Source: Propionibacteriaceae bacterium (GTDB lineage: Bacteria; Actinomycetota; Actinomycetes; Propionibacteriales; Propionibacteriaceae). Taken from it: DNA of 35,707 nucleotides. Every line of letters starts with the position of its first letter. The stretch's first letter is position 1. A program made the position numbers and the translations under genes. Under the pieces are notes generated by a model, which did not search any database, was not told where the DNA came from, and was given only the letters and a program-made list of their open reading frames with translations. Where the stretch lies: NCBI GenBank assembly GCA_030532825.1, contig JAUNKK010000020.1:1-35707 (forward strand). Reading direction: 5' to 3'. Positions 1 through 35,707 of the stretch are shown in pieces.

Positions 1-108
1 ATTCTTGACCAACACATCGACCATCACCCAGCACAGGACTCCACCCCTCCCAACCGAAGCCACCAACTGGCTCAACCTCACCCACCAAGCCACTACGCAC
101 TAACTGAT
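1..108. other. Left-edge sequence with no assigned gene
   Basis: Two plus-strand frames are open from the window edge. One ends at the TAA at 101-103, after 33 residues ending NLTHQATTH. I recognise no family in either, and the composition is Pro/Thr/His-rich. It may be the tail of an upstream plus-strand gene converging on the lantibiotic cluster, or non-coding DNA. The sequence to the left would decide. Confidence 0.2.
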
Positions 109-162
109 AAAAGTCGGGTCAGCAACCAGCCGAGCTGAGGACGAGAGCAGGAGCCGACTTTT
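109..162 (-). terminator. Terminator-like inverted repeat closing the lantibiotic operon
   Basis: AAAAGTCGG (109-117) and CCGACTTTT (154-162) are perfect 9-bp arms around a 36-nt loop that can fold further through AGC/GCT and GTC/GAC. In the minus-strand transcript the stem ends in UUUU, directly after the permease stop codon (162-164). The arms carry A/T tracts on both sides, so it could also stop transcription arriving on the plus strand. Confidence 0.55.
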
Positions 163-1007
163 CAGACGACCCTACGTTCCAGTCGTATTGCTCCGAAGGT
201 CAGCGCGATGAGGGGGTAGGCGACGGCCGCAGCGATCACGAGCGGATAGTTGAGCGTGCTGGTTACTCCGGGGTTATTCGTGATGAGGGAGTTGAAGACA
301 TTGTTGGGCAACCAGTTGGAGAGGTGCCGAGCCGCCTCCATGGGGATCTGCCCCACGATGATCGGTGCGATGAGGGTGACGGCGATGTACACGCCGAGAG
401 CTGGGGCGCTATTGCGCAGCCATAGGGCGATTCCGGTGGCAAAACTGACCGCGCACACGGTCGATAGAGCGAGGGCGCCAATCTGCCGCCACACGTCAGC
501 GTCGAGTAGGGAGATCGAGTATGGGGTGTCAGAGAGCAGCCAACTCTCTACCGGCACCTCCAGCAGCATCATCACGGTGCTCCCGAGCGCGCACGTCAGG
601 GCTGGCCAAGCTGCCTTCGCGACGACGAAACCCAACGGTTGTTGAAGGGCGGAATGGCTGGTGTAGATGAAACCGGAAGACCACTCGGAGCACACGAACA
701 AGATGGCTGCAACCCCGAGGAAGACCTGGGCGAAGGGGAAACCGAAGATTGCGATGTCCCTGACGAACATCGGATCGTCGAGCGGCTGGCCCCCTCGATA
801 CGAGTTAGCGACGCTGAACGCTACAGCACCAGCCAGCCCTGCCATGGCGATGAGCCCGGCTAACACATTGAGCAGGACGGTTCGATTGCCGAAAAACACG
901 TGACCTTGCATGCGCAGCGAGGCGAATGGGCGAAGACGAAGAGACGGTGCGGGGGTGCGCATGGTGATCGTCTTTGAGTGTTGTTTACTTAACGAGGGGG
1001 CAGTCAT
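162..1007 (-). CDS. lanE: ABC-2 type permease, probable lantibiotic self-immunity subunit (LanE-like)
   Basis: This 281-residue protein has about six hydrophobic segments (near residues 43-68, 88-107, 126-150, 172-196, 203-222 and 255-276), as in the membrane half of ABC-2 exporters. Its ATG at 1007 shares a base with the TGA of the upstream ATPase gene (TGATG), so the two are translationally coupled; a second Met at residue 16 is less likely for that reason. As the last gene of the operon, after precursor, synthetase and exporter, it best fits the permease of a LanFE(G) pump that expels the mature peptide from the producer's own membrane. Only one permease gene is present, where LanFEG systems usually have two, so the pump may be a homodimer. 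The immunity role is inferred from position; the sequence itself shows only an ABC-2 permease. Confidence 0.75.
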   Translation of the reverse strand: MTAPSLSKQHSKTITMRTPAPSLRLRPFASLRMQGHVFFGNRTVLLNVLAGLIAMAGLAGAVAFSVANSYRGGQPLDDPMFVRDIAIFGFPFAQVFLGVAAILFVCSEWSSGFIYTSHSALQQPLGFVVAKAAWPALTCALGSTVMMLLEVPVESWLLSDTPYSISLLDADVWRQIGALALSTVCAVSFATGIALWLRNSAPALGVYIAVTLIAPIIVGQIPMEAARHLSNWLPNNVFNSLITNNPGVTSTLNYPLVIAAAVAYPLIALTFGAIRLERRVV

Positions 1008-1897
1008 CAGCTCGCCTTCCGATGCTCGGGTGTAGTGAATTGCAGGTACGCGTCCTCAAGAGACGTGTGGTGAATGGTCAGTAGCAGGGGAACGAACCCG
1101 CCTCGCTGGAGGAGCTGTCCGACCTGCAAGTTCTCACAGTCAAAGACCTCAATGACCCCGTCGCCCATGTCGGCTTGGAATCCGTGGCTGTGTAGCTCTC
1201 GTAGGAGGCGAGGATTATCGGTGGTGGAGACCCGCACTCGGGACGATGTCGCATGGATGTCGCCGAGGGAACCAGACCAGATGGTGGTTCCGTGGTTGAC
1301 CATCGCGATGGTGTCGGCGACTTCCTCGACTTCCGCCAAGGAGTGTGAGGACAGGAGCACTCCGCCGCCCTTTTGCGCGAAATCGCGCAGCAGTTCTCGC
1401 AGCCAGATGATGCCGTCTGGATCTAGACCGTTCATCGGTTCATCTAGGATCAAGAATTGGGGCTCTCCAAGTAGGGCGAGAGCGATCCCGAGGCGCTGTT
1501 TCATGCCCAGCGAGAACGCCCCAACGCGACGATTGAGAGCGTGCCCCAGGCCCACCTGCTCCAGCAATTCCCATCCTCGACTCGTCGGAATCCCGTAGGC
1601 AGCAGCCAGGGAGCGTATCGCAGTCACGGGCGTGAGCTCTTTGAGTACCCCCTGCCGATCAATGAGCGCGCCGAAGGTGGCTAGCGGGGCATCGAGGTCC
1701 CTGACGCGCTGACCGTTGATCGTGGCGTTTCCGCTGTCGGGCTCTTCCACGCCGATGATCATCCGGAGCGTGGTGGACTTGCCGGCCCCGTTGGGGCCGA
1801 CGAACCCAACGATCTCGCCTGGTCTCACCGCGAGAGAGACATCCTTGACGGCCTGGAAACCGGCGTAGGACTTCGAGATGTTGTTGACTTCTAGCAT
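1007..1897 (-). CDS. lanF: ABC transporter ATP-binding protein, probable lantibiotic immunity ATPase (LanF-like)
   Basis: This 296-residue ATPase has Walker A GPNGAGKST (residues 34-42), a signature variant FSLGMKQR (about 128-135) and Walker B LILDEP. The SLGMKQR-type signature is typical of the BcrA/LanF/NatA group of drug and lantibiotic exporters, not of importers. The reading frame stays open further upstream, but the start is placed at the ATG at 1897 because it overlaps the TGA of lanT (TGATG) and the family homology begins there (MLEVNNISKSY). The stop overlaps the permease start in the same way. It should power the 162-1007 permease at the inner face of the membrane. A general multidrug exporter is the alternative, but the coupling to lanT and lanM argues for self-protection. 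Confidence 0.8.
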   Translation of the reverse strand: MLEVNNISKSYAGFQAVKDVSLAVRPGEIVGFVGPNGAGKSTTLRMIIGVEEPDSGNATINGQRVRDLDAPLATFGALIDRQGVLKELTPVTAIRSLAAAYGIPTSRGWELLEQVGLGHALNRRVGAFSLGMKQRLGIALALLGEPQFLILDEPMNGLDPDGIIWLRELLRDFAQKGGGVLLSSHSLAEVEEVADTIAMVNHGTTIWSGSLGDIHATSSRVRVSTTDNPRLLRELHSHGFQADMGDGVIEVFDCENLQVGQLLQRGGFVPLLLTIHHTSLEDAYLQFTTPEHRKAS

Positions 1898-4032
1898 CAC
1901 AATGTCACTTTCTGGTTGTCGTCTGTATTGCGGTAGGCGCTGTGCATCCGGAAGAACAACCCGCCACGGACAAGGAGTTCGCCGTAGCTGCCTTGTTCGG
2001 CGATCACTCCATCGTCCATGACCAGAATTCGATCCGCGCCGGTGATCGTCTCGAGCCGATGCGTCACCGTGATGGTGCTGCACCCAAGAGCACTAAGGTT
2101 TTGGTGCACCATGGCCTCTGTCGCTTGATCCAGCGCTGACGTGGCTTCGTCGAGGATCAGAAGGCGAGGGCGCCTCAGTAGGGCGCGTGCGATGGCAATG
2201 CGCTGGCGTTGACCGCCTGACAGGTTCTGTCCGCCGTTGGTCAAAAAGGTGTTGAGCCCCATCGGCAGATCCTGCTCCGCAATGTCAAAGCACGCTTGCC
2301 GGAGTGCAGCGAGGAGCTCTGCGTCGTCGACGTCTTGGCTCTCCCAGACCAGGTTGTCGCGCAGTGTGGCGTTGCGCAGCGGGGTCTCCTGTGGGACGTA
2401 GACCACATTGTCGAAAAAGCTTCGCTTGCTTACCTCTGCTAGTGGCCTGGCACCGCAACAGACGCTGCCCTCATTGGGGCGATACAAACCGGACAGTAGG
2501 CCGACAAGCGTGGATTTGCCGCTGCCAGTGGGGCCGACGACGGCGATCCTTTCGCCTTCTTCGCACCGTAGGCTGACCCCCTTAAGGGCCTGGGGGGCGA
2601 AGGAGGAGAAACGGAATGAGGCCTTCTCTGCTTCCAGGGGGAAACGGAACTCTTCTCCCGAGGCGTCGGCGAAGGCGCTATCAGCACAGGAAGACAGAAT
2701 GTCATCGAGGCGGCGTACGGTGGCATTAGCCTCGCCGATCTCAACGGCCATGGAGCCCAGACTGCTGAGCTGGCCGAAAAAGACCCCGGCGATCATCTGG
2801 AGGCCGACCGCCGCCGGGAAAGGCATACCGTTGCCTAGGGGAGAGACTGCCAGCACCAGTACGACGAGTGGCCCGAAACTCTGGATCGTGGAGGCGGTTG
2901 CGTTCAAGGTCCCGGCGAGCAAGGCTCGGGTGCGGCGTGCGTGGACCGCGTTCGAGTTGTGACCGGCCCATATGGTACAGGTCTGTTTCTCAGAACCAAG
3001 ACTCTTGACCAGCTTGATTGAGTTGAGCGAGTCCACGAGGATCGAATTAGCCAGCGACTCCGCCGCATTGAGGTCCTCGGTCATCGTGTTCGTGGTGCGG
3101 CGACTGAGCTCAAAGGCAGCGATGTAGATGATCAGGACGACGGTGACGACTAGGCCGATGCTCGGTGCGGTGATGAGCATCCAACCGAGGCTGACCACGG
3201 AGATGACGGAGGAAACTACGCCTCGGGCCAGTGTTGTGGACAGGGATTCCTCCAAGCCTCTGATGATGCCGACGCGGAACAGCAGCTCACCCACGGGCCG
3301 GACCACGAAGTAGGAGTACGGAGAGTCCAGAAGTTTCCGTACTGTGATTTCCCCGAGACGCTTGCCTATGTCGGTGGCGCAAAACGTGGCGACCGCGATG
3401 TTGAGAATCTGGATGAGGAAGAAACCGGTGGCCAAGACGCCCATGATCAGCAGCAAAGAGACGGGGGGTGTGGTCGCTGTTCCCTCCAACAAGAGGCTCG
3501 TGAGGCTGGGGAGAGCCAGCGTCGTGCCCCCCACGATGACGGCCCCGACAAGCACGGCCGCTATCAGGCGCGGCCGAGTCCAGGCGATTCCGAGTACGTC
3601 CAGCCACGGCGAAGCGTCGGGGACCCCCTGGCGAGTGGCCGGGCTGGTCACACAGAGGGCCAAGCCAGCGCAGTGCTCATCGAACTCCTGAGCATTAACG
3701 ATTCGTCGACCGACAGCAGGATCCATAATGACGTGCTTGCGTCCTCGAACCTTCTCGAGAACTACGTAGTGAGACGGCTCCCAGAGCAGGATCGCGGGCG
3801 TCGGGAGAAGATGTGCAGTATCGGTGGTCACTCGGTACACCTTGGCTGTGGCTCCGTACGCCTCAATAAGCTGCTTGAGTTGCGGGATGGTCAGACCATC
3901 CCGACCGGGCATGAATCGTTCACGCATGTTTCTTAAGGAGAGCTTGGCCCCCATGGCTCGTAGTGCCATGTGGGCGCAGGCGATTCCACAGTCGGACTGG
4001 GTGACCTGGTAGGACACCTTCACGCGAGCCAT
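1897..4032 (-). CDS. lanT: Lantibiotic-processing ABC exporter with N-terminal C39 peptidase (LanT/PCAT)
   Basis: This 711-residue bifunctional transporter has three parts. The N-terminal C39 peptidase has Cys15 in QSDCG, His88 in SHYVV and Asp104 in MDPA, the expected catalytic triad. A six-helix exporter domain covers about residues 140-420. The nucleotide-binding domain has Walker A GPTGSGKST (500-508), LSGGQ (604-608) and LLILDE (624-629). C39 peptidases cut after a double glycine, and the precursor at 7043-7201 carries Gly24-Gly25. The protein should therefore remove the leader and export the core in one step. The frame is also open from a GTG at 4041. The ATG at 4032 is preferred because GAGGTG lies 6 bases before it. 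It overlaps the end of lanM by 13 bases, so the two are likely translationally coupled. Confidence 0.93.
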   Translation of the reverse strand: MARVKVSYQVTQSDCGIACAHMALRAMGAKLSLRNMRERFMPGRDGLTIPQLKQLIEAYGATAKVYRVTTDTAHLLPTPAILLWEPSHYVVLEKVRGRKHVIMDPAVGRRIVNAQEFDEHCAGLALCVTSPATRQGVPDASPWLDVLGIAWTRPRLIAAVLVGAVIVGGTTLALPSLTSLLLEGTATTPPVSLLLIMGVLATGFFLIQILNIAVATFCATDIGKRLGEITVRKLLDSPYSYFVVRPVGELLFRVGIIRGLEESLSTTLARGVVSSVISVVSLGWMLITAPSIGLVVTVVLIIYIAAFELSRRTTNTMTEDLNAAESLANSILVDSLNSIKLVKSLGSEKQTCTIWAGHNSNAVHARRTRALLAGTLNATASTIQSFGPLVVLVLAVSPLGNGMPFPAAVGLQMIAGVFFGQLSSLGSMAVEIGEANATVRRLDDILSSCADSAFADASGEEFRFPLEAEKASFRFSSFAPQALKGVSLRCEEGERIAVVGPTGSGKSTLVGLLSGLYRPNEGSVCCGARPLAEVSKRSFFDNVVYVPQETPLRNATLRDNLVWESQDVDDAELLAALRQACFDIAEQDLPMGLNTFLTNGGQNLSGGQRQRIAIARALLRRPRLLILDEATSALDQATEAMVHQNLSALGCSTITVTHRLETITGADRILVMDDGVIAEQGSYGELLVRGGLFFRMHSAYRNTDDNQKVTL

Positions 4033-6953
4033 AGTGGGCACCTCACAGTCGGATGGGAATCATCAAGGGAGGCCTCGAAAAGTGCGGCGCCGGCCGTGCC
4101 ACACATGAGGGAGTGGGAGATGGCGGTTCTCGTCGGCTTGGTCAATTCCCGCGGCAGGACATCTCTGACGTAACGTCGAGATTCTTTAGCGACCTCCGCG
4201 GCCAATGGATCGTTGTCCATGAGGGCGGCGACTTCGCGCAACACCCACAGGTTGCCCACATCCCCGTGGCACAAGGATGTGTTGCCGCCGAAGCAGTCGT
4301 TCTTCGTGACCTTTACGAGGAACGAGATGATGGGTTCGAGTTTGTGGTCGTCGAAGCGTCCAGTGGAGTGGATCTGGGCTAGCGCAAGGAGAACCCCAGG
4401 AGTGCCAGAGCACCAGCCGCGGCCGTGCAGGTCGTGTTCAGTCCCGATAGTCCACAGCCCGGTCTCGGGTTGCCGAGCCGCCAACAGCCGGGACAGCGCT
4501 TCGGCAGCAGCCCAGTCGACTATCGGGGAGCGGACGAGGGGAGCTGCCAGGGCGAGGGCAGCTGCGATGCCGGCCTGTCCGTGGGCATAGCCGGTTAGAT
4601 TCGTCGGCTTTTGCTGGCCGAGAAGGCAGCCGGCGAGCCGCGTCGTGATCGCCGTCAAGGAATTCAAAGATTCTGCTGCGTCGTCGCCGACCGGGTTCAT
4701 CGCAAAATGCGTGAGGATGAGGGCCAGCCCAGCGTCCCCACCGACCACATCTTCGCCCTCCGAAGGCGTCTCGCAAAGCGACCGGAGCAACTGGCGTGAG
4801 CGTAACGCCAACCATTCGTTATGCACCTGCTGGGCATGGCAGTCCGCCGCCCAGAGGGCTGACTCAATGCCAGCTAAGGGGCCTCTAGTCAGACGGGGAT
4901 CTAGGACTGCTCCGTCCCCCAGCTTGCTCATCAGCCCGTGAAAGTACTCGTCGGCCATGTCGATGGACCCGCCCGGGCAGGCGGCGGTGGCGAGCGCCAC
5001 CCCGCTGGAACCCGCGTAGGCGTCCAGGCTGAGCTCGTGCGGATACCAGTACTGATGGGCGGTGTTGCTCAGTCGGGCACCGAGCCATGTCGGAGCGAAC
5101 TCGCCCTCGGCTCGCAAGTGGCCAAGACTCAGGTCCTGCCAGCGGTGCCCTGCGGGTGGAGCGAGTGGGCGAGTGTCGTCCGAGGTGGGGTTGAACTCGA
5201 AACCGGTGCCCTCCTGGTCTTCCCCGTAGTAGGGGGCGAAGGACACGCGGATCATCCACTCGCTGAGTCGGATGAACTCATCATCGATGCTCTGCAGAGC
5301 GGCGACGGCCGAATCGAGAGGACTGGCGGTCATGGCTTCGGGAAGCACCACCTGGTGATCAGAGATGAGGTCGGTCCCGGTGGCGGCCACCACGAAAGTC
5401 GGTGTATCCCATTGGGCGAGTTGCTTCAATTCGGAGGCGAGCAGCGCTGCGGGGACATCACCGCGGAACACGCCGACCCGCGACAGGGCAGCCAACAGCA
5501 GTTCGGGGTCACTCAGGCAGGCTGCATTGGTGGCGAGTTCCAGCACCTTCGTGTAGCGGACGGTGTCCGCAGCAACACTGCGCACCCAGCAATCAGCGAA
5601 GGTGCGTCGGATGAACTGGACGAGGGTCGGGACATCGGCCAGTGCAGCAGCAAGGGTGGCTCGGAATGATTCACACACGGCATCGACGAACTTTCCGCTC
5701 ACCCTCACTGAAGGAGGCGCTTCCGATGGGGCATCGGCGAGTACCTCGTGCTTGATCCGCATATCCGAGGTGAATGGGTCGTGGAGGGTCAAGACTCGTT
5801 CTGAACTGCCACCGGGAGATCGCTGCCCCAGCACCCCGACATCTACGAACATGGGGTTGCGCCGGTGGGGAACGATCAGCGGCGAGGGGAAGAAGCCCGA
5901 GGTGGTGACAAGGCGAGCCAAAGTTCGGGAGGCAGGGTTGAGGGGATTCTGCCGTGATTCGAGAAGACTGGAGAACAGGGTTTCCGTGTCTGTGAGGATA
6001 GGTATTCCGTTCTTAAACCGGACGTTCTCGAAATGAACATCGGAGATTCCGAGCAACTGCACAGCCGCCGCGAAAGCCCCTAGCGCGGCTGGATCGGTGA
6101 ATCTGCTGTCTTGGTCGTCGGTCACGTATTCGGCCCATCCGTAGTCGCCTCGATCGATGACTTTACAGGCGCGGAGTTTTGGATTGTTCGTGAGGGTGTT
6201 AAGGTGTTTCTGAAAGGTTTCGAATGCGCGGTCATTCGCCAGTGGTCTTGGTTTATATACTAGCCGTGATTCGTTGGAGAATGTTAGGACCGTCACAGAT
6301 TTCCCGTGGTGAGAATCTCCTTGGCCAAGGGAAATATCGACTACCCTTGCGTCCCGGGGAATGCCCAACTCGTGAAGGGAGGGGAGGTCGAATTTAAGCT
6401 GATCCAGCAGTTGCTGGATGAAGTCCGTTCGGCGTTGAACAACGCAGCGTGCGATGTTGACAGCGATAGGGTATCCCTCCTGAAACAGGCGAAGACCGCG
6501 TTTAGTGGCTAGGAGAGTTGATAAACGGGAGTATTCGCTCCTTCGACACGTGATCTGGTCTTTGGGGAGTTGGTGCTCCGATGCGAATCTGATCTGTGCG
6601 CGCAGCACAATTTGTTCCACCTGTGCGATGACTGCAGCCGTCACGGAGCGCTGTACCCTATGAGGATTGGCTAGGAGATCATGCTGGGTGATCGAATCGA
6701 GCAGAAGCGCCATTTCTTCATGGATGAGAGACAACGTTGCTTCGAAAAACGGGAAGGGCTCCGGGGTCTCGGTCTCGGGCAGAAGGTCGCTTACCCGCTG
6801 AAGCAGTGCCAACGGGCAGTTGGTGATAGGGTTCGTCTCAACGAGCCGGGAATTCAGTTCGGCAAGTACCTCGTGCGCACGGTTTCGAGTCAGCAAGGCA
6901 TCGACCTCGGTAGAGTCGAGTTCTGGGAAGGCTGCATAAACTGTCGGCTGCAT
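4020..6953 (-). CDS. lanM: Class II lanthipeptide synthetase LanM
   Basis: This 977-residue enzyme would dehydrate Ser/Thr of the precursor and cyclise them with Cys. The N-terminal dehydratase (DUF4135) shows the kinase-like motifs VYKPRP (232-237), DVHFEN (305-310) and DTETLF (322-327). The C-terminal LanC-like cyclase shows all three zinc ligands: Cys848 in WCSG, and Cys895-His896 in LCHG. The length is normal for LanM. The ATG at 6953 has AAGGAG 7 bases upstream. The gene lies 90 bp after the precursor stop, across a hairpin, and runs into lanT. The start-proximal half looks less GC-rich than the housekeeping genes further right, which would fit acquisition by transfer; I did not measure this. 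All motifs needed for activity are intact. Confidence 0.96.
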   Translation of the reverse strand: MQPTVYAAFPELDSTEVDALLTRNRAHEVLAELNSRLVETNPITNCPLALLQRVSDLLPETETPEPFPFFEATLSLIHEEMALLLDSITQHDLLANPHRVQRSVTAAVIAQVEQIVLRAQIRFASEHQLPKDQITCRRSEYSRLSTLLATKRGLRLFQEGYPIAVNIARCVVQRRTDFIQQLLDQLKFDLPSLHELGIPRDARVVDISLGQGDSHHGKSVTVLTFSNESRLVYKPRPLANDRAFETFQKHLNTLTNNPKLRACKVIDRGDYGWAEYVTDDQDSRFTDPAALGAFAAAVQLLGISDVHFENVRFKNGIPILTDTETLFSSLLESRQNPLNPASRTLARLVTTSGFFPSPLIVPHRRNPMFVDVGVLGQRSPGGSSERVLTLHDPFTSDMRIKHEVLADAPSEAPPSVRVSGKFVDAVCESFRATLAAALADVPTLVQFIRRTFADCWVRSVAADTVRYTKVLELATNAACLSDPELLLAALSRVGVFRGDVPAALLASELKQLAQWDTPTFVVAATGTDLISDHQVVLPEAMTASPLDSAVAALQSIDDEFIRLSEWMIRVSFAPYYGEDQEGTGFEFNPTSDDTRPLAPPAGHRWQDLSLGHLRAEGEFAPTWLGARLSNTAHQYWYPHELSLDAYAGSSGVALATAACPGGSIDMADEYFHGLMSKLGDGAVLDPRLTRGPLAGIESALWAADCHAQQVHNEWLALRSRQLLRSLCETPSEGEDVVGGDAGLALILTHFAMNPVGDDAAESLNSLTAITTRLAGCLLGQQKPTNLTGYAHGQAGIAAALALAAPLVRSPIVDWAAAEALSRLLAARQPETGLWTIGTEHDLHGRGWCSGTPGVLLALAQIHSTGRFDDHKLEPIISFLVKVTKNDCFGGNTSLCHGDVGNLWVLREVAALMDNDPLAAEVAKESRRYVRDVLPRELTKPTRTAISHSLMCGTAGAALFEASLDDSHPTVRCPLWLA

Positions 6954-6983
6954 GGGTGGGCTCCTTGGTTGCCATTATTTGTT

Positions 6984-7017
6984 GGTGGGGGTGTGGAATG
7001 GGTCCCGCACCCCCACC
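6984..7017 (-). terminator. Hairpin between lanA and lanM, possible attenuator
   Basis: GGTGGGGGTG (6984-6993) and CACCCCCACC (7008-7017) are perfect 10-bp arms with a 14-nt loop. The hairpin lies between the precursor stop and the LanM ribosome-binding site. No U-run follows it in the minus transcript (CAACAAAUAAU), so it should terminate only partly or act as an RNA stabiliser. Either way more precursor than synthetase would be made, as is common in lantibiotic operons. Confidence 0.55.
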
Positions 7018-7042
7018 GTTGAAGAGATTCAGCTAACTGCTT

Positions 7043-7201
7043 TCACCAGCCGCAGATGAATCCGTTGCACTCCCAGGAGATAGTGCAAACGCGGCCGATA
7101 GTGTGGGTTCCGGGGACGGTCCAGAGGCCGCCAGCCTGGTTGTTTTCGGACGGCGACAGTTCATGCTCGGCGACTTCCTGCAGGAATTCCTTGTCGGACA
7201 T
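7043..7201 (-). CDS. lanA: Class II lantibiotic precursor peptide, actagardine/mersacidin-like
   Basis: This 52-residue precursor starts at an ATG (7199-7201) with AAAGGAG 5 bases upstream and ends in TGA at 7043-7045. Residues 1-25 are an acidic leader with ELSPSE (14-19) and end in Gly24-Gly25, the site for the C39 peptidase of LanT. The 27-residue core begins LWTVPGTH and contains VCTISWEC (38-45) and ends NGFICGW. CT-x-[ST]-x-EC is the lipid II-binding motif of the mersacidin group. From core Thr9 on, the core aligns without gaps to actagardine: Thr9-Cys14, Thr15-Cys20 and Ser17-Cys25 fall where rings A-C are. The fourth ring's partners are Gly22 and Trp27, so that ring cannot form. Core Thr3 and Thr7 could be dehydrated but have no spare Cys. 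Ring assignment is inference by alignment from memory. Confidence 0.92.
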   Translation of the reverse strand: MSDKEFLQEVAEHELSPSENNQAGGLWTVPGTHTIGRVCTISWECNGFICGW

Positions 7202-7248
7202 TGTTGCTCCTTTGCTTTTCTTGGCCGACCCTTTGTCGACCTGCTAAA

Positions 7249-7277
7249 ACTCTATGAAACCCGCCATGATGCGTCAA
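7249..7277 (-). promoter_or_regulatory. Predicted promoter of the lantibiotic operon
   Basis: On the minus strand, TTGACG (7277-7272) and TAGAGT (7254-7249) are separated by exactly 17 bases, a close match to a vegetative sigma-70 promoter. Transcription would start near 7242, about 40 bases before the lanA ATG. No regulator gene of the LanRK or LuxR type is seen next to it. Confidence 0.6.
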
Positions 7278-7325
7278 GCGTCCATCAACTTTGGAGGAAC
7301 CGTGAGGTGAATGGTTGTGATCGTG

Positions 7326-7670
7326 TTATAGGGCTGTGTGGGGTTGGCCGCGAGTTGTGGGTACGTCCTGCTTAGGCGGTTTGTGTGTTGGTTGTTGTTT
7401 TCTGTTGGTGTTGTTCGTTCTCGGCTGGTCGTTGGTGGTCGAGTGGGAGTGTCGGTGCTTGTGGTTGTAGATGGTTTCGTTCCAGGCTGTGATGGCCTGG
7501 CGTGCTTCTGTTCTGGTGGGCCGGGTGTGGCGTTGGTGGAAGTCGTGTTTCGGGGTGGAGAAGAAGGATTTCTGTAGTGCGTTGTCGTAGTAGATTCTGG
7601 TGTGTCTCATCGACGAGGTCAGGTTCAGATCGGTGGTGAGTTGCTGCAGCTGGCTGGAGGTGTGTTGGTC
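7326..7670 (-). pseudogene. IS3-family transposase orfB, C-terminal remnant
   Basis: The minus strand encodes a stretch with YYDNALQKSFFSTPKHDF and, later, PTRTEARQAITAW and YNHKHRHS. These match the end of IS3-family OrfB (the SFFxTLKxE catalytic-Glu region and the YNxxRxHS motif). The catalytic-Glu position reads KHD, not KxE. The remnant begins at QHTS, right after the inverted repeat of the neighbouring IS30 element. The N-terminal part, with the first catalytic Asp, is absent on both sides. It reads through in frame from the frameshifted IS30 gene only by chance. It is dead, and lies about 50 bp beyond the lanA promoter. Confidence 0.75.
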
Positions 7671-7693
7671 GGGTTCAACTGGTCGTTGCAACA
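7671..7693 (+). repeat. IS30 left inverted repeat
   Basis: This end reads GGGTTCAACTGGTCGTTGCA and pairs with the complement of 9094-9116, with differences at three or four positions in 23. It overlaps the transposase stop codon. Confidence 0.75.
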
Positions 7694-9073
7694 CTGGCTT
7701 GTTGTATTGATTGTGGGTAGTCGTTGAAGGCTTCGGCAGGGGTTCTCCATTTGAGGTTCTTGCGGGGCCGGTTGTTGAGGGTGTGGGTGACAGTGTCGGT
7801 GTCGTTGGCGCTCCAGCGGGTGAGGTGGTGTCTTTGGGGAAGTATTGGTGCAGCAGTTCGTTGGTGTTTTCGTTTATGCCGTGTTGCCAGGGCGAGACAG
7901 GATCAGGGAAGTAGACCGGGATGCCGGTTTCGATGCTGTTCAGGGTGTGGGTGGTCATCTCTTTGCCTCGGTCCCAGGTCGATGACCTTGCTAGTTCGGC
8001 AGGTGGGGTGGGCATCTGGTTTGTGAGGGTGTTCTTCGTCGTGATCGCACCGTAGCCGGTCAGGGCAGGCCTGTTCTTGACTGACGCCCCGAACTGGTAG
8101 CTGTCCTCGCGAGGCAGGTGGACCAGCATCGTGAAGCGGGTGGTTCGCTCGATCACGGTTCTGATCGCGGAGCGCTCCAACCTGATCAACAGGTCGCCCT
8201 CCCAATGTCCTGGGATGGTGCGGTTGTCGGCTTCAGCCGGGCGTTGACTGAGCAATGTCGCCTCGGTGGCATGGGCTCAGGTCTTGCGCCTCGATCGTGT
8301 CTGGGGGCTCCGAAGCGTTCTGCTGGTGCGCAAACACCACACTAGCTTCTTTGTTTAAAGCGTCTCTGGTTTCGATGAACAACGACTGGTATATCGTTTC
8401 GTGGCTGATGCGCATGGAGTCATCATCGGGGAAGTTGGTCTTCACCTGGTTGTTGATTTGTTCCGGGCTCCAACCTGACACCCAAGCCCGTTCCTTACGA
8501 GGAGGCTTGTTACGGCCTGTGAACTGAGGCGGCAGGGGCCCGTCAATCACAGTGCCGTCCAGGCGCCAGATCTTGCCCGGCAGTCGCTGCTCAACGTAGT
8601 CCCGCAGCCGCGAGCCGGTGACCAGCTTCGCTTGTTTGGGACGCTTCGCGGCCTGTCGGCCTTCCACTGCGCCACTGACGCCCGATACTCCCGCCTCCCA
8701 TCTCGGGTGGCAGCGTTACGGCCAAGCTCACCACTGATCGTGCCTGGATCACGACCTACTGCCCGTGTGATCTCACAAACCCCCTTTGCCCTGGGCCCGC
8801 AAGATCGCGGTCTCCTCCCGCTCAGCAAACTGCAAGTAGCGGCCCGATGCGCCAGAATCCACGTCGAATGGTGGCATGCCACCAGCCTCGCGGAACCAGC
8901 GCACCCCTACCGCCTGTGCCACGCCCGCAACCGTCGAAGCCTCCTCAGACACCAACCCCCTGGGCAATGGCCCTCCAAAACTCCACCTCGACATGCCGCT
9001 GAAACTTCGGATGCCCCGGCGAACGCAACTTCCCACGAACAGCCCGATCCGCATCCTGCTGACGACGACCCAT
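7675..9073 (-). pseudogene. IS30-family transposase, multiply frameshifted
   Basis: The product starts at the ATG at 9073 (MGRRQQDADRAVRG) and ends at the TGA at 7675-7677, inside the inverted repeat. The reading passes through about six frame segments: roughly 9073-8965, 8965-8780, 8780-8660, 8660-8250, 8250-7830 and 7830-7675. In order they show the IS30 N-terminal region (FREAGGMPPF, SGRYLQFAEREE), the helix-turn-helix (ISGELGRNAATR), WSPEQINNQ with SMRISHETIYQSLF, and the DDE core: GHWEGDLLI, STWDRGKEM and NENTNELLHQYFPK. The tail, NNRPRKNLKWRTPAEAF, is in another frame. Catalytic residues survive but the gene cannot make an intact transposase. Confidence 0.85.
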
Positions 9074-9093
9074 CACACACCCCTCCCACGAGA

Positions 9094-9116
9094 TGCTGCG
9101 ACAACCAGTTGAACCC
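9094..9116 (-). repeat. IS30 right inverted repeat
   Basis: Read on the minus strand from 9116 it begins GGGTTCAACTGGTTGTCGCA. It lies about 20 bp upstream of the transposase ATG, as expected for IS30. Confidence 0.75.
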
Positions 9117-9194
9117 ACCCTGTGCGGCCGCGATCCGAGTGCCAGACCCCGACCAGGACTACCCAACACCGGTGCCTGACCGACGTAAGAAGCA

Positions 9195-9220
9195 GACGCC
9201 CACGTCCATGCGTGGGTGTC
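9195..9220. terminator. Possible hairpin in the gap right of the IS30
   Basis: GACGCCCACG (9195-9204) and CGTGGGTGTC (9211-9220) pair at 9 of 10 positions with a 6-nt loop. There is no clear U-run on either strand. The rest of 9117-9340 shows nothing I can assign. Confidence 0.3.
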
Positions 9221-9344
9221 GGGAAGAAATAATGGGGCTCTTCGCCGTTCAGTGGGCGGTTGAGGTGTTGGGTCCGCTGCCGGAAACTGATGCGTTAGGC
9301 CGCGGACGGCTCGGTTGCTCCGGCGTCGGCCTAGGTTAGGGCGC

Positions 9345-10223
9345 ATGATGAAGCACGTTGTGGGTTGGGGCCTCGGGCTGGGGGCTGGGAGCCGTGGGTG
9401 TTGTCGCTGGTGTAGCGGCCTGGCAGCTGAACGGCCGGTTCCGGCCTTCGCCGTTGTATACCTTCAGCCCGTACGAGTTGCAGGTGCCTTGGGAGGGCGT
9501 CGATTTCTGGGCTGACGACGGGGTCGCGCTCGCTGGGTGGGTGCTGCCGCGCGAGGATGCTAAGGGTGTCGTCGTGTGCTGCCATGGGCGTCGCGGAAAC
9601 AAGGCTGATGTGCTCGGCATCGGTGCCGGGTTGTGGCGCGCCGGATATGAGGTGCTGCTGTTCGACTTCCGCGGCAACGGGTCGTCGGGGGATGGGCCGC
9701 AGTCGCTGGGCTGGCATGAGCAGCGTGACGTCCGCGCCGCCGTTGACCTGGTCTGCGAGCGTCGCCCCGACCTGCCGGTGGCGGTGGTCGGGTTCTCGAT
9801 GGGGGCGGCGACGGCGATCCTCGCCGGGCCCGCGACCCGCGCGTGCGCGCCTTCGTCCTCGACTCGCCGTTCGCGATGATGGCAGATGTCGTCGCGGCAA
9901 ACTTCGCGAGGCAGCGGTTACCGCGGCAGCCGTTCACCTGGGCGGCCGACTTGGCCAACCGCGTCAGATTCGGCTACGGCTACGAGGACGTCCGCCCGAT
10001 CGACTCGATCCCCAGCCTGCCGCCGCGCCCCACGCTGCTGATGCACGGCACCGACGACACGAACATCCCATTCGAACAGGCGCAGCTGCTGGCCGACGCC
10101 GCCGGGCGGGAGAACATCGAATTCGTCGCCTTTCAAGGTGCCGACCACTGCGGCGGCTACTTCCAAGACCGCCCCGGCTACGTCAAGCTCGTCGCGGATT
10201 TCCTGGACCGCGCCATCGGCTAA
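9345..10223 (+). pseudogene. Alpha/beta hydrolase (BAAT/DLH-like), frameshifted
   Basis: The sequence encodes a membrane-anchored serine hydrolase of about 290 residues, split over frames. The main part shows an N-terminal hydrophobic segment (AVGVVAGVAAW), CCHGRRGN as the oxyanion-hole region, DFRGNGSS and the nucleophile elbow GFSMGAATA. Near 9830-9840 the frame must move (ILAG, then RDPRVRAFVLDSPF). The second part carries the acid and base of the triad: HGTDD and GADHCGG. A single missing base explains this break. A compensating shift in the G-rich tract at 9370-9395 is suggested because the best ATG (9345) is in the frame of the C-terminal half; a TTG start at 9358 would avoid it. All catalytic residues are intact, so recent decay or a sequencing error in G/C runs are both possible. 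Confidence 0.7.
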
Positions 10224-10554
10224 CAGGCGGGGCCGGTCGGCCCCACTGGTCGTGCTGGCAGTTGTCGTCGATTGTGCAACGGCGGCGTGTGCCTGGGGTG
10301 GGTCGCCGATGGCAAGGGATGGCAGCGACGGGGATTCGAAGGCGTGTTCAGCGACTGTGGGGAGTGCAGCTGAAGCTCCAGGCAGTTTGACATCCCGCTG
10401 TGTCGATGAAACCCGGGTGGGGCCGCTGCCGCCTTCAGTCGCCATCGTTACCCCGTCGGAATACGGCGAATTCCTAGCCACCGGGCGGCCGATGCGTCTT
10501 TGCCGCCTCCGCCTCGGCTGTGACACAGCCTCACATGCTGCAAAGCCCACGATA
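10224..10554. other. Intergenic stretch, no gene recognised
   Basis: Right after the hydrolase stop, GGGGCC (10229-10234) and GGCCCC (10239-10244) form a short GC-rich hairpin without a T-run. The remaining 300 bases have no open frame with a recognisable product or a good ribosome-binding site. Confidence 0.4.
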
Positions 10555-10576
10555 GACAAGTTGTCCGAACTATACT
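10555..10576 (+). promoter_or_regulatory. Palindrome and -10 box before the small membrane protein gene
   Basis: GACAAGTTGTC (10555-10565) is a palindrome with 5-bp arms, and a -10 box TATACT follows at 10571-10576. Transcription would start near 10583, leaving a 24-base leader with GGAGGAG. No convincing -35 box lies at the right distance. The palindrome occupies the spacer, so it could be an operator. Confidence 0.4.
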
Positions 10577-10606
10577 GACTCCACCATCATCTGGGAGGAG
10601 GGCCTG

Positions 10607-10888
10607 GTGGAGAACTCAGTGAAGCTGTCGAAGAGGATTGCGCGGTGGTTTGGGCTGACTGGCGAGTACCAACCGGCCCCAGGTGAGATGCGGCCGCTGT
10701 GGCACAACGTGCCCAAGCGCAAGTATGTGGCCATCTCGGTCCCCGTGACGGTGGCCGCAGTGGCCCTGTACTTCATTCTCACTCACGAGGGCGTCGCTGC
10801 CATGCCTGCCCTGATCGTGACTGTCGAATCGTTTGCCCTCGCGATGCTTGTTTTTGAACGAGCCAGCATCAGAATCACGGATGAATAG
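10607..10888 (+). CDS. Small two-helix membrane protein of unknown function
   Basis: This 93-residue protein starts at a GTG with GGAGGAG 6 bases upstream, a strong ribosome-binding site that makes the gene believable despite its size. A basic, soluble N-terminus (about residues 1-42; KLSKRIARWF) is followed by two hydrophobic segments (about 43-59 and 65-84) joined by a short loop, and an acidic tail ITDE. I recognise no family. It is a single-gene unit between the broken hydrolase and pabC. Confidence 0.65.
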   Translation: MENSVKLSKRIARWFGLTGEYQPAPGEMRPLWHNVPKRKYVAISVPVTVAAVALYFILTHEGVAAMPALIVTVESFALAMLVFERASIRITDE

Positions 10889-11012
10889 ATGCCCGCAGGG
10901 AACGCCGCTCGGCAGCCGTGAGGCTGGTTCGACGCCGCAGCTTGTGGTGCCAACGTGTCGCGCTGGATGCGCACTCCAGGCCCTCGCCTTCCCGGGCGGC
11001 ATAGGGTGAGGT

Positions 11013-11852
11013 ATGGCGATTGAACTGGTAGCCCTGCCCGACGGCACCGTGGTGCCCCCGACGACCCCGATCATCCGCGGCGACGACCTAGGCATTACGC
11101 GCGGGGACGGCGTCTTCGAGGCGCTGTTGGCTACCTCCGACGGGCCGCGCGGGTTGGAGGCGCACCTGGCGCGCCTGGCGGTCTCCGCCGAACTGCTTGA
11201 CCTGCCAACGCCGGACGCCGACGGATTCCGCCGGGCCGTCGCCGCCCTGTTGGACGCCTGGGACTGGGCACAACATCCCGAGGCGATCGTGCGACTGTTC
11301 CACAGTCGCGGAACCGAAGGCGGGCAAGAACCGACCGCCTGGGTGGTTGGGGCGCCACTGGATGAGGCGTCGCGCATCGAACGTGCCGACGGGGTGGCCG
11401 TCGTGCTGCTCAACCGCGGTTTCGGCGCGGAGATAGCGGAGCTGCCCTGGCTGCTGCCGGGCTCCAAGAGCCTCTCCTACGCCATCAACATGGCAGCCAG
11501 GCGCTACGCCGCGGCGCACGGGGCCCAAGACGTGGTGTTCCACTCGCCGCAGGGCCACCTCCTCGAAGGCCCCACCTCCGCCGTCGTCCTCGACCTCGAC
11601 GGCGTCCTGGTTACCCCGCCGCCCGAGGGGATCCTGGCGTCCATCACGCTACAGGAGCTATTCGACGCTGCCCCGGATGCTGGGCTGAGCATCCGCCGCG
11701 GCGCGCTCACCACCGAGGACTTCGCGCGTTGCCGCGGGGCCTGGCTGCTCTCCAGCGGCCGACTACTGGCCCCAATCACGGCCGCCGACGGGGTCCCTGT
11801 GCCCATCTCCCCACTCGACCCAGCGGTTCGCATCGCGCTTGGCCTGGGGTAG
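11013..11852 (+). CDS. pabC: Aminotransferase class IV, probable aminodeoxychorismate lyase
   Basis: This 279-residue PLP enzyme of fold type IV has the Schiff-base lysine at Lys152 in PGSKSLSYAINM and the cofactor-region Glu185 in LLEGPTSAVV. An N-terminal RGDDLGITRGDGVFEALL is typical of the 4-amino-4-deoxychorismate lyase (PabC)/branched-chain aminotransferase group. Its short length and lack of branched-chain transaminase motifs favour PabC, which makes p-aminobenzoate for folate, but D-amino-acid or branched-chain transaminase activity cannot be excluded. No pabA or pabB lies beside it. The ATG follows a -10-like TAGGGT (11002-11007) by 6 bases with no spaced Shine-Dalgarno, so the mRNA is probably leaderless. 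Confidence 0.8.
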   Translation: MAIELVALPDGTVVPPTTPIIRGDDLGITRGDGVFEALLATSDGPRGLEAHLARLAVSAELLDLPTPDADGFRRAVAALLDAWDWAQHPEAIVRLFHSRGTEGGQEPTAWVVGAPLDEASRIERADGVAVVLLNRGFGAEIAELPWLLPGSKSLSYAINMAARRYAAAHGAQDVVFHSPQGHLLEGPTSAVVLDLDGVLVTPPPEGILASITLQELFDAAPDAGLSIRRGALTTEDFARCRGAWLLSSGRLLAPITAADGVPVPISPLDPAVRIALGLG

Positions 11853-11866
11853 CTTCAAGGCGGCCG

Positions 11867-11935
11867 TTTGCCTGGTAGAAACCCGACCATTTGCCTAATA
11901 GAAACCTGGCCAAATGCCTAATAGAGGTAGGGTGG
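11867..11935 (+). repeat. Three 23-bp tandem repeats before the DUF4143 ATPase gene
   Basis: Units start at 11867, 11890 and 11913, exactly 23 bases apart. The first two share TTTGCCT-RR-TAGAAACC followed by YGRCCA, and the third keeps ATGCCTAATAGA before diverging. They fill the gap between the pabC stop and the ATPase start, where a promoter and operator would lie. Confidence 0.7.
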
Positions 11936-11940
11936 GGAAC

Positions 11941-13209
11941 ATGAGCTACCGGCGCAGAATCGTGGATGACGTTCTCGATGAGCTGTTCGGTGATCTTGCG
12001 GCCATCTCACTGGAGGGGGCCAAGGGGGTTGGCAAGACGGCGACGGCTAGCCAACGTGCCCGCACGGTACTCTCGCTGAATCGCGAACGCCAGCGAGAGA
12101 CCGTGACGGCCGATCTGGACTACATCACCCAGGTGCCAACGCCGGTGCTGATTGATGAGTGGCAGCTGGCGCCCGCGGTGTGGGATCGGGTGCGGGTCGC
12201 CGTCGATGATGACCCCACCGGTGGGCGGTTTCTGTTGGCAGGCTCGGCAGGCGTGGCGCCCGGGGTGCGGATTCACTCGGGGGCCGGGCGCATCGTGAGT
12301 TTGCGGCTGAGGCCATTGGCGTTCAGTGAGCGAGGCCTGAGTGAACCCACCGTCTCGCTGCGGGCGCTGCTGATGGGGCGAGGGGAGATCGGCGGGCGTG
12401 CCGAGCTGCGATTGCCTGGGTACGTGGAGGAAATCTTGCGCTCCGGTTTCCCTGGGATTCGTGATCTCCCCGGGCGAGCCCGCCGGGTGCAACTGGATAG
12501 CTACCTGACGCGAATCGTGGAGCGGGAACTGCCAGACAACGGCGTGCAGGTGCGGCGCCCAACGGCGCTTCGAGCCTGGTTGTCGGCCTACGCCGCGGCC
12601 ACGGCCACGGATGCGTCGTACTCGGTGCTCTTGGACGCCGCCACCGCGGGAGAGCAGGAGAAGCCCGCCCGCGCCACGGTGGACGGATACCGAGAGCACC
12701 TTGCACGGGTCTTCGTCCTTGACCCCCTGCCGGCATGGATCCCCGTGTTCAACCCGCTCAAGCGGCTCACTAAGACCCCGAAGCACCACCTCGTCGATCC
12801 GGCGTTGGCAGCCCGCTTGGTCGGGGTGAGTGCGGATGGGCTGCTGCAAGGCGAGGGGCAGCGCATCGCCGGGGCGACTGGTACCTGGCTTGGGGCGCTG
12901 TTTGAATCGTTGGTGACGCAGAGCGTGCGGGTCTATGCCGACGCGGCCGAGGCCCAGGTGGGGCATCTGCGCACCAAGGACACTGCCCGCGAGATCGACC
13001 TGATCGTCGAGGGCAACGACCGGCGGATCGTGGCGATCGAGGTGAAGCTAGCTGACACCGTCGTCGACCGCGACGTCCGCCACCTCAACTGGCTGCACCA
13101 CCAGCTCGGCGACCGACTGGTCGACAAGCTGGTGATCACGACGGGGGAATTCGCCTACCGACGCCCGGACGGCGTGGCGGTAGTGCCGCTGGCTCTGCTC
13201 GGCCCATAG
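11941..13209 (+). CDS. DUF4143-type AAA ATPase with C-terminal nuclease-like domain
   Basis: This 422-residue protein has Walker A GAKGVGKTA (26-34), Walker B-like LIDEWQ (70-75) and a sensor-like LLAGSAG, the pattern of the AAA_14/DUF4143 family. The C-terminal part contains EIDLIVE and VAIEVKL, which resemble the core of a restriction-endonuclease-like fold (D, ExK). Family members are widespread, scattered among genomes and mostly of unknown function. The frame is open from 11914, but the ATG at 11941 is preferred because AGGTAGGGTGGGG precedes it and the conserved MSYRRRIVDD starts there. The gene stands alone behind three tandem repeats, which suggests self-regulation. I do not know its role; a toxin-antitoxin-like or defence role is speculation. 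Confidence 0.8.
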   Translation: MSYRRRIVDDVLDELFGDLAAISLEGAKGVGKTATASQRARTVLSLNRERQRETVTADLDYITQVPTPVLIDEWQLAPAVWDRVRVAVDDDPTGGRFLLAGSAGVAPGVRIHSGAGRIVSLRLRPLAFSERGLSEPTVSLRALLMGRGEIGGRAELRLPGYVEEILRSGFPGIRDLPGRARRVQLDSYLTRIVERELPDNGVQVRRPTALRAWLSAYAAATATDASYSVLLDAATAGEQEKPARATVDGYREHLARVFVLDPLPAWIPVFNPLKRLTKTPKHHLVDPALAARLVGVSADGLLQGEGQRIAGATGTWLGALFESLVTQSVRVYADAAEAQVGHLRTKDTAREIDLIVEGNDRRIVAIEVKLADTVVDRDVRHLNWLHHQLGDRLVDKLVITTGEFAYRRPDGVAVVPLALLGP

Positions 13210-13951
13210 CGACTAGTCTCAAGTGGGCCCCGCCGTCGTGCGGCTCACTGGGAACTACTTCGTCATGAGCAGCCCAGGTGGCATGCCTAGGGGCGTGACG
13301 GTGGCCAAGATCTTTATCTCCCGAGCAACGAAGACCAGGAGACGGTGGGCGCAGTCTTGCGGATTCCTCTGCCCAGCCAGCCCCGGTGTGGGCACGAAAC
13401 GCCGCGCAACGCCGTAACTGCGCCTATCTCATCACTGCCCGATGCATCCAGCGGCGTTTCGTGCACGGGATGGGTGGGGGTGCTGTGAGTCCGGTGGCGT
13501 GTCGTCGGCGTTTTGTGTCCGCCGGTTGCGGCTGTGCGTGGCTGTTCTGGGACGCCGGGCGCTACGTCTGGGCGTTTCGTGAGTGTGGAGGACGGGCAGA
13601 AGAGCGGCAGGCGATTCGTTGCTGCGATTAGGAGAACTGTTGAGGGATCGGTCGATGTGCGGCAGCACGCCTTGTTAGGGGCGGGTTCTGGTCCCCTGTG
13701 AATATGCTGCTGGCTGTGTTGCTTGGCTGGGGGTTGTCGTGCGCCAACGCGGGCAACTCGCTCGCAGCCCGGCCCGCATTGCCGTCGGGTGCGTCGACGT
13801 CGATATCCCAGGCGTCCAGTCACTGGAAGCAATGACGCCTTGACGGCGCCCACTGATGGGACAAGAATGGCCGGAGGAGGGTCGTTTAGATTTCTATCTT
13901 TTTGTTGTTCTGTAAATAGTTGTGGGCTCGTTCTCCTGGAGCGGGGGCTCT
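13210..13951. other. Non-coding region, no gene recognised
   Basis: Open frames exist on both strands, but none has a recognisable product, a good ribosome-binding site or family motifs. The region holds a cluster of repeats at 13392-13581 and then, from about 13885, an AT-rich stretch leading into the promoter of the beta-helix gene. It may contain decayed genes. Confidence 0.5.
13392..13581. repeat. Cluster of GGCGTTTCGTG repeats, one inverted
   Basis: GCACGAAACGCCGC (13392-13405) and GCGGCGTTTCGTGC (13451-13464) form a perfect 14-bp inverted repeat with a 45-base spacer. Further direct copies of the core are at 13507-13517 (GGCGTTTTGTG, one mismatch) and 13571-13581 (GGCGTTTCGTG). Copies are therefore 55-64 bases apart. 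I know no function for them. Confidence 0.65.
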
Positions 13952-13981
13952 TTGCCGATCGGGGTGAGCCTGGCTTATGAT
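13952..13981 (+). promoter_or_regulatory. Predicted promoter of the beta-helix gene
   Basis: TTGCCG (13952-13957) and TATGAT (13976-13981) are 18 bases apart, with a start point near 13988. The leader ends in GGAGGAAGGA (14021-14030), directly before the ATG. Confidence 0.5.
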
Positions 13982-14030
13982 AGGGTAACGCCGTTCGCAT
14001 CCGCAAATCCTATAAAGATGGGAGGAAGGA

Positions 14031-16118
14031 ATGTCCTGCAGAAAACCGAGTGGGAAAGCCTCGCGGGGTTTTATTTCATTAGTCATGGCGGCGGCCCTGG
14101 CGCTTGGTGGAGTGGCTGTGCACATGGCGCAGCCTGCGCAAGCGGCCGATCGTCTGAATAATGTGTACCAGTTCAAGGACACGAATTACGCTATCCCTGA
14201 CACCAATGTCCTGTGGGTGGCGACTGACGGAAATAACGACAATGCTGGCACCGAGGATGCCCCGCTGCAGACCATCGGCGCCGCCGTGAAGAAGGCCGGC
14301 GCTGGGTACACCATCGTCGTCAAGAGCGGGATTTACCGGGAGCCACATTTCTTCGTGAATGAGAAGCCAAATCTCACCATTCAGGCTGCGCCGCATGCTG
14401 AGGTATGGCTGAAGGGCAGCGACGTTGTCGAGGCCGGGCGTTGGCAGAAAGAGGGGCGCCTGTGGAAGGTCACGGGCGACTTCCACAACATGTGCCACGT
14501 CTGCACCGTCAACGCAGATCCGAGTGTTGAGGGGATGGCTGCCTTCCCCGAGCAGGTGTTCATCAACGACCAGCCGCTGCGTCAGGTCGCATCCAAGGAA
14601 GAGGTCGCCGAGGGCACCTTCTATGTCGAAGACGCGACGCCAACGACGCTGAAGGTCCCGGGCAACAACAAGGCCGGGCTCAACATCGGCGCTCAAGATG
14701 ACATCACCTACTACCTCGGCTCCGACCCGACGGCCGGAACCACCGAGATCTCGGAGCGCCCCCGCGCGTTCACCTCGGTCAGCCCGAACTTCACCTGGAA
14801 GGGCATCAATGTGGTTCACTACTCCCCGGTGCAGGAGTGGAACTTCGACAGCCCCAAGTATCCCAGGCTGAATGGCACCTCGGCGGTCTCCATCAACCGG
14901 GAGGACTCGCTGGTTCAGGACTCGATCTTCGCCCAGAATTCCAGCATCGGCTTGAATCTCGACAGCTCAGAGAATACCCGCATAGTTGCCAATAGATTCA
15001 TTGACAACGGGGCTAACGGCGGCGGGGCTAACCGCTCACACGGTTCCTCCTTCGAGGGGAATATTTTCACCAACAACAATGCCGCGGGATTCGTGACGCA
15101 AGGAAAGATTTGCCAGGCTTACTGCACTATTTCTGATGTCAAGGTGACGCATACCGAGAACTTCAGTTTCCGCAACAATATTGTCGACTATTCGTCCCTC
15201 GGCCGTGAGTCGAACGATCCCGAGAATGCCCGCAACTATCGTGCGTCGGGCTTCTGGTGTGACGAGGGGTGCATCAACACCGCGATTGTTGGAAACTTCT
15301 TCACCAACGTGCCGCAGGCCATCTTCTACGAGGTGTCCGGTAGCGCAATCATTGCCTCGAACATCGTCGAAAGCAGCGGCTCGGGTATCGGCATCTCCAG
15401 CAGCAATGACGTGAAGGTGTACAACAACACCATCTCGCGCACCTTCCGGCCCATCGACCTCTTCGAGGACACGCGCATCGACGGCTGCAACAGCTATGTC
15501 GACGGCAAATGTGTGGCGCCGGAGAAGTGGTCGATCAGCAAAGGCCTGCGTTGGGATCTCGCCAACGTCGAGCTATACAACAACATTGTCTCCTCCCGTT
15601 CCTGGACTGCGAATGATGGCAGCGGACCCTACTGGACCTACCCGGTGCGCGCCACCGGCGCCACCAACCAGGACGGCACGGTCGTCGTGACCAATGACAT
15701 GTTCAAGGGCTTCGACTACAACGCCTACTACCGCAGCAGCCCGCAGAACGAGCCAGGGCTGTTCACATGGGACTTCCCAGAAGGGCATCCCATCGATCAG
15801 GTCTACAAGTCTGCGGCGGAGATCTCTCAGGACTCCAGGGTCAGCAGCAGCATTGATGGGCGGGACGCGAACTCGCTGGACCTCTTCGGGTCCCGCGAAG
15901 AGAACCCGTTCTTCCTGTTGGAGGCCCCCGGCAATGCCGACTACTTGGCGAGCAACTACAACATCAAGCCCGGTAGCCCGGCCGAGAACTCCGGCAAGCC
16001 GCTCCCAGCGGACGTTGCCCAGGCGATCGACCCGACCGGCGAGCGGGTGAAGCCCGGCGTTGCTGTCAACCGTGGCGCGCTTCTCAACCCCCTGATGCAC
16101 GTTAGCAACATCCCCTAG
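14031..16118 (+). CDS. Secreted right-handed beta-helix protein
   Basis: This 695-residue protein has an N-terminal Sec signal (basic start, hydrophobic run about 13-30, cleavage near AQA at 36-38). WVATDGNNDNAGT and DAPLQTIGAAVKKAG (about 60-90) are the DUF1565-like opening of parallel beta-helix proteins. Many short Asn-rich turns follow: NRFIDNGAN, GNIFTNNNAAGF, FRNNIVDYS, VGNFFTNVPQ, IASNIVESSG and VYNNTISR. These are pectate-lyase/PbH1-type coils. Such proteins act on, or bind, polysaccharides outside the cell. The substrate cannot be read from the sequence, and no obvious catalytic set is clear to me. No LPXTG anchor or lipobox is present, so it should be released. It has its own promoter and terminator. 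Confidence 0.82.
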   Translation: MSCRKPSGKASRGFISLVMAAALALGGVAVHMAQPAQAADRLNNVYQFKDTNYAIPDTNVLWVATDGNNDNAGTEDAPLQTIGAAVKKAGAGYTIVVKSGIYREPHFFVNEKPNLTIQAAPHAEVWLKGSDVVEAGRWQKEGRLWKVTGDFHNMCHVCTVNADPSVEGMAAFPEQVFINDQPLRQVASKEEVAEGTFYVEDATPTTLKVPGNNKAGLNIGAQDDITYYLGSDPTAGTTEISERPRAFTSVSPNFTWKGINVVHYSPVQEWNFDSPKYPRLNGTSAVSINREDSLVQDSIFAQNSSIGLNLDSSENTRIVANRFIDNGANGGGANRSHGSSFEGNIFTNNNAAGFVTQGKICQAYCTISDVKVTHTENFSFRNNIVDYSSLGRESNDPENARNYRASGFWCDEGCINTAIVGNFFTNVPQAIFYEVSGSAIIASNIVESSGSGIGISSSNDVKVYNNTISRTFRPIDLFEDTRIDGCNSYVDGKCVAPEKWSISKGLRWDLANVELYNNIVSSRSWTANDGSGPYWTYPVRATGATNQDGTVVVTNDMFKGFDYNAYYRSSPQNEPGLFTWDFPEGHPIDQVYKSAAEISQDSRVSSSIDGRDANSLDLFGSREENPFFLLEAPGNADYLASNYNIKPGSPAENSGKPLPADVAQAIDPTGERVKPGVAVNRGALLNPLMHVSNIP

Positions 16119-16137
16119 CGGCTCAGCTGCGCCAAGA

Positions 16138-16171
16138 CCGAGCCCGTCGCGGACAACCGTGGCGGGCTCGG
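16138..16171 (+). terminator. Hairpin after the beta-helix gene
   Basis: CCGAGCCCGTCGCGG and CCGTGGCGGGCTCGG form a long GC-rich stem with two weak positions and a 4-base loop, 20 bases after the stop. No T-run follows, which is common for actinobacterial terminators. Confidence 0.6.
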
Positions 16172-16200
16172 ATGCGGAAAGGGCCCGGACGGCGGCGGTT

Positions 16201-16230
16201 TTGCGAAGCCCGGCGGGGGTGCCGTATAGT
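16201..16230 (+). promoter_or_regulatory. Predicted tRNA promoter
   Basis: TTGCGA (16201-16206) and TATAGT (16225-16230) are separated by 18 bases. Transcription would start near 16237, just before the tRNA. Confidence 0.55.
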
Positions 16231-16244
16231 TACGACTCGCCCAA

Positions 16245-16317
16245 GCGCTCGTAGCTTAATGGATAGAGCATCTGACTACGGATCAGAAGGTTGGGGGTTC
16301 GAGTCCCTCCGAGCGCG
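16245..16317 (+). tRNA. tRNA-Arg (anticodon ACG)
   Basis: The 73-nt cloverleaf has a 7-bp acceptor stem GCGCTCG/CGAGCGC, an anticodon stem TCTGA/TCAGA around the loop CTACGGA (anticodon ACG, read as ICG) and a T-arm GGGGG-TTCGAGT-CCCTC. The D-arm is GCTTAATGGATAGAGC. G is the discriminator base, and CCA is not encoded. It has its own promoter and a strong terminator. Confidence 0.97.
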
Positions 16318-16325
16318 CCCCATCA

Positions 16326-16358
16326 GGCCCCCGACCCCGTCGGGGGCCACCCTTTTTC
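16326..16358 (+). terminator. Intrinsic terminator after tRNA-Arg
   Basis: GGCCCCCGA (16326-16334) and TCGGGGGCC (16340-16348) are perfect 9-bp arms with a 5-base loop, followed by ACCCTTTTTCT. It starts 9 bases after the tRNA. Confidence 0.9.
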
Positions 16359-16433
16359 TCAGCCCGGTGGGCTATGCCGCGAACCGCGGAAACAGAGTTT
16401 TAGCGTTGCCGCTGTTGATGGCGGCTAGCGAAC

Positions 16434-16824
16434 TTGGTCTCGCGCACCATCGTGCGCAGCGGCTTCTTCCGCCAGCCGACGCTGGCCCGCGCGGGCCAGG
16501 CGCGGGGGTGGAGCACCAGCCAACCCGACCTGTTCGGGATGCTCGACGGCGGCCTCCAACTGGTCAATGATCTGCCGGGCTACTACAAGGGCCAGGACAT
16601 CGGTCCGCGCACCCGCATAGCCGGGCCGCTGTTCAGCCGTCACCGTCGAGGAAGCCCTGCGCACCGTCATCGCGGACCCCAGCTACGTCCAGGCGGCCAG
16701 CGTCCTCAAACACGAACTGGACACCACCGACGGGTACCGCATCACCGGGGATCTGCTCTGGGAGCTTTTGGCGGCCCGACGTCGACCGCACCCAGGCGAC
16801 CGGGCGTGTTGTTGGCTGCTGTGA
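16434..16824 (+). pseudogene. Remnant of a GT1-type glycosyltransferase
   Basis: Two fragments in different frames resemble the middle and end of UDP/macrolide-type glycosyltransferases. The first (to about 16630) reads LQLVNDLPGYYKG, then TRIAGPLF, like the acceptor-to-donor linker motif ending in GPL. The second, from about 16639 to the TGA at 16822-16824, reads VTVEEALRTVIADPSY, then QAASVLKHEL, like the C-terminal helices of the family. The donor-binding HCG block is missing, so there is an internal deletion as well as a frameshift. The assignment is by pattern only. Confidence 0.4.
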
Positions 16825-16836
16825 TGTCATGGGGGT

Positions 16837-18201
16837 ATGAGCCAACCCGACCAGCCGAATACCAGCCCTGAGCAGCTACTCGCCGAGATCATCGCCGGAC
16901 ACTTCATCGACGCCCGGGTTGAGGATCGTAGCGGAAACGAGACGGTGGTGTTGGGCGATGCCCTCCCCACCATCGAGTGCCACATCCACTCGATTGAGGA
17001 CGGACCGCCCTACGGCGCCTACATCACCTTGATCATTCAGGGGGGCGCGCTGGGGGTGCAGGGCGCCACCGTCACTGCCAGCGGCTACGGCGAGACCATA
17101 CACGACGCGCTGGTGGTGGCCGGGTGCAACTGGGCGTGCGCGTTCGGGCCGGTGCTGCTGACGAGTATCGGGCGTCCCGACCTCATCAACACCCAAGACC
17201 CCGATGTGGAACAGTTCGAGGCCGACATCGCAGGCCGCCGCTACCTCGTCACCATGAGCGGCCTTGACCGGGGCGGCAATGTCACCGTCGACGAGGTCAG
17301 CGCCTACCGCACCCGGCTCGGGGGTTCCCGCGCCCTCACAGAGGCGGTGCTCAGCAGCGAAACCCTGCCGGCGTCGCGCTCGGGCGATGTCATCCCGCTC
17401 GGCGTCTTCCTGGGAGTTGGACCGAAGAACCTATCCGAGGTCAAGTATGGACTCGGCGACTGGGCGCCCGCCCGCGCCGTCTGGGACCACCTCCCGACCG
17501 AGTCGGATGGGTACCGTCTGCTACGCGAGTGGGCGCTCCTCGCCCCGATCTCACCCCCGCCCCCGCTGACCCACCAGTCGCTGCAACACACCCTGGATCA
17601 GCTGCGTGCCGCGGCCGACAGCCCGCAGAGCGAGGGCGGGTGGCGGGGCGGTCTGCACCACGGCATGAGGCTCGGCGCCCCCGCCACCCCGGAGCAGCTG
17701 GCCGCCTGGGGCCCCCTCCCGCCGGATGCCCGCTGGTTCCTGGAGGAGATCGCCGCCTCGGGCGCCGGGCCGGGTTATGGCCTCGACCTACGCCTCATCG
17801 AGCCAGGTTGGCTGCACCTGGCGGCCGCCGGATGCGGAGCCAGCTGGGTTTTGGGCCTCAGCGACGGGCAGGTGTGGCTAGATTCCCGAGCCTGCGACGG
17901 TCAGGTCCAGCCGGTCGCGCCCAACTTCGCAGCCTGGTACGAGGCCTGGCTCGACAACGCGATCCGCGGCGGTGGACCTTTCGCACGGTGGGATTACCAG
18001 GCGGACGCGGCGGTCAAGATCCTGGTGCAGGCCGCGGAGCAATACGGCGGTGTCGAGAACCTGCCGGAAGCGGATTTCCAGGTGGCGATCAACGGCCCCG
18101 ACGGCGCACCCACCGGGCCCTGCCACGCCTGCGAGGCTCTCTACGACCACTACGGGGTGCCAAGCACCGTCTTCACCACCGGGCCGCAGCGGCCCGAGTG
18201 A
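16837..18201 (+). CDS. DUF6348-like protein with a SUKH/SMI1-like C-terminal domain
   Basis: In this 454-residue soluble protein, the N-terminal third (about 20-130: TIECHIHSIEDG, VTASGYGETIHDALVVAGCNWACAFGPVL) resembles DUF6348, and the C-terminal part (about 275-390: LGAPATPEQLAAWGPLPPD, then WLHLAAAGCGASWVLGLSDG) resembles SMI1/KNR4 (SUKH) domains. SUKH proteins often serve as immunity proteins to toxins delivered between bacteria, but many have other roles. ATGGGGGT just before the ATG gives a close, purine-rich ribosome-binding site. No polymorphic toxin is seen nearby. The two genes that follow may be functionally linked. The domain calls are moderate. Confidence 0.6.
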   Translation: MSQPDQPNTSPEQLLAEIIAGHFIDARVEDRSGNETVVLGDALPTIECHIHSIEDGPPYGAYITLIIQGGALGVQGATVTASGYGETIHDALVVAGCNWACAFGPVLLTSIGRPDLINTQDPDVEQFEADIAGRRYLVTMSGLDRGGNVTVDEVSAYRTRLGGSRALTEAVLSSETLPASRSGDVIPLGVFLGVGPKNLSEVKYGLGDWAPARAVWDHLPTESDGYRLLREWALLAPISPPPPLTHQSLQHTLDQLRAAADSPQSEGGWRGGLHHGMRLGAPATPEQLAAWGPLPPDARWFLEEIAASGAGPGYGLDLRLIEPGWLHLAAAGCGASWVLGLSDGQVWLDSRACDGQVQPVAPNFAAWYEAWLDNAIRGGGPFARWDYQADAAVKILVQAAEQYGGVENLPEADFQVAINGPDGAPTGPCHACEALYDHYGVPSTVFTTGPQRPE

Positions 18202-18222
18202 GCTCGCCGATACCCTGAACAT

Positions 18223-19239
18223 ATGACCAACCCCGTCCCGCCCCTAGACCTCAGGCCGGTGTGGTTTGAGACGCCGCTCGTGGAGCTGGACTCGCCGGTT
18301 GTCGTCGAGTCGGAGGACGGGACGGTGTGGGTGCTGGAAACCCGGGGCCGACAAGGCAATACCCTCAAGTTGCGACTCACCAGATCGGGCTCCGTGCCCC
18401 AGTTCGTCGCCGCCCCCGGGCAGCGTGAGTTGGGTGATCTGCTGGTGCTGGAGCTCCCCTCCCGCCCCGTGAGGGCCTTCCGCCTGCCCGACGGTAAGGT
18501 CGTTGAGGGCTTCCCCGCATCCGGTGTGGTGCTGGCGCGGGTGTGCTCCGTGACGCTGCTGGCTTCCGTCGTCGCCGTGGCGGCAGGGACCCAGGCCTGG
18601 CGCAATGGCGTGCAACTCATAGCCCTGATTCTGCTGGCTGCCATTCTGCTGGCAGCGACGGTGTTCGTCGCGCGTCTTCCAGGGGCCAAGGCCCGGTACG
18701 CGACCGAGTCGGGCTCCTATCTGTTGCCCGAACTCCTCGACTCCCGCCCCGCCGCGTCGGCTGCCGTCGCCCTCGTAGACAGCATCAAGGAGGAGTACGG
18801 TCGCCTGCTCAGCGACCTCGTCTACCGCATCGAAGCGCCCGCGTTCTTCGACCCCGCCGACGAACTGACTCGCCAGTTCACGACCGCCCTCATCCGCTGG
18901 GACACGGCCAGCGAAACCCTCGACCAAGCGGAGCTGGGCGCCCTGGCCGCGGAGATCCGCGTCGCCTTCGATGCCGCCAAGGCGCACGCGGAAACCGTCG
19001 GGCTGGCCCACTTGCCCGCCGAAGCCCAAGAGCCGGCAGGGCGGGCGCTAAAGGCCGCGCGGCTCGCCGCCGGCGCGAAAAGCCCGGGGGAGCGGGACGC
19101 GGCGCAGCGGCAGGTGGTCGAGCTATTGGAATCGCTGGCGCTGTACTACCTGCCCCGGCCGGCTCAGGCGCGCCGCATGATTGAGGGCGGCGTCACACTG
19201 GCCCTGCCGGGGCGGCGTCGGCCGGAGGAGACGTCGTGA
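18223..19239 (+). CDS. Membrane protein of unknown function, first of a paralogous pair
   Basis: This 338-residue protein has an N-terminal beta-rich region (about 1-95), two hydrophobic segments (about 104-122 and 127-146), and an Ala/Glu-rich helical C-terminal domain. That domain has IKEEYGRLLSDLVYRIE (about 187-203), ETVGLAHLPAEAQE, then AGRALKAARLAAG and LESLALYYLPRP. The same blocks, in the same order, occur in the next gene, so the two arose by duplication. The ATG lies 7 bases after TACCCT (18211-18216), so the gene is probably leaderless. Its stop overlaps the GTG of the second gene by 4 bases. No known family comes to mind. Confidence 0.7.
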   Translation: MTNPVPPLDLRPVWFETPLVELDSPVVVESEDGTVWVLETRGRQGNTLKLRLTRSGSVPQFVAAPGQRELGDLLVLELPSRPVRAFRLPDGKVVEGFPASGVVLARVCSVTLLASVVAVAAGTQAWRNGVQLIALILLAAILLAATVFVARLPGAKARYATESGSYLLPELLDSRPAASAAVALVDSIKEEYGRLLSDLVYRIEAPAFFDPADELTRQFTTALIRWDTASETLDQAELGALAAEIRVAFDAAKAHAETVGLAHLPAEAQEPAGRALKAARLAAGAKSPGERDAAQRQVVELLESLALYYLPRPAQARRMIEGGVTLALPGRRRPEETS

Positions 19240-20255
19240 GTCTCGAACTGTGGCAGGAGGTGCCGGAAGACACCAACGTGTGGCGGGCCGACAAGGCCTC
19301 GCTCCTCGTGCTGCCCTTGCAGGAGGAGCCCCTGGTGGCCACCGTCCACGCCAACGGCGACTCCTTCACCACGATCCGCTACGCGCGGGTGTCAAACCTG
19401 AACCATCCGCTCTACTACGACACCGTGGAGCAGACGATCGGCCCGCCGCTACGGACCGTCGCGCGTGACCGGGACCTGCGGATCGTCGCGATCCCGCCCG
19501 TCCAGTGGGGAACCCAGGGGTTTGATCTGAGGACCCCGGCCTCCGCGATCATGCTGGGGATAGTGGTGACGGGTCTCGCCATGATCGTGGCGTTGGGCGT
19601 GGCCTATCCGGCGACGCTACTGGCCTCGATCCCCCTCTACGGCGTCCTCGTCGGAGGCATGGCTTTTCGCCTGAACAAGCGAGGAAACAGGCCGACCCAG
19701 ATCGTGACGGCGGGATCGCTGGAGCTGGACGGCAGCAACCTCGTCGACTACGTGGGGGCCCGGCTGCGGGGCGAACGTCCCGAGCTGCCCACCGAAACCC
19801 AGCGTCGCACCGACATCGTCGCCCGGGTGGAGGGCATCAAAGAGGAGTACGGGCGACTGACGTCGGATCTGGCCTATCGCATCGAGAACTCGGCGCTGTT
19901 CGACTCGTCGGTGCCGCTGACGTCGGTGTTCCTGGTGCAGCTGGGTCGCTACGACAACGAGGCCGCCGACCTGGCCACCGACGACCTCGACGACCTCGCC
20001 GCCGAACTGGAGATCAGCTACGCCACCGCCCGCGACCATGCCGAGACCGTCGGGTTCGGGCACCTGCCCGCGACGGCCCGGCCGGAAGCGGGACGGGCGG
20101 CCAAGGCAGCCCGGCTGGCGGCCGAAACTGCAAACGACGGGGAACGAGCCGCCGCCCTGGAACAGGTTCGGCGGATCCTGGAGTCGCTGGCGCTGTACTA
20201 CCTGCCCGTCGAACTCGTCCGCCGCGCCATCACCGACGGGTCTCCCGCCGCTTGA
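19236..20255 (+). CDS. Membrane protein of unknown function, second of a paralogous pair
   Basis: This 339-residue protein starts at a GTG overlapping the previous stop (GTGA). Two hydrophobic segments lie at about 106-125 and 127-145. The C-terminal domain repeats the partner's signature blocks: IKEEYGRLTSDLAYRIE, HAETVGFGHLPATARPE, AGRAAKAARLAAE and RRILESLALYYLPVEL. The N-terminal cytosolic halves are much less alike, so the two may form a heteromer with one shared and one distinct part. It converges on nox with 21 bases between stops. The function is unknown. Confidence 0.7.
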   Translation: MSLELWQEVPEDTNVWRADKASLLVLPLQEEPLVATVHANGDSFTTIRYARVSNLNHPLYYDTVEQTIGPPLRTVARDRDLRIVAIPPVQWGTQGFDLRTPASAIMLGIVVTGLAMIVALGVAYPATLLASIPLYGVLVGGMAFRLNKRGNRPTQIVTAGSLELDGSNLVDYVGARLRGERPELPTETQRRTDIVARVEGIKEEYGRLTSDLAYRIENSALFDSSVPLTSVFLVQLGRYDNEAADLATDDLDDLAAELEISYATARDHAETVGFGHLPATARPEAGRAAKAARLAAETANDGERAAALEQVRRILESLALYYLPVELVRRAITDGSPAA

Positions 20256-20276
20256 GCCGCCTCGGACCGTCGCCAC

Positions 20277-21647
20277 TCAGCGGGGTGCGGAAAGCGCCGC
20301 CATCGTCACATAGTTATATGGCTTGTTGAAATGGGGCAGGAAGAAGATGTCCAATAGCGCAAGCTTGTCAATGGTGAGCCGCTCCTGAATGGCCAGGGAG
20401 AACATGTGGATCATCATCGACACGTCTTCCTGAGATGCGATCTGGCAGCCCAGGATGACGCGACTGGCGCGGTCGAAGATGATCTTGATGCTCACCGGGT
20501 GGTTGTCCACTTCCATGAACTCGGGCCGTTGCAGGTCCGTGTACTCCGTCGCCACGGGGTCGTAGCCGAACTCGCGGGCCTTCGCGGTGGTCAGGCCGGT
20601 GGAAACCATCTTGAGGTCGTAGACGCACACTCCGTTGGAACCTTGGACGCCAGCCGACTCCAGCGCAGTTCCGGCGGCGTTGTGGGCTGCCACCACGCCC
20701 GAGCGCACCGCGTTGGTGGCCAGGGCGATGTAATTTGGTGCCCCGGCCGCGTTGTCGTGGACGACGGCGCAGTCCCCGATGGCGTAGACGTCCTCGCGGC
20801 TGGTCCGCTGATTCCGGTCCACGAGGTAGGCGCCGTTGTCGAACAACTCCAGTTCATCCTTGCCCAGGTCGGTGTTGGGGCGGAAGCCGACAGAGATCAC
20901 CACCATGTCGACATCGAAGGTCTCCTGGTCTGTCACCACGTGCTCGACCCGCTGCTGCCCGGACACGGCCAAAACATGGTGTCCTAGAGCGAGCCGGATG
21001 CCGTGGTCGGCGAGGTTGCGGCTCATCATCTCCCCGAACTCCGGGTCGTAGTAGCCCTCAAGCGGCGTCTCGGCCACGTCGATGAGGGTGACTTCCCGGC
21101 CCAGACGCTGGAAGGCCTCGGCCAGTTCGACGCCCGTGTATCCGGCCCCGATCACCGCCACCCGCTGGATGGTGGTGTCTTTGAGCTTGTCGATCACCTC
21201 GGCGGCGTTCTGGAACAGCTTGACGAACTGGACGTTGTCCAGGCTGGCCTTGAACTCTCGGGTGCCCGGAACGAGCGTCACGCCATCGATGGGCGGGATG
21301 ATGGGGGCCGATCCGGTGGCGAGGATGAGCTTGTCATATTCTTCGGTGCGCCGTTGACCGTCGAGAACGACATGTACTTGCTTGGCGTCGAAGTCGATGG
21401 ACTCGACGACGGCTTCCATATGGACGGTGGCACCGGCGGCCTCAAGCTGGTCCTTGGAAGAATAAAACAGGCCGTCCGACCCGGCTATTTGCCCGCCAAT
21501 CCACAGTGCTATACCGCAGCCTAAGAAAGAGATGTTTGAGTTCTGGTCGAAGACCACCACCTCGTTGTCGGCGCCGTAGTTCGCTAAGACGGTGTTGAGG
21601 AAGGCGGTGCCGGCATGGTTCGCGCCGATGACGACGATCTTGCTCAT
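20277..21647 (-). CDS. nox: Water-forming NADH oxidase
   Basis: This 456-residue flavoprotein of the peroxide-reductase-like disulfide reductase group has a FAD-binding [11 protein letters not shown] at the N-terminus, and the redox-active Cys44 in [15 protein letters not shown] forms the cysteine sulfenic acid. It also has ATGSAP, an NADH-binding [15 protein letters not shown] and the second FAD motif YAIGDCA. The C-terminal interface domain ends [14 protein letters not shown]. The protein is close to the lactic-acid-bacterial Nox type, which reduces O2 with 2 NADH to water; CoA-disulfide reductase is the main alternative. It would regenerate NAD and remove oxygen. The frame can start at a TTG at 21653, but the ATG at 21647 has AAGGA at the right distance (8 bases). 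Confidence 0.92.
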
Positions 21648-21710
21648 GTTCAAGGTCCTTTCGTCAGGGATGCGTCCGGCGGCTGGGCGAGCAGCCGAAA
21701 CACATCCAAG

Positions 21711-21735
21711 TTCCCGAGAGTCTAGGTTTCGGGAA
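21711..21735 (-). promoter_or_regulatory. Palindrome upstream of nox
   Basis: TTCCCGA (21711-21717) and TCGGGAA (21729-21735) are perfect 7-bp arms 11 bases apart. On the minus strand the spacer contains TAGACT, a possible -10 box 64-75 bases before the nox ATG. A protein bound here would cover the promoter. The -35 match is poor, and the motif does not match the Rex consensus I know. Confidence 0.4.
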
Positions 21736-21788
21736 GATCACGATTTGAAAACGAAACCATAACAGCGTTCGGAGCGGGAACCGAACCA

Positions 21789-21810
21789 GCCACGCGACGG
21801 CAGACGTGGC
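21789..21810 (-). terminator. Possible terminator of the amino-acid ABC operon
   Basis: GCCACG (21789-21794) and CGTGGC (21805-21810) form a 6-bp stem with a 10-base loop, 4 bases past the ATPase gene's stop codon. The stem is short and no U-run follows. Confidence 0.35.
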
Positions 21811-21814
21811 GTCG

Positions 21815-22561
21815 TTACCTCAGCACGCGAGATAGGAAGTCCCGGGTGGCCGGCTCCTGGGGGTCGTCGAGGACCTGCGCAGGTGGGCCCTGCTCGACGA
21901 TGCGACCCTGCTCCAGGAACACCACCCGGTCAGCTGCCGACCGGGCGAAGCCGATCTCGTGGGTCGCCATGAGGATGGTGGAGCCTGTCGCTTTGAGATC
22001 CTTCACTAGGTCGAGGACCTCGCCGACGAGCACCGGGTCGAGGGCCGAGGTGATCTCGTCGAGCAGCAGCAGTTCCGGATCGGTGACCAGGGCCCGCGTG
22101 ATCGCGACCCGCTGCTGTTGCCCGCCGGACAGCCGGTCGGGAAACGCCGATGCCTGACCCGTCAGGCCGATGCGCTCCAGCAACTCCAGGCCGCGACCCT
22201 CCGCCGTCGCCTTCGAAAGGCCGTGCACTTTGCGCGCCGCGAGGGTGATGTTGTCCAGGACGCTCAGGTGAGGGAAGAGGTTGTAGTGCTGGAACACCAC
22301 CCCGATGCGGGCACGGACCTTGTCGGCGTTGATCCGCGGGTCGGTGATGTCGAGGCCGGACAAGAAGATCTGGCCGTCATCGACGCGCTCAAGCAGGTTC
22401 GCGGTGCGCAGCAGCGTCGACTTGCCAGACCCGGAGGCGCCGATCAGCACCACCACCTCGTGTGGGTCCACCGTCAGGTCCAGGCGACGCAACACCATGT
22501 TGCGTCCGAAGCGCTTCACCACGCCCCGCACATCCAGGACGGTGCCTTCCGTATCGCTCAT
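21815..22561 (-). CDS. Polar amino-acid ABC importer, ATP-binding protein
   Basis: This 248-residue ATPase of the GlnQ/HisP type has Walker A GASGSGKST (41-49), the Q-loop VVFQHYNLFPHLSV typical of amino-acid importers, LSGGQQQR (144-151), Walker B LLLLDE (164-169) and the switch His in ATHEIGFA. The start at 22561 overlaps the permease stop (TGATG); the frame runs open far upstream, but only as an antisense-free shadow of the permease gene. It is the last gene of a three-gene operon and would drive uptake of a polar amino acid such as glutamine, glutamate or cystine. The substrate cannot be told from the sequence. Confidence 0.92.
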   Translation of the reverse strand: MSDTEGTVLDVRGVVKRFGRNMVLRRLDLTVDPHEVVVLIGASGSGKSTLLRTANLLERVDDGQIFLSGLDITDPRINADKVRARIGVVFQHYNLFPHLSVLDNITLAARKVHGLSKATAEGRGLELLERIGLTGQASAFPDRLSGGQQQRVAITRALVTDPELLLLDEITSALDPVLVGEVLDLVKDLKATGSTILMATHEIGFARSAADRVVFLEQGRIVEQGPPAQVLDDPQEPATRDFLSRVLR

Positions 22562-23424
22562 CAGACGGCTCCTCCCATCTGTTCCCGCTCCCGCAGACGG
22601 GCGGTATACCAGTCGGACAGGCGAATGAAGGGCCAGCTCAGCAGGACGAACAGCACGCCCGCCACCACGTAGGGGGTGAAGTTGTAGCTTTGCGCCTGCT
22701 GGATTTGCGCCGCCCGGATGGCGTCGACGGCGCCCAGCACCGAGATCAGGCCGACGTCCTTCTGCATCGAGATGAAATCGTTCATCAGCGCCGGGGTCAC
22801 CTTCCGCACCGCTTGCGGGATGATGACAAAACGCAGGCTTTGCCAGTACGTCAACCCCAGCGACCGTGCCGCGTAGCGCTGCGACGGGTGCACCGCTTCC
22901 AGGCCTGCCCGCAGCACCTCCGCCACGTACGACGAGTACGTCAAGATCAGGGCGACGGTGCCCAGCAGCGCTGCCGAGATGCGCTGCGTCGGGTTCAGCG
23001 CCGGAATCCCGAATCCGATCAGATACAGCACGATGAGGAACGGCATCCCGCGGAAAAGGTCGGTGTAAGCGGCGGCCAGGAACCGCACCGGGAAGAACAC
23101 CGGCCCCCGCAGGGACCGCAGCGTCGCCACAATCACCGCCAGCACGGCCACGCCCATGACGGCGAAGAACAGGATCTGCACGTTCAGCCACAACCCCGCC
23201 AGCACCGCGGGCAGCGCCTGCACGAAGTAGCGCCACGAGAAGAACGTTTCCCGCGTGACCGCCCACCCCGGAGAGTTCGCCAGGATCAACCACACCGCAA
23301 CGGCGAAGGCCACCGTCGAGATCGCGGAGATGACGACTGACCGGGTGGTCTGGGCGCGCCGGTAGCGCCGACGCTCCTGTTCAATCTCGCTGACGGCGTC
23401 TAGGTCGTCGAGGTCCCTGGTCAC
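22561..23424 (-). CDS. Polar amino-acid ABC importer, permease
   Basis: This 287-residue HisM-family permease has a hydrophilic N-terminus rich in charged residues (about 1-28) and then about six hydrophobic segments. It has the membrane-protein signature AAYTDLFRGMPFLIVLYLI and the EAA loop AARSLGLTYWQSLRFVIIPQA, where it contacts the ATPase. It starts at a GTG at 23424, one base after the stop of the binding-protein gene, and its stop overlaps the ATPase start. With only one permease gene, the transporter is probably a homodimer in the membrane. Confidence 0.9.
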   Translation of the reverse strand: MTRDLDDLDAVSEIEQERRRYRRAQTTRSVVISAISTVAFAVAVWLILANSPGWAVTRETFFSWRYFVQALPAVLAGLWLNVQILFFAVMGVAVLAVIVATLRSLRGPVFFPVRFLAAAYTDLFRGMPFLIVLYLIGFGIPALNPTQRISAALLGTVALILTYSSYVAEVLRAGLEAVHPSQRYAARSLGLTYWQSLRFVIIPQAVRKVTPALMNDFISMQKDVGLISVLGAVDAIRAAQIQQAQSYNFTPYVVAGVLFVLLSWPFIRLSDWYTARLREREQMGGAV

Positions 23425-23425
23425 G

Positions 23426-24283
23426 TCAACTCAGCACGGGTGCGTGAACGGACTCCGACAGCCACTTTTGGGCCAACTCGTCCAGCGTGCCGGCGGCGCG
23501 CATCCGATCCACGGCGGCCGAGACGGGCGCGGTCAGCGCGGAGCCCTTCGGCAAGACCAGGGCCAGGTCCTCGCCGCCGGTGGTGTCGGCGAACTGCCCC
23601 ACCAGCACGCCGCTGTCGAGTTCCGCGTTCACCAGGTACAGAGCGGTCGGCAGGTCGACGACGATGGCGTCTACCTGGCCGTTCTTCAGCGCCTGCACCA
23701 CATCCTGCGAGTTGTTAAACACCGCCGGGGCGTTGTCGGGGGAGACGCTCTGTTCCAGGGTGCGCTGCCCCGTCACCCCGGATTGCACGCCGAAGGCCAC
23801 CGGCTTGAGATCAGCGATGCTCTGCGCCGTCGCCGCGGGGGAGGCGACCAGTGCCACCACCGCCTGCGCGGTGGTGTAGTAGGGACTGGAGAAGTCGACG
23901 GCGTTCTTGCGTTCCTCGGTGATGGAGAACTGCTGCAGGTTGAAATCCCAGTCCTTCGCGCCAGGGGCGATGGCGGCGTCGAAGGTGGTGCGGGTCCACG
24001 TCACCTGTTCCTTGCTGAAGCCCAACTCTTGGGCGACGGCGTAGGCGACGGCCGCCTCGAAGCCCTCCCCGGAGGCCGGGTCGTCGTTCTCCACCCACGG
24101 GGAATAGGCGGGCTCGCCGGTGGCGATGGTCAGCTTGCCCTTGTCGAAGGTGGGAAGCTCATCGCCCTTCGCGGACGGGTCGACGCTGGGCTGGTCACTG
24201 GCGGCGCCGGAGCAGGCCGCCGCGGCGAGGGATGCCGTCGCGGCGGCGAACAAGGCGGTGCGGCGGGTGAAGGTCGTGGCCAT
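23426..24283 (-). CDS. Amino-acid ABC importer, substrate-binding lipoprotein
   Basis: This 285-residue protein belongs to SBP family 3. The N-terminus, TFTRRTALFAAATASLAAAAC, has twin arginines before a hydrophobic run and a Cys at a lipobox-like site (AAAC), so it may be a Tat-exported lipoprotein. The mature part shows family motifs: GFEAAVAYAVAQELGF, FDAAIAPG and RKNAVDFSSPYY. The start at 24283 is chosen because AGGAG lies 5 bases upstream; an in-frame Met 20 codons earlier has no such site. It is the first gene of the importer operon and captures the ligand outside the membrane. Confidence 0.9.
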   Translation of the reverse strand: MATTFTRRTALFAAATASLAAAACSGAASDQPSVDPSAKGDELPTFDKGKLTIATGEPAYSPWVENDDPASGEGFEAAVAYAVAQELGFSKEQVTWTRTTFDAAIAPGAKDWDFNLQQFSITEERKNAVDFSSPYYTTAQAVVALVASPAATAQSIADLKPVAFGVQSGVTGQRTLEQSVSPDNAPAVFNNSQDVVQALKNGQVDAIVVDLPTALYLVNAELDSGVLVGQFADTTGGEDLALVLPKGSALTAPVSAAVDRMRAAGTLDELAQKWLSESVHAPVLS

Positions 24284-24397
24284 AGGATCTCCTGGGTATG
24301 GGTGCCGTGCCGACAGGGGAAGGGTATCCGCCGCCGGTTCCACTGGTACAACCTGGCCCCGTTCCGCCTCATTCTTGCTCTGGGGCAGCCGCTGCGG

Positions 24398-25129
24398 TTA
24401 GAACCCGAAGACCTGGGTCCAGTACACACCCTGGGCCGAGTCGGCCGTTCCCAGCCCCATGGTGGTGAGGCTGCAGTTCAGGATGTTGGCGCGGTGGCCG
24501 TCGCTGTTCATCCAGCCGGTGACCACAGCCTGCGCGTCGGGATAGCCCATCGCGATGTTCTCCGCCCCGGGAGAGGGGTAGCCCGCGGCCTCCATGCGCT
24601 GGAATGGGTTGCGGCCGTCCTGGGACGAGTGCGAGAAGTAGTTGTTAGCCGCCATGTCCTGCGAGTGCGCAGCGGCGGCCTGGCTCAGCCGCGCGTCGAG
24701 GGTGAGCGGGGAACATCCGGCGCTGGTGCGGTGCTGGTTGACCAGGGTCAGCACTTGCGTTGCCTCATCCGTGGCTGCCTCGGAGGTGGCGGACTCCGAC
24801 GAGGTCGGTTCCGGCGTGGCCGCCGACGGCGTGGGGGTGTCGCTTTCGGTCGCGGTCGGCGACGGGGTAGACGTCGGCTCGGCGGGCGCGGTGGTGATCT
24901 CCGACGGCTCCGGCGTCGGCTCTTCCGTGGGGGTCGGTTCGGGTGTTGGTTCCTCTGTTGGGATGGGGCTCTCGCTCGGGGTAAGAGTCGGCTCCACAAA
25001 CGCCGCGGGCGAGGTTGAGATCACCGGCGATGGCGGGGGAACCGCGTCGTCGGTCGTGCCGTTCCAGCATCCTGTCACTCCGAGGGACACAGCGGCGATC
25101 GCCAGGCCCCGTTGCATGATCTTTCGCAT
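24398..25129 (-). CDS. CAP/SCP-domain lipoprotein with Pro/Thr/Glu-rich linker
   Basis: This 243-residue protein has a short signal peptide ending in the lipobox VTGC (Cys about residue 21). About 90 residues of Pro/Thr/Ser/Glu-rich linker follow, with PTEEPTPEP repeated; this spacer type carries domains through the cell wall. Then comes a CAP domain (about 125-243): LVNQHRTSAGCSPL, AAAHSQDMAANNYFSH, GAENIAMG and SDGHRANILN. The two His of the CAP cavity are present (FSH and GHR). Bacterial CAP (YkwD-like) proteins are secreted; their biochemical role is mostly unknown. An ATG 4 codons earlier is in frame, but GGGAG sits 5 bases before the ATG at 25129. Confidence 0.85.
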   Translation of the reverse strand: MRKIMQRGLAIAAVSLGVTGCWNGTTDDAVPPPSPVISTSPAAFVEPTLTPSESPIPTEEPTPEPTPTEEPTPEPSEITTAPAEPTSTPSPTATESDTPTPSAATPEPTSSESATSEAATDEATQVLTLVNQHRTSAGCSPLTLDARLSQAAAAHSQDMAANNYFSHSSQDGRNPFQRMEAAGYPSPGAENIAMGYPDAQAVVTGWMNSDGHRANILNCSLTTMGLGTADSAQGVYWTQVFGF

Positions 25130-25153
25130 TTCAACTCCCATCTGTCCCGAGCC

Positions 25154-25182
25154 ATCCTAAGGAACCTGAGAATCCTCAGCAA
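25154..25182 (-). promoter_or_regulatory. Predicted promoter of the CAP lipoprotein gene
   Basis: On the minus strand, TTGCTG (25182-25177) and TAGGAT (25159-25154) are 17 bases apart. A small inverted repeat, CTGAG-GATT-CTCAG, overlaps the -35 box and spacer and could bind a regulator. The start point would be near 25147, giving an 18-base leader. Confidence 0.5.
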
Positions 25183-25415
25183 GCTCTTATAGGGATCTGA
25201 CAAGGCATGGAGCTTTCGATAATGTCGGCTATTCGGCCAGGGCGCCTTGCCAGCATCGATTAATTCTGAAAGCTGTGAATCTCGGGAGTCGGCGATTCGG
25301 GTTTTCAGGGTTTGACAAGGGGTAATGCTATGTATCGCCGCGACCTTCGTGGTTGCTAATCGTCATGGAAATCTGAGTATTCCTCAGCTTTGACGAGTTG
25401 GCTGTGGCAACAGAA
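25183..25415. other. Intergenic stretch between CAP and SDR genes
   Basis: No coding frame with a recognisable product is seen. A TTGACA at 25313-25318 has no -10 box at the right spacing. It is less GC-rich than its neighbours to the eye. Confidence 0.4.
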
Positions 25416-25447
25416 AGTGCCATGCCAACTGCCGTCGGCATGGCACT
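25416..25447 (-). terminator. Terminator downstream of the SDR gene
   Basis: AGTGCCATGCC (25416-25426) and GGCATGGCACT (25437-25447) are perfect 11-bp arms with a 10-base loop. In the minus transcript, UUCUGUU follows. The stem begins about 20 bases past the SDR stop codon. Confidence 0.75.
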
Positions 25448-25467
25448 GGGATGGCCTCCAGGGCGGG

Positions 25468-26202
25468 TTAGGTCAAGGTGAGGCCCGTGTAGGCGGCCAG
25501 CGCGTCGGCCACGTCCTGCTGGAAGTCCCGGTCGCGGGTGGCGGGGTGGGGCTGCCTCTGCGTCATGTGCTGCCAGAAGTTGCCGCTGGCTAGGGCCCTC
25601 GGGTCGTCGCTCGTTGCCAGCCAGACCTGGGTGGCGCGGCCGTCCTTGAGGTCCCCCGTCGCCTCGGCGCCGCCCATGCGGGTGGGCATCCAGCCGGGAC
25701 ACACAGCATTTGTCACCACCTCCGGCCACAGCTGGGCCACGTGGAAAGCCAGCGCCGTCACCAACAGCTTGCTGTCGGAATAGGTGCGGGTGGCGCGTGT
25801 GCCGGACCAGTCGATGCCGTCTAGGTCCGCCCGTCCGTCCAGGTGCATTTGGCTGCTGATGTAGATCAGCCGGGCAGGTCGGTCAATGAGCGCGGTCAGC
25901 AGATAAGGTGCGACAACGTTGACCGGCAGTAGCGCCTCGGGAGTGTGGGCGACTCCGGCGTTGTGGATGATCGCGTCCATGCGCCCCAGGCGATTAACGG
26001 CTTCCGCGACTGCCCGAGTCTCGTCGAGGCGCGTGAGATCGCCGACGACGAGGTCAGCCCGGCGGGCGATCAGGTCGTCTAAGACGGTGGCCCGTTCCGC
26101 GTTCCGTGCATGGAGAACGACGCTGTGCCCGCTGTCCAGTAGCTCTTCGGCCGCGCCGCGCCCCAGGCCGTCGGTGGATCCGGTGATGAAAATTCGAGCC
26201 AT
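25468..26202 (-). CDS. Short-chain dehydrogenase/reductase
   Basis: This 244-residue classical SDR has the NAD(P)-binding GSTDGLG (8-14), the structural HNAGVA (80-85), the catalytic Ser in YISSQ (114-118) and YSDSK with Tyr141 and Lys145. The substrate-loop motif CPGWMPTRMGG follows. An Arg at position 34, after the second strand (HARN), suggests NADPH preference. The substrate is unknown. The start at 26202 has AAGGAG 6 bases upstream, while an in-frame upstream Met does not. It is a single gene, divergent from 26290, with its own terminator. Confidence 0.9.
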   Translation of the reverse strand: MARIFITGSTDGLGRGAAEELLDSGHSVVLHARNAERATVLDDLIARRADLVVGDLTRLDETRAVAEAVNRLGRMDAIIHNAGVAHTPEALLPVNVVAPYLLTALIDRPARLIYISSQMHLDGRADLDGIDWSGTRATRTYSDSKLLVTALAFHVAQLWPEVVTNAVCPGWMPTRMGGAEATGDLKDGRATQVWLATSDDPRALASGNFWQHMTQRQPHPATRDRDFQQDVADALAAYTGLTLT

Positions 26203-26289
26203 CGTTGACTCCTTCCTTGAATATGTGGCTCCAGGCAATCACATGGATCGATCACGGAAGACGACTCGGCCCCGTGGAAAGATTGAACT

Positions 26290-27606
26290 ATGGCCAACTC
26301 ACCATCCGTGGGGCCAAGCCCCAGACCGACCCCGTCGCCGCAAGGGTCCCCGGGTGCCGTCCCGCGGTCCGCGCAGCTCACCGAGCTGATGGCGCGGCCC
26401 GGTGCTGCCCCGGAGCCGGGCCCAACAACACCACGGAACGTGAAGCCCGCTCAGCCGCAGCCAGGGGCCCAGCCACTCGCGGCCCAGGACGATGGGCCGG
26501 CCACGGAGCTGATCCAGGAGTCAGCCACCGCAGGAGAGGATGAGGCCACCACCGAGCGCCTCCCCGAGCTCCCCCGCCAGCCTCAGCCGTCCATCACGGA
26601 ACGCTTCCCGGACCTGTACCGTCAGCCCACGTCGGCTGCCTCCTACCCGACCCCGACGCTACCGGAACCCGAGCCGGCGCCGTCCCCCGGATATCCGCCG
26701 CCCAGTGCATCGCAGTCCCAGGGCTACGCGCCAGCACCCCCGCAGGGTTATAGCCCACAACCACCAGGCTACGGCCCGCCTCAGCCGGGCTATGGGCCAT
26801 CACAGCCCCAGGGCTACGCCCCGATCCCGCCCCAAGGTTATGGCCCGCAGCCGGGCTACGGCCCCTACGATCCGGCTTACGGCTACGCGCCCCAGGGCCA
26901 GCCGCCGTACGGTTACGCCCCCCAGGCCGCCCCGTCGCCAGCGGCCGAGCCCCAGCCCGCTGACGAGCCTAGGCCGAAGTCCGGAGCTACGGCCTTCTGG
27001 GGCATCATCGCGTGGCGGCTTGTCCTGGCGGTGTTGGCGGCGATCCCGCTGTTCTCCCTGCTGGAAGTGGCCTCCCGGCCGTGGGAGTTGCTCAACCAGC
27101 TGTTGTACTTCACCCTGCTGACGGACATCGTGATCCTCCTCGTCAACGGCTACGGCGTCATCCGGCCGCTGCTGCTGTTCTGGGCGGCCCCGCACCTGCG
27201 CACCGAGGGGCGCACCGCCTGGGCCCGCGGCCTGGCCACGACGATGGGGGTGTTCACCGCCGTGATCTACGCCACCATGCTGGGCGGCGACTACTCCGGT
27301 GTCTCCGTCATTCCGCATCTCATCTTGCCCGTCGCCATGGTGATTGATTGGCTGTTCATCGGCCGCGCCCAGGGCAACAATGGGCTCTCGGCCCCCATCA
27401 CCTGGGTGCTGCTGCTGGCGCCTTACGTGGGCATCTACTACTGGGATGCGACGGTGGATCGCCCCATGTACTCGTTCCTGAACCCCAGCAAGGACGACTT
27501 CTGGCCTCTCATGGGTGCAATGGTCGGCAGCTACGCGGTACTGGCCGTCGTCGTGTGGCTGCTGGGACGGCTTTCCAGCTGGATCCGCCACACCGCCCAG
27601 GGCTAA
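26290..27606 (+). CDS. Pr6Pr-type six-TM membrane protein with Pro/Gly/Tyr-rich N-terminus
   Basis: This 438-residue protein falls in two halves. Residues 1 to about 232 are a low-complexity cytosolic tail rich in Pro, Gln, Gly and Tyr, with GYGP, PQGY and PGYGP units. The rest has six hydrophobic segments (about 240-258, 274-292, 314-332, 340-356, 372-388 and 412-430) and motifs LLYFTLLTDIVILLVNG and HLILPVAMVIDW, as in the Pr6Pr family, whose function is not known. Pro/Tyr-rich tails of actinobacterial membrane proteins often take part in protein assemblies at the envelope, but nothing here shows the partner. There is only a weak GGAAAGA ahead of the ATG. Confidence 0.75.
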   Translation: MANSPSVGPSPRPTPSPQGSPGAVPRSAQLTELMARPGAAPEPGPTTPRNVKPAQPQPGAQPLAAQDDGPATELIQESATAGEDEATTERLPELPRQPQPSITERFPDLYRQPTSAASYPTPTLPEPEPAPSPGYPPPSASQSQGYAPAPPQGYSPQPPGYGPPQPGYGPSQPQGYAPIPPQGYGPQPGYGPYDPAYGYAPQGQPPYGYAPQAAPSPAAEPQPADEPRPKSGATAFWGIIAWRLVLAVLAAIPLFSLLEVASRPWELLNQLLYFTLLTDIVILLVNGYGVIRPLLLFWAAPHLRTEGRTAWARGLATTMGVFTAVIYATMLGGDYSGVSVIPHLILPVAMVIDWLFIGRAQGNNGLSAPITWVLLLAPYVGIYYWDATVDRPMYSFLNPSKDDFWPLMGAMVGSYAVLAVVVWLLGRLSSWIRHTAQG

Positions 27607-27659
27607 GTGTCAACCGTGGTGGACTGTTTCGCCTCCTGATCCCGGCTGGGATGGGGAGC

Positions 27660-28613
27660 ATGGAAACACTCATCCGCACCACGCAACTCACCAAACGCTA
27701 CGGCGAGCACACGGTCGTCGACCACGTCGACCTTGAGGTTCAGGAGGGCCGCGTCTACGGCTTCCTCGGCCCCAACGGGGCGGGGAAATCAACCACGTTC
27801 AAGTTGCTCCTCGGCCTGACCCACCCCACCGCGGGCAGCATCGAGATTCTCGGCCATGATCTCTCGCGCGCGAAGGCAGCCGTCCTGCCCCACATCGGCT
27901 CCCTCATCGAGGGGCCCGCGTTCGTGCCGCGTCTCACCGGATACGAGAACATCGCCCTGGTCGCCGACTATCTCAACGCCCCCACCGCCAACATCGGCTG
28001 GGCGCTTGAGACGGTGGGCCTCACCGACGCCGCCAGACGCCGCGCTGGGCAGTATTCGCTGGGCATGAAACAGCGCCTCGGCATCGCCATCGCGCTCGTC
28101 GGCGCGCCCCGCCTGCTGTTCCTCGACGAACCCACCAACGGGCTCGACCCGGCCGGTGTCGTTGAGATCCGCAACCTCATCGTGCGGCTCGCCCGCGAGC
28201 ACGCCCTCACGGTGCTGGTCTCCAGCCATATTCTCAGCGAGATCGAGCACATGGCAGACGACGTCGGCATCATCCAGGATGGAACACTGCGCTACCAGGG
28301 GCCTTTGGCGCATCTCGGCGACGAGGGGCATATGGTTTTCCGCGTGTCGGACCCGCGGACGGCGGCCGCGACCCTGGCCCAGCTGGGCGTCCACACCCGG
28401 CTGGAAGACGACGAACTGTTTGCCAGCGCCCTGCCGGATCAGGTCGTCTCCCGCAGCGTGGTTGAACTGGCGCGTGCCGGCCACCACATCACCCGGGTTG
28501 AGCACCGTCGCCGTTCCTTGGAGCAGATCTTCCTGGCCCTCACCGACCCGGCCAACCCGGCCCCTACCCATGGTCCGGCAGAGGTTAGCCGTGAGGCGGT
28601 GATGGTTCGATGA
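27660..28613 (+). CDS. ABC transporter ATPase, BcrA/lantibiotic-export type
   Basis: This 317-residue ATPase has Walker A GPNGAGKST (37-45), signature YSLGMKQR (132-139) and Walker B LLFLDEP (152-158). A C-terminal extension (about 220-317) is usual in BcrA/NatA-like drug exporters. GGGGAGC sits just before the ATG at 27660; an ATG 9 bases earlier in the same frame is possible. It begins an operon in which each gene overlaps or touches the next: ATPase, two permeases, kinase, regulator. That set is typical of systems that sense and expel peptide antibiotics. It resembles the 1007-1897 ATPase in signature and architecture but is not near-identical. Confidence 0.88.
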   Translation: METLIRTTQLTKRYGEHTVVDHVDLEVQEGRVYGFLGPNGAGKSTTFKLLLGLTHPTAGSIEILGHDLSRAKAAVLPHIGSLIEGPAFVPRLTGYENIALVADYLNAPTANIGWALETVGLTDAARRRAGQYSLGMKQRLGIAIALVGAPRLLFLDEPTNGLDPAGVVEIRNLIVRLAREHALTVLVSSHILSEIEHMADDVGIIQDGTLRYQGPLAHLGDEGHMVFRVSDPRTAAATLAQLGVHTRLEDDELFASALPDQVVSRSVVELARAGHHITRVEHRRRSLEQIFLALTDPANPAPTHGPAEVSREAVMVR

Positions 28614-29383
28614 CTGCTGTCGCCTTACCGTTCCGGCTGGAGTTGCGTAAGCAGCGCCGCGGCCGCCTCGTCAGCTACACCGTCCTCATCTTCGGGCTCT
28701 GGGCCATGTGGACGGCCGGGCTCGTCAGCCATCGCGCCGGTAACGGCGGCAGCTTCGCTGGCCTTGAGTTCGCGTTCCTCGATGTGATGGGCATGGCGGA
28801 GCTGTTCTCCCCGATCTTTATCGCGGTCGCCGCGGCGCAGCTCGTCGCTGTCGACCACCAGGAACGCATCGGGCAGGTCTTCGACGCGCTGGGCCAGCCA
28901 CGCTGGCTGCGCTTCGTGGCCAAGCTTGTCATCCTCAACCTGTTGTCGGCCGCCGGGAGTCTGCTGCTCGTGGGTGTCAGCCTCGGCGTCGGTCGCGCCA
29001 ATGGCATGTCTGCTGGGCCGGAGCTGGCGGCCGTCGCGACCCGCGGCATGCTCGTGCTGCTGCTGGCCGCGGTGCCGGTTGCTGCCGTGCAGCTGGCGCT
29101 CGCGATGCGCTTCCCCGAACGTCCCGTCACCCTCATCGTCGGGGTTGTCGGCGCGTTCGTCGCCTCCAGCCTCAGCCCGCTGCGAATTGCCGAAGTCGGC
29201 TGGCTCCTCCCCTGGGGCATCCTCGTCGGTGCCTCTCCGGTGGAGCGCTCCTACCGATTCGCCGACAGGCTCCAGCTGCTGACCGGTACTACCGCTTCCG
29301 ACACCGCGTTGCTCGTCGTCCTCGCCGCGGCCTGGACAGCGGCCGCCATCTGGTACACCACCCGCACCCGGGAGCTCTCATGA
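28610..29383 (+). CDS. ABC-2 type permease, first of two
   Basis: This 257-residue protein has about six hydrophobic segments and begins with a basic, amphipathic stretch (FRLELRKQRRGRLVSYTV), the common opening of ABC-2 permeases. Its ATG overlaps the ATPase stop by 4 bases (ATGA), so expression is coupled. GMAELFSPIFIAVAAAQL and DHQERIGQVFDALG are the intracellular-loop region seen in LanE/LanG-type permeases. It should pair with the next protein to form a heterodimeric channel. Confidence 0.85.
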   Translation: MTAVALPFRLELRKQRRGRLVSYTVLIFGLWAMWTAGLVSHRAGNGGSFAGLEFAFLDVMGMAELFSPIFIAVAAAQLVAVDHQERIGQVFDALGQPRWLRFVAKLVILNLLSAAGSLLLVGVSLGVGRANGMSAGPELAAVATRGMLVLLLAAVPVAAVQLALAMRFPERPVTLIVGVVGAFVASSLSPLRIAEVGWLLPWGILVGASPVERSYRFADRLQLLTGTTASDTALLVVLAAAWTAAAIWYTTRTRELS

Positions 29384-30165
29384 CCCAGGCAACCGTCATC
29401 CGTCCCCGCGCTCTCACGTTGCGCGCCCTCCGCTGGGAACAGCGCCAGACCTCCCTGCTGCCGGTGATCGCCGTCGCTCTCTTCGTCGGTGGCCTCGGTG
29501 CCCTGATCGCCGCCTGGAGCTACCACCGCTACGAGGGTGCTTTTGCCGCCCAGGACCTCACCTGGGAGGTGGTCCTCCTAGACGGGGCTCAGCTACCGTG
29601 CACGCTGTTCCTCCCGGCTGGGCTCGCGGTGTTCGCCGCCGTCGACGCCGCCAGCGCCCAGCGGGCCCGCCGCTGGCAGCGCGCCCGGTCCCTCGACCGC
29701 GCCGGGGTGCTGCTGCGCGCCCAGTTCCTGCGGAACCTGCAACGCGCCGCCGTGACGGTGACCGTGCTGGTCGTCGCGCTCGCAGCCAGCGCGGTATTCC
29801 TTGGGTTTGGTCGGGGACTCCTCGACGGCGGGCTCAGCATCCTGCTGGGCCGCGGCCTGGCCGCCGTGTTCTGCTGCTGGTGCGTTCAGAATGTCATCAC
29901 GACGGCGGGGCTGTGGGTTCGGGAGTTCGCCGGGCTTGCCGCGCTGGGTCTGTTCGGGGCGATCCTCGGCCTCGCATCCAAGCTCGTCCTGCCGACTGCC
30001 GGATGGGCTGTGCCATTCGCCACGCCCGCCGGCGCCATGGTGACCGCGTCGATTCAGGACCTCATCTCGCCGGTGAACATGACAGGCTGGGCTCTGGTCG
30101 GCCTGGCTTGGACGGCCGTGAGCTATGTCGTCGCCCGGCGGCGTGCCGCGCGAATGGAGGTGTGA
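29380..30165 (+). CDS. ABC-2 type permease, second of two
   Basis: This 261-residue protein has about six hydrophobic segments and a basic start (LRALRWEQRQTSLLPVIAV). It is coupled to the first permease by an ATGA overlap, and one base separates its stop from the kinase ATG. It is equal in size to its partner but clearly different in sequence. Having two unequal permeases matches LanFEG-like exporters. Confidence 0.85.
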   Translation: MTQATVIRPRALTLRALRWEQRQTSLLPVIAVALFVGGLGALIAAWSYHRYEGAFAAQDLTWEVVLLDGAQLPCTLFLPAGLAVFAAVDAASAQRARRWQRARSLDRAGVLLRAQFLRNLQRAAVTVTVLVVALAASAVFLGFGRGLLDGGLSILLGRGLAAVFCCWCVQNVITTAGLWVREFAGLAALGLFGAILGLASKLVLPTAGWAVPFATPAGAMVTASIQDLISPVNMTGWALVGLAWTAVSYVVARRRAARMEV

Positions 30166-30166
30166 C

Positions 30167-31309
30167 ATGACCGCTGGTATTCGGGTCCGGCGCACCCCCT
30201 TCGAGGCCCGCATTGAGGCTTGGGAGGCGCGCCCGCAGCTGGTGGACTGGTTCTGGACGGGGATAGCGGCTGTGTATCTGGTGGTCGGGTTGTGGCGGAA
30301 CCAGGGCTACGCCGCCCAACCCGGAAACCTCGCCTGGTCGGTGCCGTGCGCCGTGGGGGGTGTCGTCGCGGTCGCGCTGCGCCGTCGTTTTCCGATCGCC
30401 ACTGTCGTCGCGGCCGTGGTGGCGATGCTCGTTGAAGCGGCCTTGGGCGGCACCCCCTTCCTGGGAGTACCGGTCCTGTTCCTGCAGTACGCCGTCGCTC
30501 GCTCCGCGCCGCCGGCCCGGGCCGTGGCTGCGACGACGGTGCTGGGCGTCGCGGTCGTGGGCCAGGCGGTGCTCGTGACGCGGGCGGGCGAATTCACCTG
30601 GTCCTCCTACGCTGCCCCGGGGCTGTTGGGTTTGGTGGTGAGCGCCCTCATGGGCCTGCTTGTTCGATGGCGGTTGGAACAGCTTAAGAGCCGCGACCGC
30701 GAAGCCCAGGCAGCTGCCGTCGAGCGGCAGGCGCAGGCACGCATGGCCATTGCCACCGACCTCCACGACACCGTCGGGCACGCCCTCACCGCCGTCGTCA
30801 GCCTCGCCCGCGGGGCCCTCTCCACCCTCGACGGCGACCCGGCCGCGGCCCGGGAGGCGCTGACAATGCTGGAGGAGACCGCGCAGCTAGGCCTAGACCG
30901 AACTCGCGGGGTCGTCGCCCGGCTCAACAGCGAGGCCCCCATCCCCGACGGCGAAACCCTTGAGGCGCTGGTGCAGCGGGTGCGGGTTGCCGGCCGTGAC
31001 GTTCGGGTGATCGCCGGGGCGGGGGCCGGGGCCGCGCATCCGCTGGTCGTGCCGGTGGTGCGGGAAGCCCTCACCAACGCCCTGCGCTACGGCAGCGAGT
31101 CCCCGATCGTCGTCGACGTCACCCCCGCGGGTGGCGGCGTGGAGGTGCGGGTCACCAGCGGGCTGGCAGATCCCGTCGCGCCGGTCGGCTCCGGGCGCGG
31201 CCTGGCGGACCTGCGCCGCCGCGTCACCGAGGCCGAAGGCCAGTTCACAGCAGGCCCAGACGGCGATACGTGGTCGGTGATCGCGACCCTGCCAGAGGAG
31301 TCGCGATGA
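30167..31309 (+). CDS. Histidine kinase of the NarL/DesK class
   Basis: In this 380-residue protein, about five hydrophobic segments occupy residues 30-168 without a large extracellular loop, as in intramembrane-sensing kinases. The HisKA_3 dimer domain has the phospho-acceptor His200 in DLHDTVGH. The ATPase domain has the N-box REALTNALRYG and the G-box GRGLADLRRRV. The start at 30167 has GGAGG 7 bases upstream; an earlier in-frame ATG lies inside the permease gene and is unlikely. The stop overlaps the regulator start (ATGA). Kinases without a sensor loop, beside ABC exporters, often sense the drug through the transporter. That is an inference here. Confidence 0.9.
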   Translation: MTAGIRVRRTPFEARIEAWEARPQLVDWFWTGIAAVYLVVGLWRNQGYAAQPGNLAWSVPCAVGGVVAVALRRRFPIATVVAAVVAMLVEAALGGTPFLGVPVLFLQYAVARSAPPARAVAATTVLGVAVVGQAVLVTRAGEFTWSSYAAPGLLGLVVSALMGLLVRWRLEQLKSRDREAQAAAVERQAQARMAIATDLHDTVGHALTAVVSLARGALSTLDGDPAAAREALTMLEETAQLGLDRTRGVVARLNSEAPIPDGETLEALVQRVRVAGRDVRVIAGAGAGAAHPLVVPVVREALTNALRYGSESPIVVDVTPAGGGVEVRVTSGLADPVAPVGSGRGLADLRRRVTEAEGQFTAGPDGDTWSVIATLPEESR

Positions 31310-31974
31310 CCCGGGTATTCATCGTCGACGATCAGCCGGCTATCCGCCTGGGGCTGAAACTTCAGCTGCGCGGTATCCCCGGCCTGGAGGTGGTCGGGGT
31401 GGCGGGCGACGGCCGGGAAGCCCTCGACCTGATCCGCGACGGCGGGGCCGACCCGGAGGTCGTGCTCATGGATGTGCGGATGCCGCGCCTCGACGGCATC
31501 GCCGCCACCGCCCAGCTCACCGCGGCCCGCCCGGAGGTGCGGGTGTTGATCCTCACCACCTTCGACGAGGACGAGGCCGCCTTCGCCGCGCTCGACGCCG
31601 GCGCCTCCGGGTTTCTCCTCAAGGATGCGACGACGACGCAACTCGCCGACGCCATCGCCGCTGTCGCGAACGGCGACGCGGTGCTGTCTCCGCGCATTAC
31701 CCGCGAGTTGCTGGCCCGCGCCAGCCTGGCGGTTCCGCGGCCCCGCCAGGATGACCGGCGGGCCGCCGCCCGCGCCGTCGTCGCCCGCCTGAGTGACCGG
31801 GAACGGGAGGTCTTGGCGGCCATCGGCCGGGGCCTGACGAACGCGGAGATCGCGGAAACCCAGTACCTGGCGCCGTCCAGCGTCAAAACCTATGTGAGTC
31901 GCCTGCTGACGAAACTGGACCGGCGGGATCGCGTCGGCCTAGTGATCCTCGCGCATGATGCGGACCTGCGCTGA
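31306..31974 (+). CDS. NarL/FixJ-family response regulator
   Basis: This 222-residue regulator has a receiver domain (1 to about 120) with the acidic pair Asp8-Asp9, phospho-acceptor Asp56 in LMDVRMP, the switch Thr in LILTTFDED and the Lys in FLLKDAT. A LuxR-type helix-turn-helix (about 155-215) follows: LSDREREVLAAIGRGLTNAE and SSVKTYVSRLLTKL. Its ATG overlaps the kinase stop. It should control its own operon and perhaps other cell-envelope genes. No clear palindromic operator was found in the 50 bases before 27660. Confidence 0.92.
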   Translation: MTRVFIVDDQPAIRLGLKLQLRGIPGLEVVGVAGDGREALDLIRDGGADPEVVLMDVRMPRLDGIAATAQLTAARPEVRVLILTTFDEDEAAFAALDAGASGFLLKDATTTQLADAIAAVANGDAVLSPRITRELLARASLAVPRPRQDDRRAAARAVVARLSDREREVLAAIGRGLTNAEIAETQYLAPSSVKTYVSRLLTKLDRRDRVGLVILAHDADLR

Positions 31975-32095
31975 CAGCTTCGCGGGCGACCTGCCCAAAC
32001 CGGCTGTGACTTGGGGCTGGTCCCCGTTTTCTTTTCGCTCGCCGACCGCGGGTGAAGGTTGCCCGGGGAGGCTGTGGCAGGGTAAACACTTGCGT

Positions 32096-32827
32096 ATGAC
32101 AGCGATCTGGGCTCATCGCGGAGCATCGGCCTACGCACCCGAAAACACCATCCCGGCCTTCAAGCAGGCTCTTCAGATGGGCGCCGATGGGATTGAGTTC
32201 GACGTGCAGCGCACCGTCGACGGGCATCTCGTGGTGATTCACGACGAGACCATCAACCGCACCTCCAACGGTTTCGGCAAGGTCGCTGACCTCACCCTCG
32301 AACAGCTGCGCCTGTGCAATTTCATCAACGGCTTCGTCGGTTACAGCAAGGTGCAGATCCCCACGCTGCGCGAGGTACTGGAACTGCTGCAGCCCACCGG
32401 CGTGGCTATCAACATCGAACTCAAGAACACCATCGAGCTGTATCCCGGCATGGAGAACGACGCCCTGCACCTGGTGCAGGAGGCGGGGCTGCTGGACCGG
32501 GTGGTGTTCTCGTCCTTCAACCACTTCTCCCTAGCCAACCTGCGACACGACGTGCCCCCGAAACATCTGGCGCTGCTGTACTCGGATGGACTCTACGATC
32601 CCTGGAAATACGCCAGTTTTTTCGGCGCTGGTTACCTGCACCCCAACTACTACGCCCTCCAGCAGCCCAACTACATGTGGCTATGTCACGAGGCCGGCAT
32701 CGGCGTCAACGCCTGGACAGTGGACAAGGACGACGACATCCGCCGCCTGGCTGCCCTCGGGGTCGATGCCCTCATCACCAACTTCCCGGACCGGGCTCGT
32801 CGCGCCCTTGAGTGGCCTCACGCCTGA
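32096..32827 (+). CDS. Glycerophosphodiester phosphodiesterase
   Basis: This 243-residue GDPD domain is complete on its own: AHRGAS with catalytic His7 and Arg8, GIEFDVQ with metal-binding Glu34 and Asp36, and the second catalytic His49 in VIHDETINRTSNG. INIELKN carries the later conserved Glu, and the C-terminus has NAWTVD and ITNFPD. It hydrolyses glycerophosphodiesters to glycerol 3-phosphate and an alcohol, in lipid turnover or phosphate scavenging. No signal peptide is seen, so it should be cytosolic (UgpQ-like). The frame is open from 31955, inside the regulator gene, but homology begins at the ATG at 32096. Confidence 0.92.
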   Translation: MTAIWAHRGASAYAPENTIPAFKQALQMGADGIEFDVQRTVDGHLVVIHDETINRTSNGFGKVADLTLEQLRLCNFINGFVGYSKVQIPTLREVLELLQPTGVAINIELKNTIELYPGMENDALHLVQEAGLLDRVVFSSFNHFSLANLRHDVPPKHLALLYSDGLYDPWKYASFFGAGYLHPNYYALQQPNYMWLCHEAGIGVNAWTVDKDDDIRRLAALGVDALITNFPDRARRALEWPHA

Positions 32828-32846
32828 CGGGCGCTACGTTTAGGCC

Positions 32847-33743
32847 ATGACCTCACCGTTCAAACCCGACAGGTGGGACGAGGTGCCGGGCTTCGAGTTC
32901 ACCGACATCACCTACCACCGCGCCAAGGATGTCGCCGCCGTGCGGATCGCCTTCAACCGGCCGGAGGTGCGCAACGCGTTTCGGCCCCACACCGTCGACG
33001 AGTTGATCGCTGCCCTCGACCACGCCCGCACCAGCGCCGACATCGGGTGTGTGCTGCTGACCGGCAACGGTCCGTCGCCGAAGGACGGCGGCTGGGCGTT
33101 CTGCTCCGGCGGTGATCAGCGCATCCGAGGTCGCGCCGGGTACCAGTACGCCGACGGTGAGACCGCGGGCACCGTCGACAAGGCCAAGCTGGCTCGCCTG
33201 CACATCCTGGAGGCACAGCGACTGATCCGGTTCATGCCGAAGGTCGTGATCGCGCTCGTAAACGGCTGGGCGGCCGGTGGTGGGCATTCCCTGCATGTTG
33301 TCGCCGACCTCACCCTGGCCTCACGCGAGCACGCGCGCTTCAAGCAGACCGACGCGGACGTCGGCTCCTTCGACGGCGGTTTCGGATCCGCCTACCTGGC
33401 CCGGCAGGTGGGGCAGAAGTTCGCCCGCCAGATCTTCTTCCTCGGTGATGTCCACGACGCCGAGGAGGCGCACCAGATGGGCATGGTCAACAAGGTGGTG
33501 CCGCATGCGGATTTGGAGGATGTCGGCCTGGAATGGGCAGCGAAGATCTGCGCCAAGTCGCCGACGGCGCAGCGGATGCTGAAGTACTCGTTCAACCTGA
33601 TCGACGACGGTCTGGTCGGTCAGCAGGTACTCCTCGGCGAAGCCACGCGCCTGGCTTACATGACCGACGAGGCGGTCGAGGGTCGTGACTCCTTCCTGGA
33701 GCGTCGTCCCCCCGACTGGTCGCAGTTCCCGTACTACTACTGA
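32847..33743 (+). CDS. menB: 1,4-Dihydroxy-2-naphthoyl-CoA synthase
   Basis: This 298-residue crotonase-fold enzyme of menaquinone synthesis cyclises o-succinylbenzoyl-CoA. MenB-specific features are FRPHTVDEL, WAFCSGGDQRIRG (CoA and active-site loop), NGWAAGGGHSLHVVADLTLAS (oxyanion hole), DADVGSFDGGFGSAYLARQVG with the catalytic Asp, and the C-terminal ERRPPDWSQFPYYY. The length is normal for the actinobacterial form. The ATG lies 7 bases after TACGTT (32835-32840) and no Shine-Dalgarno is seen, so translation is probably leaderless. No other men genes are in the window. Confidence 0.97.
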   Translation: MTSPFKPDRWDEVPGFEFTDITYHRAKDVAAVRIAFNRPEVRNAFRPHTVDELIAALDHARTSADIGCVLLTGNGPSPKDGGWAFCSGGDQRIRGRAGYQYADGETAGTVDKAKLARLHILEAQRLIRFMPKVVIALVNGWAAGGGHSLHVVADLTLASREHARFKQTDADVGSFDGGFGSAYLARQVGQKFARQIFFLGDVHDAEEAHQMGMVNKVVPHADLEDVGLEWAAKICAKSPTAQRMLKYSFNLIDDGLVGQQVLLGEATRLAYMTDEAVEGRDSFLERRPPDWSQFPYYY

Positions 33744-33826
33744 GGGGTCAGCGGATCGGAAAGCGGACCGAGTGGGGGCACCCAATCGGTCGTTCCCAGG
33801 GCGTCGGGGTCTGTGAGTCAGCCAGT

Positions 33827-33858
33827 GTATTGGGAAAATCCCAATACCTGGTTACGCT
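33827..33858 (+). promoter_or_regulatory. Promoter with palindromic operator for the XRE-ImmA/IrrE gene
   Basis: GTATTGGG (33827-33834) and CCCAATAC (33840-33847) are perfect 8-bp arms around AAAAT. The left arm contains the -35 box TTGGGA (33830-33835); 17 bases on is TACGCT (33853-33858). A repressor bound to the palindrome would block the -35 box. The expected start point coincides with the ATG at 33865. Confidence 0.7.
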
Positions 33859-33864
33859 GGGACT

Positions 33865-34947
33865 ATGAGCAAGGGGATCGGCGCCCGGGTCGCCCATGCG
33901 CTGCCGCCAGGCAAGACCCAGAAGGAAGTCGCTGCCAGAGTCGGGATGACTCCCGACGCGTTCTCGCGCGCTCTGAGGGGTGAGCGTGGGTTCTCGGCCA
34001 TCGAATTGGCCAACCTCGCCGAGGTCCTCCAGGAGGACATTCACTACCTCATCACCGGCGAGCCGGACCCCAACCGGCTGGTCCTCGCTGCACGCCACAA
34101 CTACGATCAGAACACGCGCGAGCGTTCTGTAGACGGCTACGAGGAAGACCGGCAGGTTTTAGCAGACATCGCACTGGCCTACCGTCAGGCAGACCAGGAG
34201 AACATGCAGCCTTCCCGCATCCCGGCAGACCAGGACGACACTCGCCGAGCGCTCGGCGCAGATTTTGTTCGCGATCTGCTGGCGCGTTTGGAACAACGCT
34301 GTGCGATTGACGTAGTGCGGGTGACTGCCCTCAGTACGTCGTACTCGTTCCACGTTGGCGAACGTGCCGTCATCGCGATCCCTGGGCAAGGTAACTGGTT
34401 CCGGGAGAACTGGGATATGGCACACGAACTTGGGCACCTGGTGCTCCGTCACGAGGGCGTAATCCAGCACGACGGCGAGGTCGATGGACCGGAGCGCGAG
34501 GCCAACGCCTTTGCCGCCGAACTCTTGCTACCCAGCAGTGAACTGGACTCAATCGACTGGCAGGGGGTATCGGCTGAGGACCTGGCGGCGAAGGCGTGGG
34601 AGTGGGGAGTATCGACTCAGGCGCTCCGGACTAGGCTTGCTGCGCTGGGGCTGCCCATACCCCAGCGGCTGCAAGATCTCTTGCAGATGTCCACCCAGGG
34701 CCTGTTGCGGCGTCACCGGCAATCTGACTCGCCTGCGGACGAGATCACTTTGCGCATGCAGGCCGCGGCGCAGCGGCATTTTCCACTATGGCTCCAGGAA
34801 GCCCACCTAGACCGCATTGCGGAGGGCGCCATACCAAAAGCAACCTTGGCTTGGATGTTAGGTGTCCCGGAAGACGAGTTGGACGTGGAAACACCTGGCA
34901 GCCCAGCCCTGATCTCGGCAGCCGAACTGGATGCTCTACTGGGCTGA
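33865..34947 (+). CDS. XRE-family regulator fused to an ImmA/IrrE metallopeptidase
   Basis: In this 360-residue protein, the N-terminal helix-turn-helix (about 13-55) reads TQKEVAARVGMTPDAFSRAL, then AIELANLAEVL. The central ImmA/IrrE peptidase has the zinc motif HELGH in MAHELGHLVLRHEG (about 188-201), and the third ligand is likely the Glu in REANAFAAELLLP. The remaining C-terminus (about 240-360) is helical and unassigned. In phage and mobile-element biology, ImmA-type peptidases cleave repressors; fused forms often act as self-regulating stress switches or antitoxins. The palindrome over its own promoter supports self-repression. It appears to be leaderless. No toxin gene overlaps it; the next gene is on the opposite strand. 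Confidence 0.88.
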   Translation: MSKGIGARVAHALPPGKTQKEVAARVGMTPDAFSRALRGERGFSAIELANLAEVLQEDIHYLITGEPDPNRLVLAARHNYDQNTRERSVDGYEEDRQVLADIALAYRQADQENMQPSRIPADQDDTRRALGADFVRDLLARLEQRCAIDVVRVTALSTSYSFHVGERAVIAIPGQGNWFRENWDMAHELGHLVLRHEGVIQHDGEVDGPEREANAFAAELLLPSSELDSIDWQGVSAEDLAAKAWEWGVSTQALRTRLAALGLPIPQRLQDLLQMSTQGLLRRHRQSDSPADEITLRMQAAAQRHFPLWLQEAHLDRIAEGAIPKATLAWMLGVPEDELDVETPGSPALISAAELDALLG

Positions 34948-34997
34948 TCTCTCATCGTGGCAGTGATCTTTGATCGCTCCCGACAACACGATGTGAG

Positions 34998-35707
34998 TCA
35001 CAGATAGTCGCGGTGGTCGAGCGAGGCCTCAAAGCAATCGCGGTCTAAGTTGGTGTTCCACACGCGCCGACTTCCGGTCGGGCGCAGGTTACCGCCTTTT
35101 CGGCTGGAGCTGTCAAACCAAGCGACAGTTTCAATCTTGGCGACGTTCGAATCTTCCTCGCGCATGTCGATGAGCGTGTCGAGAACCGGTGCGAGGTCCG
35201 TATCCCTTGAAGCAAGGATGACGATGTCGATGTCGCCGCGCAGGGCCTGACGCAGACAGGTGAGGGCGACGAGGACGTCGATCCCCTTCTCACGACCTGG
35301 CCCTGTGGTGATCTTGTGTCCGTTGATGTCAGTTGCCGGACGCCCATCGGCTTGGTACTGGAAGTCGTACTTCAAGTCCCGCATCTCAATGACTGCCCCC
35401 TCCAGACGCCACTGATGTGCCTGGGCAGTGGCTCGGCGATGCTGGGCTGGGTCGTATGCGGAGTTCGGGAGCCCTCGGAAGGCGTAAACGGCGGAGAGTT
35501 CTCCCTCGGATCTTTACGGCCACAAAGCTTGTGGCTGAAACGCGCCTCGGAAGGCGTAAACGGCGGAGAGTTCTCCCTCGGGGAAGCCGGGTCTCTGCTT
35601 CTCATTGCGGCGACGTACCGCTGTGCGTGCGAAGCTCATCGGGGAGATGAGTGCTTCCCACTTCTCACGATCGGGCGCGAAGATGCTGTGGGCGGTCAGG
35701 TGCACGT
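34998..35707 (-). pseudogene. NYN-domain (PIN-like) nuclease gene, interrupted, runs off the right edge
   Basis: The minus strand encodes a NYN/DUF88-type protein whose N-terminus lies beyond the window. From the edge the frame reads HLTAHSIFAPDREKW, ... EGELSAVYAFRG, then AFQPQALWP and a TAA stop (35514-35516). In the same frame it resumes with a second EGELSAVYAFRG, then LPNSAYDPAQHRRATAQ and on to KGIDVLVALTC, ILASRDTDLAPVLDTL and the stop at 34998. A 72-bp duplication-insertion, exactly 24 codons, carries the stop; without it the gene would be continuous. ASRDTDL is the conserved acidic NYN motif. Restart at the ATG at 35384 would give only the C-terminal 128 residues. The family processes or degrades RNA; here the target is unknown. 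Confidence 0.75.
35473..35581. repeat. Two identical 37-bp direct repeats flanking 35 bp
   Basis: Copies at 35473-35509 and 35545-35581 are identical, each beginning CCTCGGAAGGCGTAAACGGC. The 35 bases between them hold the near-palindrome GCCACAAAGCTTGTGGC and supply the in-frame stop. Both copies encode the same peptide in the same frame of the NYN gene. Recombination between them would remove 72 bp and restore the gene. Confidence 0.9.

Follow-up and report, generated by a model that had tools for sequence, protein, structure and literature searches.

A class II lanthipeptide precursor of a Propionibacteriaceae genome combines an actagardine-like C-terminal half with a conserved N-terminal module

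The rings of actagardine join positions 1-6, 7-12, 9-17 and 14-19. An excerpt of PMC10676316 gives four bridges for actagardine and one Lan and two MeLan for michiganin A, so that a number of bridges below four may not be new among the relatives of actagardine. In the mersacidin group the motif (C)TXS/TXD/EC is a putative lipid II site that also occurs in alpha peptides, and the replacement of its Glu by Ala abolished the activity of mersacidin, actagardine and haloduracin alpha (excerpt of PMC3918158). We describe here a precursor from a window of 35,707 nucleotides, contig JAUNKK010000020.1 of a Propionibacteriaceae bacterium (GCA_030532825.1), which resembles several of these peptides in part. 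With actagardine and michiganin A, compared by way of an actagardine-type peptide of the related genome G183, the core shares the pattern [ST]-x-G-x-[VI]-C-T-x-[ST]-x-E-C, an eight-residue step from S17 to C25 and a predicted six-residue first ring; unlike actagardine, it has no partners for the fourth bridge and carries eight conserved residues in front, and unlike the G183 precursor, which has no GG, its leader is GG-ended. With plantaricin C it has in common a core of 27 residues, residues ahead of the first ring and a GG leader (partial text of PMC6107846), but the extension is KKTKKN in plantaricin C, which contains one Lan, three MeLan and one Dha, and the precursor scores 18.9 bits against the 29 bits required by the plantaricin C family model NF000539. 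The CTxTxEC ring and an aromatic-T-aliphatic-P-G stretch near the N-terminus recall mersacidin, although the core lacks both the Cys1 and the CIC end of that peptide, and the distance from the N-terminal Thr to the first Cys of the motif is three residues longer. Finally, the lacticin 3147 alpha-type peptides also have a CTxTxEC ring, with a further Cys close to their end, and an alpha-like peptide goes with a LanM close to the one studied here, that of G208; their N-terminus is different, however, and the window holds a single precursor and a single LanM.

The precursor gene lanA (7043..7201, minus strand; ATG at 7201, TGA at 7045-7043) is an open reading frame of 52 codons plus stop that reads MSDKEFLQEVAEHELSPSENNQAGG|LWTVPGTHTIGRVCTISWECNGFICGW. 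Its 25-residue leader (7127..7201, minus strand) ends in Ala-Gly-Gly, the presumed C39 cleavage site, and the 27-residue core LWTVPGTHTIGRVCTISWECNGFICGW (7046..7126, minus strand) contains the motif CTISWEC and would form rings T9-C14, T15-C20 and S17-C25. A ribosome-binding site AAAGGAG, recognised by eye, lies five bases upstream of the ATG (7207..7213, minus strand), and a weak promoter-like site, TTGACG-17-TAGAGT, with 9/12 matches (7249..7277, minus strand), was found once where 0.1 were expected from shuffles. A worn transposase frame is located just upstream of lanA (7326-8255), with an IS30 match over residues 2-143 and an IS3 match over residues 197-271; two elements seem to be fused or nested there. 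A preliminary description of this DNA had reported the 52-codon gene with its ribosome-binding site before lanM, the GG leader and CTISWEC, and all of these were confirmed, the strand, which it did not give, being the minus strand. The precursor was matched at full length (residues 1-51 or 1-52) in three other genomes of the genus group (E 1.4e-26, 4.0e-26 and 3.9e-25) and in part in two further genomes (residues 9-51, E 1.4e-10; residues 5-49, E 1.1e-8), and in every one of these five a lanM lies downstream in the same direction. As the peptide recurs in other genomes, each time before a co-directional lanM, lanA is more than a chance reading frame, and we regard its product as a lanthipeptide precursor with little room for doubt.

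The gene order lanA-lanM-lanT-lanF-lanE, all on the minus strand, is identical in three relatives. LanM (4020..6953, minus strand) is a bifunctional class II lanthionine synthetase of 977 amino acids that reaches 337.5 bits with TIGR03897 (cut-off 304 bits), with a DUF4135 dehydratase domain (PF13575, 212 bits) and a LanC-like cyclase domain (PF05147, 130 bits). Its motifs are GDSH and DVHFEN, which we take to serve dehydration, and GWCSG and LCHG, which presumably supply the zinc ligands Cys and Cys-His; as evidenced by alignments with LicM2 and with eight other LanMs, the zinc ligands and the dehydratase motifs are kept. The gene lanT (1897..4041, minus strand; start GTG at 4041 or ATG at 4032) encodes a C39 peptidase/ABC exporter. 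It is followed by a lanF-like ABC ATPase (1007..1897, minus strand), for which the ATG at 1897 was chosen as in the relatives, a longer reading frame to 2083 overlapping lanT; the product scores 201.4 bits with the lantibiotic protection model, below the cut-off of 309.75. The lanE-like membrane protein (162..1007, minus strand), a presumed immunity permease, matched no family model over cut-off and was assigned by its place and by relatives at 68-72% identity. Note that the window starts at base 1 of its contig, and the operon is visible only as far as lanE at base 162. The LanM domains and motifs, the GG-leader precursor and the C39 exporter identify the locus as a class II lanthipeptide system. 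Between lanA and lanM a hairpin without a T-run is predicted (6984..7017, minus strand; z -2.80). A hairpin of partly different sequence is predicted at the corresponding position in the three genus relatives covered, G070, G147 and G190, with z values of -0.31, -3.29 and -3.78; the first of these values shows no advantage over shuffled sequence. We presume that the hairpin is an attenuator or a site of processing by which an excess of lanA transcripts is maintained.

We refer to the precursors as the LWTVP family. It comprises seven genomes: the one of the window, four relatives in its genus group (G070, G147, G190 and G174), one in another genus of the same family (G183) and one in another order (G644). 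The family thus occurs in 5/39 genomes of the genus group, 1/30 of the genus of G183, and 1/6 of the genus and 1/345 of the order of G644, and in a draw of 396 genomes of the phylum the window genome alone carries it. These counts rest on precursor searches amounting to 1799 genome visits, some genomes being visited repeatedly. One search gave matches in 91/197 genomes at E <=1, of which six, including the window's own, were kept (E 1.1e-8 or less). Four genomes outside the genus (E 0.003-0.007; one stretch, L040, inspected) and G526, G641, G727 and G620 (E 3e-4 to 0.008; two stretches, L045 and L046, inspected) were treated as chance, and the G147 match at L039 (E 0.004) is a real but different precursor that was counted apart. 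The start codons of the G174 and G644 precursors were chosen among several candidates. Besides LWTVPGTHTIGRVCTISWECNGFICGW in the window, the cores are LWTVPGTRTIGAVCTISWECHGFICGWR in G147, LWTVPGTRTIGAVCTMSWECWGFVCGR in G190, LWTVPGTRTIGAVCTVSWECHGFICGLFK in G070, LWTVPGTHTIGAVCTISWECNGGTVCGN in G644, LWTVPTTSTIGYICTISWECTNPPTVCGF in G183 and CWSVPHPSSCGYVCTVSWECSKNWCQPCPPPHHHHHKGC in G174, and most of LWTVPGTxTIGxVCTISWEC is common to them.

Scans of viral contigs confirmed no relative of the precursor. Among plasmid records only three weak matches to it were found (best E 0.6) and none to the G644 peptide, and the LanMs in 167 plasmid records are all less than 60% identical. A phmmer search of the precursor against the PDB returned two chance matches only. 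All Pfam matches of the family precursors remained below cut-off, and none of the curated NCBIfam models was passed; the best curated match of all seven is NF000539 (plantaricin C family, cut-off 29 bits), to which the window and five relatives score 14.3-20.5 bits and G644 23.8 bits. The other G147 peptide reaches 26.3 bits with the same model. A text search of the literature with peptide motif strings found no description of the peptide, supplementary files, where mined precursors are often listed, lying outside its scope, and found no work linking a lanthipeptide with Pseudopropionibacterium. According to a part of PMC7268733, 3002 class II precursors have been catalogued, and the window peptide may be listed there without comment. 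The peptide is of a known kind, and the conserved N-terminal module together with a three-ring lipid II-type end would be a new combination as far as these searches go. The earlier proposal, a class II lantibiotic precursor that is new and resembles actagardine in its C-terminal half, is supported to this extent.

Conservation is distributed unevenly along the precursor. Of the first 20 core residues, 17 are equal to the window in G070, 18 in G147, 17 in G190, 19 in G644, 16 in G183 and 11 in G174, and of the last 20 leader residues the numbers are 15, 15, 17, 7, 4 and 7 in the same order. The LanMs of the genus clade are 66-67% identical to that of the window, a figure that falls to 25.8-26.7% in G644, 24.3% in G183 and 23.9% in G174. 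In G644, 19/20 of the first core residues are thus retained but only 7/20 of the last leader residues, at a LanM identity of about 26%. Residues W2, V4, P5, G11, C14, T15, S17, W18, E19 and C20 are invariant in 7/7 members, Thr or Ser occupies positions 3 and 9 in 7/7, and position 7 is Thr in 6/7; variation is seen in the loop ahead of the last Cys and in the tail that follows this residue, and the step from S17 to the next Cys is 8 in five members and 9 and 10 in the other two. Leader and enzyme have hence drifted while the front 20 core residues mostly stay, with G174 (11/20) as the exception. That conservation steps up at the GG supports cleavage at this point and speaks for the front residues as part of the product. 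The preliminary description had treated the eight front residues as an extra extension, which does not hold, as LWTVPGTH lies in the most conserved part of the family; its changed C-terminal face is to be turned round, the C-terminal end being the part that varies within the family. Nor is an N-terminal extension new in kind, since plantaricin C has six residues before SSGDIC (partial text of PMC6107846). In PMC11251773 the subfamily that contains mersacidin is rated as evolving fast in comparison with its cyclase, and the likeness between some of its members lies mainly in the leader; in the LWTVP family, by contrast, conservation is found in the core and not in the leader. The precursor of the diverged member G174 (L035:7908-8207) terminates in CQPCPPPHHHHHKGC, where five consecutive His occur naturally together with extra Cys; metal binding would be a guess.

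The likeness to actagardine was assessed with the G183 actagardine-type peptide, to which residues 9-27 of the window core align without gaps (8/19 identical, 12/19 with S=T and V=I=L), a similarity reached by 0 of 200,000 shuffles. Three bridge pairs of actagardine align with T9/C14, T15/C20 and S17/C25, and the fourth falls on Gly22 and Trp27, at the places of the actagardine-type T14 and C19, so that the position arithmetic given earlier proved right. The T9-C14 ring would span six residues; a passage of PMC2706954 gives six residues for the actagardine equivalent of ring B and nine for that of mersacidin. The pair for the fourth ring is absent in 7/7 family members, and also from the ends of the second G147 peptide and of the G208 peptide, which belong to the two nearest LanMs with a recognised precursor. 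Its absence may therefore be the older state, and on these alignments the LWTVP family may never have had a fourth ring. G174 has Ser21 and further cysteines, Cys28 and Cys39, with which a different fourth ring is possible in that peptide. The claim that a three-ring peptide had arisen by ring loss thus stood as to the missing partners for a fourth ring, but the loss itself is unsupported, the pair being absent in 7/7 and the actagardine-type LanM lying outside the family. G183 carries its actagardine-type precursor at L034:16211-16387, without a GG leader end and with its own LanM of 1038 amino acids (L051:471-3587); this cluster and the LWTVP precursor share a contig, about 5 kb apart and on opposite strands, and the LWTVP precursor likewise has a LanM of its own.

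A maximum-likelihood tree was computed from 21 LanMs, namely 12 of 31 further loci and nine LanMs from earlier loci; 17 loci below the LanM cut-off were left out, as were L073 and L081, which are parts of one LanM. In this small sample, with no named actagardine or other reference enzymes among its rows, a single branch sets the seven family LanMs apart from the rest (95/96; recovered in 97% of 200 bootstrap trees), and it persists when two long rows are removed (98/95, 97% of 200 bootstrap trees). The actagardine-type LanM of G183 joins other long rows outside the family in both trees, its own place being unsure on a long branch. The rows nearest to the family are the LanMs of the second G147 cluster, whose three-Cys peptide ends in TAGWVCTVSRECWLCWR, of G208, whose four-Cys peptide ends in CTTNTFSLSDAYGNTGGWCTLSQECMSWCP, and of G042. 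Among the residues shared with G644, identical codons were counted as 13 in the window against 10.0 predicted from codon use (P 0.10), 13 in G070 against 9.9 (P 0.08), 10 in G147 against 10.7 (P 0.75) and 13 in G190 against 9.7 (P 0.07). Three of the four comparisons lean to more sharing than expected and none has P <0.05; this test across orders, of G644 against four genus members, gave no clear sign of recent exchange. Because of the single LanM clade and the codon counts, an old cluster with a constrained product fits better than recent exchange, and what the sequences present looks like one old family. Recombination of core and synthetase between unrelated clusters was also considered and set aside as less likely: the seven LanMs form one clade, and no clear codon exchange across orders was seen.

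Several other lanthipeptide loci came to light. The second G147 cluster has its precursor at L050:8424-8726, with three Cys and residues before the motif, ending in TAGGKADAFYSKIRTAGWVCTVSRECWLCWR. The core CTTNTFSLSDAYGNTGGWCTLSQECMSWCP of G208, an actinobacterium (L093:6719-6877), resembles what we take to be the lacticin 3147 alpha sequence, and the peptide passes the plantaricin C family cut-off with 33.6 bits. In G042 (L092:5167-5340) the peptide GG|WTWTIPLATISICPTSACTQVCHR has what is presumably a beta-type end; its W-T-I-P near the front is like the W-T-V-P of the family, possibly by chance. The window genome itself holds a second class II precursor on contig C102 (L090:2992-3147), ...EIEDLLGAG|CGVVCTLTLDCNTGTLGRWWGCC, which scores 34.7 bits with the lacticin 481 family model, below the cut-off of 46 bits, and whose cluster includes a separate LanM (375.5 bits) and what looks by eye like a LanT. 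In G070, taken as [Pseudopropionibacterium] massiliense, two adjacent Cys-rich short reading frames precede a LanM (L091:4556-4783 and 4812-5042) and likely encode a two-peptide lanthipeptide; the first of them (4556-4783) gave no NCBIfam match. Elsewhere in the window, a row of genes (27348-31309) encodes an ABC ATPase, a protein whose ABC-2 membrane match is weak, one that matched nothing and a histidine kinase, perhaps a sensing and export module.

The reading that we favour, with reasonable rather than strong confidence, is that lanA encodes a class II lantibiotic acting as a single peptide, a member of the mersacidin group in its broad sense, which would bind lipid II and have three rings and a conserved N-terminal module. 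LanM would dehydrate Ser and Thr residues of the core and close the rings T9-C14, T15-C20 and S17-C25, while Thr3 and Thr7 would either stay unmodified or become dehydrobutyrine; LanT would cut after the GG and export the peptide, and the LanFE-like pair would protect the producer. The calculated monoisotopic mass of the core is 3035.42 when unmodified, 2981.39 after three dehydrations and 2945.37 after five. Through the ring around CTISWEC the peptide would attach to lipid II and so block cell-wall synthesis, the module L-W-T-V-P-G-T would be kept in the product and needed for action or folding, and the tail after C25 would be free to vary. CTISWEC matches the mersacidin-group motif including its first Cys, and the ring T15-C20 would hold this lipid II motif with Glu19 at the place of the essential Glu. 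On this ground lipid II is probably the target, and the three-ring pattern is the arrangement to which we lean, with less assurance. Points against this reading are that C14 could pair with T3 or T7, that the distance between S17 and the following Cys is not constant (8, 9, 10), that all members lie below the cut-off of the nearest curated family (NF000539, 29 bits) and that G174 equals the window at only 11/20 of the first core residues.

The pairing of C14 leads to a mersacidin topology, in which T3 rather than T9 closes on C14 in a twelve-residue ring with a V-P-G turn and T15-C20 and S17-C25 are the same. Both mersacidin and the window core have [aromatic]-T-[aliphatic]-P-G, the mersacidin sequence being the one we assume, its unmodified positions in agreement with PDB 1mqx. 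Position 3 is moreover Thr or Ser in 7/7 members, and the centre of mersacidin ring B tolerates insertions (excerpt of PMC2706954). The N-terminal likeness is weak, however, being reached by 857-978 of 20,000 shuffles for four cores and by 4582 and 6128 of 20,000 for two diverged ones; the spacing [ST]-x-G-x-[VI]-C fits the actagardine/plantaricin C type, and position 9 is likewise Thr or Ser in 7/7, so that we consider this topology unlikely. Kinship to the mersacidin N-terminus (F-T-L-P-G) was judged to be weak, shuffles reaching the likeness about 1 time in 20. In mersacidin, the exchange of Phe3, which would match Trp2, for Trp raised activity against most organisms tested (excerpt of PMC2706954), which is no more than suggestive. 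Descent from actagardine, with loss of the fourth ring and gain of an N-terminal extension, would account for the gapless 12/19 alignment and for the replacement of both partners of the fourth ring in the window, but it is very unlikely in view of the absence of that pair from all seven members, of a family LanM clade without the actagardine-type enzyme (whose place on its long branch is unsure) and of the presence of both kinds in G183 on one contig, about 5 kb apart and with separate LanMs.

The peptide could also be the alpha half of a two-peptide lantibiotic with its partner encoded elsewhere, given that near LanMs serve the alpha-like G208 peptide and adjoin the G042 peptide ending in CPTSACTQVCHR, and that alpha peptides have the same ring motif (excerpt of PMC3918158). 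Within 3 kb of the seven lanA genes, however, 53 other short Cys-containing reading frames were found, none precursor-like by eye, with a filter that recovered 6/7 family precursors (missing that of G644) and the actagardine-type gene of G183; the other class II precursor of the window genome also has an alpha-type motif, and we hold an alpha role to be quite unlikely. A lanthipeptide with a role other than killing, for example as a signal, would be conserved as strongly in its core as is seen here for receptor binding, but the LanF-like protection ATPase, although below its cut-off, speaks for an antibiotic, as does the lipid II motif, and such a role is highly improbable.

Starting from the lipid II-binding lantibiotic that we favour, we tentatively suggest as a further possibility, less probable than not by some way, that the N-terminal module LWTVPGTxTIG is a second working face that folds over the lipid II-binding ring and makes its own target contact. 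In six members position 1 is Leu and position 10 Ile, and G174 has Cys at both, which may hint that the two positions touch, although this is a single observation in a peptide that is generally rich in Cys. If true, a second face would explain why the first 20 core residues are nearly fixed in 6/7 members despite the drift of the synthetase to about 26% identity. Lipid II-binding lantibiotics of the mersacidin/actagardine group are antibiotic leads, and this compact peptide, which probably has three rings and keeps its N-terminal module across two orders of Actinomycetes, would be a natural test of which parts are selected.
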